Assembly: GCA_030683005.1 (NCBI GenBank)
Contig: JAUXMY010000028.1
Span: forward strand, 1 to 64,000
Source of the DNA: Caulobacter sp.
GTDB lineage: Bacteria; Pseudomonadota; Alphaproteobacteria; Caulobacterales; Caulobacteraceae
DNA: 64,000 nt
Reading direction: 5' to 3'
Part shown: positions 1-64,000 of the stretch, in pieces
Layout of the letters: each line of letters opens with the position of its first letter
Position numbering within the stretch: the first letter of the stretch is position 1
The notes under the pieces: generated by a model
Database searches by the model: none
What the model saw: the letters and a program-made list of their open reading frames with translations, nothing else
Told to the model about the DNA's origin: nothing
Position numbers and translations under genes: made by a program

Positions 1-1
1 G

Positions 2-2113
2 GCGCCGCCCCGGGACGGCGCCCGCGGCGCTGGCCGACCCGTCGCCCCTGGGGCGCCGCCGGCCACCCCCGAAGTTCAGCGCGCCGCCCGCCAGGCGCCG
101 CGGCCCGGCACGGCCAATCTCGACCGCCGTCCGGAAGAAGAGGACGATCGTCGCGGCAAGCCCCCAGCGCCCGGCAAGGCCATCAGCCGTGGCAAGGGCG
201 CGCCTCAGCGCCGCGAAGGCCGCCTGACCATCCAGGCCCTGGCGGCCGGGGATGAAGGCGCGGTCGAGCGCATGCGCTCCCTGGCCTCGGTTCGCCGGGC
301 CCGTGAGCGTGAGCGTGAGAAGCGCAAGGGCGGCGGCCAGGAAGCGGCCCGCGTGGCCCGCGAGGTCGTCATTCCCGACGTGATCACAGTGGGCGAACTC
401 GCCAACCGCATGACCACTCGCGGTGTCGAGGTCATCAAGTTCCTGATGCGTCAGGGCGTGATGATGAAGATCAACGACGTCATCGATTCCGACACCGCCG
501 AGTTGGTGGCCACCGAATTTGGCCACACCGTCAAGCGGGTCTCGGAGTCCGACGTCGAGACCGGCTTCCTGTCCACCGACAATGACGACGCCGACGCGCC
601 CCTGCGCTCGCCTGTCGTGGCGGTGATGGGCCACGTCGACCACGGCAAGACCTCCCTGCTGGACGCCCTGCGTTCGGCCGACGTCGCCTCGGGCGAACAT
701 GGCGGCATCACCCAGCATATCGGCGCCTATCAGGTGCGGCTGGAGGACGGCCATCGGGTGACGTTCCTGGACACCCCTGGCCACGCCGCCTTCTCGGCCA
801 TGCGGGCCCGCGGCGCCAATGTCACCGATATCGTCATCCTGGTGGTGGCGGCCGACGACGGGGTCATGCCCCAGACGGTCGAGGCCATTCAGCACGCCAA
901 GGCGTCTGGCGCCCCGATCATCGTGGCCATCAACAAGATCGACAAGCCCGACGCCGATCCGACCCGGGTGATCAACGAGCTGCTGCAGCACGAGATCGTC
1001 GTCGAACGCCTGGGCGGCGAAACCCAGGTGGTCGAGGTCTCGGCCCTGGAAAAGCTCGGCCTGGACGACCTGCTCGAGGCCATCCTGGTGCAGGCCGAGG
1101 TCATGGACCTGCGAGCCGACCCCGACCGCACCGCCGAGGGCGTGGTCATCGAAGCCAAGCTCGATCGCGGGCGCGGCGCGGTGTCCACCGTTCTGGTCAA
1201 GCGCGGCAGCCTGAAGCGTGGCGACATCGTCGTGGCCGGCGCCAACTGGGGCCGGGTCCGCGCCCTGTTCAACGAACGCGACGAGCAGCTCGACGCCGCC
1301 GGTCCCTCGACTCCGGTCGAGGTCCTTGGTCTCGACGGCACGCCTGATCCAGGCGAGCCCCTGGCTGTGGTCGAGAACGAGGCCCGAGCTCGCGAGATCA
1401 CCGAGTATCGTCAGCGGGTGAAGCGCGAAAAGTCCGGTTCGCCGGTGGCGGGCGCCTCGCTCGCCGACATGATGGCCAAGCTCGCCGACAAGAAGGTCTC
1501 CGAGCTGCCGGTCATCGTGAAGGCCGACGTGCAGGGTTCAGCCGAAGCCATTGTCGGCTCGCTCGACAAGGTCTCCACCGACGAGGTGCGCGCGCGCATC
1601 ATCCTGTCGGGGGCCGGCGCGATCAGCGAAAGCGACGTCATGCTGGCCAAGGGGGCGGGTTCGCCGATCCTCGGCTTCAACGTCCGCGCCTCCAAGCAGG
1701 CCCGCGACCTCGCCGAGCGCGAAGGCGTGGAAATCCGCTACTATTCGATCATCTACGACCTGATCGACGACATCAAAGGCGTGCTCTCGGGCATGCTGAC
1801 CCCGATCCAGCGGGAAACCTTCCTGGGCAACGCCGAGGTCCTTCAGGCCTTCGACATCACCAAGGTCGGCCGCGTCGCCGGTTGCCGCGTCACCGAAGGG
1901 GTGGTCCGCAAGGGCGCCCGGGTGCGGATCATCCGTCAGGACGTGGTGGTGCTGGAGCTGGGCGTCCTGCAGACGCTCAAGCGTTTCAAGGACGAGGTCA
2001 ACGAAGTCCCCAACGGCCAGGAATGCGGCATGGCGTTCCAGGGCTTCCAGGACATCAAGGTCGGCGACACCATCGAGTGCTTCAACCTCGAAGAGGTCAA
2101 GCGCACCCTCTAG
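2..2113 (+). CDS. infB: Translation initiation factor IF-2 (5' truncated by window start)
   Basis: Ribosome-dependent GTPase that places initiator fMet-tRNA on the 30S subunit. The frame is open from base 2, so the gene begins upstream of the window; about 703 C-terminal residues are present. The first 90 or so codons are a Pro/Arg/Gly-rich linker typical of long IF-2 proteins. An IF2_N domain follows near bases 380-480. The G domain has GHVDHGKT (about base 630), DTPGHAAF (about 770) and NKID (about 930). The remaining IF-2 domains run to the TAG stop. A strong terminator follows at once, and rbfA is not next to it. Confidence 0.97.
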
Positions 2114-2138
2114 AAGGTGGCGACGCGACATCGAATTT

Positions 2139-2172
2139 GGGCCGGAACGCCAGACGTTCCGGCCCTTTTTCT
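2139..2172 (+). terminator. Rho-independent terminator after infB
   Basis: Perfect 11-bp stem GGGCCGGAACG / CGTTCCGGCCC with a 5-nt loop, followed by TTTTT and then CTT. It lies 26 bp after the infB stop and ends the infB transcript before the convergent nadE gene. Confidence 0.93.
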
Positions 2173-2180
2173 TGTGTCCA

Positions 2181-4235
<2,055 letters not shown>

Positions 4236-4499
4236 GCCGCTCCTCGACCTCTGAACCAACCCTGATTGCCATAGATGGGATCGCGGGGCGAGGTCGCCGA
4301 GGGTTCAGAGGGCGTTCGGACAAAGGGGAGCCGCTTCTCGGCGCGACACGGGTTCTGGCCCCGGGAGTCCGGGCCGCCGGCGAGGGTGCCCAAGATTGTG
4401 GCCGTGGTCCTCGTACTCGCCGACGATCGGCGCCATATGCTGCTGGGCGGGCGTTCGGCGAATAGTGTTTCGGGAAGGCCGCCAGGGAGACCAAGACCC

Positions 4500-5036
4500 T
4501 TGGATCAGACGAGCCTTTCCGCCGGTTCCGACGCCGCTGATCTTCACGACCTCGCCCTGCAGCGCTACGCCATGCGGCTGGGGTCGGACTATTTCATCCA
4601 TATGGCCGGCGCCCTGGGGGACCTGTTCGACGGCAACCTGCTGACCGGCCTCGTCTTCCTGACCATCGCCCAGGGGTCGGTCCAGCACCTGAACCGCCCC
4701 GCCCAGTTCAACGCCATGGCCGTCGACGGCGTCTTCCCCGACGAGCTCCGCCGCCCGGTCAGCGTGCTGGGGGTCTCGCAGTTTCTCGGCCTGCCCTATG
4801 AGACGGCGCGCCGCCACACCGGGCGGCTGGAAAAGATGGGGTTCTGCCAGAGGGCGGGCGGCAAGGGCATGGTCATCCCCGCCGAAATCCTGCGCGGGCC
4901 TGCGGTCCAGGCCCTGGTGCGGGCCAATTACGGCCATCTGCGCACCCTGCTGCAGGGTCTGCGCCGCGGCGGCGAGGCCCTGCTGCCGCCCCAGGACCCC
5001 CGCTGGACGCGTCCGGGCGATCTGGGGCCAATCTAG
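4500..5036 (+). CDS. Winged-helix DNA-binding protein, function unknown
   Basis: About 178 residues from a TTG at 4500, which has GGGAGA about 9 bp upstream. The frame extends upstream to 4275, but that part is low-complexity and probably untranslated. The N-terminal half is helical and partly hydrophobic. The C-terminal half (roughly residues 95-140) reads as a winged helix-turn-helix: a [20 protein letters not shown] recognition segment, then a [14 protein letters not shown] wing, as in the C-terminal domains of Crp- or MarR-like regulators. No ligand domain is recognised. Its stop overlaps the convergent chemoreceptor stop. Confidence 0.62.
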
Positions 5037-6883
5037 AAACGGCCGCCCATGGCCGCGGCCGCCACCCGCTGACGCAGGGCCAGGGCTGGAGACGCCGCCT
5101 GAGCCGCGGCCGCCACCCGGAATTTGGCCACCAGCGCCAGCAGGTCGGACGTCTCGCCCTTGAGGGTCTGGGTCGCCGCGGTCGACTCTTCCACCATGGC
5201 CGCGTTCTGCTGCACCACCCGGTCCATCTGGTTCACCGCCACATTGACCTGGGCAAGCCCTGTGGCCTGCTCCTGGGCGCTGTGGGCGATGTCCGCCATG
5301 ACCGTATCTATCTCCTCGACCCGTTGCATGATGGCGTGAAGGGCGTGCCCGGTCTGTCCAACGAGCTCCACCCCCTGCGCCACTTGCTCGGTGGAGGCGC
5401 TGATGAGAGCTTTGATCTCCTTCGCCGCCTCAGCCGAGCGCTGGGCCAGAGCCCTGACTTCGGAGGCGACTACCGCAAAGCCGCGGCCGGCGTCGCCGGC
5501 GCGGGCGGCCTCAACCCCGGCGTTCAGGGCGAGCAGGTTGGTCTGGAAGGCGATCTCGTCGATCACCCCGATAATCTGGCCGATCTGGGTGGAGGACTGC
5601 TCGATCTGGCCCATGGCCGAGACCGCCCGTCCCACCACGGCGCCAGACTCCTGAGACTCCCGCTTGGCGTCGGCGATGGCGGAGTTCGCCCGACGCGCGC
5701 CCTCGGCGGTCTGGCGCACCGTCGCGGTGATCTGATCCAGCGCGGCTGCCGTCTCCTCCAGCCCCGCCGCCTGTTGTTCGGTGCGACGGGAGAGATCATC
5801 AGAGGCCTGGGCGATCTCGTCCACGCCTCCGCCAATGCCACGGGCGGCGGTGGCCACGGCGCTGATGGCCCTGCTCAGGGTGGTCACCGAGGCGTTGAAG
5901 TCGTCCCGCAGACGATCATATTCCGCGGCGAACGGGCTGTTGATATGTACAGCAAGGTCTCCGGCGGCAAGGCGCTTCAGCCCTGCTCCAAGGGCCTCGA
6001 CCACCTCTGCCAGCCGGGCGGCCGCTTCAGCGCGTTCGGCCTCACTGCGCTGCAGGTCGGCCAGGCGCGCGGTCTCGGCGGCGGCGGCTGCGCCCTCCAG
6101 GCGGAGCCGCTCGATGGCGTTGGACTTGAATTGACCCACAGCCTGCGCCATCGCCCCGATCTCGTCGGCCCGATTGTGGCCCGGGGTCTCGACCTCATGA
6201 TCGCCTTCAGCAAGTCGCCGCATAGCGTGAACAATGCCGCCTAGGGGCCGCGCAACGCCAAAAATCGTGATGTACAGCGACATGATCAGCCCCATCACGC
6301 CGCCGAGACCGGCCAGGACGATGAGCATCAGATAGCGGTTTGAGGCGTCATGCGCGGCGCGGCCCTCCTCGAGCGACGCCTTGATCTGCAGGGAGGTCAG
6401 GTCGCTGATGGCGCCGCTCACCCGGTCGATAGGGACATAGAGGCTGTTGGCGGTAAACGCTTCAAGGGCCGCCTGATCGCGGCGCGTCATGATCACCTCC
6501 AGGGCGTCGAGGACCGCATGAGCGTCGCTCATCGCCGCCTCGGCCCTGTCCTTCAGGACGACCTCGTCGGCCGTCATGGTCGTGGCGCTGTACGCCGCCC
6601 ACTCCTGTTTGATTGTCGCGCGGGCCTCGACGACGCCCTGCGCGCCCTCTTCCCAGCTGAGCTGTCCGGTCTGCACCTTCCAGCCGGCGTCGACCACGGC
6701 GACAGCGAAGGCGTCGGCCACCGCCTTCAGCTGCGCCATGGGCACGACCCGATCGGCGATCACCCGGTCGATGCGGGCCTCACCGCTCCGCAGGCCGATG
6801 AAGGCGACGACCCCCATGATGACAAGGCCGATAGCCAGGATGGAGATGACCGCCAGGAGCTTGGCGCGGACCGAACGGAGCAT
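5033..6883 (-). CDS. Methyl-accepting chemotaxis protein
   Basis: Membrane chemoreceptor that signals to a CheA/CheW array. About 616 residues from the ATG at 6883; alternative starts lie 15-26 codons upstream and no Shine-Dalgarno is strong. A first membrane helix (about residues 10-33) is followed by a helical periplasmic sensor resembling a four-helix bundle, a second membrane helix (about 190-210), a HAMP domain, and a long coiled-coil signalling domain with the conserved hairpin tip ([20 protein letters not shown] hallmark with Gly in place of the usual Ala in LNA-A-VEAARAG). No C-terminal CheR-binding pentapeptide is evident. No chemotaxis genes flank it. Confidence 0.92.
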
Positions 6884-7053
6884 GCGACGATGTGTCCCAA
6901 ATTTGAGACCCGCATGACGCGCCGAAGCCATTAACGAGGGATGAGATTCACCCCACCTCAACCGCCCTTCGCCGAACCTCGTTACTCGGTTTGAGTATTG
7001 ATGATGTCGGAATGCAACCCAGCCGCGCTCGCCGACGGGTTTGCAAGAAGAGG

Positions 7054-7100
7054 GTGGTGCCGCCTAGGTGACTCGAACACCTGACCTACGCATTACGAAT
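7054..7100 (-). repeat. Attachment-site repeat, displaced tRNA-Thr 3' fragment
   Basis: 47 bases identical to 22793-22839, the 3' part of the intact tRNA-Thr(CGT), from one base beyond CCA through the T arm, variable loop and anticodon stem to the anticodon. Past base 7100 the match stops and no D arm or 5' acceptor strand follows, so it is not a functional tRNA. It marks the distal end of the element that inserted at the tRNA 3' end. Confidence 0.93.
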
Positions 7101-7231
7101 TTGGTTCTCGGCTCTACGGAGAGATACGGGGGCGGGCGGGTGAGCATCAGATAGCGTTTTAGTTCAATGTGATAGCCCCTACCCAAGTGCGGTGGACTAC
7201 GGGGCGGGGCGGTCGGGTTCGGCTCGCGTTG

Positions 7232-7248
7232 CTTCCACCTTGCTTCCA
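7232..7248 (+). repeat. Possible integrase arm-type site near the distal end
   Basis: CTTCCACCTTGCTTCCA matches 16 of 17 bases of CTTCCGCCTTGCTTCCA at 22709-22725, near the other island end and in the same orientation. The 11-bp core CCTTGCTTCCA is identical. Its position between the attachment repeat and the integrase gene suggests an arm-binding site, but this is inference. Confidence 0.4.
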
Positions 7249-7296
7249 TGCGTCCACTCGCCATAAACAGCGCAAGTATCGCATTGGGGTAGTAGC

Positions 7297-8505
7297 GTGC
7301 CGCGTAGATCGACCGTCCGTCTGACGAAGAGCGTAATCAACCAAGCCAGGCCTGGCAGCTTCGTCTGGGATGCGGAACTCCCTGGCTTCGGGCTCCGGGT
7401 CACCAAGGCCGGGACGAAGAGCTTTGTGGTCCAGTTCCGGACGCTCACAGGCGCTCAAGGGAGAATGGTTGTCGGGGGCTATCCGGCGCTTACGGCCGAT
7501 GAGGCCCGCGACCTAGCTCGCGATCAATTGGCCCTCGTTGCGCGCGGGAAGAACCCCAGCGTAGAGCGCAAGGCCGCGCGCGCTGCGCCAACCCTATCGG
7601 ACCTGGCGACCTATTACCTTGAGGATTACGCCGTCACAGCTGGCCTGCGTCCGCGCACCGTCCATGACGCGCGCTATGTGCTCGACAAGTTTGCGCTGCC
7701 GAAGCTTGGCTCGCGAAAGGTCGCCGAGGTCGGCGCAGTCGATATCCGGCGGCTGCACGGAGATGCCCGCGTGGCCGCAGGCGTCTATCAAGCCAACCGG
7801 CTCCTGGCGACGCTGAGCAAGATGTTCAACTTGGCAGTGGAGCAGGAGCACCGCACTGCAAACCCCTGCAAAGGAATCAAGAAGTTCCACGAAGACCAGC
7901 GGTGGCGCAACTTTTCGGACGAAGAGGTAACTCGCATCCTCGCCGCGTGCGACCGCTACCCATATCAAAGCCCAGCGAACGCGGTGCGCCTGTTGCTCTT
8001 CACCGGAGCTCGCCTTCAAGAGGTGCTGAAGGCCGACTGGGAGCAGTTTGATCTGGAGGCGGGAGTCTGGGAGAAGCCGTCGGCCCATACGAAACAGAAG
8101 AGGGTCCACCGGGTCGAGTTAGACGGGCCCGCACTAAATCTGGTGCGAGAGATGCGTCTCCTTGATCCCACGGGTCGCTACCTGTTTCCAGGTGAGGATG
8201 CGAAGCCCGACCCGAAGTCTCCCACTGCTGATCTCCGTCGTCCGAGGAGCGACCTGAAGCGGCTCTGGGAGTGGATAAAAAGGGAAGCGAACCTCAAGGA
8301 TGCGCGACGGCATGACCTGCGGCGAACCACAGCCAGCTTCATGCTCGACGAGGGCGTGTCGTTAGCCACCATCGGGAAGGCCCTTGGGCAAACTCAGACT
8401 TCGACCACAGCCCGGTATGCGCAACTGCGTCAAACTAAGCAGCGAGACGCGCTTCGCAGGGCCGGGGAGCGGATGGACGCGCTGCGTAGCAAACCGAAGT
8501 CCTAG
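7297..8505 (+). CDS. Tyrosine integrase of the island
   Basis: Site-specific recombinase that would insert and excise the island at tRNA-Thr. 402 residues from a GTG start. The N-terminal arm-binding domain (DUF4102 type, about residues 5-90) is followed by a SAM-like core-binding domain (about 100-190) and a catalytic domain with Arg in FTGARLQEV, the HDLRRTTASF box and the nucleophile Tyr in TARYAQ near the C-terminus. It lies 200 bp inside the distal attachment repeat and reads into the island. All catalytic positions I can identify are intact, so it is probably functional. Confidence 0.95.
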   Translation: MPRRSTVRLTKSVINQARPGSFVWDAELPGFGLRVTKAGTKSFVVQFRTLTGAQGRMVVGGYPALTADEARDLARDQLALVARGKNPSVERKAARAAPTLSDLATYYLEDYAVTAGLRPRTVHDARYVLDKFALPKLGSRKVAEVGAVDIRRLHGDARVAAGVYQANRLLATLSKMFNLAVEQEHRTANPCKGIKKFHEDQRWRNFSDEEVTRILAACDRYPYQSPANAVRLLLFTGARLQEVLKADWEQFDLEAGVWEKPSAHTKQKRVHRVELDGPALNLVREMRLLDPTGRYLFPGEDAKPDPKSPTADLRRPRSDLKRLWEWIKREANLKDARRHDLRRTTASFMLDEGVSLATIGKALGQTQTSTTARYAQLRQTKQRDALRRAGERMDALRSKPKS

Positions 8506-8589
8506 GGTTGCCTCCCACCTAGGACCCCCATCCAGTCAATCGGCGATACCGTAGGAAGCAGGGTCCCTTATAGGCCTTGGGGGGATTTC

Positions 8590-8620
8590 CATATCGGACG
8601 CATATCGGACGCATATCGTC
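8590..8620 (+). repeat. Iteron-like 11-bp tandem repeat
   Basis: CATATCGGACG occurs twice exactly, followed by CATATCGTC. The 11-bp period places the copies on one face of the helix, as in binding sites for a Rep, excisionase or integrase protein. Confidence 0.6.
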
Positions 8621-8824
8621 TAAGATCAGCGGTGAAAAAAGTAGCAGCGCGCACTAATCCAGGCCTTACGAGATCGGCGGTAAGCGCCTGACCTATCGCC
8701 GGACCGACGAAGCCGCGCACGCTTAAGCAGAAGGCGCGAAAGCTCCAAGCGAAGCGCCGCCGATCCACCAGAACGGACGGTGAACACTGAGGCTTGAGTC
8801 TCGCTTAGAATCCCTCAAGGGTTT

Positions 8825-8852
8825 GGGGTGCAGGTCTGACCACCTGCACCCC
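8825..8852 (+). other. Perfect 11-bp stem hairpin
   Basis: GGGGTGCAGGT, six-base loop CTGACC, then ACCTGCACCCC. There is no T tract on either side, so an intrinsic terminator is unlikely. Candidate nicking or origin hairpin, or a structured RNA. Confidence 0.6.
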
Positions 8853-8950
8853 TGAAACCGCTAGGTGGCGCGGCCTCACTTGGACTTTCATAGAGCCAGA
8901 CTCGGTAATCCCGGTCAACGCCATCTAGCTCCCTCAACGGAGCGCCTTCG

Positions 8951-9226
8951 ATGGCAAACCTCTTCATCGCCTACGACCTGATGGCCCCCGGCCAGAACTA
9001 CGACGCGGTTCGCGACCGCATCAAAGCGCTTGGGCAGTGGCACCAGTTTCAGTTTTCACTTTTCTACGTTCACACCGACATGAGCCCAGGCGAGGCCTTT
9101 CAGTTCGTGTCCGTTGCGCTCGACGCCAACGACCGGCTGGCCGTAATCGACGCAAGCGGCGGGGTGGTTACCACCTGGGATCGCCCGCCCATCGACGCGA
9201 TAAACGCCATCTGGACCCAAGGTTAG
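8951..9226 (+). CDS. Solo Cas2/SinR-like small protein
   Basis: 91 residues with GGAG upstream of the ATG. It begins with a hydrophobic beta strand LFIAYDLMAPGQNYDAV and a helix DRIKALGQWH, the opening of the ferredoxin-like fold shared by Cas2, VapD and the so-called SinR family. The YDL with its early Asp sits where Cas2 has a metal-binding Asp. There is no cas1 or repeat array in the window, so a role in CRISPR adaptation is unlikely. Solo members of this fold can be toxin-like RNases or have unknown roles. Next gene is a recombinase. Confidence 0.65.
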   Translation: MANLFIAYDLMAPGQNYDAVRDRIKALGQWHQFQFSLFYVHTDMSPGEAFQFVSVALDANDRLAVIDASGGVVTTWDRPPIDAINAIWTQG

Positions 9227-9542
9227 AGAGAGCTGGTCGGCAGCCGCCTTGATTGGTTTCAATACTACTGCGCGAGCTTCGGCCCGCGCCCCTTTCCAGA
9301 GCCCGCCGGACGCCCCCGCTCTCGCCCCGGCTGGGGCATTGGGTGCAAAGCGGTCGCTGCCGAGGTGTAAGGCACGAGAAGGCTACACTTGGTATCCGGA
9401 GCGCGCCCGGTTGCCTGAGCTTCGTCTGTTTGCCCTTCGCTGCGGTGGCTTACCCCCTCAGATCGCCGCCCAGACCACCCTTGGCCCCGCAAATCCCGCG
9501 CTGTAACATCTGGTTCAACGTTCGTTGCGACAGGTGCCAAAC
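9227..9542. other. 316-bp gap without a recognisable gene
   Basis: Between the Cas2-like gene and the serine recombinase. Short open frames exist on both strands, but none has a good start or recognisable protein. I see no repeat or clear terminator. It may carry the recombinase promoter. Confidence 0.4.
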
Positions 9543-10217
9543 ATGACCAAGCGGTTTGTGGCCTACTACCGGGTGTCGACCAAGCGACAGGGAGACTCTG
9601 GGCTGGGACTTGAGGCTCAGCAGGATGCCGTTCGGCGCTTCATCGCTGGGGCCGAGCTGGTCGCAGAGCACCAGGAGGTGGAGAGTGGAAGCAAGGCTGA
9701 TCGGCCAGCGCTAGAGGCCGCCCTGAGGGACTGCCGTATTCATCACGGGACCCTGGTGATCGCCAAGCTCGACCGCTTGGCCAGGTCGGTGGCGTTCATC
9801 TCCCGGCTCCAGGAAGCCGGCGTGGACTTCGTCGCCGTCGATCTCCCGCACGCCAACACCTTCACCGTTCAGATCATGGCGGCAGTCGCAGAACATGAGC
9901 GACGGTTGATTGCCGAGAGGACGCGCGCAGCCCTCCGGGCGGCGAAAGCTCGCGGAGTCAGGCTCGGCGGTCGCAGGGACGGGCATCGCATCGAGGATCA
10001 TGCGGAACGAGGTCGTCAACGATCTGCGGAAGTGAGGACCGCCAAGGCTGACGCATTGGCGTCGGATCGCTTGGAGATCGTGCGGGCTATCCAAGGGCGC
10101 GGCATCACTACGTTGCGGGGCATTGCGCAGGAGCTGAACTCAAGGTTTATCCCGGCTCCCCGGGGTGGGCTTTGGTCCGCAGGACAGATCAAGCGGATTA
10201 TCGCAAGAGCGGGTTAG
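9543..10217 (+). CDS. Serine recombinase (resolvase/invertase family)
   Basis: 224 residues. The N-terminal catalytic domain starts FVAYYRVSTKRQ, with the nucleophile Ser in RVST, and continues with LVIAKLDRLARSV and AEHERRLIAERTRAAL, all hallmarks of the family. The C-terminal part (about 150-220) has a recombinase-type helix-turn-helix ending GLWSAGQIKRII. It belongs with small resolvase/invertase enzymes rather than large serine integrases, so it more likely resolves multimers or inverts DNA than integrates the island, which has its own tyrosine integrase. Confidence 0.92.
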   Translation: MTKRFVAYYRVSTKRQGDSGLGLEAQQDAVRRFIAGAELVAEHQEVESGSKADRPALEAALRDCRIHHGTLVIAKLDRLARSVAFISRLQEAGVDFVAVDLPHANTFTVQIMAAVAEHERRLIAERTRAALRAAKARGVRLGGRRDGHRIEDHAERGRQRSAEVRTAKADALASDRLEIVRAIQGRGITTLRGIAQELNSRFIPAPRGGLWSAGQIKRIIARAG

Positions 10218-10234
10218 CGATCAGTGGGGTGAGT

Positions 10235-10459
10235 ATGCGTATCGACCGGGAAGCGGTGAAGGGGTGGGTGGCAGACTGGAAATTCGGGATGACAGCGGCA
10301 TTCGTTGTCTTTCTAGGCGCTGGCATTTCGATGATGATCGGGATGGCTATCGCTATGGCGGTAGGCCTTCAGAACATGGAAGAGGTTAGGTTCTGGGGAA
10401 TAGCGTTCGCGGTGTTCTGGGCCCCTCCCGCCATTGCCAAGGGGCTGCGACGTGACTAG
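10235..10459 (+). CDS. Small membrane protein
   Basis: 74 residues with start ATG behind GGGGTGAG. There are two hydrophobic segments: about residues 14-40 (FGMTAAFVVFLGAGISMMIG and on) and about 50-66. No family is recognised. It starts 18 bp after the recombinase stop and overlaps the GTG start of the Rep-like gene by 8 bp, so the three probably form one operon. Confidence 0.55.
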   Translation: MRIDREAVKGWVADWKFGMTAAFVVFLGAGISMMIGMAIAMAVGLQNMEEVRFWGIAFAVFWAPPAIAKGLRRD

Positions 10460-11525
10460 GCGGGCCAGCCCCAGGACCCGCCGAGCGCTGCTGAAGGCTA
10501 CGAAGAAGCCCCTCCGCCCCCTGGATCGGGACCTGGCAAACGAGCGCGAACTCTCCGCTCAGGTCTCGGAAAACGAGGCTCGCGTCAAAGCGAAGCTCGC
10601 CGCCCTTTCGGCAAAAAACACGTATGACCCTCTACGCCGAGACTTGATAGCCGACCGCGATATTTTCGAAGAAATTCAATTGTCCCTTCGTAAGGGGCAC
10701 GCTGTTCGTCTCACGTCGAAGAGCCCAGGTGTAGTTATAGGTGAGATAGACACCCTCAGAACGACCCAGACGAGCCACCGGATACAGAAGGAAGAGCAGG
10801 CCCGGATCAAGGCGGGGCACCCCATCGGCATCATCCGTAGGCGCTTGCCCGTTCTCCTCGCAGACTGGGCCGCCATAAAGAAGGTTGATAGCGCACGTCG
10901 ACGGCGTGGTGAGATTGAGAAGGTCATCTGGGTTCCGCACTGGGATCGCACAGGACACATGTTGAAGGGCCTGGCCTGGTCGATGTCTGTCTGGGAGGCC
11001 GGTGGCTCCGTGTTGACAGTGAACATCGCCGACAGCGTGATCGAGGCGGCAGAGCGAGATCGCCGAGGGTTTGCGTCTCACATGCGCGAGCGCCTTCAGC
11101 GCGAGCTACGCGCCACGTCCCAAAGGATTGGCTGCAACACCCCGGAGTTCTTCTTCGTTGTTGAAGCCAGCGAACTTGGCACTCCGCACCTACACGGCGG
11201 CATCACTCTTCCTCCGGATGGGGTGAGCAGAAGTGCGATCCGTATGGCCCTATTCGAGGCGGCCTACGGAAAGGGCGCCAGTCTCAAGAGAACGGGTCGG
11301 GAGATCGACCTCCAGGATTTCCGGACACCTGCGAAATGGGCGAACTATGCCGCGAAATGGTGGCGAGGGTCGGCTGACAGATTGGATGGTCGTGTGTTCG
11401 CCGCGACCTCCGGCGTTCGAGCCATCGGGAAGGCCTGGTATGAGCGCATGCGCCGGACCGAGGCGCTGATCGGCGGTCATGAGCCTGAGGATGATGATCC
11501 GCTAGGACTATACGGCCCGAGTTGA
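10452..11525 (+). CDS. HUH-type rolling-circle Rep-like protein
   Basis: About 357 residues from a GTG that overlaps the previous stop; an in-frame start also exists at 10434. The basic N-terminal half is unrecognised. The C-terminal half shows FFFVVEASELGTPHLHGGI, a His-x-His motif in the setting typical of motif II of HUH replication initiators, and then WANYAAKWW, a Tyr-x-x-Lys matching motif III with one catalytic Tyr. By motifs it would nick DNA to start rolling-circle replication or transfer, as in inoviruses, plasmids and some integrative elements. Whole-protein family is not recognised, so this is motif-based inference. Confidence 0.6.
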   Translation: MTRRASPRTRRALLKATKKPLRPLDRDLANERELSAQVSENEARVKAKLAALSAKNTYDPLRRDLIADRDIFEEIQLSLRKGHAVRLTSKSPGVVIGEIDTLRTTQTSHRIQKEEQARIKAGHPIGIIRRRLPVLLADWAAIKKVDSARRRRGEIEKVIWVPHWDRTGHMLKGLAWSMSVWEAGGSVLTVNIADSVIEAAERDRRGFASHMRERLQRELRATSQRIGCNTPEFFFVVEASELGTPHLHGGITLPPDGVSRSAIRMALFEAAYGKGASLKRTGREIDLQDFRTPAKWANYAAKWWRGSADRLDGRVFAATSGVRAIGKAWYERMRRTEALIGGHEPEDDDPLGLYGPS

Positions 11526-11623
11526 TCCTAATTGCTCCTTGCTGACTCCCAGGCTGCCTCTGAGGCGGTCTCTCGCCCCTTCCGCTAGTGGGGTAGTGGA
11601 CCGTCGCGGCGGCGTTTGGCGAG

Positions 11624-11896
11624 CTAGAATTCAAGGGGATCAGGGACCGCTTCAGCGATCTCGGTGACGAGCGCGCCTGGATCAACGCCAAGCCCTCTTG
11701 CCAGGGCGATCAGCTCGATCAGGTCGATGCGTCGCTCCCGGTTCTCGACCTTGGACACGAACGAGCGGGGCTTACCTAGCCGCTCTGCCAGCTCCCGTTG
11801 CGAAAGACCCATACGCTTTCGGACCGCCACGAGCTGACGGATCGCCGCCTCGTAAGACGCAGAAGTGACCCAGGGTCGCGCCTTTCCACCAGCCAT
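11624..11896 (-). CDS. XRE-family helix-turn-helix regulator
   Basis: About 90 residues. Classic lambda-repressor-like HTH: MGLSQRELAERLGKPRSFVS, then KVENRERRIDLIELIALARGLG. It is divergent from the membrane-anchored gene at 11952 with only 55 bp between starts, so it may control that gene and itself. The frame extends to a TTG at 11926, but the ATG at 11896 is the more usual choice. C-terminus ends EAVPDPLEF. Confidence 0.88.
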   Translation of the reverse strand: MAGGKARPWVTSASYEAAIRQLVAVRKRMGLSQRELAERLGKPRSFVSKVENRERRIDLIELIALARGLGVDPGALVTEIAEAVPDPLEF

Positions 11897-11951
11897 CCCC
11901 CTTGGTAAGAGCGCAGCGGTTTGCACCCATCATGGGTGCGCCGGAGGTGCG

Positions 11952-12689
11952 ATGAGTAAGCCGCTGTTTGATATCGGCGACCGGGTCCACGTCGAGGGTA
12001 GCCCGGGGACCATTGTTGGGTTCGAGAGAGGTGAGAGCGGAGGCGTCTACCTGATCATCTACGACACCGATGCTGGGGTCATCCAGCGCCGTCCTGTGTC
12101 GACCATTGATGGGCTTGCAGAAGCGACAAGGCAGCAAGCGCAGGCATCAGCAGACATTGGGCCTGGGCTGGGCGCTCAAGGCGCCGAGGCGACCAGCAGT
12201 CACAAAGGGACACATTCAGAACGCGCCGGCGCATTCCTGGGCGGCTTGGTGATCCTTGCGGTTGTCCTGTTCGTCGTGAGCCGATGCAGCGAAGCGCCAC
12301 CGACTTCGGAGGCCTATCGGGCCGTCGAGCTTGGTCCGGCTTACGGGTCTTCGTCCATGAGGGCTCACGCGGGTGGCGAGGTTGAGCTTTCGGAGCCAGG
12401 TCTAGTCAGAGAGGCTCTAGCATCCTGTGCAAGCGAACTTAGGAAGCTTCCGGACGCATTCGGTGATGTGGAACTCACGCTGCTATACCTAGAGAGCGTC
12501 GAGCGTGAGTGCGGTGCGCGGATCGAAGCTGAAGATTCCTGCGAGACAGCATTTTATCAGGCCCAGATCGCAGGAAACTCGTATCGACTTGGAGAGCTGG
12601 GCCAAGTGGATGCGGCCCTTGACCAATTCAGTTCCTCTCGGCGGCGATGTCTGGCCGATCTCGCCGCAAGAGCGGCTGACGGGAGGTGA
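11952..12689 (+). CDS. SH3-like domain protein with one membrane helix, function unknown
   Basis: 245 residues with CCGGAGGTG before the ATG. The N-terminus (FDIGDRVHVEGSPGTIVGFE, with a YLIIYDTD strand) reads as a small beta-barrel like SH3/KOW folds. A membrane helix lies at about residues 97-116 (GAFLGGLVILAVVLFVVSRC), followed by an extracytoplasmic C-terminal region with several Cys. Not a recognised family. Divergent from the XRE gene. Confidence 0.55.
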   Translation: MSKPLFDIGDRVHVEGSPGTIVGFERGESGGVYLIIYDTDAGVIQRRPVSTIDGLAEATRQQAQASADIGPGLGAQGAEATSSHKGTHSERAGAFLGGLVILAVVLFVVSRCSEAPPTSEAYRAVELGPAYGSSSMRAHAGGEVELSEPGLVREALASCASELRKLPDAFGDVELTLLYLESVERECGARIEAEDSCETAFYQAQIAGNSYRLGELGQVDAALDQFSSSRRRCLADLAARAADGR

Positions 12690-12809
12690 GTGCTCCGAAG
12701 CTCGATCGGAGGGCTGATGAGCATGCCTAAGGTGCGGCGCTCCCGCCTGGAGCGATGACTCGACTCCTGTAGATGTTCTTTATATGTTCCGCCCCTATCC
12801 GAGGGCAGA

Positions 12810-13097
12810 ATGGGCACCAGAAACCCCGACCGCGTTCCGATCTCCTACCGTCGCCGCAAGTGCGAGACGGTCGGCGACATGATCCACCAAGGGTGGGACG
12901 TTCATTCCCGCTGCATGGCCTGCGGAACGCTCTTCCGTGTCAATCTCCGCATCATTGCTAAGCTGAAGGGGGCCGGTTTCAGCATCTGGAACCGCAAGGA
13001 TCGCTGTCGACGGTTGGGCTGCATCGGTCACGTCGAGTTCCATGGACGCGCTCCGGATATGTCCTGGCATGAGGTGCTAAGCACGCCGGAGCACTAG
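12810..13097 (+). CDS. Small Cys-rich, probably zinc-binding protein
   Basis: 95 residues. CMACGTLFRVNL in the middle and later DRCRRLGC give CxxC plus C-x4-C, spaced like a zinc ribbon; basic N-terminus. An alternative start is possible a few codons away. No function can be assigned. Stand-alone within the island. Confidence 0.55.
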   Translation: MGTRNPDRVPISYRRRKCETVGDMIHQGWDVHSRCMACGTLFRVNLRIIAKLKGAGFSIWNRKDRCRRLGCIGHVEFHGRAPDMSWHEVLSTPEH

Positions 13098-13390
13098 GGC
13101 CGGTGGTCCTGGCCGACACCTATTCCCGGACTCTCAAGAGCCCTCAGGGGCGCCCCAGCAATCTCTCCGCTGGTGGGGTAGCGCGACAACAGCCAAGCCG
13201 CTTCAGCGCGTTCCTGAGCGCTTGGCGGTCTAGTGAGCGCGAGCCGGATGGTGCCGTTAGTGGCGAGAGCAACCGCTGCCAGCAAGGTCCCGGCGCTAGT
13301 TGAGTTGCGAAGAGGCGGCTAGTATAGATAGTCATTGATGACTATATATGACCCCAATGGACTCCCTATATTAAATCGTGCATTATATCA
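13098..13390. other. AT-rich intergenic stretch with a palindrome
   Basis: About 290 bp without a gene. Bases 13320-13390 are strikingly AT-rich for this genome and contain the perfect palindrome ATAGTCAT-TG-ATGACTAT at 13328-13345, which looks like an operator. It may be the promoter region of the unit that follows. Confidence 0.5.
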
Positions 13391-13786
13391 TTGCTTGATC
13401 AAGCAGGGCCTCTGTTAACTCGGGCCGATCAGAAATGGTCGGCCCACCTTTTTCTGAGGCGAGACGTGCGACGGTTTCATATCGTGTCCTGGATATTCGG
13501 GGTTCCGTTCTCGAATGAGCGGATTGTGCAGAATGAGCATCAAGCGATTGGCTGCGCCATCGAGACGGGCCTGCGCCACCTCGAAGAGCGGGGCGAGGAG
13601 GGCGGAGACATGCTGCCCCACATCCACATCTACGAAATCGAGGCTGACGCGGCGTCGGTTCGACACAATGCGGATACCTTCGTCGCGTCGCTGTTGCCCG
13701 CCCGGAAGAACGGAGAGCTGGGCTACCTGCTCAACCATCCAGCGGCCCAGGGACGGAAGCCTGACCAGCGAGACCTTCAGATATGA
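13391..13786 (+). CDS. Hypothetical protein, start uncertain
   Basis: Up to 131 residues from a TTG; a GTG inside the frame near 13484 would give a shorter protein starting VSWIFGVPF. No family recognised. The central part (AIGCAIETGLRHLEERGEEGGDMLPHIHIY is split by no obvious domain) is mixed alpha/beta. Its stop overlaps the ATG of the next gene as ATGA, which supports translation and coupling. Confidence 0.4.
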   Translation: MLDQAGPLLTRADQKWSAHLFLRRDVRRFHIVSWIFGVPFSNERIVQNEHQAIGCAIETGLRHLEERGEEGGDMLPHIHIYEIEADAASVRHNADTFVASLLPARKNGELGYLLNHPAAQGRKPDQRDLQI

Positions 13787-14013
13787 GCACTGTGGACGGG
13801 TCGGCCGCCCAGGTGACGCAAGCTCATCCCGACGAGTTGGATCGAGAGATAAACGAGCTTCGGCTTGCGAACCTCCGGATGGACGCCCTGCTGGCGGAGC
13901 AGCGTCTCCGGCTCGCCCCCTGGTGGACCATGACCGGCGCCGCCGCCCTTTTGGCGGCTATCCTTTGGGCGGGCGCCTTCGTGGCCCAGGCGCTGCATTG
14001 CCTCTCTGATTAG
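13783..14013 (+). CDS. Small coiled-coil membrane protein, copy 1
   Basis: 76 residues. A helical N-terminal half (LDREINELRLANLRMDALLA) is likely coiled coil, followed by RLAPWW and one membrane helix of about 22 residues (MTGAAALLAAILWAGAFVAQ). It is clearly related to the protein at 17664-17894: both carry D-x-x-I-x-E-L-R, DA-x-LA-x-QR, LAPWW and LLAAI-x-WAGA. The two copies stand on either side of the SIR2-HerA-KTSC unit. Confidence 0.6.
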   Translation: MSTVDGSAAQVTQAHPDELDREINELRLANLRMDALLAEQRLRLAPWWTMTGAAALLAAILWAGAFVAQALHCLSD

Positions 14014-14139
14014 CTGGCAATGTCCCGGTGGTCTCGGAGAGGTATGCCGAAATGGACGCAATGCTCCTCACGCGCGCGGTGGCGACGGTGACTCGATCTA
14101 TGGTAGGCAACCGCCACGCTTGTGTGCTTGGGTCGCAAT

Positions 14140-15363
14140 ATGCAGTCGCACAGTCCTCAGCAGTTTCTGACGCAACTAGGTCAAGCCCTCTCGGCCGACA
14201 AATTGTCCGTTGGCTTTCTCCTCGGCGCGGGATGTCCATGTTCGATTAAGGTCGAGAGCAGTGATGGCTCGAAAACCTCACTTATCGACGACATCAAAGG
14301 TCTGACGTCAAAAATCGACAAATCGGCTCGCCAAGACCCAGAAGTGGGTGCGGCATACGAAAAGTTGGACGCTGCGTTTAAGCAAGACGGAGTCTTTGGG
14401 CCAAATATAGAGGTGATCCTGAACCGCATCAGGGCGCTCCGGGAAGTTGCAGGCTCTTCCGATGTTCGCGGATTATCCTTCGCGGAATTAGATGGCCTCG
14501 ACAAGACGATCTGCCAACACATCCGAAACGCGGTAAGCGCTCGATTCGATGAGTCAGAATCCCCCTATCGAGCGCTTGCACGGTTCCTGCGGCACAGAAA
14601 GGCGCCTCAATCTGAGGTGTTCACGACGAACTACGACCTCTTGATGGAGCGCGCGCTAGAGGCCGAGCGGGTCCCCTTTTTCGATGGCTTCGTCGGGTCT
14701 TCAACCCCGTTTTTCGATCAGCGGGCGATTGAAGACGACAAGCTGCCTTCCCGGTGGGCGCGTCTATGGAAGCTCCACGGCTCGGTCAACTGGCGCATAA
14801 AGGCTGGTGGCGACCGGCGCGTGGTGCGCAGCGAAGATTGCGACGAGGGCGACGAACTTCTAATCCACCCTTCGCATATGAAGTATGACGAGAGTCGGCG
14901 GATGCCCTATTTCGTTATGATTGACCGACTACGAGCGTTTATTCGCAACTCAGAGCGTCCGGTGGCCTTGTTCGTGGTCGGTTATTCTTTCTCCGATCAA
15001 CACCTTAACGAGGCAATTGTAGAATCTCTCCGCTACAACGCCTCCTCAACATGCTTTGCCATTCAGTTTGGAAACCTGGAGGAATACAAAGACGGAGTTG
15101 CTCTTGCTCAATCTGTAAATAATCTGTGCCTTGCGGCTCGGGATGGAGCAATACTAAGGCGACGCTACGGCGCTTGGCTTGCTGACCCAGCGACTGACAT
15201 TGGAGCGTTGTCTGCCGCGTTTTCTGCAGCACAAGGAAAGCACGAAGCTGGGCCTAACGGACTGCTGCCCTGTGAGCTACACCTTGGCGACTTCAAGCAG
15301 CTTGGCGACTTTTTGGACCAATACGCTCACTTTGGAGTGTCAAACACAGAAGCCTACGAGTGA
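14140..15363 (+). CDS. SIR2-domain NADase-like defence protein
   Basis: 407 residues from ATG 14140; a GTG 18 bp upstream is in frame. SIR2-like Rossmann motifs are visible: GFLLGAGCPCSI near the N-terminus (nucleotide loop), FTTNYDLLMERALE (T-x-N-Y-D), KLHGSVNW (the HG motif) and FVVGYSFSDQHLNEAI (GYSxxD). Such SIR2_2 proteins in defence islands hydrolyse NAD+ when a phage is sensed. The stop overlaps the GTG of the HerA gene as GTGA, and SIR2-HerA is an established two-gene anti-phage system. Codon use is less GC-rich than the core genome. Confidence 0.9.
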   Translation: MQSHSPQQFLTQLGQALSADKLSVGFLLGAGCPCSIKVESSDGSKTSLIDDIKGLTSKIDKSARQDPEVGAAYEKLDAAFKQDGVFGPNIEVILNRIRALREVAGSSDVRGLSFAELDGLDKTICQHIRNAVSARFDESESPYRALARFLRHRKAPQSEVFTTNYDLLMERALEAERVPFFDGFVGSSTPFFDQRAIEDDKLPSRWARLWKLHGSVNWRIKAGGDRRVVRSEDCDEGDELLIHPSHMKYDESRRMPYFVMIDRLRAFIRNSERPVALFVVGYSFSDQHLNEAIVESLRYNASSTCFAIQFGNLEEYKDGVALAQSVNNLCLAARDGAILRRRYGAWLADPATDIGALSAAFSAAQGKHEAGPNGLLPCELHLGDFKQLGDFLDQYAHFGVSNTEAYE

Positions 15364-17264
15364 ACCGGGACCCGACACTTTTAGGCACCGTGGAGGACGT
15401 TAGCGGGGCGACGCTCAGGATAAAGCTGGGGAGCGGGACTGTCTCAGGGCTTAGCTTCATCGAGGGTCAAGGCTACCGTGTTGGGCAGGTCGGCGGGTTC
15501 GTTCGCATCCCATTGGGATTTGTGAATCTCTACGGTGTGATCTCTCAGGTGGGCGCAAGCGCCGTCCCAGAGAGGCTTGCTGCTCTCGAAGAGCACGGCA
15601 ACCGCTGGATGACGGTTCAACTGGTTGGTGAGGGTGGTCCGACTTCTGGTTTTGACCGGGGTATCTCCCAGTTCCCGACCGTTGGGGACCCCGCGCATGT
15701 AGTGACCGAGCACGATCTTAAAGCCATATACGGGCGCCCCAGCGATCCTCGCTATGTTCGGGTGGGGCAACTTGCAAGTGCGAGTTCAATCCCCGCCCTA
15801 GTTGAGATCGATAAGTTGGTGACGCGGCATAGCGCGGTTGTCGGCACCACGGGATCGGGCAAGTCAACCACCGTCTCGGGCATTCTCACCGCACTCTCGG
15901 ATAGCGCAAATTACCCCGCAGCCCGCATTTTGGTGATCGATATTCACGGTGAATACGGACGAGCACTTTCAGATCGCGCAGCCATTTTCCGGATTAGCCC
16001 TGACGTCTCTAAGGGTGAAAGGCCGCTTTACATCCCATACTGGGCGTTGACGGCAGACGAGCTGCTTCCGGTCATTCTTGGCTCGATCTCAGACGGTGGA
16101 GATCGCGGCGCTGTGCTCGACCGGGTTCTGGAACTCAAGCGCCAAGCCATCACCACCACGCCTCGGCGCGGCTTGGCCGAAGACACGCTGAACGTCGACG
16201 CGCCCACCCCATTCTCCGTCCACCGCCTCTGGTATGAACTACATTGCGAAATGCGCGCGACGCACTTCGAATCTGCAGGCTCCCAATCAGTAGCGAGCTG
16301 GGCTCTTGAGACGGACAACTCAGGGAGCATCGTTCAACCAGGTTCGATGATGGCCGGTATCCCCCCGCGATTCCGCGCGCCTAAGGACGAGAAGAACGAC
16401 CCCGAGAAAATCAGGCTCAGTCGGTCGCCTCTAAATATTTCTCGGCCAATCGACGGTCTCGGCTCGAAGATACGAGATACTAGGTTCGACTTCCTTCTCC
16501 GTCCCGGACCTTATTGTCCTGATGCAGATGGCATTGTTGAAAGTGACCTGGACGAACTACTCGCCGACTGGCTCGGCGACGCTCGCCCGGTGACTATTCT
16601 GGACCTGTCCGGTGTCCCGCCAAGCGTCCAGTCTGAGCTGGTGGGGGCTGTGCTTCGTATTGTCTACGATGCCCTGTTCTGGGCGAGAAACATTCCGGAA
16701 GGTGGGCGTGAACGCCCTCTAATGGTGGTGCTGGAGGAAGCTCACTCCTACTTAGGCGACAACACTGGCGCCGCTATTGCGGTGCGTAAAATCGCAAAGG
16801 AAGGGCGCAAGTATGGTATTGGCATGATGCTAGTCAGCCAACGCCCAGCCGAGATCGATCAGACCATTTTGTCCCAGTGCGGAACTATATTTGCGATGCG
16901 GTTAAGCAACGCGACCGACCGTGGGCATGTGAAAGGCGCTGCGAGTGACAATTTAGACGGCCTTTTTGCCATGCTACCAATACTGCGGACAGGCGAGGCG
17001 ATAATTGTTGGAGAAGCGGTGAATCTTCCCATCAGAACCTTGATCGCGCGCCCGAATCCTTCGCGGAGGCCTGATAGTAGTGATCCGAAAGTTGTTGTTC
17101 CAGGAGATGAGGAGCAAGGCTATGAGGGGCCAGGAGGTTGGAATCAGGATCGGGGACCGTCGGATTACGCAGAGGCGGTGGAGCTATGGCGCAGCCAACG
17201 TGGACGACCGGACCGGGTCGTGGTCGACGAGCGCGATTCTGAGGGAGGTGGCGGTGCGGCGTGA
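15360..17264 (+). CDS. herA: HerA-like ATPase, partner of SIR2
   Basis: 634 residues from GTG. The N-terminal HAS-barrel (about 1-130) is followed by a FtsK/HerA RecA-like ATPase with Walker A GTTGSGKSTT (about residue 162) and Walker B LMVVLEEAHSYL (about 455), then ISQ-like VSQRPAEIDQTILSQC and TDRGHVK near the subunit interface. Hexameric HerA ATPases assemble with SIR2 subunits in the known system. Overlap by 4 bp with the SIR2 gene and by about 11 bp with the KTSC gene points to one operon. Confidence 0.92.
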   Translation: MNRDPTLLGTVEDVSGATLRIKLGSGTVSGLSFIEGQGYRVGQVGGFVRIPLGFVNLYGVISQVGASAVPERLAALEEHGNRWMTVQLVGEGGPTSGFDRGISQFPTVGDPAHVVTEHDLKAIYGRPSDPRYVRVGQLASASSIPALVEIDKLVTRHSAVVGTTGSGKSTTVSGILTALSDSANYPAARILVIDIHGEYGRALSDRAAIFRISPDVSKGERPLYIPYWALTADELLPVILGSISDGGDRGAVLDRVLELKRQAITTTPRRGLAEDTLNVDAPTPFSVHRLWYELHCEMRATHFESAGSQSVASWALETDNSGSIVQPGSMMAGIPPRFRAPKDEKNDPEKIRLSRSPLNISRPIDGLGSKIRDTRFDFLLRPGPYCPDADGIVESDLDELLADWLGDARPVTILDLSGVPPSVQSELVGAVLRIVYDALFWARNIPEGGRERPLMVVLEEAHSYLGDNTGAAIAVRKIAKEGRKYGIGMMLVSQRPAEIDQTILSQCGTIFAMRLSNATDRGHVKGAASDNLDGLFAMLPILRTGEAIIVGEAVNLPIRTLIARPNPSRRPDSSDPKVVVPGDEEQGYEGPGGWNQDRGPSDYAEAVELWRSQRGRPDRVVVDERDSEGGGGAA

Positions 17265-17463
17265 TCCTGTTACGTCGAGTAATGTGCGGGCGATTGGATA
17301 CGACCCTTCACGCAGGGTTTTAGAAGTCGAGTTCACGACGGGGGCCGTTTATCAGTATTTCGATGTGCCTGAAGCAGTCTACAGAGAAATGCAGAGAGCC
17401 TCATCCGTCGGCGCATTCCTGCACTCTCAAATAAAAAGTCAGTTCCGCTACGCCCGAGTTTAA
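17254..17463 (+). CDS. KTSC-domain small protein
   Basis: 69 residues from GTG 17254, with GAGGGAGG four bases upstream; a GTG at 17248 is also possible. It shows the KTSC pattern: SSNVRAIGYDP, a strand-rich LEVEFTTGAVYQYFDVP, and VGAFLHSQIKSQFRY at the end. KTSC domains often occur alone or fused to nucleic-acid enzymes. Overlap with the end of herA suggests it is a third member of this unit; whether it has a role in defence is unknown. Confidence 0.8.
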   Translation: MRRDPVTSSNVRAIGYDPSRRVLEVEFTTGAVYQYFDVPEAVYREMQRASSVGAFLHSQIKSQFRYARV

Positions 17464-17663
17464 TCCCTAGGGCGCAGCAACGGATCACGATGCTGCAGGA
17501 AATGCCTGCCCGTGATGACCTCTGAATAGCGTGAATCCGTTGAACAGGCTCAAGCCAGCACGAACCCTGCGGTTTACCAACCACCCAATCATCTTGGGTG
17601 CCCTTGTGGCGGCCCGAGCTACATCCGCTCCAACGGCTGAGATAACGTCGGCCGCAGCACCTG

Positions 17664-17894
17664 ATGCTTAGGCGCCTTTTTGGCCGCCAGTCTCTTATAG
17701 GCCAGGTGACGTTATGGCGTCCCGACGGGGTGGACCGGAAGATACGCGAACTTCGGATTTCAAATACGCGGCTGGACGCCCGCCTAGCGGGGCAGCGAAA
17801 GCAGCTGGCGCCATGGTGGATCGTGACCGGGAGCGTTGGCCTTTTGGCGGCTATCGTGTGGGCAGGGGCGATCTTCGCTCAAGCAAGCGGGTGA
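17664..17894 (+). CDS. Small coiled-coil membrane protein, copy 2
   Basis: 76 residues, paralogue of the protein at 13783-14013. Shared features are VDRKIRELRISNTRLDARLA, the LAPWW motif and a membrane helix VGLLAAIVWAGAIFAQA. The first 20 residues differ, so the true start may be internal. The DNA is also similar, with an exact CCTTTTGGCGGCTATC in both copies. Confidence 0.55.
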   Translation: MLRRLFGRQSLIGQVTLWRPDGVDRKIRELRISNTRLDARLAGQRKQLAPWWIVTGSVGLLAAIVWAGAIFAQASG

Positions 17895-18004
17895 CCATTC
17901 TGACTGTCCACACCAGGCTCTCGGCGGGTTTTAACAGGGATATGGTTGTGCGATCTGCGACCGGCGCGCCGGTGGAGGGAGACAAAGTGCGACTCCGGAC
18001 GAAG

Positions 18005-18445
18005 ATGATCATTCGGACGCTGGTCCTTGCTGGCCTGGTAGGGATCGCGGTGCCGGCCCTGGCGGACCCATGCAGGGCGATCCCTGACCGTGGCCCGCTC
18101 CCCGCCTACCTCGGCCATGGCTCGGTCTTCTCCGGCCCAGTAGTTTATATCGGCGACGGCGACAGCCTCTGCGTCGCCGTGGGCTCGGGTCAGGAAAACT
18201 GGGTCGAGGTCCGGGTGGCAGAATTCTATGCGCCCGAACTAAACACGCCAGAGGGTAAGCGGGCAAAGGCGACCCTGGAGCGCCTGGTGAAAGGGCAGCT
18301 GGCCGTCTGTCGCGCTGAGAAGCGCAGCTACGACCGGATCGTCGCGCGTTGCGAGGTTGGCCGGCGACCCATCGAAGAGTTGATGGAGCAAGCCGGCGTT
18401 CCGAGTGGGGGAAATGGCGCGCCCCTGTCTCGCTCTCCAAACTGA
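18005..18445 (+). CDS. Secreted thermonuclease-like (SNase) protein
   Basis: 146 residues if started at ATG 18005, which gives a clean signal peptide (MIIRTLVLAGLVGIAVPALA, cut before DPC). Other starts lie upstream. The SNase fold is recognisable: GDGDSLCV (calcium Asp), RVAEFYAPELNTPEGKRAK (Arg and Glu of the active site) and SYDRIVARC (second catalytic Arg). It would hydrolyse phosphodiester bonds outside the cytoplasm. Not co-transcribed with SIR2-HerA by any clear overlap. Confidence 0.8.
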   Translation: MIIRTLVLAGLVGIAVPALADPCRAIPDRGPLPAYLGHGSVFSGPVVYIGDGDSLCVAVGSGQENWVEVRVAEFYAPELNTPEGKRAKATLERLVKGQLAVCRAEKRSYDRIVARCEVGRRPIEELMEQAGVPSGGNGAPLSRSPN

Positions 18446-18601
18446 TACGGCACATCTCCCTTTGCCCATTCAGCTCCAGAACACCTCCTCGCGCACCTGT
18501 CGGGTGCCCTAGGACTAAAGATACGCCTCAAAAGCGACTAGCTATCCGTGCAAGGCCGGTGGATGGAGAATGGCGAGCACGGCCGGCGACGGGTTTGATG
18601 G

Positions 18602-19018
18602 ATGGACACCCTTACAGCAGCTGAGCGCAGCGAGCGGATGCGTCGTGTTCGAGGTAGGGACACCAAGCCAGAGCTCGTTGTTCGAAGGCTAGTTCACGCT
18701 CTGGGCTATCGGTTCCGTCTGCACGCAGTAGATCTACCGGGACGGCCCGACATAATCTTCCGACCTCGCCGGAAGGCTGTCTTTGTCCACGGCTGCTTCT
18801 GGCACCGCCATGACGACCCAGGGTGTCCACTAGCGCGCTTACCCAAATCGCGTCAGGAGTTCTGGCTTCCTAAGCTTGAGGGCAACCGGGCTCGGGACGA
18901 GGCTGTCGTCGGCCAGCTCAATGGGGCGGGATGGGGCGTGCTGACCATTTGGGAGTGTCAGCTTCGGGATAAGGACGCCTTAGCTGCACGGCTTCGAGAA
19001 TTCTTGGGGGAGAGATGA
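18602..19018 (+). CDS. vsr: Very short patch repair endonuclease
   Basis: 138 residues. Nicks T:G mismatches left when 5-methylcytosine deaminates. Signature segments: SERMRRVRGRDTKPEL at the N-terminus, LPGRPDIIFRPRRKAVFVHG with the catalytic Asp, CFWHRHDDPGC (zinc and His residues) and WGVLTIWECQL. The stop overlaps the start of the C5-methyltransferase as ATGA, the usual pairing of Vsr with a cytosine methylase. Confidence 0.95.
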   Translation: MDTLTAAERSERMRRVRGRDTKPELVVRRLVHALGYRFRLHAVDLPGRPDIIFRPRRKAVFVHGCFWHRHDDPGCPLARLPKSRQEFWLPKLEGNRARDEAVVGQLNGAGWGVLTIWECQLRDKDALAARLREFLGER

Positions 19019-20187
19019 AGTCATTGGAGCTGTTCGCCGGCGCTGGCGGATTAGGCATGGGGCTCCACGCAGCGGGGTTTGTTCCTCGGAGGGTGGTCGA
19101 ATGGGACCGCTATTGCTGCGATACACTCCGCGAGAACCAGGCCCGCAAGATTGCGAGTGTTGGCTCATGGGACGAGATAATCGAAGGTGATGTCCGGAAT
19201 GTTCGTTTCGGCGATCTAGAGGGCAAGCTCGATCTTGTTTCCGGCGGCCCCCCCTGCCAACCATTTTCGCTAGGGGGTAAGCACCAGGCCTACAACGACA
19301 GCCGCGACATGTTTCCGCAGGCCATCAGGGCCGTTCGCGAGGCGCGCCCCAAGGCCTTCATCTTCGAGAATGTGAAGGGTCTAACGCGCGACGCCTTCCG
19401 GAACTACTTCGAATACATCAGGCTTCAGATGGAGCATCCGGAAGTCGTTCGATCGAACGAGGAGGCTTGGGAGGCCCACCACTCACGCTTAGAGCGCCAC
19501 CATACGTCCGGTCAGCGGACCGGCTTACATTATAGGGTAGTCACCCGCCTACTGAATGCAGCGTCCTACGGGGTTCCGCAGCGCAGGGAACGAGTGTTCT
19601 TCGTTGGGTTCCGAGACGACCTCGACCTCGAATGGAGCTTTCCAAACGAGACCCATTCCCTCGACGCGTTGATCTGGGACCAGGCAAAGGGCACCTACTG
19701 GGATCGTCACGACGTGCCGAGAGAGCAACGCGCCATGTCGGCCCGGTGGTCGGCACGTGCCGCTAGACTGGATGAAGCGCCCCGCTCCCCAGCTTGGAGA
19801 ACTGTCCGTGATGCGCTTGCTGGGTTGCCCGACCCACAACATGCGGCTGAAGCAGCGGCGCACCTCAATCATCGATACCAAGGGGGCGCACGGAGTTATC
19901 CGGGCCATACAGGAAGCCCTTACGACGAGCCTGCGAAGACCCTGAAGGCTGGCGTCCACGGCGTGCCTGGTGGGGAGAACATGCTTCTAAAGCCTGACGG
20001 AACCGTCAGGTATTTCACCGTGAGAGAGAGTGCCCGCATTCAAACTTTCCCGGATGATTTCCTCTTCCACGGATCATGGACAGAGACGATGCGTCAGCTT
20101 GGTAACGCTGTCCCCGTGACTCTGGGTAAGGTCGTCGGGGAGAGTGTCGCATCTCTTCTGAAGAAGACCGAAAAATCGAAGCGATAG
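19015..20187 (+). CDS. DNA (cytosine-5) methyltransferase
   Basis: 390 residues. All main m5C motifs are present in order: LELFAGAGGLGMGL (I, AdoMet binding), GGPPCQPFSLGG (IV, catalytic Cys), FENVKG (VI), QRRERVFFVG (VIII), and RESARIQTFPDDF with QLGNAVP (IX-X). It protects host DNA from the nuclease encoded 64 bp downstream. By analogy with Eco29kI the site may be CCGCGG, but the specificity cannot be read from the sequence. Confidence 0.96.
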   Translation: MKSLELFAGAGGLGMGLHAAGFVPRRVVEWDRYCCDTLRENQARKIASVGSWDEIIEGDVRNVRFGDLEGKLDLVSGGPPCQPFSLGGKHQAYNDSRDMFPQAIRAVREARPKAFIFENVKGLTRDAFRNYFEYIRLQMEHPEVVRSNEEAWEAHHSRLERHHTSGQRTGLHYRVVTRLLNAASYGVPQRRERVFFVGFRDDLDLEWSFPNETHSLDALIWDQAKGTYWDRHDVPREQRAMSARWSARAARLDEAPRSPAWRTVRDALAGLPDPQHAAEAAAHLNHRYQGGARSYPGHTGSPYDEPAKTLKAGVHGVPGGENMLLKPDGTVRYFTVRESARIQTFPDDFLFHGSWTETMRQLGNAVPVTLGKVVGESVASLLKKTEKSKR

Positions 20188-20251
20188 GGGCTCCATAAAG
20201 CGCCGACTCGGCACAGCCTTAGGCCATCTTCAGTGCGGAGGGGGGGCTAAG

Positions 20252-21019
20252 GTGACTGGAGCAGTTCCGGGTTACGCAGAACTCGAGTTCGATCTTCCCG
20301 GCGCGCTGCTGCGCAGCGTCGTAGGGTCGTTGGATGCTCTGGAGCCGATCGCTCTCCTGCCGGAGAACACGCTGAAAATACCAGAGCAGCAGGGCGTCTA
20401 TCAGCTCTTCCTCAGGGGCGAACCTGTTTATGTGGGCAAGACAGACGCCGATGCTGGCCTTGCCAAGCGACTGTTTCGCCATAGTCGGAAAATCCAGCAT
20501 CGGACCAACCTCGACCCTAGCGAGGTCTCGTTCAAGGCGATCCGTGTCTACGTGTTCACGACCGTCGATATCGAGACCGATCTCATTCGTCACTACGGCG
20601 CGGGAGCGGGGCTTGCATGGGACAAGAGCGGCTTCGGTTCGAACGATCCCGGTCGCCAGCGCGACACCACCAATAACAAGCCAGAGAACTTCGACTTCCA
20701 ATTTCCGGCCGACATCGACCGAGTTATCGATTTCGCACTTCCGGAAAGCTGCACTGCGGCGGAGGCCCTGAGATTGCTGAAGAGGGCCGTGCCATATACG
20801 GTCCGCGCTCCGCGCCAGGGGCAATCACATAAGCTGCACAGCGATCTGGAGGGCCAGACCGTTTCGTTCCGGGGTGGGCCAAAAACGCTTCGCGCGGCTA
20901 TGGCAGAGCTCGTCGGACAGCTTCCAGCGGGGTGGCAGGCCACGAAGCTCCTGGGCTACGTGATCCTCTACAAGGAAGATCGAGCGTATCCCCAATCCGA
21001 GATCATCGCTCGGAGCTAG
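20252..21019 (+). CDS. Eco29kI-family type II restriction endonuclease (GIY-YIG)
   Basis: 255 residues from GTG 20252 with a strong GGAGGGGGG upstream. GIY-YIG nuclease core: GVYQLFLRGEPVYVGKTD (both Tyr), LAKRLFRHSRKI (Arg, His), VDIETDLIRHYG (metal-binding Glu) and SNDPGRQRDTT (Asn). This arrangement is characteristic of Eco29kI relatives, which cleave CCGCGG. It completes a Vsr-methylase-nuclease operon of recent foreign origin. Confidence 0.9.
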   Translation: MTGAVPGYAELEFDLPGALLRSVVGSLDALEPIALLPENTLKIPEQQGVYQLFLRGEPVYVGKTDADAGLAKRLFRHSRKIQHRTNLDPSEVSFKAIRVYVFTTVDIETDLIRHYGAGAGLAWDKSGFGSNDPGRQRDTTNNKPENFDFQFPADIDRVIDFALPESCTAAEALRLLKRAVPYTVRAPRQGQSHKLHSDLEGQTVSFRGGPKTLRAAMAELVGQLPAGWQATKLLGYVILYKEDRAYPQSEIIARS

Positions 21020-21167
21020 GCCGGACCGTCGGAACGGACGACTTAGCAATGGGACCAAGATGTTGCGCACAATCTCCAACGCCTAGGGTTGAAGCTTCGC
21101 CCTATGGCGCAATGGTGTATGGCGGCGTAGCCTCAATTTCATGGCGGTATCAAGGTCTGACTTGCAT

Positions 21168-21449
21168 CTATTCCCCGTCCTCGGGGCTCGAACCATACAC
21201 ATTGCGTTGTATCAATTCGCCGATAGTCAGCTTGTTTGAGCGATCTTGCGCCCTGGCGTGGGCACTTTCAGGCACATCGAGGAGCCCGAGCCAGCGAGCC
21301 ATTTCAGCGCCCTCGGCATTAGTTTGAAGGAAGCGACCGAAAGTCTGACTCGGTGAAATCTTGGCGTTCTCATCGCGCCCCATGACCATCTGAAGAATGT
21401 GCTCCTCGTCATCGGTTTCGCTGATCTGGAAGAGAAAGGGCGTTGACAT
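21168..21449 (-). CDS. Small acidic protein, second gene of an unknown pair
   Basis: 93 residues, acidic, no recognised domain and no membrane segment. Starts only 3 bp after the stop of the gene at 21453-22160, so the pair is almost certainly co-translated. The small acidic character and coupling would fit an antitoxin or immunity partner, but the order (after the larger gene) gives no proof. Confidence 0.5.
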   Translation of the reverse strand: MSTPFLFQISETDDEEHILQMVMGRDENAKISPSQTFGRFLQTNAEGAEMARWLGLLDVPESAHARAQDRSNKLTIGELIQRNVYGSSPEDGE

Positions 21450-21452
21450 GCC

Positions 21453-22160
21453 CTACATCTCCTGTCGCCAAAGCGAAACACACTCGGGTGGGCCTGCCTC
21501 CGAAGCGGCAACGGCTGCGATCAGGTTCGAGGCGAATTCTCGGACGTTCGGAAACAACCCAGCGTCTGGCCAGGCATCTGGCTGCTGGTCCGTGCGCAAG
21601 GCCGCCAATACCGGACCTCGCTCGCTCCCAAACGCGAACCCGCCATTGAACACCCGACTGTCGGACCCTTCAGGGTGCTCGATGAGCTTGTTCCGAGTGT
21701 TCCGAACGCCTGGGCCTTCGAATTTTTCCAACCCAGGAAGATGCCGCATCGCACTTCGCGCCCGAAAGGCGACCCAGTAGAATTGCTCGCTGAGCAGTTC
21801 CAGCCATTCCCAATCACGGGGCTCAGCAACAGCCCCGCCTTCATCGCCCTGAACTCGTGCCCTCCACTCGGCAAGCGCCCTGTCCGGTTCGCGCTGGTAA
21901 AGGTCGTAGTCCAGCTCCAACGATTTGCCGAGCGACCGTTCGTGAGCAAGGAGCTGGTCGATACGCTCAAGGACAAGGACCGCTTGCTTCAGTCGCTTTT
22001 CCGCACTGCAGCCTTGGTCGTTCAGGGCTCCAGCATGGGCTTTGTCGAGCCACCGATAGTAGTGTCTGAAGGCTTCTAGGGCGTCTTTCATAGCCAGACA
22101 CGCATTCTGCGAAGCTCGCTCTTCTTTGGTGCGAAGCTCGTCCATAACCTTGTTCGCCAT
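21453..22160 (-). CDS. Unknown helical protein with a possible HEPN RNase motif
   Basis: 235 residues from ATG 22160, preceded by GGAGGTGTG; the frame runs further upstream but this start is far better. Helical throughout. VRNTRNKLIEHPEGSD near residue 165 contains R-N-x4-H, the catalytic motif of HEPN ribonucleases, following a long helical segment with Phe/Trp-rich EQFYWVAFRARSA. No family is recognised as a whole. Placement in a defence island with a short coupled partner makes a toxin-antitoxin or abortive-infection role plausible, but the motif is short and could be chance or a non-catalytic HEPN relative. Confidence 0.5.
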   Translation of the reverse strand: MANKVMDELRTKEERASQNACLAMKDALEAFRHYYRWLDKAHAGALNDQGCSAEKRLKQAVLVLERIDQLLAHERSLGKSLELDYDLYQREPDRALAEWRARVQGDEGGAVAEPRDWEWLELLSEQFYWVAFRARSAMRHLPGLEKFEGPGVRNTRNKLIEHPEGSDSRVFNGGFAFGSERGPVLAALRTDQQPDAWPDAGLFPNVREFASNLIAAVAASEAGPPECVSLWRQEM

Positions 22161-22281
22161 CACACCTCCGCAAAACGTGACACACGTGACCGTCGCAGCC
22201 AGACAAGTCGCTGAATGTAGCGACTTCGAGAAGGATGGCGGAGAGGGTGGGACGCCGCGCTCCGCGCCCCTGCGCGCACCG

Positions 22282-22533
22282 TCAGCTCTTAGAAGCAATG
22301 TCGGTCGCGCCGGGAACTGCCCCACCGGTATTGGTGCGCGAGCCCGCCTCCACGAAGAGCACAAGGTCTTCAACGAGGTAGCGCACGAGCCTGGCCCCAA
22401 CCTTACAGAAAAGGGGGCCGCCACCACGGAGACGCCAATCCTCAAGCGTCCTTGGTGAAACCCCTAGGAACTCGGCGGCATCACGGGTCGTAAGAAGGGC
22501 CGCCGGGGCCGACGGGCTTTTCGCTTGATACAT
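22282..22533 (-). CDS. AlpA/excisionase-type helix-turn-helix protein
   Basis: 83 residues. MerR-like HTH: TTRDAAEFLGVSPRTLEDWR, then RGGGPLFCKVGARLVRYLVE, a pattern typical of HTH_17/AlpA proteins that regulate integrases or act as excisionases in mobile elements. It sits 260 bp from the tRNA end of the island. A role in excision is likely but not shown. Confidence 0.8.
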   Translation of the reverse strand: MYQAKSPSAPAALLTTRDAAEFLGVSPRTLEDWRLRGGGPLFCKVGARLVRYLVEDLVLFVEAGSRTNTGGAVPGATDIASKS

Positions 22534-22708
22534 CGACGCTACCGGCTGCTCGCTTCAGGGCGTCTAACTATCTATACCGAAATTCCACGGCTGGTTTTGG
22601 CAAGTGACTGGCTGAAAAGCGCAGGCGATCCAGTGGGTTATTCGCCGCGCGGTCGCTCCAAGTTTTTTTTCAGCCGTCCTCGATCACGTTTCCGCGATCT
22701 CACCCAAA

Positions 22709-22725
22709 CTTCCGCCTTGCTTCCA
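22709..22725 (+). repeat. Possible integrase arm-type site near the tRNA end
   Basis: CTTCCGCCTTGCTTCCA, matching 16 of 17 bases of the site at 7232-7248, in direct orientation. Lies about 70 bp inside the tRNA-side attachment site. Candidate arm site. Confidence 0.4.
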
Positions 22726-22792
22726 CGCCCCGATCAAGCGCCTGCGCGCCCGCTTGATAGGCTCTAAAACATCAGCAAATACAACAAGAAAA

Positions 22793-22839
22793 GTGGTGCC
22801 GCCTAGGTGACTCGAACACCTGACCTACGCATTACGAAT
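22793..22839 (-). repeat. Attachment-site repeat within tRNA-Thr
   Basis: 47 bases identical to 7054-7100; forms the 3' part of the intact tRNA gene. Together they bound a 15.7-kb element. Confidence 0.93.
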
Positions 22840-22869
22840 GCGCCGCTCTACCGGCTGAGCTAAGGCGGC
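22794..22869 (-). tRNA. tRNA-Thr (anticodon CGT)
   Basis: 76-nt cloverleaf on the minus strand. Acceptor stem GCCGCCT pairs with AGGCGGC, discriminator A and encoded CCA follow. D arm TTAGCTCAGCCGGTAGAGC; anticodon loop TTCGTAA with stem GCGCA/TGCGT; T arm GGTGTTCGAGTCACC. It reads ACG codons. Its 3' end is the integration site of the island, and the gene has been kept intact. Confidence 0.97.
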
Positions 22870-22959
22870 CCGTGACGACGTGGCCGCGCCGGGGGCGGGG
22901 CTTACGTCCGGGCGCGCTATTTAGCGGCTCTTGGCCCGCTCGCCAAGCGCCTGCGTGGC

Positions 22960-23130
22960 TCACGGCGCGGGGAACAGGCGGGGCCCCAGGCGGGCCACCG
23001 CCAGGCCGGCGGCGATGCAGACGACCGTGAAGGCGATGAGCAGCCAGAACCGCAGGCCAAGCAGCGGTCCTGGGGGGCGAGCGCCGGGGTCGTCCTCGTC
23101 TGGATCGCCAGGCGGCGGCGGGACGCTCAC
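22960..23130 (-). CDS. Small membrane protein after hemD
   Basis: About 56 residues from a GTG that overlaps the hemD stop as GTGA. Pro/Asp-rich N-terminus (VPPPPGDPDEDDPGARPP), then one hydrophobic helix (FWLLIAFTVVCIAAGLAVAR). In other proteobacteria hemD is followed by HemX/mitofilin; this may be a minimal or unrelated membrane protein in that position. Function unknown. Confidence 0.5.
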   Translation of the reverse strand: MSVPPPPGDPDEDDPGARPPGPLLGLRFWLLIAFTVVCIAAGLAVARLGPRLFPAP

Positions 23131-23855
23131 GAGGCCTCGGCCACCGGCGGGGCGGCCCGGTCGATCAGATTCAGAAGGGCTGACTCCAGAGGCACTGGCG
23201 CATAGGCCCGCGGGCCGATCCGCGCCCGGGCCAGGGGCCTGGCGACGGCCTTGGAGAGGCAGAGCGCCCGCAGGTCCGGCGCCTGGCGCCCGCGCATCAG
23301 CATGGCCAGCTGGCGCGCGGCCTTCGGGGAGTAGACCAGGGCCGCCTCGGCCCGCAGCGCCTGGTCGAGGGCCGCGGCGGGGGGCGTCACCGGAACGGTC
23401 GCATAGATGGGCGCCGTGCGGCACGCGACCCCTGTCCTGGCCAGCGCCCCGGCAAGATCTCCGGCCGGCTCGGTGGCGGCCGGATGCAACACCGCCCCGC
23501 GGAACTCCTCGGCCCGGCTGGCGATACCGGCGGCGAGCGCGGCCACATCCCCGTCGGCCGAGAGGACCTGGCGAAAGCCCGCGGCCCGGGCGGCCTGGGC
23601 GCAGGCTGCGCCGACGGCGAAGACCGGCAGGGCGCGGACCTCCGAGAGCTGGGCGAAGACCCGCACCCCATTGGCGCTGGTGAAGGCGAGCGCCCCCACC
23701 CCGGCCAGGTCGGGCGCGGTCTCGGTGACCGGACGGACCTCGAGCAGGGGCAGGACCAGCGGCATATGCCCCAGGGCCCGCAGCCGGGCCGCGGTGGCGG
23801 TGGCGCCGGGCTCGGCCCGCGTGATCCAGATGAGGCGCCGGGGGGGTGCGGTCAT
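23127..23855 (-). CDS. hemD: Uroporphyrinogen-III synthase
   Basis: Cyclises hydroxymethylbilane to uroporphyrinogen III in heme synthesis. 242 residues from ATG 23855. The family is weakly conserved but diagnostic patterns are present: RLIWITRAEPGATATAARLR at the start, LAFTSANGVRVFA and VYSPKAARQLA. It lies 48 bp downstream of hemC, the preceding enzyme, on the same strand. Confidence 0.88.
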   Translation of the reverse strand: MTAPPRRLIWITRAEPGATATAARLRALGHMPLVLPLLEVRPVTETAPDLAGVGALAFTSANGVRVFAQLSEVRALPVFAVGAACAQAARAAGFRQVLSADGDVAALAAGIASRAEEFRGAVLHPAATEPAGDLAGALARTGVACRTAPIYATVPVTPPAAALDQALRAEAALVYSPKAARQLAMLMRGRQAPDLRALCLSKAVARPLARARIGPRAYAPVPLESALLNLIDRAAPPVAEAS

Positions 23856-23903
23856 GGCGCCAGCAAAGCTTGAGCGCTGCTGGCGATGCAACCCCGCACA
23901 GAC

Positions 23904-24863
23904 CTATTCCGGCAGGATGATGGCGTCGCCGGCCTCGTCGCGGAGCTCAGCGCCCAGCTTCAGGCCAAGCTCCCGGGCCGCGACGGTGGCGTCAGCCACA
24001 GCGGTCAGGTCGAGCCCCTCCTGCCGGCGGAAGCGCAGGCGGCCATCCGGCGACAGGGCCTCGACAATGAGGAACAGCTGGCCGTCCTTCAGGGTCGCAT
24101 AGGCGCCGATGGGGGTGCGGCAGGAGCTTTCCAGGGCCGCCATGGCGCCCCGTTCGGCCGCCACGGTGGTGGTGGTGTTGAGGTCGCGCAGGGCCTCAAG
24201 CCAGGGCTGGCCCTGATCAGCCTCCCGGGTCTCGATGGCCAGCGCCCCCTGGCCCGGGGCCGGCGGGCGCTCGACCGGATCGATGAAGCTCTTGGCCGCC
24301 CCGTCCAGACCCAGGCGCCTGAGGCCCGAGAGCGCCAGGATGATGGCGTCGTATTCGCCGGCCTCCAGCTTGGCCATGCGGGTGCCCACATTGCCCCGCA
24401 GCAGCTGGACGTCCAGGTCCGGGCGGGCGTGCAGGCTCTGGGCCTGGCGGCGCAGGCTGGCGGTGCCGAGCTTGGCGCCCTTGGGCAGGTCTTCCAGGGT
24501 GCGAGCCTCGCGGCTGAGGAAGGCGTCCCGGGGGTCTTCCCGCTCGGGAATGGCGGCGATGACCAGGCCCGGCGGCAGGACGGCCGGCATGTCCTTCATG
24601 GAATGGACCGCGCAGTCGATGCGGCCGTCCAGCATCGCCTCCTCGATCTCCTTGGTGAACAGGGCCTTGCCGCCGATCTCCAGCAGGCGGCGGTCCTGGA
24701 TGCGGTCGCCGGTGGTGGTGATGACCACCAGCGGCGCGACCGTCTCGTACTGGTCCGGAGTCGCGCCGAGCGCGGCGGCGATGCGGTCGCGCATCATGCC
24801 GCTCTGGGTCAGGGCGAGCTTCGAACCGCGGGTTCCGATCCGGATGGGCTGTTGCGGGGGCAC
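23904..24863 (-). CDS. hemC: Porphobilinogen deaminase (hydroxymethylbilane synthase)
   Basis: Polymerises four porphobilinogens to hydroxymethylbilane. About 319 residues. Begins PPQQPIRIGTRGSKLALTQ; LESSCRTPIGAYA carries the Cys that binds the dipyrromethane cofactor; VHSMKDMP and GTSSLRRQAQ-like GTASLRRQAQ are typical. GTG 24863 is preferred because an ATG at 24941 would overlap the divergent tsaD gene. The hemC and tsaD starts are 71 bp apart, so their promoters must share this short space. Confidence 0.93.
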   Translation of the reverse strand: MPPQQPIRIGTRGSKLALTQSGMMRDRIAAALGATPDQYETVAPLVVITTTGDRIQDRRLLEIGGKALFTKEIEEAMLDGRIDCAVHSMKDMPAVLPPGLVIAAIPEREDPRDAFLSREARTLEDLPKGAKLGTASLRRQAQSLHARPDLDVQLLRGNVGTRMAKLEAGEYDAIILALSGLRRLGLDGAAKSFIDPVERPPAPGQGALAIETREADQGQPWLEALRDLNTTTTVAAERGAMAALESSCRTPIGAYATLKDGQLFLIVEALSPDGRLRFRRQEGLDLTAVADATVAARELGLKLGAELRDEAGDAIILPE

Positions 24864-24934
24864 GGCGGGGACGTTACCTCGGGGTTGAAACCGGTCCCCG
24901 CTGCTACAGGAGGGGTCCCCAAGCCGCAACCTGC

Positions 24935-26023
24935 ATGACACCCCTCACCGTCCTCGGCATCGAAACCAGCTGTGACGAAACCGCCGCCTCCGTGGTGCGG
25001 CGGCACGACGACGGCCGCGTCGAGGTGCTGTCCAGCGTCATCAACAGCCAGATCGCCGAACACGCGCCCTATGGCGGCGTGGTGCCGGAGATCGCCGCCC
25101 GGGCGCATGTCGAGAGCATCGACGGCATCGTGGCCCGCGCGCTGTCCGATGCCGGCGTCGGCTGGGACGACCTCACCGGCATCGGGGCCACGGCGGGGCC
25201 CGGCCTGGTCGGCGGGGTGATGGTTGGCCTGAGCTTCGGCAAGGCCGCGGCCCTGGCCCGCGACCTGCCGCTGGTGGCGGTGAATCACCTCGAGGGCCAT
25301 GCGGTCTCGGCCCGGCTGGGCGCGGACATCCCCTACCCCTTCCTGCTGCTGCTGGTCAGCGGCGGACATTGCCAGTTGCTTGAAGTGGGCGGCATCGGCG
25401 CCTGCACCCGGCTGGGATCGACCATCGACGACGCGGCGGGCGAGGCCTTCGACAAGATCGCCAAGACCATGGGCCTGCCCTATCCCGGCGGACCGGAGCT
25501 GGAGAAGCTGGCGGTCGGCGGCGATGTCGAGCGCTTCCCGCTGCCCCGCGCCCTGCTGGGCCGCAAGGACTACGACTTCTCCTTCTCGGGCCTGAAGACC
25601 GCCGCCGCACGCGCCGCCGTGGGGCTGACCAGCGACATCGACCGCCGCGATCTTGCCGCCAGCGTCCAGTTCGCCATCGCCCGCCAGCTGGCCGAGCGGA
25701 CTGACATGGCCATGGCCGACTACCGAATGCGCCATGAGGGCCGGGACCTGCGTTTCGTCGTCGCCGGCGGGGTCGCCGCCAACGGGGCGGTGCGCGACCG
25801 GCTGGAGACCCTCTGCGGCAAACACGGCTTCTCCTTCCACGCCCCGCCGCTGAAATACTGCACCGACAACGCCGCGATGATCGCGCTGGCGGCGGCCGAG
25901 CGGCTGGCGCTGGGCATCTCCGATCCGCTCGACGCCCCCGCCCGGCCCCGCTGGCCGCTGGACCAGGCGGCGGCGAGCGCCAATCCCACCCACGTTCCAG
26001 GCCGCAAGGGCGCCAAGGCATGA
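24935..26023 (+). CDS. tsaD: tRNA threonylcarbamoyladenosine synthase subunit TsaD
   Basis: Transfers threonylcarbamoyl to A37 of tRNAs that read ANN codons. 362 residues. [15 protein letters not shown] at the start, [12 protein letters not shown] (metal-binding His pair), [11 protein letters not shown] and [17 protein letters not shown] (ASKHA fold) are diagnostic. Overlaps gpsA by 4 bp (ATGA). Confidence 0.97.
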
Positions 26024-27018
26024 GCGATCTCAACTACGCGGGCGTCATCGGCGGCGGCGCCTGGGGCACGGCCCTCGCCCAGGTCTGCGCCCGCGCCGGC
26101 CTGACGGTGACGCTGCAGGCCCGCGAGTTGGAGGTGGTCGAGGCGATCAACGCCCGTAACGAAAACCCGACCTTCCTGCCCGGCGTGGCGCTGGACCCGG
26201 TGATCGACGCCACCACCGAGCTGTCGGACCTGTCGCCCTGCGACTTCATCCTGGCCGTGGCCCCGGCCCAGCACCTGCGCTCGACGCTGGCTGCGCTGCG
26301 GCCCCACGTCCGCCCGGGCATTCCCATCCTGCTGTGCGCCAAGGGGGTCGAGCAGGGCACGCTCAACCTGATGACCGAGGTGCTGGCCCAGACCATCCCC
26401 GACGCCGCCCCGGCCGTGCTGTCGGGGCCCAGCTTCGCCGGCGAGGTGGCGCGCGGCCTGCCGACCGCCGTGACCCTGGCCTGCCCGGACGAGGCGCTCG
26501 GCCGGGCGTTGGCGGAAGCCATCGCCACCCCGACCTTCCGCCCCTACCTGGCGGCCGACATGATCGGCGCCGAGGCCGGCGGGGCGATCAAGAACGTGCT
26601 GGCCATCGCCTGCGGCATCGTCGAGGGCAAGGGTCTGGGCCGCAGCGCCCACGCCGCCCTGATCACCCGCGGGTTCGCCGAGATGACCCGCGTGGCCGAG
26701 GCGCTGGGCGGTCAGGCCGAGACGGTCGCCGGCCTCTGCGGCCTGGGCGACCTGGTCCTGACCTGCTCCAGTCCGCAGTCGCGCAATATGAGCGTCGGCC
26801 TGGCCCTGGGCGGCGGCCGGACTCTCGAGGAGACCCTGGCCGGCAAGCTGACCGTGGCCGAGGGCGTCGCCTCCGCGCCGGCGGTCCGGGCGCTGGCCCG
26901 ACGACTGGGCGTCGAGACGCCGATCTGCGAGGCCGTCGCCGCCATCCTGGCCGGAGAGGTCGGCGTCGATGAAGCCATCCTCGCCCTGCTGTCGCGCCCG
27001 ATCACGAACGAACGTTAG
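26020..27018 (+). CDS. gpsA: Glycerol-3-phosphate dehydrogenase (NAD(P)+)
   Basis: Makes sn-glycerol-3-phosphate from dihydroxyacetone phosphate for phospholipid synthesis. 332 residues. N-terminal Rossmann motif [25 protein letters not shown] and [13 protein letters not shown], then [15 protein letters not shown] with the catalytic Lys, and the [16 protein letters not shown] segment. Second gene of the tsaD operon. Confidence 0.97.
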
Positions 27019-27027
27019 GATCCTTCG

Positions 27028-27318
27028 ATGCCGCTCTTCATCATCCAGTGGAAGGACAAGGCCGACGAAGGTCCCGCCATCCGCGCCGCCACCCGTCAGG
27101 CCCACCTGGACTGGATCGCGACCCGCCCCGGCGTCGTGAAGCTGGGCGGACCCTTCCTGCACGCCGACGAGTCGATGGCCGGCTCGCTGCTGATCATCGA
27201 GGCCGACGATCTGGCCGCCGCCGAGGCCTTCCACGCCCAGGATCCCTACACCCGGGCCGGGCTGTTCGAGCGCTCCAGCGTCGAGCCCTGGCGGGTGACC
27301 GTCGGAGCCCTGGCCTGA
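27028..27318 (+). CDS. YciI-family protein
   Basis: 96 residues, one YciI/EthD-like ferredoxin fold. Conserved features include the early His-Leu-Asp in AHLDWIA, GPFLHADESMAGSLLIIEA and the final RSSVEPWRV. Its biochemical role is not settled for the family. It starts 10 bp after gpsA and its stop overlaps the Rieske frame. Confidence 0.9.
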   Translation: MPLFIIQWKDKADEGPAIRAATRQAHLDWIATRPGVVKLGGPFLHADESMAGSLLIIEADDLAAAEAFHAQDPYTRAGLFERSSVEPWRVTVGALA

Positions 27319-27668
27319 GCAATCCCGCCAGACCTGCGGCCGGGACGCGCCTCTGCGCGCTGGCGGAGATCCCCGACCCCGGCGCGAGGGGATTCGTGTT
27401 TCGCGAGGGCGAGCGCCTGTTCGCCGGCTTCGTGGTGCGCCGCGGCGATCAGGTGTTCGGCTATGTCGATGTCTGCCCGCACGCCGGCTCGCCGCTGGCC
27501 AACCCGCTGGGCCGGTTCCTGACCCGCGAGGGCGACCTGATCCTCTGCGCCGCCCACGGGGCCCTGTTCCGGATCGAGGACGGCGTGGCGACCAGCGGTC
27601 CCTGCGCAGGGGACCGGCTGGCGGTGTGGCCGGTGGTGGTGCGGGACGGCGAAGTGGTGACCGTCTAA
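27315..27668 (+). CDS. Rieske [2Fe-2S] ferredoxin-like protein
   Basis: About 117 residues. CPHAGSPL and CAAHGALF supply the C-x-H and C-x2-H ligands of a Rieske cluster, at the usual spacing of about 20 residues. Probably a small electron carrier or a component for an oxygenase. There is no ATG, GTG or TTG near the expected N-terminus; the frame begins best at CTG 27315, which overlaps the YciI stop as CTGA. The true start is uncertain. Confidence 0.82.
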   Translation: MSNPARPAAGTRLCALAEIPDPGARGFVFREGERLFAGFVVRRGDQVFGYVDVCPHAGSPLANPLGRFLTREGDLILCAAHGALFRIEDGVATSGPCAGDRLAVWPVVVRDGEVVTV

Positions 27669-28267
27669 TTGGCCATCACCGTCGAGCTCTTCACGAAGGG
27701 CTTGGAGATGCGTGGCTTGCCGCCGGCCCAGAATCGCACGTCCGCGCGCAGGTTGAACTTGGCGTAGTCCGCCACGCACTTCGGATCGGGCTCGACACAG
27801 TAGCCGTTCGGCGTCGAGATCGTGAAGTTGGCGTAGTGGCCCGGACCAAGCGTCTCGAGTTGCTTCAGCGACTGCGAAAAGTCCGGGATCTGACGGTCGT
27901 TCTGATGGGCGATCAGCTTCAGCGTGGTGAAGCCCAGGGCCCCGCCCTCGCTGACCGGATTGCGGTAGAAACTCTCGATGTAGAGTTCTCCGACGACGAT
28001 GATGTTGTAGCCGTTGTCCGGCGGCGCGCCGCACGGCGCTTCCCCGTTGTTGCGGACGACGATGTCGATGTAGGGCCGCTTCTTCGCCTTGGGGAACCGG
28101 ACGGCCATGTCGTGGATGACCAGGTCGCAGACCGGCAAGGGCGCGACCGTCACGCGCGGCGGGGGCGTCAGGGGTCCCGGCTTGATCCTGGGCGCGCTCA
28201 GAGTGGATTGGGCCAGGGCGGATGTCGCCGCCAGAACGAGAACTGCCGCAGCCGCCACGACTCGCAT
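27665..28267 (-). CDS. Secreted hypothetical protein, possibly CARDB-like
   Basis: 200 residues from ATG 28267 with GGAGG upstream. Signal peptide MRVVAAAAVLVLAATSALAQ. The mature part is beta-rich, with CDLVIHDMAVRFP then IDIVVRNNGEAPCG, a pattern seen in CARDB-type Ig-like domains, and four Cys that could pair. No enzyme motif. The stop overlaps the convergent Rieske stop. Confidence 0.6.
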   Translation of the reverse strand: MRVVAAAAVLVLAATSALAQSTLSAPRIKPGPLTPPPRVTVAPLPVCDLVIHDMAVRFPKAKKRPYIDIVVRNNGEAPCGAPPDNGYNIIVVGELYIESFYRNPVSEGGALGFTTLKLIAHQNDRQIPDFSQSLKQLETLGPGHYANFTISTPNGYCVEPDPKCVADYAKFNLRADVRFWAGGKPRISKPFVKSSTVMAN

Positions 28268-28332
28268 GAACGCCTCCACCGGATGATCTCGCTGGATACC
28301 ACCGTTCGACGCAAGCCGCGACCGTCTGGCGG

Positions 28333-29085
28333 CTACCCCGGCGCCGCCTCCGCCCCGAACGCCGCCACGTCCTCGATCAGCGCCTTCGCCGCCATCGCCA
28401 CCAGCTCACCGCCCTTTTCCGGCGTGGCCAGGGCGGGGTCGGAGCCCATGCGGCCGTCGGGGTGGCGGGCCCGGAAGTCGAGCGCCTCGCGGATCGGGCC
28501 GCTGGGCGCGATCTTCGGCGCGTAATCGGCGGACTTGATGGCGTCGGGATAGGCCCACTGGGTCACCGCGATCTCCGACGGGGTGGCGTGGCTGCCGTGG
28601 CCGGTCGGGAATTGCCGGCTCGCCAGCGCGTTGACGCCCGACAGGTCCCACCAGTTCTTCAGCCTGCAGGCAAAGCCCCGCGGGCGGCCGGCGAAGCTGG
28701 CCTCGGCGTAGAGCTCGCTGAAGGCCGCCTCGATGCTGTGGACGTTGCCGCCGTGGCCGTTGAGGAAATAGATCTTCGTAAAGCCATGCCCGGCCAGCGA
28801 GCGGCACCAGTCGCCGATAGCGGCCATGAAGGTCGAGGGCTTGAGGCTGATCGTGCCGGGGAAGCCCAGATGATGCTGGGCCATGCCGATGTTGAAGGTC
28901 GGGGCGACCAGCAGGTCGGCGCTGGCCTTCTGGGCCTCGTGGGCGATGATCTCCGGACACATCCAGTCGGTGCCGAGCAGGCCGGTGGGGCCGTGCTGCT
29001 CGTTGGAGCCGATCGGCACCACCACCGTCTTCGACCGCTGCAGGAAGGCCTCGATCTCGGGCCAGGTGGACTTGGCGAGCAGCAT
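28333..29085 (-). CDS. Creatininase-family amidohydrolase
   Basis: 250 residues. The fold's metal ligands are visible: GSNEQHGP (Glu, His), GTDWMCPE (Asp), NGHGGNVHS and a later Glu. Family members hydrolyse cyclic amides such as creatinine or act in cofactor and riboflavin-related pathways (MftE, FAPy deformylase). Substrate cannot be told here. It is monocistronic and divergent from acs. Confidence 0.88.
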
Positions 29086-29214
29086 GGCGGGACGTCCTCA
29101 TGTCTTCGGGGGTGGGCGTCTTCAGCTATTCACCCCGCGTCATATCCACAAGCCCGTTGCCAGCCCTCGTCTCATCCGCATAACTCCCGATCAACAAGAT
29201 CAAGGGAGCGTGGC

Positions 29215-31155
<1,941 letters not shown>

Positions 31156-31170
31156 AACGTACAGAGGGCG

Positions 31171-31767
31171 ATGACCAGACGCTTTGCCCTCGCCGCCGTC
31201 CTTGCCCTGGCCCTCGCGGCCGGGAGTCCGGCGGCGGCTGAATGGTCGCCTTCGGCCGAGGCCCTGGCGCGGCTGGCGCGGGGCGAGGTGCATGCCGACG
31301 TCATGTCCGACCCCGCCGGCGCCGACGGCCTGGTGCATGGCGCCGTCGATATCGACGCCCCGCCGGCGGTGGTCTGGAGCGCCATCCTGGACTGCGGTCG
31401 CGCCGGCCGCATGGCGCCGGGCATCCGGTCCTGCCGGGTCACCGAGCGTGATCCGGCCGGGCGCTGGGACGTGAGGGAGATGACGGTACAGTGGGCGCGG
31501 CTGACCCCGGTCTTCCGGACCGCCTTCCGGTCCGAGTTCGAGCCCGGGCGGCGGATTCGGTTCCGCTGCGTTTCAGGCGACATCCGGTTCTGCGAGGGCC
31601 AATGGCGGCTTGAGCCGCTGAGCCCCAACCGCACGCGGGTGATCTACGAGAACCGCGCCAGTTCGCCGCTGTCGGCCCCCGCCATGGTCACCCGCGCCGC
31701 CATGCGCCGCGACGTCGCCCGGGCGCTGAAGGCGCTCAAGCGCGAGAGCGAGAGCCGCCCGCGGTGA
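31171..31767 (+). CDS. Secreted SRPBCC (START/cyclase-like) protein
   Basis: 198 residues with signal peptide MTRRFALAAVLALALAAGSPAAA. The mature part has VDIDAPPAVVWSAILDCGRA, the opening of the polyketide cyclase/SRPBCC fold, and ends in a helix (RAAMRRDVARALKALKRE). Likely binds a hydrophobic ligand in the periplasm. 15 bp after acs, possibly co-transcribed. Confidence 0.75.
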   Translation: MTRRFALAAVLALALAAGSPAAAEWSPSAEALARLARGEVHADVMSDPAGADGLVHGAVDIDAPPAVVWSAILDCGRAGRMAPGIRSCRVTERDPAGRWDVREMTVQWARLTPVFRTAFRSEFEPGRRIRFRCVSGDIRFCEGQWRLEPLSPNRTRVIYENRASSPLSAPAMVTRAAMRRDVARALKALKRESESRPR

Positions 31768-32481
31768 TCAGCGCTCCACACGCTGGCGGTAGGGGATGTA
31801 GAGCGCCAGCTCCAGCGGGCCGGACTGGTACCAGGTGACCGGCAGGGTCAGGCCTTCGACACTGACGCCATAGTCCGGGCCGAAGGCGCCAGCCGTCTTG
31901 CGTGCGTCAGCGGCGACCTGGGCGATGATCTGATCGCGATACTGCTCGGGCCCGAACAGCGTGAGATTCCAGTCGCTCTGCAGCAGCACCTCGGTGCGGC
32001 CGACCTTCGGCGTCTTCCTGACGAAGGCCTCGATCCGGCCAGTCGCCGAGCCGTAGGTGTCGGTCGGCAGGATCTTCGTCTTGAGCGTGAAGGAGACCAT
32101 GCTGGTGTCAGGCTTGCCGCCACCGCCGATCATCGCTTCGAGCTTGGCCGGGTCGAGGGTGACCATAACGTCATCCTCATCCTCGTCCTCGACACCGAGC
32201 GCGACGCCGTGCTGGTCGGCCAGCTTCACCAGCGCCTTGAGCGTGGCCATCAGCTCGCCCTTCCTCTGGTCCGGGTCGCGCGTGTCGCAGATGACCCGCA
32301 CCGTGACGATCAGGTTGTCCGCCCGCTTCCGCATCGCCACGTAGGGTGTCTCGCTCGGGTCGTAGTCGGTCATCCGCTGCGCGGTGACGACGATCTCCGC
32401 CACGCCGGTGTCCTGCGCCAGGGCCGGTACGCCCGCCGACAGCAGCAGTCCACTTGCCGCGAGGGCCGCGATGATCTTCAT
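31768..32481 (-). CDS. Secreted protein with TonB-box-like N-terminus (SIMPL-like)
   Basis: 237 residues from ATG 32481. Signal peptide MKIIAALAASGLLLSAGVPALAQ, then EIVVTAQR, the motif that starts many TonB receptors in this group. The rest is not a barrel or plug: it is a 200-residue alpha/beta region with RADNLIVTVRVICDT and IIAQVAADARKTA, resembling the SIMPL (DUF541) fold. Function unknown. Confidence 0.6.
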   Translation of the reverse strand: MKIIAALAASGLLLSAGVPALAQDTGVAEIVVTAQRMTDYDPSETPYVAMRKRADNLIVTVRVICDTRDPDQRKGELMATLKALVKLADQHGVALGVEDEDEDDVMVTLDPAKLEAMIGGGGKPDTSMVSFTLKTKILPTDTYGSATGRIEAFVRKTPKVGRTEVLLQSDWNLTLFGPEQYRDQIIAQVAADARKTAGAFGPDYGVSVEGLTLPVTWYQSGPLELALYIPYRQRVER

Positions 32482-32625
32482 GATGGCCAACCCCTTTTGT
32501 GCGTGACGGCAAGATTGCGCCGCGACTCCGCATCCGTCCACCCGCGCCCCACATGACAGGACCGTAATCTTCCTGCGTCGCCGGGCGATGCTAGGGTCCG
32601 CGCGACCCGTTTCCCGGAGCTCTTC

Positions 32626-35487
32626 ATGAACCGCTCGGCCAAGGCCATCTTCCTCGCCATCGCCCTATCCACCTCGGCCCTGACGCCGGCTTTCGCCCAG
32701 GCCCAGGGCGCGCCCGTCGCCGCCGCGTCGGCCGAGGTCCCGCCGATCGCCTACAGGAGCCGGGTTCTGCCCAACGGCATGAAGCTGTTCTACGCCCTGG
32801 ACCGCGCCACCCCGAACGTCACCGTCCAGGTCTGGTACGGCGTCGGCGCCAAGGACGATCCCGAGGGCCGGTCCGGCTTCGCCCACCTGTTCGAGCACCT
32901 GATGTTCAAGGCGACCCGGGACATGCCGTCGGAGACCTTCGACCGGATGACCGAGGACGTCGGCGGCTTCAACAACGCCTTCACCGCCAACGACACCACC
33001 GCCTACTACGAGGTCGTGCCGGCCAACCACCTGGAGCGGCTGCTGTGGGCGGAGGCCAGCCGGCTCGGCTCGCTGGTCGTCGACGAGGCGGTGTTCAAGT
33101 CCGAGCGCGACGTGGTCAAGGAGGAGCTGCGCTCGCGGGTGCTGGCCAACCCCTACGGCCGTTTCTTCCGCATCGAGATCCCGAAGGCCTCCTACACCGT
33201 CCACCCCTACAAACGGCCGGGCATCGGCTCAATCGAGGATCTGGACGCGGCCACCATCGACGACGTGCTGAACTTCCACGCCACCTACTACCGGCCCGAC
33301 AACGCTGCCCTGATCGTGGTCGGCAACTTCGAGGAGGCGCAGCTCAATGCGTGGGTCGACAAGTACTTCGGCCCGCTGACCACGCCGAAGGCGGCGATGC
33401 CGCGCGTGACGGTGAAGGAGCCGGCGCGCAAGGGCAGCAAAACGGTCACCGCCTATGCGCCGAACGTGCCGCTGCCGGCCGTTGCGATCACCTGGCAGGC
33501 TCCGGCGGCGTCCGATCCGGACACCGCAGCGCTGACGGTGCTGGACTCGATCCTGTCGGGCGGCAAGTCCTCACGGCTCTACAACAGCATGGTCTACGAG
33601 CAGCAGATCGCCCAGAACGCCTTCTCCAACAACGAGGGCGCCGCCCAGCCCGGCCTGTTCTACGTCGCGGCCATCATGGCCGGCGGCAAGACCGCCGATG
33701 AGGGCGAGAAGGCTCTGATGGCGGAGATCGCCCGCCTGCGCGACGCTCCGCCCACCGCCGCCGAACTGGCCGAGGCCAAGACCGAACTGGTGGCAGGTGA
33801 GGTGCGCCAGCGCGAGACCATCGACGGTCGGGCCAACGCCCTGGGCGCCGCCCTGATCTTCCAGGGCGACGTCGCCCGGGCCAACACCGGCATCGCGCAG
33901 CTCCAGGCCGTCACCGCCGAGGACGTCCAGCGCGTCGCCCGCAAGTACCTGACCGACGACAGCCGCGTGGTCATCCGCTACCTTGACGAGTCCGCGCGGC
34001 CGGCCGGCGAGACGCCACCGGTGGAGAAGCCGGCCAAACCGGTCAAGTCGCCCAGGTTCAAAGGCAAGGTCTGGACCCTGGCGCCGGAAGGCGCACGCCA
34101 GGCGCCGCCGCCGCTGGCCGCCGCTGTCTCGCCGTCACTGCCGACGGCCTCGGAGAAGACCCTGGCCAACGGCCTGCGGGTCATCGTCTCGCGCAGCAGC
34201 GACCTGCCGCTGGTCACCGCCGACCTGTCGGTGCTGTCGGGCGCCGCCGCCGATCCGGACGGCCGCGCCGGAGCCTCGGCGATGATGGCCGAGCTGCTGA
34301 CCGAGGGCACGACCAACCGCACGGCCCAGCAGATCGCCACCCAGACCGAGGCGCTTGGCGCCGCGCTCGGCGCCGGGTCGGGCTGGGAGTCCTCGTCGGT
34401 GACGCTGAACGTCATGCCGCAGAACCTGACGGCCTCGATGGAGATCATGGCCGACGTGGTCCTGAACCCCGCCTTCGCCCAGGCCGAGCTCGACCGCGTC
34501 CGCGACCAGACTCTGGACGGGTTCAGCGTCGCCCTGAAGAACCCGGGCTCGGTCGCCGGCCTTGTCGCCGCGCCGGTGCTGTACGCCGGCACCCCTTACG
34601 GCCACGTCGCCGGCGGCACGCCCGGCTCGCTGCCAGCCCTGACCCGCGACGACCTGGTCGCCGCGCACGGGACCTGGTGGCGGCCCGACAACGCGGTGCT
34701 GGTCATCGTCGGCGACCTGACGCCGGAGGACGGCTTCGCTCTGGCCGAGCAAGCGTTCGGCGGCTGGGCCAAACCGTCCGCGCCCCTGCCCGCCCGACCG
34801 ACCGCCGACGGGGTCGCCCCGCCGCGCAACATCATCATCGACCTGCCCAACGCCGGCCAGGCGGCGGTCACCGTCACCCGCCGAGGCATCGCCCGCAGCG
34901 ACGACCGCTACTACGCCGGCATCGTCGCCAACACAGTGCTCGGCGGCGGCTACTCGGCGCGCCTGAACCAGGAGATCCGGGTCAAGCGTGGCCTGGCCTA
35001 CGGCGCCGGCTCGGGCCTGAGCGCCCGTCGCGTCGTCGGCGGCTTCACCGCCTCGACCCAGACCAAGAACGAGTCGGCGGCCGAGGTCATCGGCCTGATC
35101 CGCGGCGAGATGAGCGGCATGGCCACCGTCCCGGCCGCGCCGGCCGAACTGGCGGCCCGAAAGTCGGTGCTGATCGGCGGCTTCGGCCGGGACCTGGGCA
35201 CCACGGACGGCCTGGCCGGCGTTCTCGGCGGGCTGGCCGTATCCGGGATCGCGCTGGACGAGATGAACCTGTTCACGGCCAGGGTCGAGGCCGTCACCGC
35301 CGCCGACGTCCAGAGCTTCGCCAGGGACATCTTCGACCCCTCGCAGGCCAGCGTCATCGTGGTCGGCGACAGCAAGCTGTTCGGCGCCGACATGTCAGTG
35401 GTCCTGCCGGGCGCGGAACTCATCCGGATCGACGAGCTGAACCTGGACCTGCCGTCGCTGAAAGGTCCGGCCCCGGCGGCGAAGTAA
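32626..35487 (+). CDS. Secreted M16 family zinc metalloprotease
   Basis: 953 residues with signal peptide. Two tandem M16 halves. The first has the inverted zinc motif H-x-x-E-H in HLFEHLMF (about residue 89), followed by the third zinc ligand Glu about 75 residues on. The second half starts near residue 510 and lacks the motif, as expected for a non-catalytic half. Pitrilysin-type peptidase acting in the periplasm on peptides. Confidence 0.93.
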   Translation: MNRSAKAIFLAIALSTSALTPAFAQAQGAPVAAASAEVPPIAYRSRVLPNGMKLFYALDRATPNVTVQVWYGVGAKDDPEGRSGFAHLFEHLMFKATRDMPSETFDRMTEDVGGFNNAFTANDTTAYYEVVPANHLERLLWAEASRLGSLVVDEAVFKSERDVVKEELRSRVLANPYGRFFRIEIPKASYTVHPYKRPGIGSIEDLDAATIDDVLNFHATYYRPDNAALIVVGNFEEAQLNAWVDKYFGPLTTPKAAMPRVTVKEPARKGSKTVTAYAPNVPLPAVAITWQAPAASDPDTAALTVLDSILSGGKSSRLYNSMVYEQQIAQNAFSNNEGAAQPGLFYVAAIMAGGKTADEGEKALMAEIARLRDAPPTAAELAEAKTELVAGEVRQRETIDGRANALGAALIFQGDVARANTGIAQLQAVTAEDVQRVARKYLTDDSRVVIRYLDESARPAGETPPVEKPAKPVKSPRFKGKVWTLAPEGARQAPPPLAAAVSPSLPTASEKTLANGLRVIVSRSSDLPLVTADLSVLSGAAADPDGRAGASAMMAELLTEGTTNRTAQQIATQTEALGAALGAGSGWESSSVTLNVMPQNLTASMEIMADVVLNPAFAQAELDRVRDQTLDGFSVALKNPGSVAGLVAAPVLYAGTPYGHVAGGTPGSLPALTRDDLVAAHGTWWRPDNAVLVIVGDLTPEDGFALAEQAFGGWAKPSAPLPARPTADGVAPPRNIIIDLPNAGQAAVTVTRRGIARSDDRYYAGIVANTVLGGGYSARLNQEIRVKRGLAYGAGSGLSARRVVGGFTASTQTKNESAAEVIGLIRGEMSGMATVPAAPAELAARKSVLIGGFGRDLGTTDGLAGVLGGLAVSGIALDEMNLFTARVEAVTAADVQSFARDIFDPSQASVIVVGDSKLFGADMSVVLPGAELIRIDELNLDLPSLKGPAPAAK

Positions 35488-35495
35488 ACCAATCA

Positions 35496-35585
35496 CTGTC
35501 ATCCCGGGCGGCCAACGGCCGACCCGGGACCCAGCGACGCGTCTCTGGGTCCCGGGTCTGCGCTTCGCTTCGGCCCGGATGACAG
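35496..35585 (+). repeat. Palindromic intergenic repeat, CTGTCATCC...GGATGACAG type
   Basis: 90 bp with outer ends CTGTCATCC and GGATGACAG and internal GGGACCCAG / CTGGGTCCC. It lies between the M16 gene and the aminotransferase and could form a long stem in RNA, affecting stability or termination. Confidence 0.75.
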
Positions 35586-35587
35586 GT

Positions 35588-36730
35588 ATGGGCAAGGCCA
35601 TGTCCGTCCGTATCGACCCGTTTCACGCCATCGCCATCAGCCGCCTGGCCCATGAGCTGAAGGCGCAGGGGCGTTCGATCATCCACATGGAGTTCGGCCA
35701 GCCCTCGACGGGCGCGCCCAAGGCGGCCATCGACCGGGCCCATCACGTGCTGGACACCGACGGCATGGGCTACTGGGAAAGCCCGGCCCTGCGCCAGCGC
35801 CTGGCGCGCCACTACGCCGAAACCTATGGCGTGCAAGTCGAGGACGAGCGGTTCGTCATCACCTGCGGGGCCTCGCCCGCCCTGGTGCTGGCCCTGCTGT
35901 CGGCGTTCGAGCCGGGCGACCGGGTGGCGCTGGCCCGGCCCGGCTACGTCGCCTACCGCAATACGCTCAAGAGCCTGCATCTCGAGCCGGTGGAGATCGC
36001 CTGCGGACCGGCCGACCGCTACCAGCTGACCGCCGCCCATCTGGAGGCGCTCGACCCGCCGCCGAAGGGCGTGATCATCGCCAGCCCGGCCAACCCGACC
36101 GGCACCATCATCGAGGCCGCCGAGCTGAAGCGGATCGCCGCCGTCTGCCGCGAGCGGAACATCCGCATCGTCTCCGACGAGATCTACCACGGCCTCAGCT
36201 ACGTCGGCCCGTGCCGCTCGATGCTGGCGTTCGAGCCCTCGGCCCTGATCGTCAGCAGCTTTTCCAAGTACTTCAGCATGGTGGCCTGGCGGCTGGGCTG
36301 GCTGCTGGCGCCGCGCGACCTGCTGCCCGCCGCCCGGGCCTATGTCGGCAACCTGTTCCTGACCGCGCCGTCGCTGAGCCAGCACGCCGGCCTGGTCGCC
36401 ATGGACTGCGGCGAGGAGCTGGAGGGCCATGTCGAGGTCTATCGCCGCAACCGCGCCCTGCTGCTGGACGCCCTCCCCGGACTGGGCCTGCGCGAGATCG
36501 CCCCGCCGGACGGCGCCTTCTACATCTACGCCAGCGTGGCGCACCTGACCGACGACAGCCTGGCCTTCTGCAAGGACCTGCTGCGCGACACCGGCGTCGC
36601 CACAGCCTCGGGCGTCGACTTTGATCCGGTCGAAGGGCGACGGTTCATCCGCATCAGCTTCGCGGTCTCCACCCCCGAGGTCGAGGAGGCGCTGCGCCGC
36701 CTGACGCCCTGGTTCGCGGGGCGAGGCTAG
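35588..36730 (+). CDS. PLP-dependent aminotransferase, class I/II
   Basis: About 380 residues. Fold-type I features: IIHMEFGQPSTGAP, CGASPALVLALL, ASPANPTGTI (substrate Asn), VSDEIYHGLSY (Asp to the PLP nitrogen, Tyr), SSFSKYFSM (PLP Lys) and ARG of RFIRISF. The start is chosen among ATGs at 35579, 35588 and 35600, because the first lies inside the repeat. Substrate unknown. Confidence 0.9.
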   Translation: MGKAMSVRIDPFHAIAISRLAHELKAQGRSIIHMEFGQPSTGAPKAAIDRAHHVLDTDGMGYWESPALRQRLARHYAETYGVQVEDERFVITCGASPALVLALLSAFEPGDRVALARPGYVAYRNTLKSLHLEPVEIACGPADRYQLTAAHLEALDPPPKGVIIASPANPTGTIIEAAELKRIAAVCRERNIRIVSDEIYHGLSYVGPCRSMLAFEPSALIVSSFSKYFSMVAWRLGWLLAPRDLLPAARAYVGNLFLTAPSLSQHAGLVAMDCGEELEGHVEVYRRNRALLLDALPGLGLREIAPPDGAFYIYASVAHLTDDSLAFCKDLLRDTGVATASGVDFDPVEGRRFIRISFAVSTPEVEEALRRLTPWFAGRG

Positions 36731-37764
36731 CGATACTGCTTCCGATACTCGGCCGGGGCCATGCCGAACCAGCCCTGGCAGGCGCGGCGGAAGCTGCGGG
36801 CATCGGAGAAGCCCAGCCGGGCGGCGATATCGTCCAGCGAATGCTCGGTGGCCAGCAGACTCTGCGCCGCCGCCCGCCGCATATCCGAGGCCACGATCCG
36901 GAACGAAGTCCCCTCGTCGGACAGGCGACGCCGCAGGGTGGCCGTGCTCATGCCCAGCGCCCGGGCGGCCGCCGGCTCGCCCCAGGCGTCCGGGCCGATC
37001 ACCGCCCGGACCTGGGCGACGATGTCGGGGGCCGGCGCCGGCGAGGAGCGCTCGATCGCCCGTGCCGCCTCGTCGAGCAGGGCGGTGAACTCCTCCAGTT
37101 CGTGGGCCGCCCAGCGCTGGTACTTCACCGGGCGCAGCGGAAGAGGGCCGTCGGACAGCGCGTAGCCGATCGTCACGCCCTCGCCCCGTCGCAGGGCTGT
37201 TGGTGAGATGACCGGGCGCAGCAGGGTCGGCCCCATCGGCGGCGTGGCCGGCTGCACACGCAGGAACACCGGCGGCAGGCGCTTCCCCGTCAGCCAGCGG
37301 AAGCCGCAGTGTGCGGTCAGGGCGAAGATCTCGACCAGCAGATCCCGGCGCGGATCGCGCCCGCCGCGATGGCCGAACGACATTTCCAGACCCCGCCGGG
37401 TGCGGCTGAATCCGATGATCATGTCCGGGCGCAGCATCGGAACGGCCTCGGCGAACCTTTGCAGCGCCTGGGCAAAGGTGTCGCCCTGGGCGGCGGCGGC
37501 CAGCAGCAGGCCGAAGGTCCCCTGGGGAACACGGGTCGGCGCCACGCCGCAGGACTCGTCGCCGGTCGCCCGCATGTGCTCCAGGCACAGATTCAGAAAC
37601 CGCATCGACGGCATCGGTTCGCCGGACATGTCGTCCGCCGCGAGGGCCCTGGCCGCATCAGGCCCCACGAGCAGGGGCAGGTAGCCGCCGGGGACACGGA
37701 AGTCCGCGGCCGTAAACCGGGATCCACGACCGGGCCCTAAGCCAGACTGCACTCGCTCGACCAT
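36727..37764 (-). CDS. AraC-family transcriptional regulator
   Basis: 345 residues. N-terminal arabinose-operon-type ligand region (about 20-210) and C-terminal double HTH (about 245-340) ending LGFSDARSFRRACQGWFGMAPAEYR. This architecture is common in regulators of catabolic genes. It is convergent with the aminotransferase (4-bp stop overlap), and the neighbouring TonB receptor gene is a possible target. Confidence 0.9.
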   Translation of the reverse strand: MVERVQSGLGPGRGSRFTAADFRVPGGYLPLLVGPDAARALAADDMSGEPMPSMRFLNLCLEHMRATGDESCGVAPTRVPQGTFGLLLAAAAQGDTFAQALQRFAEAVPMLRPDMIIGFSRTRRGLEMSFGHRGGRDPRRDLLVEIFALTAHCGFRWLTGKRLPPVFLRVQPATPPMGPTLLRPVISPTALRRGEGVTIGYALSDGPLPLRPVKYQRWAAHELEEFTALLDEAARAIERSSPAPAPDIVAQVRAVIGPDAWGEPAAARALGMSTATLRRRLSDEGTSFRIVASDMRRAAAQSLLATEHSLDDIAARLGFSDARSFRRACQGWFGMAPAEYRKQYR

Positions 37765-37796
37765 GGCGCGTGCATAGACACCCTTACGCTGCGGCA

Positions 37797-37836
37797 GAAA
37801 AGAAGAAGGGCGCGCCGGCTCCCCGCCGACGCGCCC
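37797..37836 (-). terminator. Rho-independent terminator after the TonB receptor gene
   Basis: On the minus strand: GGGCGCGTCGGC, loop GGGGA, GCCGGCGCGCCC (one G-T wobble), then TTCTTCTTTTC. It lies about 50 bp after the receptor stop at 37889. Confidence 0.85.
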
Positions 37837-37888
37837 AAGGCCTGGGATCCCTACGGGAGGAAGGGGACCCGATGGCTGAGGTTCTGGA

Positions 37889-40405
37889 TCAGTAGTTGAA
37901 GGTCAGCGAGACCCCGACGGTGCGGGTCTGGCCCGGGAAGCGCACCACCGTGTTGGCGTTGCTGGCGACCGCGGTCCAGTAGTACTCGTCCGTCAGGTTG
38001 CGGGCCCAGGCGCTCAGGTCCCAGCGACCGTCGAGCGATTCCACGCCGATGCTGGCGTTCCAGACGCCGTAGGCGGGGATCTCGTACAGCGGGTTGCCCT
38101 CGAGATCGGCCTGCGACGCTTTCTGGTAACGCCCGTTGAGCATCGCCTTGAAGCCCAGGTTGTCGGTCAGATCACGGTTGTACAGAGCCGTGATGCTGCC
38201 CAGGAACTCGGGGCTGTAGAGGAAGGCCGCCCCGTCATAGTCCTGCGGCTGGCCGGCGCCGTTGGCGCCGAGGAAGCCGTCGATCTCGGTGTGCAGGAAG
38301 GTCACGGCGGAGATGAGGGTGAAGTTGTCCGACGGGCGCATGGTGATTTCGGCGTCGACGCCGTAGGCGAACGAGTCCGGGATGTTCTGCAGACGGGCCA
38401 GCGCCGTGTAGAGCGCGTCGGGGTTGAAGGTGCTCATCTGCTTGTCGGTGTAGTCGTAGTAGAAGGCCGAGACGTTGGCCTGCATGCGGCGTTCGAACAT
38501 GGAGGCCTTCACGCCGACTTCGTAGGCGAGCAGCTTCTCCTGCTTGGCGGGCAGGTTCTGTTCGTAGAGGCTGGCGGTGTTGACCGGCGCCCCGCCAGAC
38601 TTGGCGCCCTGCGACACCGAGCCGAACAGCAGCACGTCATCGGTGACGTTCCAGTTCAGGGCCAGGCGCCAGGCGACGTTGTTCTCGTCCAGGCTGGTGA
38701 TGACCTCGCCGCGTGTGGCGGTGTTGTTGGTCCAGTCGATGCGGGTGGTCGAGCAGCCGTTGGCGACGACGTTGTCGGTGATGGCGACGCCGTAGCGCAG
38801 CAGGTACAGGTACTTGTTGGTCACGTTCAGGTTGGTCAGCATCGAGCCGTCGACGTCACGCGAGCAGATGTTCGCGTCCTGCTTGTCCTGGGTGTAGCGC
38901 AGGCCGGTTGTCAGGCTGAGGCTGTCGGTCAGCTTCCAGTCGGCGCTGGCGAAGATGCTGGCCGTGGTCGTCTCGATGTTGCCGTCGTCGCGGTAGGTCT
39001 GGAAGGTGTTGGCGGCCTGGGCGGCGGTGTAGACGCCGCCCGGCCCGGCGCCGCCGGGCAACGGCCCGGTGTTGAACGGCGTGGCGAGAAGCTGGCCGCT
39101 CAGGAACTGGAACAGACGGACGTTGGCGTTGTCGCGGAAGAGCGTCTGGTTGGTGTCGACGATCTCGTCCTTGCCGTAGTAGGCGCCGACCAGCCAGGTG
39201 ACGCGGTCGTTGCCGCCCTGGACGCGCAGTTCCTGGGCGAAGGATTCGATCTCGCCCTGGGCGTCCTGGATCAGGACGTTGTAGGGCGCGCCGGCCCAGT
39301 CCATCACGCCATTACGCTCGATCTTGTTGAAGCTGGTCAACGAGACCAGGGTCAGGTCGTCGGTGATGTCCCAGGCGACGTTCAGCTTGGCGCCGAGGAA
39401 GGTCGAGTCCTCCTCGAGCGGCTTGTCGATCCCCGGCGTGGTTCCAACGGTCGAGGTGCGACGCGCGTCCGGCGCCCAGTCGGCCTGCTCGCCGCTGGTC
39501 GGCATGCTCGTCGCGATGAAGTTGGCCAGGCCGGGGGCGTTGTGGAAGCCGGCGCCCAGCGGGTTCACGCCCTGGGGCGTCGTGCCGGGCGTGAAGCCGA
39601 TGGCCTGGGCGGCCAGGGTATCGCTGGTGTTGGCCCAGTAGCTCAGCGAGGCGTCGATCGACAGGGCGTCCGTGGGCTGGAAGGCCAGCGCGCCGCGCAC
39701 ACCGTAGCGGCTGACCTCGCCGAGGCGCTCGCCGCGGCTCTGCGAGACCTGCCAGCCCTTGCCGCTGTTCTCGCTGCGGAACGACAGGCGACCCTGCAGA
39801 TTGTCGGTGATCGGGCCGCTGACCATGCCCTCGAAGTTGGTGGTCTCGTAGTTGCCGATTTCGGCGACGGCCCGGGCCTCGAACGTGGCCGAAGGCTTCT
39901 GGGTGACGAAGTTGATCAGGCCGGCGGTGGTGTTGCGGCCGTACAGGGTGCCCTGCGGGCCCTTGAGGACCTCGACGCGCTCCAGGTCGAACACCGGGCC
40001 GCTGAGCATCATCGGATAGGCGTAGGCGACTTCATCGACATAGGTGCCGACTGTCGAGGTGGCCGACATGTTGATGGTGTTGAAGCCGATGCCGCGCAGG
40101 GTGAAGGTCGGCACGCCCTGGTAGGAGCGTGAGACGGTGAAGCTGGGCACGGCGGCCGACAGGTCCTGCACGTTGGTGACGCGCATCGACTCCAGCTGCT
40201 CGGCGCCGAAGGCCTGGATCGACATGCCGACGTCGTTCAGCGACTGCTCGCGACGCTGGGCGGTGACGACGATCTCGTCGACCATGGCGCCGTCGGCGGC
40301 GGGCTGCGCCAAGGCGGGGCTGGCCAGGGCGGTGGAGGCCAGCAGGGCGGCGGTGAGCAGTTGGGTGCGGGCCGGACGGCCACGCGAAAGAACGCGCGTG
40401 CGCAT
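37889..40405 (-). CDS. TonB-dependent outer-membrane receptor
   Basis: 838 residues from ATG 40405, preceded by GGGAGAG. Signal peptide (LLTAALLASTALASPALA), TonB box DEIVVTAQRREQSL, plug domain with LERVEVLKGPQGTLYGRNTTAGLIN, and a 22-strand barrel ending in the aromatic VGVSLTFNY. Substrate unknown; proteins of this type import iron complexes, sugars or aromatic compounds. The next gene upstream (40597) is on the same strand, 190 bp away. Confidence 0.95.
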   Translation of the reverse strand: MRTRVLSRGRPARTQLLTAALLASTALASPALAQPAADGAMVDEIVVTAQRREQSLNDVGMSIQAFGAEQLESMRVTNVQDLSAAVPSFTVSRSYQGVPTFTLRGIGFNTINMSATSTVGTYVDEVAYAYPMMLSGPVFDLERVEVLKGPQGTLYGRNTTAGLINFVTQKPSATFEARAVAEIGNYETTNFEGMVSGPITDNLQGRLSFRSENSGKGWQVSQSRGERLGEVSRYGVRGALAFQPTDALSIDASLSYWANTSDTLAAQAIGFTPGTTPQGVNPLGAGFHNAPGLANFIATSMPTSGEQADWAPDARRTSTVGTTPGIDKPLEEDSTFLGAKLNVAWDITDDLTLVSLTSFNKIERNGVMDWAGAPYNVLIQDAQGEIESFAQELRVQGGNDRVTWLVGAYYGKDEIVDTNQTLFRDNANVRLFQFLSGQLLATPFNTGPLPGGAGPGGVYTAAQAANTFQTYRDDGNIETTTASIFASADWKLTDSLSLTTGLRYTQDKQDANICSRDVDGSMLTNLNVTNKYLYLLRYGVAITDNVVANGCSTTRIDWTNNTATRGEVITSLDENNVAWRLALNWNVTDDVLLFGSVSQGAKSGGAPVNTASLYEQNLPAKQEKLLAYEVGVKASMFERRMQANVSAFYYDYTDKQMSTFNPDALYTALARLQNIPDSFAYGVDAEITMRPSDNFTLISAVTFLHTEIDGFLGANGAGQPQDYDGAAFLYSPEFLGSITALYNRDLTDNLGFKAMLNGRYQKASQADLEGNPLYEIPAYGVWNASIGVESLDGRWDLSAWARNLTDEYYWTAVASNANTVVRFPGQTRTVGVSLTFNY

Positions 40406-40596
40406 GTTGTATCTCTCCCTCATGAACTTTGTTCTTTCGGGAGCCGCACGCATGCCGATGCCCGCCCGACCATTGGCCGGCCGGGCGCGCCAGTCGGCAG
40501 CCCCCCGATTTGGGGAGAAGTGTGAACGGCGATCACGCAGCGGACGAGGACGCCGCCGCGCAATCTGCACCGGACATTTTCGCTCAATCCTGGGTA

Positions 40597-42108
40597 TCAG
40601 CGGTGTGTGAAGTCGACTCCCATCGCCCGGGCGTCGACGACGCGCCCGGTCTCATCGCGCCGGAAGATGATAGCCTGGCCCTGGCCAGGGACCAGCTCGA
40701 CACGGATGCTTTCCGGCTGGGTGAACGCCTGGGCTACCGTCTGCATGGGGCCCATGGTCACCACCAGTCCAGCATCCGTGCTGCTGACGACAAACACGCC
40801 GTAGAGCGGGTTCTCGTAGCGGCCGACGTAGTCGCCGTCGGGACGAGTCAGCATGCGCGGGCGGGCGGCGAACCGGGCCGTCCCCTCGGCGATGCGCGTC
40901 CGGCGCGTGTCGCGGTCGGTCTTCATCTGCTCGAGCAGGCCGGCGTACCGCGCCTCGACATCAGGGCGGTTCAGACGGCGCTCGTAGAGATAGTTGGCGA
41001 CCAGGTCGGCGAGACCGCCGGCCAAGGCGTCCTCGTTGACCATCACGGTCACCCCCAGCCGATGGGCGGGCAGCAACGAGACATGGGCGCGTGAGCCGGC
41101 GAAATTGCCGAAGTGGTGGATCAGAAGATCGTCGCCGAAGTTTCCCACCTCCCAGCCCAGGCCGTAGCCCGTCCGGCGGTAAGGGCCGAACGCGGCGTCC
41201 TGCGTCGCCGTCGGCCGGTGGGTGGAGGCGACCAGCCCGGCCGGAAACACCCGGCGACCGTCGACGACGCCGTCGTTGAGCTGAGCCTGCAGCCAGCGGG
41301 CCATGTCGCGCGCCGTCGAGACCAGGCCGCCGGCCGACTGCATGGTCGCGTCCGACTTCTGCAGCGGTGAGCGCAGGCGCGATCCGTCCGGGCCGGCGAT
41401 GTGGCCCGCCGCCAGCACGCCGCCGGCCCGCGACACGAACGGCGTGGTGGCGGCCATGCCCAGCGGGTCCAGCACCTCGCCCCGGACCAGCGCCCGCCAG
41501 TCCAGGCCGGTCTTCCGCTCGAGGAGCAGGGTGGCCAGGTTGTAGCCGGCGTTGCTGTAGCGAAAGGTCCCGACCGGGGTGTCCGGCGTCTCGACGGTGG
41601 CGGAGAGCAGCTCCTGCATCAGGGCCGGCGCGTGATCGCCGCTGAAGGCGGCGCGGAAGGAGATCGGGCTGTTGTCGATGCCCGAGGTGTGGGTCAGCAG
41701 CTGGCGCAGCGTAACCCTGGCGGCGATCTGCGGCGGCAGGCCGGAGTCCGGCAGCCAGACCGCCACCGGCGCGTCGAGGTCCAGCACGCCCTTCGCCGCC
41801 AGCGAGGCGATGGCCAGGGCGGTGAACGACTTGGTGCTGGAGGCGATGTAGAACCGCGTGTCGGCGTCGGCCTTGAGCGGCGGTGCGGTGTCGGCCAGTC
41901 CGGTCCCTCGCACGTAGACCGTCCGGTCGCCGTCGACGAAGGCCACCGCCAGGCCCGGCGTGACGTCGATCTCCTTGAGCGCGCGGTCGATGAAGGCGTC
42001 CGCGTCGCGGCGAAATGCGGCGTCATCGGCTGGCGTCGCGGCGAGCGCGACCGGGCCGGTCAGCAGGAGGAGGGCGGCGGCGGCCAGTCCGGCGAGGCGG
42101 CGAAGCAT
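40597..42108 (-). CDS. Serine hydrolase, beta-lactamase class C-like
   Basis: 503 residues with signal peptide MLRRLAGLAAAALLLLTGPVALA. The active-site Ser-x-x-Lys is in IASSTKSFTALAI, the Tyr-x-Asn in YSNAGYN, and a late HFGNFAG matches the H/K-x-G element. A C-terminal region of about 130 residues follows. Penicillin-binding or esterase-like enzymes share this fold. Periplasmic. Confidence 0.9.
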   Translation of the reverse strand: MLRRLAGLAAAALLLLTGPVALAATPADDAAFRRDADAFIDRALKEIDVTPGLAVAFVDGDRTVYVRGTGLADTAPPLKADADTRFYIASSTKSFTALAIASLAAKGVLDLDAPVAVWLPDSGLPPQIAARVTLRQLLTHTSGIDNSPISFRAAFSGDHAPALMQELLSATVETPDTPVGTFRYSNAGYNLATLLLERKTGLDWRALVRGEVLDPLGMAATTPFVSRAGGVLAAGHIAGPDGSRLRSPLQKSDATMQSAGGLVSTARDMARWLQAQLNDGVVDGRRVFPAGLVASTHRPTATQDAAFGPYRRTGYGLGWEVGNFGDDLLIHHFGNFAGSRAHVSLLPAHRLGVTVMVNEDALAGGLADLVANYLYERRLNRPDVEARYAGLLEQMKTDRDTRRTRIAEGTARFAARPRMLTRPDGDYVGRYENPLYGVFVVSSTDAGLVVTMGPMQTVAQAFTQPESIRVELVPGQGQAIIFRRDETGRVVDARAMGVDFTHR

Positions 42109-42178
42109 GGGAGTCTCCGTTCGGTTCAGGGCCTGCCTAGAGCCGTCGCCAGGGTCCCGTCTTGAACGGATGAAATCC

Positions 42179-42877
42179 TCAGGCCGCCACGAACAGGCGG
42201 CGCAGGACCCCGGGCGAGAAGCCCGTCGCCGCCTTCACCGCCCGGGTCATGTGGGCCTGGTCGGAGAACCCGGCTTCCACGGCCAGGTCTGCCAGCCTGG
42301 CCTGCCCCGCCACGACGCCGGTCACGGCGCGCGACAGCCGGCGCGCCTGCCGCCAGGCCGACGGCGGCTCGCGGAACGCGGCGCGGAACAGGGCGGCGAA
42401 GCGGACAGGGTGCAGGCCAAGGCCGCGCGCCACCTCGGCGGATGCTGCGCCGGAGGCCAGCCGCTGTCGCGCGCCGTTCAGCCAGACCGCCGGGCGGGCG
42501 TCGGGCTCGCTTTCGCGCAGGCCTCCGCAAAGCATCGCCAGTCCGGCGGGGCCAGCCGCCAGCAGATCGCGGCCCGCCGTCGCCCGGCCGATCCGGTAGC
42601 GCTCCGCGAACGGCGCGTCCGGCAGCGCGACCGAGAGGATCAGCGCCCCGTCCACGCCGAAGCGGTTCTCGTGCTCGAACCCCGCCGGCTTGACGCTGAC
42701 GGCGCCGCCGAACGCCTCGCGCGGGCCCGACAGGCTGTCCTCGGCATAGTCGCCCGCCAGCAGGCAGGAGATCTGCGCCTCGCCATGGCGATGGGCCCGG
42801 TGCGTCTCGCCCGGCTCGTACCAGCTGATCGTGGTCCGCCGGTCGCCCTGCGCCGCCAGCGTGATCGTTCTGCCCAT
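42179..42877 (-). CDS. AraC-family regulator with cupin-like N-terminus
   Basis: About 232 residues from ATG 42877; a GTG six codons upstream is possible. N-terminal cupin-like ligand domain (HRHGEAQISCLLAGDY), C-terminal AraC HTH (about 140-232) with LADLAVEAGFSDQAHMTRAV. It probably senses a small ligand. The gene is 70 bp upstream of the serine hydrolase on the same strand. Confidence 0.88.
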   Translation of the reverse strand: MGRTITLAAQGDRRTTISWYEPGETHRAHRHGEAQISCLLAGDYAEDSLSGPREAFGGAVSVKPAGFEHENRFGVDGALILSVALPDAPFAERYRIGRATAGRDLLAAGPAGLAMLCGGLRESEPDARPAVWLNGARQRLASGAASAEVARGLGLHPVRFAALFRAAFREPPSAWRQARRLSRAVTGVVAGQARLADLAVEAGFSDQAHMTRAVKAATGFSPGVLRRLFVAA

Positions 42878-42965
42878 ATCGGCGCGCTCCGTCACCCGAA
42901 GCCATGAGGCTTCGGGCCCGGCGAACGGATGCAGCGGAGAGACGGCGAAAAGTTGGCCTCGCCGC

Positions 42966-43490
42966 CTAGCTCTTCAGCTTCAGCGCGCCCAGGAAGTAGC
43001 GCTTGCCCAGCGGCACGCCGTTGGCCCGCAGCACGTCGTAGGCGGTCGAGGCGTGGAAGTAGAAGTTGGGCAGCGAGAACGACAGCAGGAAGCCCTCGGC
43101 GGTGAAGGGCATCTTCATGGCGCCGAACTCGAACGTCACGTCCTTGCCGGCCAGGGCCTCGACCTCTTCGGCGGTCAGGGCGCGCAGCGCGGCCTGGGTG
43201 TCGGCGATGGTCTTCTGCAGCTCGGCATAGGTCTCGGCCATCGACGGCCCGCCGGTGGCGGAGAACACCCCGGCCTTGACGCCCTCGATGGCGCCGATCG
43301 AATGATGGTGGATCGAGGCGATCTGGAACGACAGCGGCAGCATGTCGCCGGCCAGCCGCTTGCCGACCAGATCATCGGGGTTGGCGCCCTCGTCGGTGCA
43401 GTGCTTCAGCCCGCGCTCGAGAAAGCCGGCGGCGGCGTCGACGATCTGCAGGTACTGCCCGACGGTGACGTCATAGAGTGAAATGGCCAT
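42966..43490 (-). CDS. DUF1993 family protein
   Basis: 174 residues from ATG 43490 with GGGAGAG upstream. Begins MAISLYDVTVGQYLQIV; FQIASIHHHSIGAIEG, FLLSFSLPNFYFHASTAYDVLR and the terminal GKRYFLGAL are typical of this helical family, which resembles DinB-type four-helix bundles. Function unknown. Confidence 0.9.
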   Translation of the reverse strand: MAISLYDVTVGQYLQIVDAAAGFLERGLKHCTDEGANPDDLVGKRLAGDMLPLSFQIASIHHHSIGAIEGVKAGVFSATGGPSMAETYAELQKTIADTQAALRALTAEEVEALAGKDVTFEFGAMKMPFTAEGFLLSFSLPNFYFHASTAYDVLRANGVPLGKRYFLGALKLKS

Positions 43491-43584
43491 TGGTCGCTCT
43501 CCCAAGCGTTCGTTGCTTTTTGCAACCTAATCACTCGGCGGTGAGCGAGGCAATGGTTGGGTTCGCCTCACGCATCAAAACCCC

Positions 43585-43703
43585 CGTCATCCTCGCGCTC
43601 GTCGCGAGGACCCATGAACGCGGTCGGTAGAGGGGCGGCACGGTCAGCGCGAACCTGGCCGAAGCCGTGTGCATGGGTGGTCGGAACAAGTCCGACCATG
43701 ACG
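43585..43703. repeat. Paired-hairpin intergenic repeat (CGTCAT-hairpin-CCCATG)
   Basis: Two 32-bp inverted units, 43585-43616 and 43672-43703, each framed by CGTCAT and CCCATG or their complement. Each is itself a hairpin: CCTCGCG/CGCGAGG in the left, GGTCGG/CCGACC in the right. Related to 49526-49650. Confidence 0.75.
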
Positions 43704-43722
43704 AAGGTGGGGGCGAGCCCCC

Positions 43723-45030
43723 CTACCCCGCCCGCTCGCTCCAGTCGTCCAGGTCGGGCTCCGCGCCCATGAGGGCCAGGCCCGTGGCGATGGAGACCAG
43801 TTCGGCGCCGCTCTCCATCTTGGCCACGCCGAAGCGGCGCTCGAAGATCTCGCGGACGGCGGGCACGAAGGACGAGCCGCCGGTCAGGAACACGCGGTCG
43901 ACGCCGGCCTCGGTCAGGCTGGCGCGGCGCAGGGCCTCGTCGACGGCGCCCTCGATGGCCGTCAGCTCCGGCTGGATCCAGCGGTTGAACGACTCGCGCT
44001 TGACCTCGCCGGCGATGTGGACCGACCCGCCCCTGAACTCGAACGGGGCGGTCTCTGACCCCGACAGCGCCTCCTTCAGCCGCGAGACGGCCTGGTAGAG
44101 GCGGTAGCCGTGGTTGTCGTCCAGCACCTCGACCAGCCGGGCGATCTTCTCCGGCTCGGTGGCGGTGCGGACCAGCTTGCGGATGTCCTTCATGTCGCGC
44201 GAGGCCCGCAGCAGGGCCAGCTGCTCCCAGCGGGCGAAGGCGGTGAAGTAGCGGTTGGGGATCGGCAGGACGTTGTCGAAGGCGCGGTAGCTGCTGCCCT
44301 TGCCCAGCCTGGGCGAGACCAGATGGTCGATCAGCCGGTAGTCGAAGGCGTCGCCCGCCACCCCGACCCCGGCGTTGGCCAGGGCGCGGGAGCGGATGTG
44401 GCCGTTCTGGTGCGTAAACCGGACCAGCGAGAAGTCGCTGGTGCCGCCGCCGAAGTCGGCGACCAGCACCGTCGCATCGCCCTCCAGCCGCCGGGCGAAG
44501 AAGAAGGCCGCCGCCACCGGCTCGGGCACATAGCGGATGTCGGTGAACCCCAGCCGCAGGAACGCCGTCTCATACCGCCGCAGCGCCAGCGCCGTGTCGG
44601 GCCGGGCGCCGACGAAGGTCACCGGCCGCCCGACGATCACCCGCTTGGGCAGGTCCGCCAGCGTCTCGCCGCCGTGCTCCTTCACCTTCAGCAGGAAGGC
44701 GCTGAGCAGGTCCTCGAAGGTGAAGCGCCGGCGCAGGATCTCGGTGTCGGTGAACAGGGCGCTGGCGGCGTAGCTCTTGAACGACTGGATGAACCGCGTC
44801 TCCAGCGGCTCCTCGACATAGGCGTCGATGGCCCAGGGCCCGGCCTCGACGACGCGGGCGGTCGGGTCATGGTCGGGCGCATGGAAGCTGAGCGCCGAGC
44901 GGAAGGCGTTGAACGGCGCGCCCTCGTGGCTGAAGCCGGCGAGGCGCGCCTCGCCCTGTCGCTCCAGCGCGACGACGGTGTTGGTGGTGCCGAAATCGAA
45001 ACCGATCGCGGCCTCGGGAGAGGCGGTCAT
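43723..45030 (-). CDS. Hsp70-family ATPase, YegD-like
   Basis: 435 residues: an actin/Hsp70 ATPase domain without the peptide-binding and lid domains of DnaK. GFDFGTTNTVVAL at the start, VADFGGGTSDFSLV in the middle and FLTGGSSFVPAVRE near the end bind nucleotide. Related to E. coli YegD. Chaperone role is unproven for these short forms. Confidence 0.92.
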   Translation of the reverse strand: MTASPEAAIGFDFGTTNTVVALERQGEARLAGFSHEGAPFNAFRSALSFHAPDHDPTARVVEAGPWAIDAYVEEPLETRFIQSFKSYAASALFTDTEILRRRFTFEDLLSAFLLKVKEHGGETLADLPKRVIVGRPVTFVGARPDTALALRRYETAFLRLGFTDIRYVPEPVAAAFFFARRLEGDATVLVADFGGGTSDFSLVRFTHQNGHIRSRALANAGVGVAGDAFDYRLIDHLVSPRLGKGSSYRAFDNVLPIPNRYFTAFARWEQLALLRASRDMKDIRKLVRTATEPEKIARLVEVLDDNHGYRLYQAVSRLKEALSGSETAPFEFRGGSVHIAGEVKRESFNRWIQPELTAIEGAVDEALRRASLTEAGVDRVFLTGGSSFVPAVREIFERRFGVAKMESGAELVSIATGLALMGAEPDLDDWSERAG

Positions 45031-45144
45031 GAGGAAAGTCCTGCGGAAAAGACGGAGGCGCGCGCCTCCGGTCTCCGCCGGGGCGCGTCGCTAGTCGAGA
45101 AGGGGGAAAGCGAACAACAAGCCGATCCTCATGAGGCCATGACC

Positions 45145-47433
<2,289 letters not shown>

Positions 47434-47634
47434 GAGGTGGCGGACGTCCTTGAAACGCTGGAGCGGCGTCGCCGGTCGTCAGGCCGGTCGCGTCGTGGGC
47501 AGGAAGGCGCGCAACCTAACGGCGCCGACCCGCCGGGACAACCGGGCGCGGGCGGAAGTTTGCTTGCGGGGGTATGGCGTAAGGGAATGGGCGGTGCTCG
47601 GGGCAACCCTCCCCCGTTTCCCCGGCGACCCTGA

Positions 47635-47717
47635 ACCGTTTCCCCGGCGAAGGCCGGGGTCCATGCGGCCCGCACTAAGCCTGAAGCGTGGACCCCGGCC
47701 TTCGCCGGGGAAACGGT
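47635..47717. repeat. 83-bp palindromic repeat, copy A
   Basis: Begins ACCGTTTCCCCGGCGAAGGC and ends with its complement GCCTTCGCCGGGGAAACGGT, with GGGGTCCATG and CGTGGACCCC continuing the arms. A near-identical copy at 48054-48136 has the same length and orientation. The two lie on either side of the broken GIY-YIG gene. Confidence 0.88.
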
Positions 47718-47728
47718 GGGAGAGAGGT

Positions 47729-48017
47729 TCAGAACAGCGTCTCGTACAAATCCCGCCACTCGGGATTGCCCTCCTCGATCAGCCGGATCTTCCAGGCCCG
47801 CTTCCATTCCTTCATCTGCCGTTCGCGGATCTTCGCCGCTTCCCGGAGTGGTGAAGACCGCGTACCAGACCAGGCGCGTCACGCCGTACCGGGCGGTGAA
47901 GCCGTGGGGCCGAACCTTCTCCCGATGCTGCCCCATCCGCCCTATCAGGTTGTCGGTCGAGCCGATGTAGAGGGTCCCGCGCTTGCCGCTCGCCAGCATG
48001 TAGACGAAGAACGCCAT
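47729..48017 (-). pseudogene. GIY-YIG endonuclease-like gene, frameshifted
   Basis: Starts MAFFVYMLASGKRGTLYIGS, a single-domain GIY-YIG (UPF0213/YhbQ-type) protein. After LVWYAVFTT the frame shifts (near 47850-47860). In the next frame REAAKIRERQMKEWKRAW continues the family pattern and KIRLIEEGNPEWRDLYETLF ends at a TGA at 47729. One inserted base, or two lost, would explain it. Either a real pseudogene or a sequencing error. The active-site GIY and YIG parts are intact. Confidence 0.8.
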
Positions 48018-48053
48018 ATTGCAATTATAAGCTGTATACTCGACCTCTTCAAC

Positions 48054-48136
48054 ACCGTTTCCCCGGCGAAGGCCGAGGTCCATGCGGCCCGCACTGCGCC
48101 TGAAGCGTGGACCCCGGCCTTCGCCGGGGAAACGGT
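48054..48136. repeat. 83-bp palindromic repeat, copy B
   Basis: Same 83-bp element as 47635-47717, with a few substitutions in the centre and one in the left arm. It lies 45 bp upstream of dapB, so it is probably in the dapB leader or promoter region. Confidence 0.88.
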
Positions 48137-48180
48137 GTGATGTTGATGACGGCGAAGGACTTCGCCGCTATGCGTGAATC

Positions 48181-48966
48181 ATGACCCACGCCGCTCCCGC
48201 CCCTGTGAAGATCGCCATCGCCGGCGCGCTCGGCCGGATGGGGCGTGCGGTGGCCGCGACCTGCGAGGAGCGGGACGACGTCACCGTCGTGGCCCGCTAC
48301 GAACGCCCCGGCGTCGAGGGCGAGGGGCTGGTCAGTCTGGACGAGGCGCTGGGCCTGGCCGACGCGGTCATCGACTTCACCACGCCGGAGGCTTCCGTCG
48401 CCCTGGCCGAGAAGGCCGCCGGGCGCGGCGGCGTCGCCCTGGTCATCGGCTCGACCGGCCTGTCGCAGGACCAGACCCGCCGCATCGACGAGGCCGCGAC
48501 CCGCATCGCCATCGTGCGGGCCGGCAACTTCTCGCTGGGCGTGAACCTGCTCATGGGCATGGTCCGCCAGGCCGCCGCGGCGCTGGACCCCCGCGACTTC
48601 GACATCGAGATCTTCGAGGCCCACCACCGCCGCAAGGTCGACAGCCCCTCGGGCACCGCCCTGATGCTGGGCGAGGCGGCGGCCGACGGCCGGGGCGTGG
48701 CGCTGGCCGATGTGCTGCAGCCGGCAAGACACGGCCTGAATGGCCCCAGACCCGAGGGCGAGATCGGCTTCTCCGTCCTGCGCGGCGGCGGCATCATCGG
48801 CGAGCACAGCGTCACCTTCGCCAGCGAGGAAGAGATCCTGACCTTCAGCCACTCGGCCCGGGATCGCGGCCTGTTCGCGCGGGGGGCTCTGGCGGCGGCC
48901 AAGTGGGCGGCGGGAAGGAAGTCCGGGGCATTTGATATGCAGGATGTGCTGGGGTTGGGGGGGTGA
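48181..48966 (+). CDS. dapB: 4-hydroxy-tetrahydrodipicolinate reductase
   Basis: Lysine and diaminopimelate synthesis. 261 residues. GALGRMGRAVAATCEE nucleotide motif, DFTTPEASVALAEKAA, then FEAHHRRKVDSPSGTAL with the catalytic His and Lys, and RGGGIIGEHSV in the substrate loop. Confidence 0.96.
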   Translation: MTHAAPAPVKIAIAGALGRMGRAVAATCEERDDVTVVARYERPGVEGEGLVSLDEALGLADAVIDFTTPEASVALAEKAAGRGGVALVIGSTGLSQDQTRRIDEAATRIAIVRAGNFSLGVNLLMGMVRQAAAALDPRDFDIEIFEAHHRRKVDSPSGTALMLGEAAADGRGVALADVLQPARHGLNGPRPEGEIGFSVLRGGGIIGEHSVTFASEEEILTFSHSARDRGLFARGALAAAKWAAGRKSGAFDMQDVLGLGG

Positions 48967-48991
48967 GCTCTACGGTTTGTGAGCGTTGTTG

Positions 48992-49405
48992 ATGGCCGGT
49001 GTTGATGAGACGGCGGTGAGTCTGGGCTTCTACGGGGACGACCTCAACCCCGACGAGATCACGGCCGCGCTAGGCGCAACTCCTACCATCGGAGTGCGCA
49101 AGGGGCAGATGTGGGTTACATCGCGAGGCGCAGAGAAGATCGCGCCGGTGGGGTCGTGGCGACTGAGGGCGGATCGACAAAGTCCCGGCAATCTTGATCG
49201 GCAGATTTTAGACCTACTCAACTCGCTCAACGACGATCTGGCAGTGTGGAAAGATCTCTCGCGTAGGTTTGGCGGGAGGCTGTTCTGCGGATTGTTCCTG
49301 GCGACCGGCAACGAGGGCGCGGTTTTGGAGCCGGAAACCATCTCAGCGATGGGGGCCCGCGGACTTCGCCTAGACCTCGATATCTATGGTCCCGAGAGGG
49401 ACTGA
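48992..49405 (+). CDS. DUF4279 domain protein
   Basis: 137 residues. SLGFYGDDLNPDEITAALG near the start and FCGLFLATGNEGAVLEPETI with LRLDLDIYG at the end match this small alpha/beta family, often linked with toxin immunity-type genes but of unknown function. ATG 48992 chosen; TTG codons lie six bases upstream. Base composition is slightly less GC-rich than dapB. Confidence 0.8.
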   Translation: MAGVDETAVSLGFYGDDLNPDEITAALGATPTIGVRKGQMWVTSRGAEKIAPVGSWRLRADRQSPGNLDRQILDLLNSLNDDLAVWKDLSRRFGGRLFCGLFLATGNEGAVLEPETISAMGARGLRLDLDIYGPERD

Positions 49406-49525
49406 GTGGTTGCCACCCGGGCGCCCCACCCCGCCCTTCATCTCATGGCGAGACGATCGCCGGACGATCCATGAGATCGAAGGGTTGCTCCCTTCCCGAG
49501 GGAAGGGAAACACCCGCCCCACAGC

Positions 49526-49650
49526 CGTCATGGCCCGACTTGTTCGGGCCACCCATGAACACGACCCTGCGAAACGGAAGCGCCGACAGCGCGCCGGACA
49601 ACCCCGTCACGCACCACGCATGGGTGGCCCGAACAAGTCGGGCCATGACG
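49526..49650. repeat. Perfect 32-bp inverted repeat
   Basis: CGTCATGGCCCGACTTGTTC and on through CCCATG at 49526-49557 is the exact reverse complement of 49619-49650, with a 61-nt spacer. Same family as 43585-43703. Confidence 0.9.
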
Positions 49651-49699
49651 GGAAGGGGGCGGCTACGCTTCGCGGAGCAATCCTCAAGGCGCTCTATGC

Positions 49700-49784
49700 A
49701 CCGTCTTCCCGGCGAAGGCCGGGATCCATGATCCCGCGCTGAGCCCTTGCCCCGCATGGGCCCCGGCCTTCGCCGGGGAGACGG
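49700..49784. repeat. Diverged copy C of the palindromic repeat
   Basis: ACCGTCTTCCCGGCGAAGGC, then GATCCATG, and at the far end GCCCCGGCCTTCGCCGGGGA followed by GACGG. Same plan as 47635-47717 with changed centre. Confidence 0.75.
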
Positions 49785-50200
49785 AAAAAGGGGAAGCCGC
49801 GGGGACAGGTACCGAAGACGGTAGATGTCCCCGGTCGGCCAAAAAGCGAGACTCCGGAGACATATACTCTGGAGACAAAGCGGGACATTTGGCGACAATC
49901 CGCCCCTTCCCGCGCCCGAGCGCCGACGGAATCGATCCCCCTGGTGCCGGGCGGGTTCAGACTGGGTCCATGGACCAGGGCGACGCCTATAGACATGCCG
50001 CGCCAACCCTTGTGGGGCCTGGCTTCGCGCAAAGCTTGACGGTGACTCGGTCGCCGCTTACGCGATCATCCTCACGCGTCCGACGGCGCGCCGGGCCGAT
50101 CCGTCCCCCTATCGCGCGACGCCTGGAAGCGACCCCGCCCGCCCGTCACAGGCGCGGCGAGACAGTAAGGACAAACTACAGCGATCGCTTGAGCGTCGGT

Positions 50201-50974
50201 CTACCCGCCGCGCGCCACGAACCACTCGTTCAGGAACCGCTTGTCGGCCTTGCCGTAGTGGAACGGCGCGTCCCTGTAGCCGCGCACGCTGCCGCCGGCG
50301 GCTTCCAGAACCGCGTGGGCGGCGGCGATGTCCCATTCGCTGGTCGGGCCGTGGCGGGGGTAGATGTCGGCCTCGCCCTCGGCGATGCGGCAGAGCTTGA
50401 TCGAGCTGTCGAGCGCCAGGCGCTGGTCGAAGCCGTACTCGGCCTGCAGGGCGTCGGCGGTTTCCGGCTTCATGGTGTGGCTGATCAGGCAGACCGCCTC
50501 GCCCGTCGGCCAGGGGCGCACGCGGACGGGCTGCTGGGCGCCGCCGGCGGTGCGCTTCATCGTTCCAGAGGCCGTGGTGAACCAGGTCTCGTCGCTGGCC
50601 GGGGCGCAGACGGCGCCGGCCACCGGGCGACGGTCCTGGATCAGGCCGATGTTCACGGTGAAGTTGGGGTCGCCCTTCATGAAGGCCTTGGTGCCGTCCA
50701 CAGGGTCGACCAGGAAGAAGCGCGGGCCGATGGCGTCGGGCGTGCCGAACTCGCTGGCGTGCTCCTCGGCGATGACCGGGATATCCGGGAAGCGCTGCTT
50801 CAGCCGGGCGATGATCAGCCGCTCGCCGGCCTGGTCGGCCTCGGTGACCGGGCTGGAGTCGGCCTTGCTGGTGTGGGCGACGGTTCCGCCGTGCGACCAG
50901 TACGGCATGATCACCCGCCCGGCCTCTTCCACGATGTCGGCCAGGATGCGGCCGATGTCGGCGTCGTCGCTCAT
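50201..50974 (-). CDS. Inositol monophosphatase-family phosphatase, CysQ-like
   Basis: About 257 residues from ATG 50974; starts at 50989 and 51010 (TTG, overlapping the previous stop) are possible. Metal and phosphate motifs: VIAEEHASE, LVDPVDGTKAFMKG and TSEWDIAAAHAVLEAAGG. The closest match is CysQ (adenosine 3',5'-bisphosphate nucleotidase), but histidinol- or inositol-phosphatase activity is possible. Confidence 0.85.
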   Translation of the reverse strand: MSDDADIGRILADIVEEAGRVIMPYWSHGGTVAHTSKADSSPVTEADQAGERLIIARLKQRFPDIPVIAEEHASEFGTPDAIGPRFFLVDPVDGTKAFMKGDPNFTVNIGLIQDRRPVAGAVCAPASDETWFTTASGTMKRTAGGAQQPVRVRPWPTGEAVCLISHTMKPETADALQAEYGFDQRLALDSSIKLCRIAEGEADIYPRHGPTSEWDIAAAHAVLEAAGGSVRGYRDAPFHYGKADKRFLNEWFVARGG

Positions 50975-51006
50975 TCCGTTCATTCCCATACTGTCGCTTG
51001 CGTCCG

Positions 51007-51192
51007 TCAACGGTCGCGCGGATCGTCGGCCACGAAGATCAGCGGCGCCACCGCCGTGTCGATGGTCTGTTTGCCGGCTTCCTCGAAGTCGACGGTCACG
51101 CGGGCGCCGACCACCGACTGCACCTGCCCCAGGCCCCAGTCCGGCCGATCCGGATGGCGCACCAGGGCGCCCGGTTCGAGGAAGGCGGTCAT
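51007..51192 (-). CDS. DUF3553 domain protein
   Basis: 61 residues from ATG 51192 with GGAGG six bases upstream. FLEPGALVRHPDRPDWGLGQVQSV is the core of this small family, like the CarD/KOW-type folds found at the C-terminus of UvrD helicases. Upstream of cysQ on the same strand, divergent from chpT. Confidence 0.82.
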   Translation of the reverse strand: MTAFLEPGALVRHPDRPDWGLGQVQSVVGARVTVDFEEAGKQTIDTAVAPLIFVADDPRDR

Positions 51193-51257
51193 GGCGACCT
51201 CCGTAGGGGGCTGCGCCCCGTTTGCCAACGGCTCAAATCAGGGCAACGTCCGCCCCG

Positions 51258-51968
51258 ATGAGCGATCCGACCGACACCCCCGCCCAAGTCCCGCCGGAGA
51301 CGGCGCCCGAGGCTCCGCCCGCGCCCCCGCCGTTCGCGCCGGACGCCGCCGAGCTGGCCGCCCAGATCGCCGCGCGGCTGTGCCACGACTTCATCAGCCC
51401 GGCGAGCGCCATCGTCTCTGGCCTGGACCTGCTCGAGGACCCGACGGCCCAGGACATGCGCGAGGACGCCATGGGCCTGATCACCCAGAGCGCCCGCAAG
51501 CTGGCCGACATGCTGCAGTTCGCGCGGGTCGCGTTCGGCGCCTCGGCGACGGCGGAGACCTTCGACGCCCGCGAGCTGGAGAGCCTGGCGAAAGGCGTGT
51601 TCGCCCATGTGCGGCCGGAGCTGGACTGGAAGGTCGAGCCGGCCGGCCTGAACAAGGCGGCGGCGCGGGTGATCATGAACCTGGCGCAGATCTCGGCCGG
51701 GGCCCTGCCCATGGGCGGAACCGCGACGCTGCGGGCGGTGGAAGCCGACGGCAAGGTGGCGATCAGCGTCGAGGCGGTCGGCCCGCGCGGCCGGCTCAAG
51801 CCGGAAGTGCTGCGCGGCCTGCAGGGCCAGGACCGCGGCGACGCGGTCGGCGGCGCCTGGGTGCAGGCCTACTACCTGTGGCTGATCGTCAAGGGCGTCG
51901 GCGGCCATCTGGCGGCCGAGACCGGCGAGGACAGGGTCACGCTTGCGGCGGTCGTCCCGGCCGCCTGA
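51258..51968 (+). CDS. chpT: Histidine phosphotransferase ChpT
   Basis: Relays phosphate from the CckA kinase to CtrA and CpdR in the alphaproteobacterial cell-cycle circuit. 236 residues: a Pro-rich N-terminal tail, then a dimerisation helix with the phospho-His in RLCHDFISPASAIVSGLDLL, and a degenerate kinase-like domain without an ATP-binding G box. The pair of a lone receiver gene and a cheR gene downstream is a known neighbourhood in Caulobacter. Confidence 0.92.
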   Translation: MSDPTDTPAQVPPETAPEAPPAPPPFAPDAAELAAQIAARLCHDFISPASAIVSGLDLLEDPTAQDMREDAMGLITQSARKLADMLQFARVAFGASATAETFDARELESLAKGVFAHVRPELDWKVEPAGLNKAAARVIMNLAQISAGALPMGGTATLRAVEADGKVAISVEAVGPRGRLKPEVLRGLQGQDRGDAVGGAWVQAYYLWLIVKGVGGHLAAETGEDRVTLAAVVPAA

Positions 51969-52066
51969 GCGTTGAGAACGCATTCCGGCGCCCGTTATCC
52001 GCGCTCCATCACGGGCCGTTAACCCACGCAGGCGAAAACGGATCGTTGGGGAAGGAGCGTTCCGTC

Positions 52067-52432
52067 TTGAAGACCTGTCTGCTGGTCGATGACAGCCGGG
52101 TGATCCGCAAGGTGGCCCGCCGCATCCTGGAGGACCTCGGCTACGAGATCGCCGAGGCGTCCGACGGGCTGGAGGCGCTGGCCTGGTGCCGCGCGGCCAT
52201 GCCTGACGTCATCCTGCTCGACTGGAACATGCCGGTGATGAACGGCATGGAGTTCCTGCGCACCCTGCGGGCCGAGCCCGGCGGCGATACGCCCAAGGTC
52301 GTGTTCTGCACCGTCGAGAGCCATCCCGATCGCATCCGCGAGGCCCTGGCGGCCGGCGCGACCGAATACATCATGAAGCCCTTCGACGGCGACATCATCG
52401 CCGCCAAGTTCGAGATGGCGGGTCTGGCCTGA
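52067..52432 (+). CDS. Single-domain response regulator (CheY-like)
   Basis: 121 residues from TTG 52067, with GGAG 10 bp upstream; no ATG is available near. Receiver domain: LLVDDSRVIRKVARRIL (acid pair), VILLDWNMPVMNGMEFL (phospho-Asp), VVFCTVES and EYIMKPFDGD (Lys). No output domain. Its TGA overlaps the ATG of cheR by one base. Confidence 0.9.
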   Translation: MKTCLLVDDSRVIRKVARRILEDLGYEIAEASDGLEALAWCRAAMPDVILLDWNMPVMNGMEFLRTLRAEPGGDTPKVVFCTVESHPDRIREALAAGATEYIMKPFDGDIIAAKFEMAGLA

Positions 52433-53259
52433 TGACGCCCGAGGACATCCAGCTGGTCGTGGCGCTGTGCAAGGCGCGGGCGGGTCTCAAGATCGACCCG
52501 GCCAAGACCTATCTGATGGAGAGCCGGCTGGCCCCGCTGGCCCGGCGCGAAGGCTACAACAGCGTCGAGGACCTGATCGCCGGCCTGAAGCTGCGCCGCG
52601 AGGAGCCGCTGATCTGGGCGCTGGTCGAGGCCATGACGCTGAACGAGACGGCCTTCTTCCGCGACCGGGCGCCGTTCGACCAGCTGCGCGACGACATCCT
52701 GCCGACCCTGACCCGCATGCGCGGCCCCGAGCCGATCCGCATCTGGAGCGCCGCCTGCGCCACCGGTCAGGAAGCCTATTCGGTGGCTATGATCGCCGAT
52801 GAGGCCCACGGGCTGGAGCCCGGCGCCCGCATCGACATCTACGGCTCCGACATCGCCGAGCGCTGTCTGGAGAAGGCCCAGTCCGGCCTCTACACCCAGT
52901 TCGAGGTCCAGCGCGGCCTGCCGATCCAGCAACTGGTGCGGCACTTCGACAAGATCGAGGACAACTGGCAGCTGTCGCCCCGCATCCGCCAGCGGGTGCG
53001 CTGGCGGCGGATCAACCTGGCCGCCGATCTGTCGGGGGTGGGACGGTTCGACGTCATCCTGGCCCGGCATGTGCTGACCGCGCTGGACGACGGCATCCGC
53101 CGCCGGGTGCTGGAAGGCCTGGCCGCCGCCCTGCCCGCCGATGGCTTCCTGCTTCTCGATGCCGAGGTGGCGCCGCAGGACCTGACCGATGCCTTCCGGC
53201 CGGTCAACGGCCGCACTGGCCTCTTCGCCCGCAACCCCTCGTTCAGGGTCGCTGCGTAA
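52432..53259 (+). CDS. cheR: CheR-family protein-glutamate methyltransferase
   Basis: 275 residues. N-terminal helical domain, then an AdoMet-binding domain with IRIWSAACATGQEAYSVAM, IDIYGSDIAERCLEKAQ and FDVILARHVLTAL. Methylates chemoreceptor Glu residues in classical systems. Here it is separate from a full chemotaxis operon. Its 3' end overlaps the convergent PaiB-like gene by 17 bp. Confidence 0.9.
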   Translation: MTPEDIQLVVALCKARAGLKIDPAKTYLMESRLAPLARREGYNSVEDLIAGLKLRREEPLIWALVEAMTLNETAFFRDRAPFDQLRDDILPTLTRMRGPEPIRIWSAACATGQEAYSVAMIADEAHGLEPGARIDIYGSDIAERCLEKAQSGLYTQFEVQRGLPIQQLVRHFDKIEDNWQLSPRIRQRVRWRRINLAADLSGVGRFDVILARHVLTALDDGIRRRVLEGLAAALPADGFLLLDAEVAPQDLTDAFRPVNGRTGLFARNPSFRVAA

Positions 53260-53860
53260 GGGCCGCCATAAGTCCGGCGATCTCCGCCGCTCCCGGCTGC
53301 GACCGCTCCGCCAGCGCCGCAGCCGCCTGCGCGATGGCCGGGGCGGACTTGTTCTGCGACAGCTTGCTGATCCCCTCGAGCCGGTCGACGGTCATCTCGA
53401 AGCCGACGATGGCGGCCAGCATGGCCTCGAACCGGCCCGGGGTCATCTTGGCGCGGGTCCAGGGCGGCTTGGGCGCCAGCCGGGCCTCGAAATGCACCGA
53501 CAGGTCGTCGAGCAGCCGGACCAGGCCGGCCTCATCCAGCGCCGCGACCGGGCCTTCGGCTTCCACCGACTGGTAGTTCCAGGTCGGAACCTGGTCGTCG
53601 ATCCCGTACCAGTCCGGGCTGATGTAGGCGTCCGCGCCCGGGATCACCGCGACCGCCGCCGCCCCGTTCAGCAGCGCCGCCGTGACCGGATTGCTGCGCG
53701 CCAGATGGAAGCGCAGCGCTCGGCCGTCCAGCAGCACCGGCGCCTGGGCGATCAGCGGCGCGCCCGGGCTCGCGACGGCGATCACGGCGAAGCCACGCTC
53801 GGCGACCAAGGCGGCGAGAGCGACCTCATCGGTCAGGCGGAACAGGGGCGAGGCGTGCAT
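53243..53860 (-). CDS. PaiB-family FMN-binding protein
   Basis: 205 residues. Flavin-reductase-like split barrel; YISPDWYGIDDQVPTWNYQSV is the family hallmark, and FEMTVDRLEGISKLSQNK matches the conserved C-terminal part. Named after Bacillus PaiB, a negative regulator; in most bacteria its role is undefined. Confidence 0.9.
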   Translation of the reverse strand: MHASPLFRLTDEVALAALVAERGFAVIAVASPGAPLIAQAPVLLDGRALRFHLARSNPVTAALLNGAAAVAVIPGADAYISPDWYGIDDQVPTWNYQSVEAEGPVAALDEAGLVRLLDDLSVHFEARLAPKPPWTRAKMTPGRFEAMLAAIVGFEMTVDRLEGISKLSQNKSAPAIAQAAAALAERSQPGAAEIAGLMAALTQRP

Positions 53861-53952
53861 GGCCGGCCTCTTAGCAGACGCGAACGCGCTTCGCCCGGCC
53901 TTTGCTTCCCTGACGTCACGACGGCATCCTGCGGGCTGGCAGGAGACACCCG

Positions 53953-55239
53953 ATGAGCGGCGCAGATCGCATTCCCGACGAGATCGCCTTCAAGGCGATC
54001 GACCCCAAGGCCTATGCGGACGACAGCGTCCATGACGCCTTCCGCTGGCTGCGCGCCAACAACCCGCTGGGTCGCGCCGAGCTGGAGGGGGTCGCGCCGT
54101 TCCGGATCGTCACCCGGCACGCCGACATCCTCGAGATCAGCCGGCAGAACGACCTGTTCCACTCCGGCGACCTGGCCTCGACCTTCACCACGCTCGAAGG
54201 CGACCGGCTGGTGCGCGAGATGACCGGCGGCAGCCCCCACCTGGTGCGGACGCTGGTGCAGATGGATGCGCCCGACCACCCCAAGTACCGGATCATGACC
54301 CAGTCGTGGTTCCTGCCGCAGAACATCCGCAAGCTGGAGGACCGCATTCGCCAGATCGCCCGCGAGCACGTCGACCGCATGGCGGCGCTGGGCGGCGAAT
54401 GCGATTTCGTGGGCGAGATCGCCCTCTACTACCCGCTGCGCGTGATCATGGAGATCCTCGGCGTGCCGCCGGAGGACGAGCCGCGCATGCTGAAGCTGAC
54501 GCAGGAGCTCTTCGGCGCCCAGGACCCCGAGCTCAGCCGGTCCGGCGGCAAGGAGAACCTGCAGGGGCCCGAGGCCATGGCCGCGCTGCAGGGCGTGATC
54601 GCCGACTTCTTCATGTACTTCAAGGCGATCACCGACGACCGCAAGGCCAATCCCCGCGGGGATCTGGCCAGCGTGATCGCCAACGGCAAGCTGGACGGCG
54701 AGCCGATCAACGACTTCGAGGCGATGAGCTATTACGTGATCGTCGCCACCGCCGGCCACGACACCACCTCGTCCTCCACGGCCGGCGCGATCTGGGGCCT
54801 GTGCGCCAATTCGGGCGAGTTCGCCAAGGTCAAGGCCGATCCGTCGCTGATCGGCGGCCTGGTCGACGAGTCGATCCGCTGGATCACGCCGGTGAAGCAC
54901 TTCATGCGCTCGGCCACCGCCGACGCCGAGGTCGGCGGTCACCGCATCGAGAAGGGTGAGTGGCTGTGGCTGGCCTATCCGTCAGGCAACCGCGACGAGG
55001 CGGTATTCGAGGATCCGGACGCCTTCCGGGTCGACCGCAGCCCCAACAAGCACCTGGCCTTCGGCTACGGCGCCCACCTGTGCCTGGGCCAGCACCTGGC
55101 CAAGATGGAGATGCGGATCCTGTTCGAGGAACTGCTGCCGCGCCTCAAGTCCCTGGAGTTCGCCGGCGAGCCGAAGCTCAGCGCCGGCAGCTTCGTGTCG
55201 GGCCCCAAGCATCTGCCGATCCGCTACAGCCTGACATAG
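53953..55239 (+). CDS. Cytochrome P450
   Basis: 428 residues, soluble bacterial type. I-helix ATAGHDTTSSSTAG with acid-alcohol pair, E-x-x-R in DESIRW, and heme loop FGYGAHLCLGQHLAKMEM with the Cys ligand. Such enzymes hydroxylate small hydrophobic substrates. No ferredoxin or reductase gene is adjacent. Substrate unknown. Confidence 0.95.
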   Translation: MSGADRIPDEIAFKAIDPKAYADDSVHDAFRWLRANNPLGRAELEGVAPFRIVTRHADILEISRQNDLFHSGDLASTFTTLEGDRLVREMTGGSPHLVRTLVQMDAPDHPKYRIMTQSWFLPQNIRKLEDRIRQIAREHVDRMAALGGECDFVGEIALYYPLRVIMEILGVPPEDEPRMLKLTQELFGAQDPELSRSGGKENLQGPEAMAALQGVIADFFMYFKAITDDRKANPRGDLASVIANGKLDGEPINDFEAMSYYVIVATAGHDTTSSSTAGAIWGLCANSGEFAKVKADPSLIGGLVDESIRWITPVKHFMRSATADAEVGGHRIEKGEWLWLAYPSGNRDEAVFEDPDAFRVDRSPNKHLAFGYGAHLCLGQHLAKMEMRILFEELLPRLKSLEFAGEPKLSAGSFVSGPKHLPIRYSLT

Positions 55240-55251
55240 CGCCCACGAAAA

Positions 55252-55277
55252 GGCCCCCGCCATCACTGGCGGGGGCC
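55252..55277. terminator. Bidirectional hairpin terminator
   Basis: GGCCCCCGCC, loop ATCACT, GGCGGGGGCC: a 10-bp perfect stem between the convergent P450 and entericidin-like genes. AAAA precedes it on the plus strand, giving a T-run for the minus-strand transcript. Confidence 0.8.
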
Positions 55278-55299
55278 CCGGTCTCGTACGCGAACAGCC

Positions 55300-55434
55300 T
55301 TACTTGGCGTCCTGAGCCGTCTCTTCGATGGCCTGGCCGGCCGCACCGACGTCCTTGCCCGCGCCCTCGATGGTGTTGCAGGCGGCGGCCAGAAGGCTGG
55401 TGGCCGCAATGGCCAGAACTACAAGCTTACGCAT
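55300..55434 (-). CDS. Entericidin-like small lipoprotein
   Basis: 44 residues: MRKLVVLAIAATSLLAAACN, a lipoprotein signal with lipobox LAAAC, then TIEGAGKDVGAAGQAIEETA. This is the typical form of entericidin A/B family lipoproteins, which are common stress-induced envelope proteins. An EcfG-type promoter lies upstream at 55483-55508. Confidence 0.88.
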   Translation of the reverse strand: MRKLVVLAIAATSLLAAACNTIEGAGKDVGAAGQAIEETAQDAK

Positions 55435-55482
55435 CGCGCATCTCCTCGGCCCGATCTCCGGGCGGTTGTTTCACGGCGGGTG

Positions 55483-55508
55483 AACGCGCCGGACTGCGCT
55501 CAGGTTCC
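55483..55508 (-). promoter_or_regulatory. EcfG/SigT-type promoter for the entericidin-like gene
   Basis: Minus strand GGAAC (55504-55508), 17-base spacer, CGTT (55483-55486). The predicted start of transcription is about 40 bp before the ATG at 55434. It overlaps the 3' end of the phyK gene. Confidence 0.8.
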
Positions 55509-57206
55509 GGTCGGCGCGGCTTCCGGAGTCGGAAAGTTCAACCGTGCGGTCAGCCCGCCCTCGGGGTTGCGCTCGAGGGTGCACCGGCCACGGAGTTGTC
55601 GGGCATAGGCGTTCATCAAGGTTCGGCCCACGCCCTTGATGTCCTCCGGATCCGGGGCGGCGTTCCGTCCGCCGCCGTCGTCGGCGATGGCCAGTTCGGC
55701 CTCGGGCCCGCGGACGGTGAACTCGACAGTCAGTCTGCCACCGGCCTCTGTCAGCGCGTGCTTCTGGGCGTTGGTCACCGCCTCGACGGCGAACAGGGCC
55801 AGCGGCGCCAGCTTGTCGGGATCGATGACCAGCCGGTCGGCCCGGACTTCGGTGCGCACGCTGCCGTGAGCCGACATGTCTCCGGCCAGAAGCTGGCCGG
55901 TCAACTCTTCCAGGAACGGTCGCAAGTCGACATGCTTGATGTCGGGACCCTGGTAGAGCGCGCGGTAGATCAGCGCCAGGGCCGTGATGCGCTGGCGGGT
56001 GTCGCTCATCGCCTGGCGGGCGGCCCGGTCGGTCAGCGCCCGCTCCTGCATGCTGAGCAAAGAGCTTACGACCTGCAGGTTGTTCTTCACCCTGTGATGG
56101 ATCTCGCGCATCAGCGCGTCCTTCTGGGCCAGGTTGTCGTGCAGCGCGGCGTCGCGGGCGACGATGGTGGCGGCCATGTGGTCGAGAGTCTCGGCCAGTT
56201 CCCGGATTTCCGGCGGCGCCTGCTCTACATGGAGAGGCCGAACCGTGAACCGTCCCCGGGCGTAGATGGCCGCCACCCGTTGCAGATAGACGATCCAGCG
56301 CCCGACACCCCGCTCCGCCGCGAAGAACACCGCCAGCAATGCGACCGCAAAGCCGATCAGCGGAAACACGATGCCCGACATGGGATCGAGCCAGGCGGTG
56401 GCGAACAGCCCCCGCGACGGGGCCGACAGGATGACAAAAAGGTCGTCCTCCACCAGCGGCGCTATCGAATAGGCGCGCCTGACGCCGTCGTCGTCGGTGG
56501 CGTAGGTGAGGACGGAGCTCCGCGTCGCGGCGCGATTGATCCAGCTGCTGACATCGTCGGGGAAGGCGGCCGGATCGGTGACCGACAAGGTTTCGCCCCG
56601 ATGGTCAACGATCGCCACCTGCGATTCGCGCGGCAGCGACCGGTCAGTCAGTTCCGGGCGAAGGCTGGACAGGGGAATGACGGCCGCCAGGACGCTGAAT
56701 CCGCCCTGCGGGTCCACCGACCGCACGGCGGCGAACAGGGCCGGCTCGTCGGCGTAGCTGGCTCCGGGGGTCAAGGTGACGAACTGCTTCTGCCCGGCCG
56801 CCAGGGCGCGGAACCAGTCGCGGTCGCGGCGCTCGGAGTCAGGCGGAACATCGTCCGCGGCGCAGGCCACGCGCCCGATCCGGTCGAAGCGGATGAGGTT
56901 GTCGTAGCCGCCCAGCCGTTGACGGATCTCGGCCAGACGATTGGAGCAGTCCATGCCGATCGCCCCGGGACCGAGCGTCTCGAGAAGGACGCTGGCCGCC
57001 TCGATCCGCGCCCTTGCCGTGGCGGCGCTGCGCGCGCCGGCAGACTCCAGCACGGCCTGCCTTTCGGCCGCCTGTCGTTGATAGGCCAGCATCGACTGGC
57101 CTCCGCCCAGCAGCAGCACCGGCGCCAGGGCCAGGGCAAGGGCCACGCCAAGCCGCACCCGGATGGTGGTGTCGGGACCCCAGTGCAGCCCGCGCAGGAG
57201 CCTCAC
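55500..57206 (-). CDS. phyK: Sensor histidine kinase of the general stress response (PhyK-like)
   Basis: About 568 residues from GTG 57206, which overlaps the sigT stop as GTGA. A first membrane helix, a periplasmic sensor of about 230 residues, a second helix near residue 290, then HAMP-like region and a HisKA_2/HWE kinase domain with REIHHRVKNNLQVVSSLLSM (phospho-His) and AIADDGGGRN. Phosphorylates PhyR. Position directly after nepR-sigT supports the assignment. Confidence 0.88.
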   Translation of the reverse strand: MRLLRGLHWGPDTTIRVRLGVALALALAPVLLLGGGQSMLAYQRQAAERQAVLESAGARSAATARARIEAASVLLETLGPGAIGMDCSNRLAEIRQRLGGYDNLIRFDRIGRVACAADDVPPDSERRDRDWFRALAAGQKQFVTLTPGASYADEPALFAAVRSVDPQGGFSVLAAVIPLSSLRPELTDRSLPRESQVAIVDHRGETLSVTDPAAFPDDVSSWINRAATRSSVLTYATDDDGVRRAYSIAPLVEDDLFVILSAPSRGLFATAWLDPMSGIVFPLIGFAVALLAVFFAAERGVGRWIVYLQRVAAIYARGRFTVRPLHVEQAPPEIRELAETLDHMAATIVARDAALHDNLAQKDALMREIHHRVKNNLQVVSSLLSMQERALTDRAARQAMSDTRQRITALALIYRALYQGPDIKHVDLRPFLEELTGQLLAGDMSAHGSVRTEVRADRLVIDPDKLAPLALFAVEAVTNAQKHALTEAGGRLTVEFTVRGPEAELAIADDGGGRNAAPDPEDIKGVGRTLMNAYARQLRGRCTLERNPEGGLTARLNFPTPEAAPTGT

Positions 57207-57814
57207 CGGGCGGCGCTCAGACGCTCCGCATCGGCCAGGATCGAACGCATGGCGTCTCCGGCTGAGCCGCCGTCGCGATCGTAGTCGCCGGCCTCGAGGA
57301 TGCCATGCAGGGCCTTGCGAGCCCGGCTTACCCGGCTCTTCACCGTTCCGACGGCGCATCCGCAGATGTCGGCCGCCTCTTCGTAGGCAAAGCCGCCGGC
57401 GCCGACCAGGATCAACGCTTCCCGCTGCTCGTCCGGAAGCATGGCCATGGCCAGCCGCAGCTCGTCCAGCGCCACCGGCGCTTCGGGATCATCGACAGCC
57501 ACCAGGGTGCGCTCGGCGGCTTCCTGGTCGAGCTGGATCTGGCGCCAGGAGCGACGCTTGTCCGAATAGAACTGGTTGCGAAGAATCATGAAGGTCCAGG
57601 CCTTCATGTTGGTGCCCAGCTGGAAGCTCTTGCGTGCGTCCCAGGCCTTGATCATTGCATCCTGCGCCAGGTCGTCCGCCTGGGTGGCGTCGCCGGTCAG
57701 CGTGCGGGCGAAAGCCCGCAGGTGGGGAATCAGCTTCACCAGCTCACGCTGGAAGATCGCGTCACGCTCACGGTCGGTCATGGCCGCGTGGCGCTCGTCC
57801 TGAACGGCTGCCAT
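57203..57814 (-). CDS. sigT: ECF sigma factor EcfG/SigT (general stress response)
   Basis: 203 residues. ECF sigma with region 2 (DDLAQDAMIKAWDARKSF) and region 4 (LPDEQREALILVGAGGFAYE, then CAVGTVKSRVSRARKAL). The EcfG class is indicated by its place between NepR and PhyK and by the EcfG-type promoters around it. ATG 57814 follows the nepR stop directly (TAGATG), so the two are translationally coupled. Confidence 0.93.
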   Translation of the reverse strand: MAAVQDERHAAMTDRERDAIFQRELVKLIPHLRAFARTLTGDATQADDLAQDAMIKAWDARKSFQLGTNMKAWTFMILRNQFYSDKRRSWRQIQLDQEAAERTLVAVDDPEAPVALDELRLAMAMLPDEQREALILVGAGGFAYEEAADICGCAVGTVKSRVSRARKALHGILEAGDYDRDGGSAGDAMRSILADAERLSAAR

Positions 57815-58003
57815 CTAGCGGTCTCCGGTTTTGTCGTCGGCCTTGCGCAGGATGTCCAGGAACTCGTCCGGGACAGGTTCATTGACGACCTCGTCGAACA
57901 TCTGCCGCAGCTTCACGCCGATGGCGCGCTGCCGAAGCCGGGTTTCATCCAACGGGGCGGAGCCCTTGCGACGTTCGTCCATGGGATTTTGTTCGATCAT
58001 CAT
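57815..58003 (-). CDS. nepR: Anti-sigma factor NepR
   Basis: 62 residues. Binds SigT until phosphorylated PhyR takes it away. The core helix pair reads IGVKLRQMFDEVVNEPVPDE and FLDILRKADD, the family signature. Starts at the tandem ATGATG at 58001-58003. The open frame extends upstream, but that part covers the promoter. Confidence 0.93.
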   Translation of the reverse strand: MMIEQNPMDERRKGSAPLDETRLRQRAIGVKLRQMFDEVVNEPVPDEFLDILRKADDKTGDR

Positions 58004-58055
58004 ATCGGCGCGGGCACGCGCCTGCCCCCTGTTTTGACGTGTACTTCGCTCGCTC

Positions 58056-58081
58056 AACGCCGCACCTGTCCGCCGGGTTCC
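58056..58081 (-). promoter_or_regulatory. EcfG/SigT-type promoter for nepR-sigT-phyK
   Basis: Minus strand GGAAC (58077-58081), 17-base spacer, CGTT (58056-58059), about 50 bp before nepR. Indicates positive autoregulation. Confidence 0.85.
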
Positions 58082-58122
58082 CATACCTTCGTTCTTTATG
58101 ATGACGTAGTGTTCGCGCTGTG

Positions 58123-58147
58123 GGAACCTTCCTCTGTCGAAGGCGTT
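58123..58147 (+). promoter_or_regulatory. EcfG/SigT-type promoter for phyR
   Basis: GGAAC (58123-58127), 16-base spacer, CGTT (58144-58147), 80 bp upstream of the phyR ATG. Confidence 0.87.
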
Positions 58148-58226
58148 CGGGAGATGAAGGGGTGCGCATCGCCTGCGAGGGTGGTTTTTGTCACGCCATA
58201 ACGAAGACCTAGAAACGGGAGGGGTC

Positions 58227-59024
58227 ATGAGTCTTCTTGCACGTCTTGCACCGCATTTGCCCTACATGCGTCGGTACGCTCGCGCCCTCACGGGCGACCA
58301 GGTCTCCGGCGACCAGTATGTGCGAGTCGCGCTGGAAGCCCTTGCCGCCGGCGACAAGCAACTCGACAGTCGCTTCTCGCCGAGGGTCGCGCTCTATCAT
58401 GTGTTCCACGCCATCTGGTGCAGCTCAGGCGCCAGGCTGGAAGACCGCGCCGATGAGCAGCACACTGGTCCCGATCCAAGCCAGCGCCTGCTGAGAATCG
58501 CTCCGCGGTCCCGCCAGGCCTTCCTCCTGACCGCCCTGGAAGGCTTCACGCCGACCGAAGCGGCCCAGATCCTGGACACCGACTTTCCCGATGTTGAACG
58601 GCTGATCGCCGAAGCCCAGAACGAGATCGACGCCGAACTGGCGACGGACGTGCTGATCATCGAGGACGAGCCGGTCATCGCCGCCGATATCGAGGCGCTG
58701 GTCCGCGAGCTGGGCCACACCGTCGTCGATATCGCGGCCACACGCACCGAGGCCGTGGCGGCGGTCGCCAACAAGATGCCGGGCCTTGTGCTGGCCGACA
58801 TCCAGCTGGCCGACGGGTCCTCGGGCATCGACGCGGTTAAGGATATTCTCGGTCGCTACGACGTGCCGGTGATCTTCATCACCGCCTTCCCCGAGCGCCT
58901 GCTGACCGGCGAGCGGCCGGAGCCCACCTTCCTGATCACCAAGCCCTTCCAGCCGGAAACGGTAAAGGCGGCGATCGGTCAGGCGCTTTTCTTCCACCCC
59001 GGCCGGACGCGGAAGGCGGCTTAA
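58227..59024 (+). CDS. phyR: General stress response regulator PhyR
   Basis: 265 residues from ATG 58227 behind GGGAGGGG. The N-terminal half is a sigma-like domain (LPYMRRYARALTGDQVSG through FTPTEAAQILDTDFPDVERL) that mimics SigT for NepR. The C-terminal receiver has DVLIIEDEPVIAADI (acid pair), LVLADIQLADGSSG (phospho-Asp) and FLITKPFQP (Lys). On phosphorylation it sequesters NepR. Divergent from nepR. Confidence 0.96.
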   Translation: MSLLARLAPHLPYMRRYARALTGDQVSGDQYVRVALEALAAGDKQLDSRFSPRVALYHVFHAIWCSSGARLEDRADEQHTGPDPSQRLLRIAPRSRQAFLLTALEGFTPTEAAQILDTDFPDVERLIAEAQNEIDAELATDVLIIEDEPVIAADIEALVRELGHTVVDIAATRTEAVAAVANKMPGLVLADIQLADGSSGIDAVKDILGRYDVPVIFITAFPERLLTGERPEPTFLITKPFQPETVKAAIGQALFFHPGRTRKAA

Positions 59025-59042
59025 CCGCCCTCCGCTGGTCGC

Positions 59043-59297
59043 CTATTGTTTGACGTCAGTAACCGGCCCCGTCGTGGCGCGAGCCTCGGCGGCGGTTGGC
59101 GTACTGGCTTCATTGGCGGCGGTGAAAGCGCCGGAATAGAAGGCCCAGGCCGTGAACAGCGCGATGACGGCCAGCGTCGTTGAGGCGATCAGCATCAAGA
59201 ACGCGTGGCGGCCCCAACGCCCCTGGCGCGCGTCTGTCGCCTCCAGCACATCGTGACCGGTCTCCGCCGGTCGCGTTCGGTTGAAAATTGTGGCCAT
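59043..59297 (-). CDS. Small membrane protein, probable SigT target
   Basis: 84 residues, one membrane helix (AFLMLIASTTLAVIALFTAW), short basic N-terminus and a Thr/Ala-rich tail. No known family. Placed 18 bp from the phyR stop, convergent. EcfG-type promoter at 59332-59356. Confidence 0.75.
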   Translation of the reverse strand: MATIFNRTRPAETGHDVLEATDARQGRWGRHAFLMLIASTTLAVIALFTAWAFYSGAFTAANEASTPTAAEARATTGPVTDVKQ

Positions 59298-59331
59298 GGA
59301 CGCCTCCTGCTTGGGTAACTCTCAGCAGAAG

Positions 59332-59356
59332 AACGTCCCGGCGCACGCGCTGTTCC
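59332..59356 (-). promoter_or_regulatory. EcfG/SigT-type promoter for the small membrane protein
   Basis: Minus strand GGAAC (59352-59356), 16-base spacer, CGTT (59332-59335); predicted leader of about 28 nt before ATG 59297. Confidence 0.85.
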
Positions 59357-59566
59357 TTTCCCGGCAAGGTCCGCGTGAAACCAGTAAAAAATATCGTCGG
59401 TTGCGGGAACAGATCGCGCAGGGACCGCGTTTACAATTTGCGGAGGCGGCGACGCCCCCCCCGACTTGAGGCTGGCAATAGTCAGCCTGCCGCCTCCGCA
59501 CCCCCTTCTCGATGATGCCGAACTTCGAGGGTGGCCCGCAAGGGACCACCCTCTCTTCTCGCGCCT

Positions 59567-60004
59567 CTACTGGCTTGAGCTCTTGAACACGACGTCGGCG
59601 CGACGGCGAAGCGGGCGCGCCTCCCCGGAAGCGGTTTCGGCGCCGGAAGCGCCGGCCGCGGCGATACGCACATTGCCGAACCCGAACCCGCCAAGCGCCT
59701 GGGTCACCGCCTTGGCGCGCTGTTCGGACAGGAGGAGGTTGGCTCCGGGGTCGCCGACCGCATCGGCGAGACCCAGGACCTCGACCACGCCGAGGGCGCA
59801 GGTCGTGCGCATCTCCCTGGCCTCCGCCAGCACCTGTCGGGCGTCACGCGTGATCCGCGCCGAGCCGTCGTCGAAGTAGATCGAGACCTTCAGATCCTCA
59901 CACAGGTTCGTCGGAGCTACCCGGGACCGGGTGGCGCAGCCCCCGATGACCAGGGTCGATACCACCGCTGCGGCCACCAGCCCGTGTTTCCACATAGCGC
60001 TCAT
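59567..60004 (-). CDS. OmpA-family lipoprotein
   Basis: 145 residues. Signal with lipobox VIGGC; the OmpA C-terminal domain follows: VSIYFDDGSARITRDARQVL, VEVLGLADAVGDPGANLLLS and EQRAKAVTQAL. Such proteins anchor the outer membrane to peptidoglycan. The usual D/R pair of the peptidoglycan site is partly kept (Asp in GLADAVGD, Arg in LSEQRA). No EcfG promoter was found just upstream. Confidence 0.85.
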   Translation of the reverse strand: MSAMWKHGLVAAAVVSTLVIGGCATRSRVAPTNLCEDLKVSIYFDDGSARITRDARQVLAEAREMRTTCALGVVEVLGLADAVGDPGANLLLSEQRAKAVTQALGGFGFGNVRIAAAGASGAETASGEARPLRRRADVVFKSSSQ

Positions 60005-60019
60005 CCTGACTCACCCATG

Positions 60020-60050
60020 AAAAAGAACGGCCGGCGAAACCGCCGACCGT
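60020..60050 (-). terminator. Rho-independent terminator after the glycine-zipper gene
   Basis: Minus strand ACGGTCGGCG, loop GTTT, CGCCGGCCGT, followed by TCTTTTTC. 38 bp after the stop of the gene at 60088. Confidence 0.85.
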
Positions 60051-60087
60051 CCTGATGGTCGCTGAAAAACAGTGATCCGTCGATCCG

Positions 60088-60438
60088 TTACCGGGGACGA
60101 CCGTCTTCCCAGAAGTACCGGCCGCTCGCCTGATCGTAGTAATAGTAGCGACCCGCCCGCTCGTCATAGTACTGGCGGCGGTCCGGAGTGGCGCCACAGC
60201 CGCCGTCCTCGCGGCACCCCTTGACCGCTCCGGCGGTGCCGCCGATGGCGGCGCCGATCGCGGCGCCGGTTCCGGCGTCTCCGCTGCCCACGTTGTTGCC
60301 GATCACCGCGCCGGCGATCGCGCCCAGAGCGGCGCCGCCGGCGGCGTTGCGTTCCACGTTGCCCGTCGTCGTGCAGGCGCTGGTCAGCATGCCTGCGGCG
60401 GCGATCGCCAGGGCGGTTCTCATCATTGTCTTGTTCAT
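60088..60438 (-). CDS. Glycine-zipper lipoprotein
   Basis: 116 residues from ATG 60438 with GGAGAGG upstream. Signal and lipobox (LTSAC), then a glycine-zipper (GGAALGAIAGAVIGNNVGSG, GAAIGAAIGGTAGAVKG) and a Tyr-rich tail (RRQYYDERAGRYYYYDQ). Resembles the YMGG/17-kDa surface antigen type lipoproteins linked to envelope stress. EcfG promoter upstream. Confidence 0.88.
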   Translation of the reverse strand: MNKTMMRTALAIAAAGMLTSACTTTGNVERNAAGGAALGAIAGAVIGNNVGSGDAGTGAAIGAAIGGTAGAVKGCREDGGCGATPDRRQYYDERAGRYYYYDQASGRYFWEDGRPR

Positions 60439-60479
60439 ATGCCTCTCCAGGGTTTGGTTCGGCCCCCGTCGGCATTGGC

Positions 60480-60504
60480 AACGCGGCGCGCCCCCGGGAG
60501 TTCC
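60480..60504 (-). promoter_or_regulatory. EcfG/SigT-type promoter for the glycine-zipper gene
   Basis: Minus strand GGAAC (60500-60504), 16-base spacer, CGTT (60480-60483), leader about 35 nt. Confidence 0.86.
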
Positions 60505-60509
60505 GGTCA

Positions 60510-60535
60510 GGAACCTCTGCCCCCCGGTTCCCGTT
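60510..60535 (+). promoter_or_regulatory. EcfG/SigT-type promoter for the diacylglycerol-kinase-like gene
   Basis: GGAAC (60510-60514), 17-base spacer, CGTT (60532-60535). It is back to back with the minus-strand promoter; only 5 bp separate the two -35 elements. Confidence 0.85.
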
Positions 60536-60570
60536 AGCGTGTGGCATTGAGGTCGGGTGAGGCATTGAAC

Positions 60571-61467
60571 GTGGGCAACGGACCAGGCACCGTCGTGATC
60601 AGGCGCGTCGAGGTGGTGGTGAACCCCCTGTCGGGCAGCGCCGGTCCCGACGCCGTGGCCGAGGCCGAGCGCATTCTGGCAGAAGCCGGCGTGTCGGGCT
60701 CGGTCCGGGTTCCGGGCGACGAAGGGCTGGAGGCCTGTCTGCAAGAGGCTCTGGACGCAAGACCCGACCTGCTGGCGATCGTGGCCGGCGACGGCACGGC
60801 GCGCGCAGGCGCCGAGCTGGCCGGACCTGACGGGCCGCTGGTCGCGCCTCTGCCCGGCGGCACGATGAACATGCTGCCCGGCGCCCTCTATGGCGATCGT
60901 GACTGGAAGACCGCCCTGGCCGACATCCTGGCCGACGGCATCGTCAAGCCGGTGTCGGGTGGCGAGATCGAAGGGCATCGCTTCTACGTGGCGGCCATCC
61001 TGGGCTCGCCGGCCCTTTGGGCGAGGGCGCGCGAATCCGTACGCCAGGGAAAGCTGCGGCTGGCGATCCTGCGCGCCCGCCGCGCCTTGAACAACGCCTT
61101 CTCCGGCCGATTGCGCTTCTCCCTTGATGGCGGCCCGAGACGGAAGACGGGCGCGCTCGTTCTGATGACGCCGCTCGTATCGAAGGCTCTGGACGAGTTC
61201 GACGGCTGCCTGGAGGCGGCCGCGCTGGACCCCGCGAACGCGCTTGAGGTGTTCCGGCTGGGATTCCATGCCGCGCAGGGTGACTGGAGGGCCGACCCGG
61301 CCGTGGACGCCGGCCGGTGTCGGCGTGGCCGGGCCTGGGCGGCGGGACGGATACCGGCCGTTCTGGATGGCGAGCCAACGCGGCTCAGCGCGGGGTCCGA
61401 GTTCCGCTTTCTGCCGACCGCGTTTCGGGCGCTTGTTCCCCGGCCAGCGACGGAGCCGGAGATATGA
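60571..61467 (+). CDS. Diacylglycerol/lipid kinase-like protein
   Basis: 298 residues from GTG 60571 (GTGAGG 8 bp upstream; the frame reaches 60541 but the promoter ends at 60535). DAGK catalytic fold: EVVVNPLSGSAG, LLAIVAGDGTARAGAEL and APLPGGTMNMLPGAL. The usual GGDGT-x-x-E/N and GTAND motifs are altered (AGDGTARAG, GGTMNM), so activity may differ. Overlaps the phosphoesterase by 4 bp (ATGA). Confidence 0.82.
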   Translation: MGNGPGTVVIRRVEVVVNPLSGSAGPDAVAEAERILAEAGVSGSVRVPGDEGLEACLQEALDARPDLLAIVAGDGTARAGAELAGPDGPLVAPLPGGTMNMLPGALYGDRDWKTALADILADGIVKPVSGGEIEGHRFYVAAILGSPALWARARESVRQGKLRLAILRARRALNNAFSGRLRFSLDGGPRRKTGALVLMTPLVSKALDEFDGCLEAAALDPANALEVFRLGFHAAQGDWRADPAVDAGRCRRGRAWAAGRIPAVLDGEPTRLSAGSEFRFLPTAFRALVPRPATEPEI

Positions 61468-62276
61468 CCGTCCGTCGCTTTGCGCACCTCTCGGACATTC
61501 ACTTCGGCGGCGAGCACGTCGAGGCCGTGGCCGGCGTGAAGGCCTGGATCGCCGAGCATCGGCCCGACCTGACCATCATCACCGGAGACATCACCCGCGC
61601 CGGCGCACCGGCGGAGTTCGCGGCGGCGCGCAAGTGGGTCCACAGCCTCGCGTCGGAGTTCCTGATCGTGCCGGGCAACCACGACACGCCCTACTACAGT
61701 CTGCCGCACCGCCTGTTCCTGCCCTGGAAGCGCTACGAGACCTACTTCGGCGCCCTTCAGGCCGCGGCTGTGCAGCGGGCGGGCGTGGCCATCGCGCCGG
61801 TGAACACCGCCCGCGGCGCCCAGCTGCGGGCCAACTGGTCCAAGGGCGCCATCACCCGGGGTCAGGCCCAACGGGCCGTCCGGGCCCTGGACGCCGCCCG
61901 TGCCGGCTCCCTGAAGGTCATCGCCTGTCACCATCCCCTGATCGAGATGATCGGCGGGCCGATGAGCGGCAAGGTCCGGGGCGGACGGCAGGCGGCGGAG
62001 CTGTTCTCGCGCGGGGAGGTCGACCTGGTGTTGACCGGACACGTCCATGCGCCGTTCGCCCTGCCCTTGCCCGGCGGAGACGGTCACACCTGGGCCGTGG
62101 GCGCCAGCACGCTGTCCATCCGGGAGCGCGGGGTTCCCATCGGCTTCAACTGCATCGAGGTCGCCGATGACTGCGTGACCATCGCCGCGCTCGCCTGGGC
62201 CGGCTCCCGTTTTGAGCCGTGGCGAACCTGGCGGATAGACCGACGCCCCACCTTGGCCGAAGACGGCCCGGCATGA
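61464..62276 (+). CDS. Calcineurin-like metallophosphoesterase
   Basis: 270 residues. Five metallophosphatase motifs: AHLSDIHFGG, IITGDITRAG, VPGNHDTPYY, IACHHPLIEM and LTGHVHAPFALPL. Substrate could be a cyclic nucleotide or phospholipid-derived phosphate. Coupled to the lipid-kinase-like gene and so likely under the same SigT promoter. Confidence 0.9.
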   Translation: MTVRRFAHLSDIHFGGEHVEAVAGVKAWIAEHRPDLTIITGDITRAGAPAEFAAARKWVHSLASEFLIVPGNHDTPYYSLPHRLFLPWKRYETYFGALQAAAVQRAGVAIAPVNTARGAQLRANWSKGAITRGQAQRAVRALDAARAGSLKVIACHHPLIEMIGGPMSGKVRGGRQAAELFSRGEVDLVLTGHVHAPFALPLPGGDGHTWAVGASTLSIRERGVPIGFNCIEVADDCVTIAALAWAGSRFEPWRTWRIDRRPTLAEDGPA

Positions 62277-62302
62277 AAACGGCGGCGGGTCGCCCCGCCG
62301 CC
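62277..62302 (-). terminator. Rho-independent terminator after the DUF1328 gene
   Basis: Minus strand GGCGGCGGG, loop GCGA, CCCGCCGCC, followed by GTTTT. 28 bp after the DUF1328 stop; it may also stop the convergent phosphoesterase transcript. Confidence 0.75.
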
Positions 62303-62329
62303 GCTTCAACTCGGAGTTTTCGTGGCGCC

Positions 62330-62500
62330 TTAAGGCGACCGGCCTCGCACCAGATGCATGACGCCGGAGACGACAAACAGCACCAGGAAGACGAAAAACA
62401 GGATCTTGGCGATATCGACAGCCGTGCCGGCAAGTCCGCCAAAGCCCAGGAACGCGGCGATCAACGCCACGACCAGAAAAATCAGTGCCCACCTGAGCAT
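62330..62500 (-). CDS. DUF1328 small membrane protein
   Basis: 56 residues, two membrane helices ([39 protein letters not shown]). [19 protein letters not shown] is the start of the YtjA/DUF1328 family, frequent in stress regulons. EcfG promoter upstream. Confidence 0.93.
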
Positions 62501-62553
62501 TCGCGAATCTCCATCCATGCTTCGACCGGCCAAGGGCGGTCCGATGATCTGGA

Positions 62554-62578
62554 AACGCGCCTCCGCGACCTGCGTTCC
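62554..62578 (-). promoter_or_regulatory. EcfG/SigT-type promoter for the DUF1328 gene
   Basis: Minus strand GGAAC (62574-62578), 16-base spacer, CGTT (62554-62557). Lies immediately after the superoxide dismutase stop. Confidence 0.86.
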
Positions 62579-62579
62579 C

Positions 62580-63221
62580 TCAACGTCGGAGTGGCGCGGG
62601 ATAGGTCCAGACTTCGCCGTCGCCACGCGAGGCCGCCAGTTGCCGTGTGGCCAGCGACCAGTTCGCCAGCGTGTCGAACCAGGCTTCGAGGAAGCCCTTC
62701 CGGTCGTTCTGGTGGTCGAGATAGTAGGCGTGCTCCCACAGGTCGCAGACCAGCAGCGGCGTTACACCCTCGAGCGGCACCGTGTCATCGGCGTCATGGG
62801 TCGAGATGACCTTCAGCGCATCGCCCTCGACGATCAGCCAGACCCAGCCCGACGCGAAGTGTCCCACGCCTTCCGTCACAAAGGCCTCCCGCAGGGCGGC
62901 GATGTCGCCGAACGCGGCATCAATCGCCGTCGCCAGGTCCCCGGTCGGGGGCGAGGGATCCGGCGTCATGGAGTCCCAGAAGAAGGCATGGTTCCAAGCC
63001 TGGGCGGCGTTGTTGAACAGCTTGCGCCTGTCAGCGTCGCCGGCGGTCTCGCGAATGACAGCCTCAAGCGCGCCTGGCCAGTCGCCGGACTCCGCCAGAA
63101 GCCTGTTCAACGCATCGACGTAAGCCTGGTGATGCTTGCCGTGATGGAAGCCCAGCGTGCGGGCGCTAATCACCGGCGCGAGCGCGTCGGCGGGATAGGG
63201 CAGGTCGGGAAGAACGAACAT
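62580..63221 (-). CDS. sodB: Superoxide dismutase, Fe/Mn family
   Basis: Disproportionates superoxide. 213 residues from ATG 63221 with GGAG upstream. Metal ligands: His in [10 protein letters not shown], His in [13 protein letters not shown], Asp and His in [14 protein letters not shown]. No EcfG-type site was found just upstream. Fe or Mn use cannot be settled by eye. Confidence 0.95.
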
Positions 63222-63259
63222 GACTTCACTCCGGGGCGCCCGGGGAAGTCAGGCGCCCG

Positions 63260-63655
63260 TTATCGTTTCGGGGGGGACGGCTTGTCCATGAACGCGCGAA
63301 GCACTGCAGCGATCAGTTGCGGGTTGCGCAGGGCGTAGATTCCGGCGGCCACCGCCGCGCCTGAGGCCAGCAGCGGACGCTCGCGCACCAGGGACAGGAT
63401 GGTGTCGACAAGGGTGGCGTCCGGCGTCGCCGCCGTCGCATGCCGCCTGTCCCCGTCGACCTTGCGGGCGGCGATGAAGCCAGCCACGGCCACCAGGATC
63501 GCCGCGCTGGCGGAGACCACCGCCGCCGCGCCGGGCGCGCCCAGACGGGGCTCGACCAGCGCGTAGAGTGCAAAGAATGCGGAGACGACGCCGACGGCCG
63601 CGGCGGCGGCTATGGCGGCGGCCGCCGCGAGAGCCATCAACGTCCGTTCCATCAT
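63260..63655 (-). CDS. Small membrane protein (holin/DUF1469-like)
   Basis: 131 residues. Two long membrane helices (about 5-35 and 42-65), then a basic stretch and a C-terminal helix ending MDKPSPPKR. Similar to phage holin superfamily III proteins found beside DUF883 genes. The ATG overlaps the stop of the DUF883 gene (ATGA). Confidence 0.7.
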   Translation of the reverse strand: MMERTLMALAAAAAIAAAAAVGVVSAFFALYALVEPRLGAPGAAAVVSASAAILVAVAGFIAARKVDGDRRHATAATPDATLVDTILSLVRERPLLASGAAVAAGIYALRNPQLIAAVLRAFMDKPSPPKR

Positions 63656-64000
63656 CAGCGGCGATCGCCCCGGCCGGCCAGCAGCAGACCGATCAGCAGG
63701 CCGACGCCGATACCGGCGAGCGTGGCGGTGACCGGACGCTCCTTGACGCGATCAACCACATAGCGCTGCGCGACATCGAACTGTTCGCTGGCATTGTCAG
63801 TGTAGGCGCGGCTTTGGGCGCGGAGGGTTTCGATTCCCTCGCGGACGGCCGCTTCGGTGCGGTGAGCCGCCTCGGTCAGCTTTTCGCGCGCCTGATCGGC
63901 GGCGTCGACAAAACTGCGCTCGGCGTGTTTGGCGGCGTTCTTCAACGCGGCCTTGGCCTGTTCGGCCTCGCCGGCGGCGGGGTTGGTGACGTCGGTCGGG
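63655..64000 (-). CDS. DUF883 (ElaB/YqjD-like) protein, start beyond window
   Basis: C-terminal 114 residues. The frame remains open from the TTG at 63945 to the end of the window (about 18 more codons rich in Ala/Glu: PTDVTNPAAGEAEQAKAA), so the start lies outside. Long amphipathic helix and one C-terminal membrane helix (PVTATLAGIGVGLLIGLLLA), with the typical end GRGDRR. Family members bind ribosomes or anchor at the inner membrane in stationary phase. Confidence 0.85.
   Translation of the reverse strand, partial: PTDVTNPAAGEAEQAKAALKNAAKHAERSFVDAADQAREKLTEAAHRTEAAVREGIETLRAQSRAYTDNASEQFDVAQRYVVDRVKERPVTATLAGIGVGLLIGLLLAGRGDRR

Follow-up and report, generated by a model that had tools for sequence, protein, structure and literature searches.

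A conserved cluster of EcfG-type promoters around sigT-nepR-phyR in a Caulobacter genome

Results

Genes and promoters of the locus

We analyzed a 64,000-nucleotide stretch of a Caulobacter sp. contig (the window), which from position 55300 to its end carries the features below. All promoters listed are exact matches to the EcfG-type motif GGAAC-N16/17-CGTT.

55300..55434, -, entericidin-like small lipoprotein, 44 aa (Pfam PF08085, 28.5 bits; positioned as C. crescentus CC_3473)
55483..55508, -, promoter of entericidin, 48 bp before the ATG
55500..57206, -, phyK sensor histidine kinase (NCBIfam PhyK 750 bits, cut-off 750)
57203..57814, -, sigT/ecfG ECF sigma factor, directly after nepR (Pfam Sigma70_r2, Sigma70_r4_2; best PDB match 5uxx)
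57815..58003, -, nepR anti-sigma factor (Pfam PF18557 59.2 bits; NCBIfam antisigmaTNepR 119 bits, cut-off 100)
58056..58081, -, promoter of nepR-sigT
58123..58147, +, promoter of phyR
58227..59024, +, phyR response regulator with sigma-like domain, anti-anti-sigma (PhyR_sigma2, PhyR_sigma-like, Response_reg; NCBIfam PhyR 370 bits, cut-off 240)
59043..59297, -, 84-aa protein (TM84) with one transmembrane segment apparent by eye, divergent partner of gsrN
59332..59356, -, promoter of the 84-aa protein, 34 bp before the ATG
59406..59431, +, promoter of the GsrN-type sRNA; 10 bp separate its end from the start of the Rfam match
59442..59551, +, GsrN-type sRNA (Rfam RF01529 CC3552, 94.3 bits, gathering score 50; MFE z-score -5.1)
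59567..60004, -, OmpA-family lipoprotein (PF00691)
60088..60438, -, YMGG glycine-zipper lipoprotein (PF13441)
60480..60504, -, promoter of the YMGG lipoprotein
60510..60535, +, promoter of DAGK-phosphoesterase, back to back with the YMGG promoter
60571..61467, +, diacylglycerol/lipid-kinase-domain protein (DAGK), GTG start (PF00781)
61464..62276, +, calcineurin-like metallophosphoesterase (MPE), overlapping the kinase gene (PF00149)
62330..62500, -, DUF1328 small membrane protein (PF07043)
62554..62578, -, promoter of DUF1328, CGTT 53 bp from the start codon
62580..63221, -, Fe/Mn superoxide dismutase sodB (PF02777, PF00081), separated by 38 bp from the preceding gene
63260..63655, -, 131-aa membrane protein M131, overlapping the DUF883 stop
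63655..64000, -, DUF883-like protein running about 20 bp beyond the window end (PF19029, weak: 21.6 bits against a cut-off of 27)

Neither the 84-aa protein nor M131 matched a Pfam or NCBIfam family. Anti-phage NCBIfam names for the phosphoesterase fell far under cut-off and were rejected, as was an Rfam Ms_AS-8 match at 59591-59660, which scores under gathering and lies inside the OmpA gene.

The center of the locus belongs to the PhyR-NepR-EcfG system: nepR adjoins the ECF sigma gene sigT, the phyR product combines sigma-like and receiver domains, and GGAAC-N16/17-CGTT promoters precede both nepR-ecfG and phyR. The alphaproteobacterial locus, as described in excerpts of PMC8103513, has the same genes, with nepR-ecfG divergent from phyR and both transcribed from promoters dependent on the general stress response (GSR); the C. 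crescentus SigT locus likewise carries a kinase gene, CC_3474, beside sigT (PMC3073932, excerpted). The block of EcfG-type promoters described here extends beyond that core, to nine.

Nine promoters in 8.6 kb

A pattern scan of the window found eight exact sites in the interval, spanning 55483-62578; a ninth (G000:C1:64080-64104, -) follows 80 bp after the window ends. Seven of the in-window sites stand before protein-coding units, with 34-79 bp from CGTT to the start codon: entericidin, nepR-sigT(-phyK), phyR, the 84-aa membrane protein, the glycine-zipper lipoprotein, DAGK-phosphoesterase and DUF1328. The eighth (59406, +) is upstream of the sRNA gene and the ninth upstream of a DUF883-M131-sodB unit. 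Three divergent pairs take up six of the nine promoters. A preliminary description had reported seven promoters in about 7 kb, at the correct distance before seven genes or operons; the spacing stands, and seven is the right number for protein units, but the window holds eight exact sites and a ninth lies outside it. Its division into two core operons and five envelope-related targets likewise matches the protein units, mostly small lipoproteins and membrane proteins as it had said, although the cluster is larger and, with the GsrN-type sRNA and DUF883-sodB, not purely envelope-related.

Counted with the exact pattern, the 3.45-Mb genome contains 50 matches, of which these nine fall in 8.6 kb and 41 outside the island; the reversed-pattern control gives 30. 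The Poisson probability of nine sites in 8.6 kb is 1.8e-14, or about 7e-12 after correction for some 400 windows, so the possibility raised in the preliminary description, that the motif occurs as often at random, fails for the cluster. With a looser N15-18 pattern the 64-kb window held 10 matches where 1.63 were expected, and 0 of 100 shuffles reached 10.

Conservation across Caulobacteraceae

All nine sites are kept in each of four relatives (L131-L134), with the strand conserved and the position shifted by no more than 250 bp. Where the spacing is equal (8, 6, 6 and 5 sites), ungapped spacers are identical at 110/131, 44/99, 34/98 and 30/82 positions, or as low as 35-44% in three of the four. 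The 795 kb within -3.5 to +7.5 kb of phyR in 80 named Caulobacteraceae loci contain 518 sites, and the 633 kb outside the island only 6 (counts that include nepR-antisense matches), with 8 inside and 8 outside for the reversed control; site density shows sharp island edges.

Per-gene frequencies were obtained from 130 distinct loci, after 11 duplicate pairs from the same genome among 141 were collapsed; the compared genomes are related, so locus counts are not independent. The motif precedes nepR-sigT in 122/130 loci, phyR in 127/130, entericidin in 114/123 loci with the gene, the 84-aa protein in 61/72, the YMGG lipoprotein in 56/66, DUF1328 in 59/60 and DUF883 in 63/73; for DAGK an exact motif was found in only 41/74. 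We rejected phyK, MPE, sodB and M131 as separate SigT targets (own motif in 0/129, 0/74, 0/51 and 0/73 distinct loci), and the OmpA-family gene as well (4/75). phyK is presumably read from the nepR promoter, sodB is presumed to be the last gene of the DUF883 unit, and the OmpA-family lipoprotein is possibly expressed by read-through from the YMGG promoter. Flanking genes lack the motif: P450 in 0/17, cheR in 0/43 and FMN-binding in 0/9 distinct loci.

Only the core sites (nepR, phyR, entericidin and gsrN) might be real, and the remaining matches chance or codon-driven. The motif is short, in many relatives whole-genome counts are close to those of the reversed control, and 138 of the 867 sites within -5 to +9.5 kb of the distinct loci fall outside the promoters of the listed genes. 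Among these, 22 lie antisense to codons of nepR, which likely explain them (an exact plus-strand site inside nepR of some relatives, over conserved NEPVPDEF codons, was set aside as probably such a case), and many of 60 unassigned sites inspected stand before other small ORFs. Retention of nine out of nine sites despite changed spacers, the near-emptiness of the sequence outside the island and the frequencies for DUF1328, DUF883 and YMGG nevertheless make this explanation highly improbable. We conclude that the EcfG-type promoter cluster around sigT-nepR-phyR is real, far above chance and evolutionarily conserved.

Brevundimonas-type (g3) and minor-genus loci have a reduced island with a median of 4 sites, and therefore the full nine-site set is not universal. 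Beyond the family, 20 loci carried 0-7 exact sites (median 2) per 6-20 kb stretch, two of them having seven; this comparison used the 20 of 27 genomes with a NepR match, omitting G000 and G002, which belong to the same family, and five low-scoring genomes (G369, G413, G430, G434 and G446). Whole-genome counts equal to or below the reversed control in many relatives mean that, taken by itself, the motif predicts poorly at the genome scale, and an estimate of the clustered share of the regulon from those counts was dropped for the same reason.

A tight back-to-back promoter pair

In this genome the -35 boxes of the YMGG and DAGK promoters are 5 bp apart. In this slot the median distance is 7 bp, with 20 bp or less in 49/59 distinct loci having the pair and in 32/33 where both promoters are exact. 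Because the boxes are so close, two polymerases probably cannot bind the pair simultaneously.

A GsrN-type small RNA with a possible role beyond katG

The predicted fold of the sRNA exposes a C-rich 5' loop and ends in a 3' hairpin. A run of at least five C lies within the first 30 nt in 122/122 GsrN-type RNAs found, and in 121 of the 122 loci with the RNA (147 searched) the promoter deviates from the motif by at most one base; it is exact in 53/106 distinct loci, most others being one mismatch off. The excerpted PMC5869019 describes GsrN with six tandem cytosines, a requirement for sigT in C. crescentus, and a gene that is near core GSR genes in the family and distal in C. crescentus. The C-rich 5' loop, 3' hairpin, SigT-type promoter and core-GSR proximity are shared with published GsrN (PMC5869019). 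In split-island genomes L232 and L234 (see below) the loop CGCCCCCCGA is perfectly complementary to the site UCGGGGGGCG listed in Table 1 of PMC5869019. The sRNA in the island is very probably GsrN, and we tentatively equate Rfam RF01529 CC3552 with C. crescentus gsrN (ccna_R0081), although the terms CC3552 and Rfam are absent from the main text of PMC5869019.

Two differences from the C. crescentus system stand out: a divergent gene under a SigT-type promoter is paired with gsrN here, and the known katG target is apparently missing. One known function of GsrN is activation of katG by pairing with its leader. A search of this 98%-complete genome returned no match to KatG (PF00141) or to PF00199, and KatG was rejected as the GsrN target here. 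GsrN is kept in 8 of 10 katG-less genomes among 52 searched (47 hand-picked, non-randomly, for one to three contigs, plus five added). We treat katG activation as one known function of GsrN and not as its definition; other targets are possible.

Split islands

In three Caulobacter genomes (L232, L234 and L236) a break between phyR and gsrN divides the island. The gsrN-nepR distances are 84 kb, 86 kb and, assuming a circular contig, about 450 kb, and 4, 5 and 5 exact promoters, respectively, remain in the distant half. Three other distal gsrN genes differ: one has both exact promoters, one only its partner's, and one neither exact. The published C. crescentus numbers, nepR CC_3476 and phyR CC_3477 (PMC3073932, excerpted) and sodB CC3557 (PMC3751524), together with the Rfam name CC3552, suggest the same split in NA1000, which likely explains the published distal gsrN.

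These splits bear on why the promoters cluster. Distance from sigT could matter, with nearby targets responding first or most to locally made SigT, and sharp-edged clustering kept across genera fits such a function; the promoters retained in distant halves and the mixed state of the three other distal genes weigh against it, and we regard it as unlikely. The cluster could instead be mainly historical, small stress genes having gathered beside divergent SigT promoters in a stable neighborhood that confers no benefit of proximity. Split islands persist, and slots keep their promoter while the gene changes, the divergent partner of gsrN taking at least two forms that are dissimilar by eye. Strong synteny and the rarity of splits (gsrN within 5 kb of nepR in 38/44) suggest some selection for linkage, however, and a mainly historical origin is a possibility that we put somewhat below even.

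Discussion

We interpret the locus as an island for the general stress response in Caulobacteraceae that has mostly been inherited at the same location and is driven by SigT promoters, and give this reading a probability of roughly 0.88 because nine of the 50 genome matches fall in 8.6 kb, sites are kept despite spacer turnover, and the sRNA match, gene families and synteny agree. By the mechanism established for this family of systems, phosphorylated PhyR sequesters NepR and thereby frees SigT. SigT-RNA polymerase would then fire nine promoters within about 8.6 kb: two would re-supply the regulators, giving positive feedback; one would make GsrN, adding a post-transcriptional layer; and six would yield small envelope lipoproteins, membrane proteins, the lipid-kinase-domain/phosphoesterase pair and, via the DUF883 unit, superoxide dismutase. 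Use of each promoter by SigT is predicted from sequence, as is read-through to phyK, OmpA and sodB, and envelope and oxidative protection would be the island's output. The motif and the published C. crescentus orthologues (phyR, CC_3473 and gsrN) suggest SigT dependence of the cluster.

More tentatively, and at close to even odds, we propose that the island is modular, with promoter slots holding swappable small envelope genes; that the tight pair makes polymerase transcribe one unit or the other; that GsrN has a conserved role beyond katG, since GsrN with an intact loop persists in katG-less genomes; and that C. crescentus has a split island, one half of which carries its distal gsrN.

Published work already covers autoregulation of the core, the control of entericidin by SigT and the proximity of gsrN. 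Both phyR (CC_3477) and entericidin (CC_3473, Table 1) are listed in the C. crescentus carbon-starvation SigT regulon and are common to the two systems, whereas other island members do not appear in the excerpted portion of that table (PMC3073932). Our literature searches found no description of the extended island, its splits, the tight back-to-back promoter pair or katG-less GsrN.

The island yields a ready-made set of uncharacterized genes that are candidates for direct control by SigT, and such targets are predicted far better when conserved position is considered together with the motif than by the motif alone. The exceptional position of gsrN published for C. crescentus could be explained simply by a split island. 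Two questions thereby become testable: what GsrN does without katG, and whether co-location with sigT matters, for which the natural split islands serve as a control.

An extended cluster of EcfG-type promoters

Genome G000, to which the window belongs as C1:1-64000, comprises 3,447,400 bases in 43 contigs (98% complete) and contains 50 exact matches to GGAAC-N16/17-CGTT, versus 30 for the reversed pattern. The 55483-64104 interval holds nine of the 50 (eight within the window), a clustering with a Poisson probability of 1.8e-14 (7e-12 when corrected for the number of windows). The preliminary description counted seven promoters here; seven in-window sites indeed precede protein units, but an eighth, before an sRNA, and a ninth had been overlooked:

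59406-59431, + strand: EcfG-type site before the sRNA, ending 10 bp ahead of the Rfam CC3552 match
59442-59551, + strand: Rfam CC3552 sRNA, 94.3 bits versus a gathering score of 50
G000:C1:64080-64104, - strand: ninth EcfG-type site, upstream of DUF883

In four relatives (L131-L134) whose PhyR is 97, 90, 90, and 90% identical to that of G000, each of the nine sites has a same-strand counterpart displaced by no more than 250 bp. Over the sites with equal spacing (8, 6, 6, and 5), the spacers, compared without gaps, are identical at 110/131, 44/99, 34/98, and 30/82 positions, respectively. Boxes that stay constant while spacers change are strong evidence, at the sequence level, that all nine promoters are used.

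Exact motifs also occur elsewhere in G000: 36 bp upstream of a gene whose translation resembles a LOV-domain kinase (L023, G000:C24:7400-8600), as expected for LovK, and just upstream of genes that by eye are DUF1328-like and small-lipoprotein-like (L010 and L022).

Conservation across Caulobacteraceae

We compared 80 named loci around phyR, 60 further Caulobacteraceae loci around nepR, and our own (141 loci, 130 distinct); the nearest PhyR among named records, from a Caulobacter MAG, is 97% identical. The 80 named loci hold 518 sites between -3.5 and +7.5 kb of phyR (795 kb) versus 6 outside (633 kb), while the reversed pattern gives 8 inside versus 8 outside. The site profile drops off abruptly at about -3 and +8 kb, for phyR-centred and nepR-centred sets alike. 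Median sites per nepR-centred locus, computed without nepR-antisense matches, are 8.5 in Caulobacter (g1, the genus of G000; n = 20), 9 in Phenylobacterium (g7; n = 12), 4 in Brevundimonas (g3; n = 14), and 4 in other genera (n = 14).

Exact motif upstream of each gene, distinct loci
nepR: 122/130
phyR: 127/130
entericidin: 114/123
DUF1328: 59/60
DUF883: 63/73
YMGG: 56/66
TM84 (84-aa membrane protein): 61/72
DAGK: 41/74
gsrN: 53/106
OmpA: 4/75

None of the distinct loci has an exact motif before phyK, the metallophosphoesterase (MPE), SOD, or M131 (131-aa membrane protein) genes, or before the flanking P450, cheR, and FMN-binding genes. DUF883 overlaps the M131 gene, with sodB following after 38 bp; in none of 51 distinct loci does sodB have a motif of its own, so its transcription probably starts at the DUF883 promoter.

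Listed genes do not account for 138 of 867 sites; 60 unassigned sites were inspected and often lie upstream of other small ORFs. Twenty-two of the 138 are antisense to nepR. Such matches inside nepR (12 in the 60 nepR-centred loci; L072 at -344 and L091 at -319 relative to phyR, among others) probably reflect the conserved codons for NEPVPDEF, with an additional phyR promoter as a possibility.

Three promoter pairs are divergent, the latter two defined by position. Median distances between -35 boxes are 41 bp for nepR/phyR (123 distinct loci), 48 bp for the gsrN-slot pair at +0.7-1.9 kb (52), and 7 bp for the pair at +1.9-3.3 kb (59), the last being 5 bp in G000 and at most 20 bp in 49/59. This pair serves YMGG and DAGK in 33/59 loci (at most 20 bp in 32/33); other loci have a different small gene there. 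Such close back-to-back promoters may exclude one another sterically.

A GsrN-type sRNA, also in genomes without katG

The CC3552 sRNA folds with a z-score of -5.1; in this fold a C-rich 5' loop is unpaired and the 3' end forms a hairpin. We take it to be GsrN, the SigT-activated sRNA of C. crescentus. The accessible text of PMC5869019 does not itself equate CC3552 with gsrN; the equation is based on the C-tract, on complementarity with one of the target sites listed there (UCGGGGGGCG), and on a SigT-type promoter common to both. Searching 147 loci yielded 122 gsrN genes, 121 with the promoter when one mismatch is allowed. An exact divergent motif points away from gsrN in 89/122, each followed by a small ORF (40-160 aa demanded). 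Judged by eye, the partner proteins come in two or more dissimilar forms, and the slot therefore seems more constant than the gene. In three Brevundimonas-type genomes (G151, G159, G204) CC3552 also matches, below threshold, at a second place remote from the first, which may be a gsrN paralogue.

KatG (PF00141) and KatE-type catalase (PF00199) gave no match in 98%-complete G000, although SOD and GsrN are present. PF00141 is absent from 10 of 52 genomes searched, eight with gsrN (G000, G101, G161, G185, G239, G278, G163, G011) and two in which gsrN was not found (G127, G042). Sequences from six of these eight were examined, and each retains an intact C-rich loop. The accessible part of PMC5869019 notes GsrN-bound RNAs besides katG; GsrN in katG-less genomes was not found described there.

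Relation to other families and to published work

Across 20 loci from outside Caulobacteraceae, exact sites number 0-7 per locus (median 2), counts that may understate lineages with an altered motif; 18 of the 52 sites fall in the 1 kb upstream of nepR, and the reversed control gives 5. A smaller cluster is therefore not peculiar to Caulobacteraceae. Two of these NepR loci (L215, L228), with seven sites each, may represent extended clusters of their own.

As far as the accessible parts of these papers show, already known are the core locus and its autoregulation (PMC8103513), entericidin and phyR as SigT regulon members (PMC3073932), and gsrN with its usual closeness to core genes in Caulobacter, Brevundimonas, and Phenylobacterium, C. 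crescentus excepted (PMC5869019). Our search of literature outside subscription papers found no extended SigT promoter island, parts of which may be in print.

Split islands

A set of 47 genomes, each in one to three contigs, was chosen by hand. In 44 of them both gsrN and nepR could be located, at most 5 kb apart in 38 and far apart in six. Three Caulobacter genomes are split between phyR and the small-TM/gsrN pair, by 84 kb (G130), 86 kb (G096), and about 450 kb if the contig is circular (G221). One half keeps the entericidin, nepR, and phyR promoters and gains one before a lipoprotein-like gene; two of the three (L233, L235) have a second exact motif in tandem just upstream of phyR. The other half, ordered gsrN-OmpA-YMGG-DAGK-MPE-SOD-M131-DUF883, holds four or five exact promoters; G130 lacks an exact DAGK promoter and yielded no TM84 or OmpA match. 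DUF1328 had no match in any of the three. Locus numbers in the accessible parts of the sources (nepR CC_3476 and phyR CC_3477, PMC3073932; sodB CC3557, PMC3751524), with the family name CC3552, fit this same split in C. crescentus.

In G011, of another genus (L118, L239), DUF883-M131-SOD-DUF1328 is inverted directly behind phyR, with an exact promoter at DUF1328 and none at DUF883; gsrN, with OmpA-, YMGG-, DAGK-, and MPE-like matches, lies 318 kb away, its promoter carrying one mismatch and the divergent motif absent. Only gsrN and its partner slot are relocated in Brevundimonas-type G252 (both promoters exact) and G192 (exact at the partner only). That distant pieces largely retain their promoters speaks, from sequence, against closeness to sigT being required.
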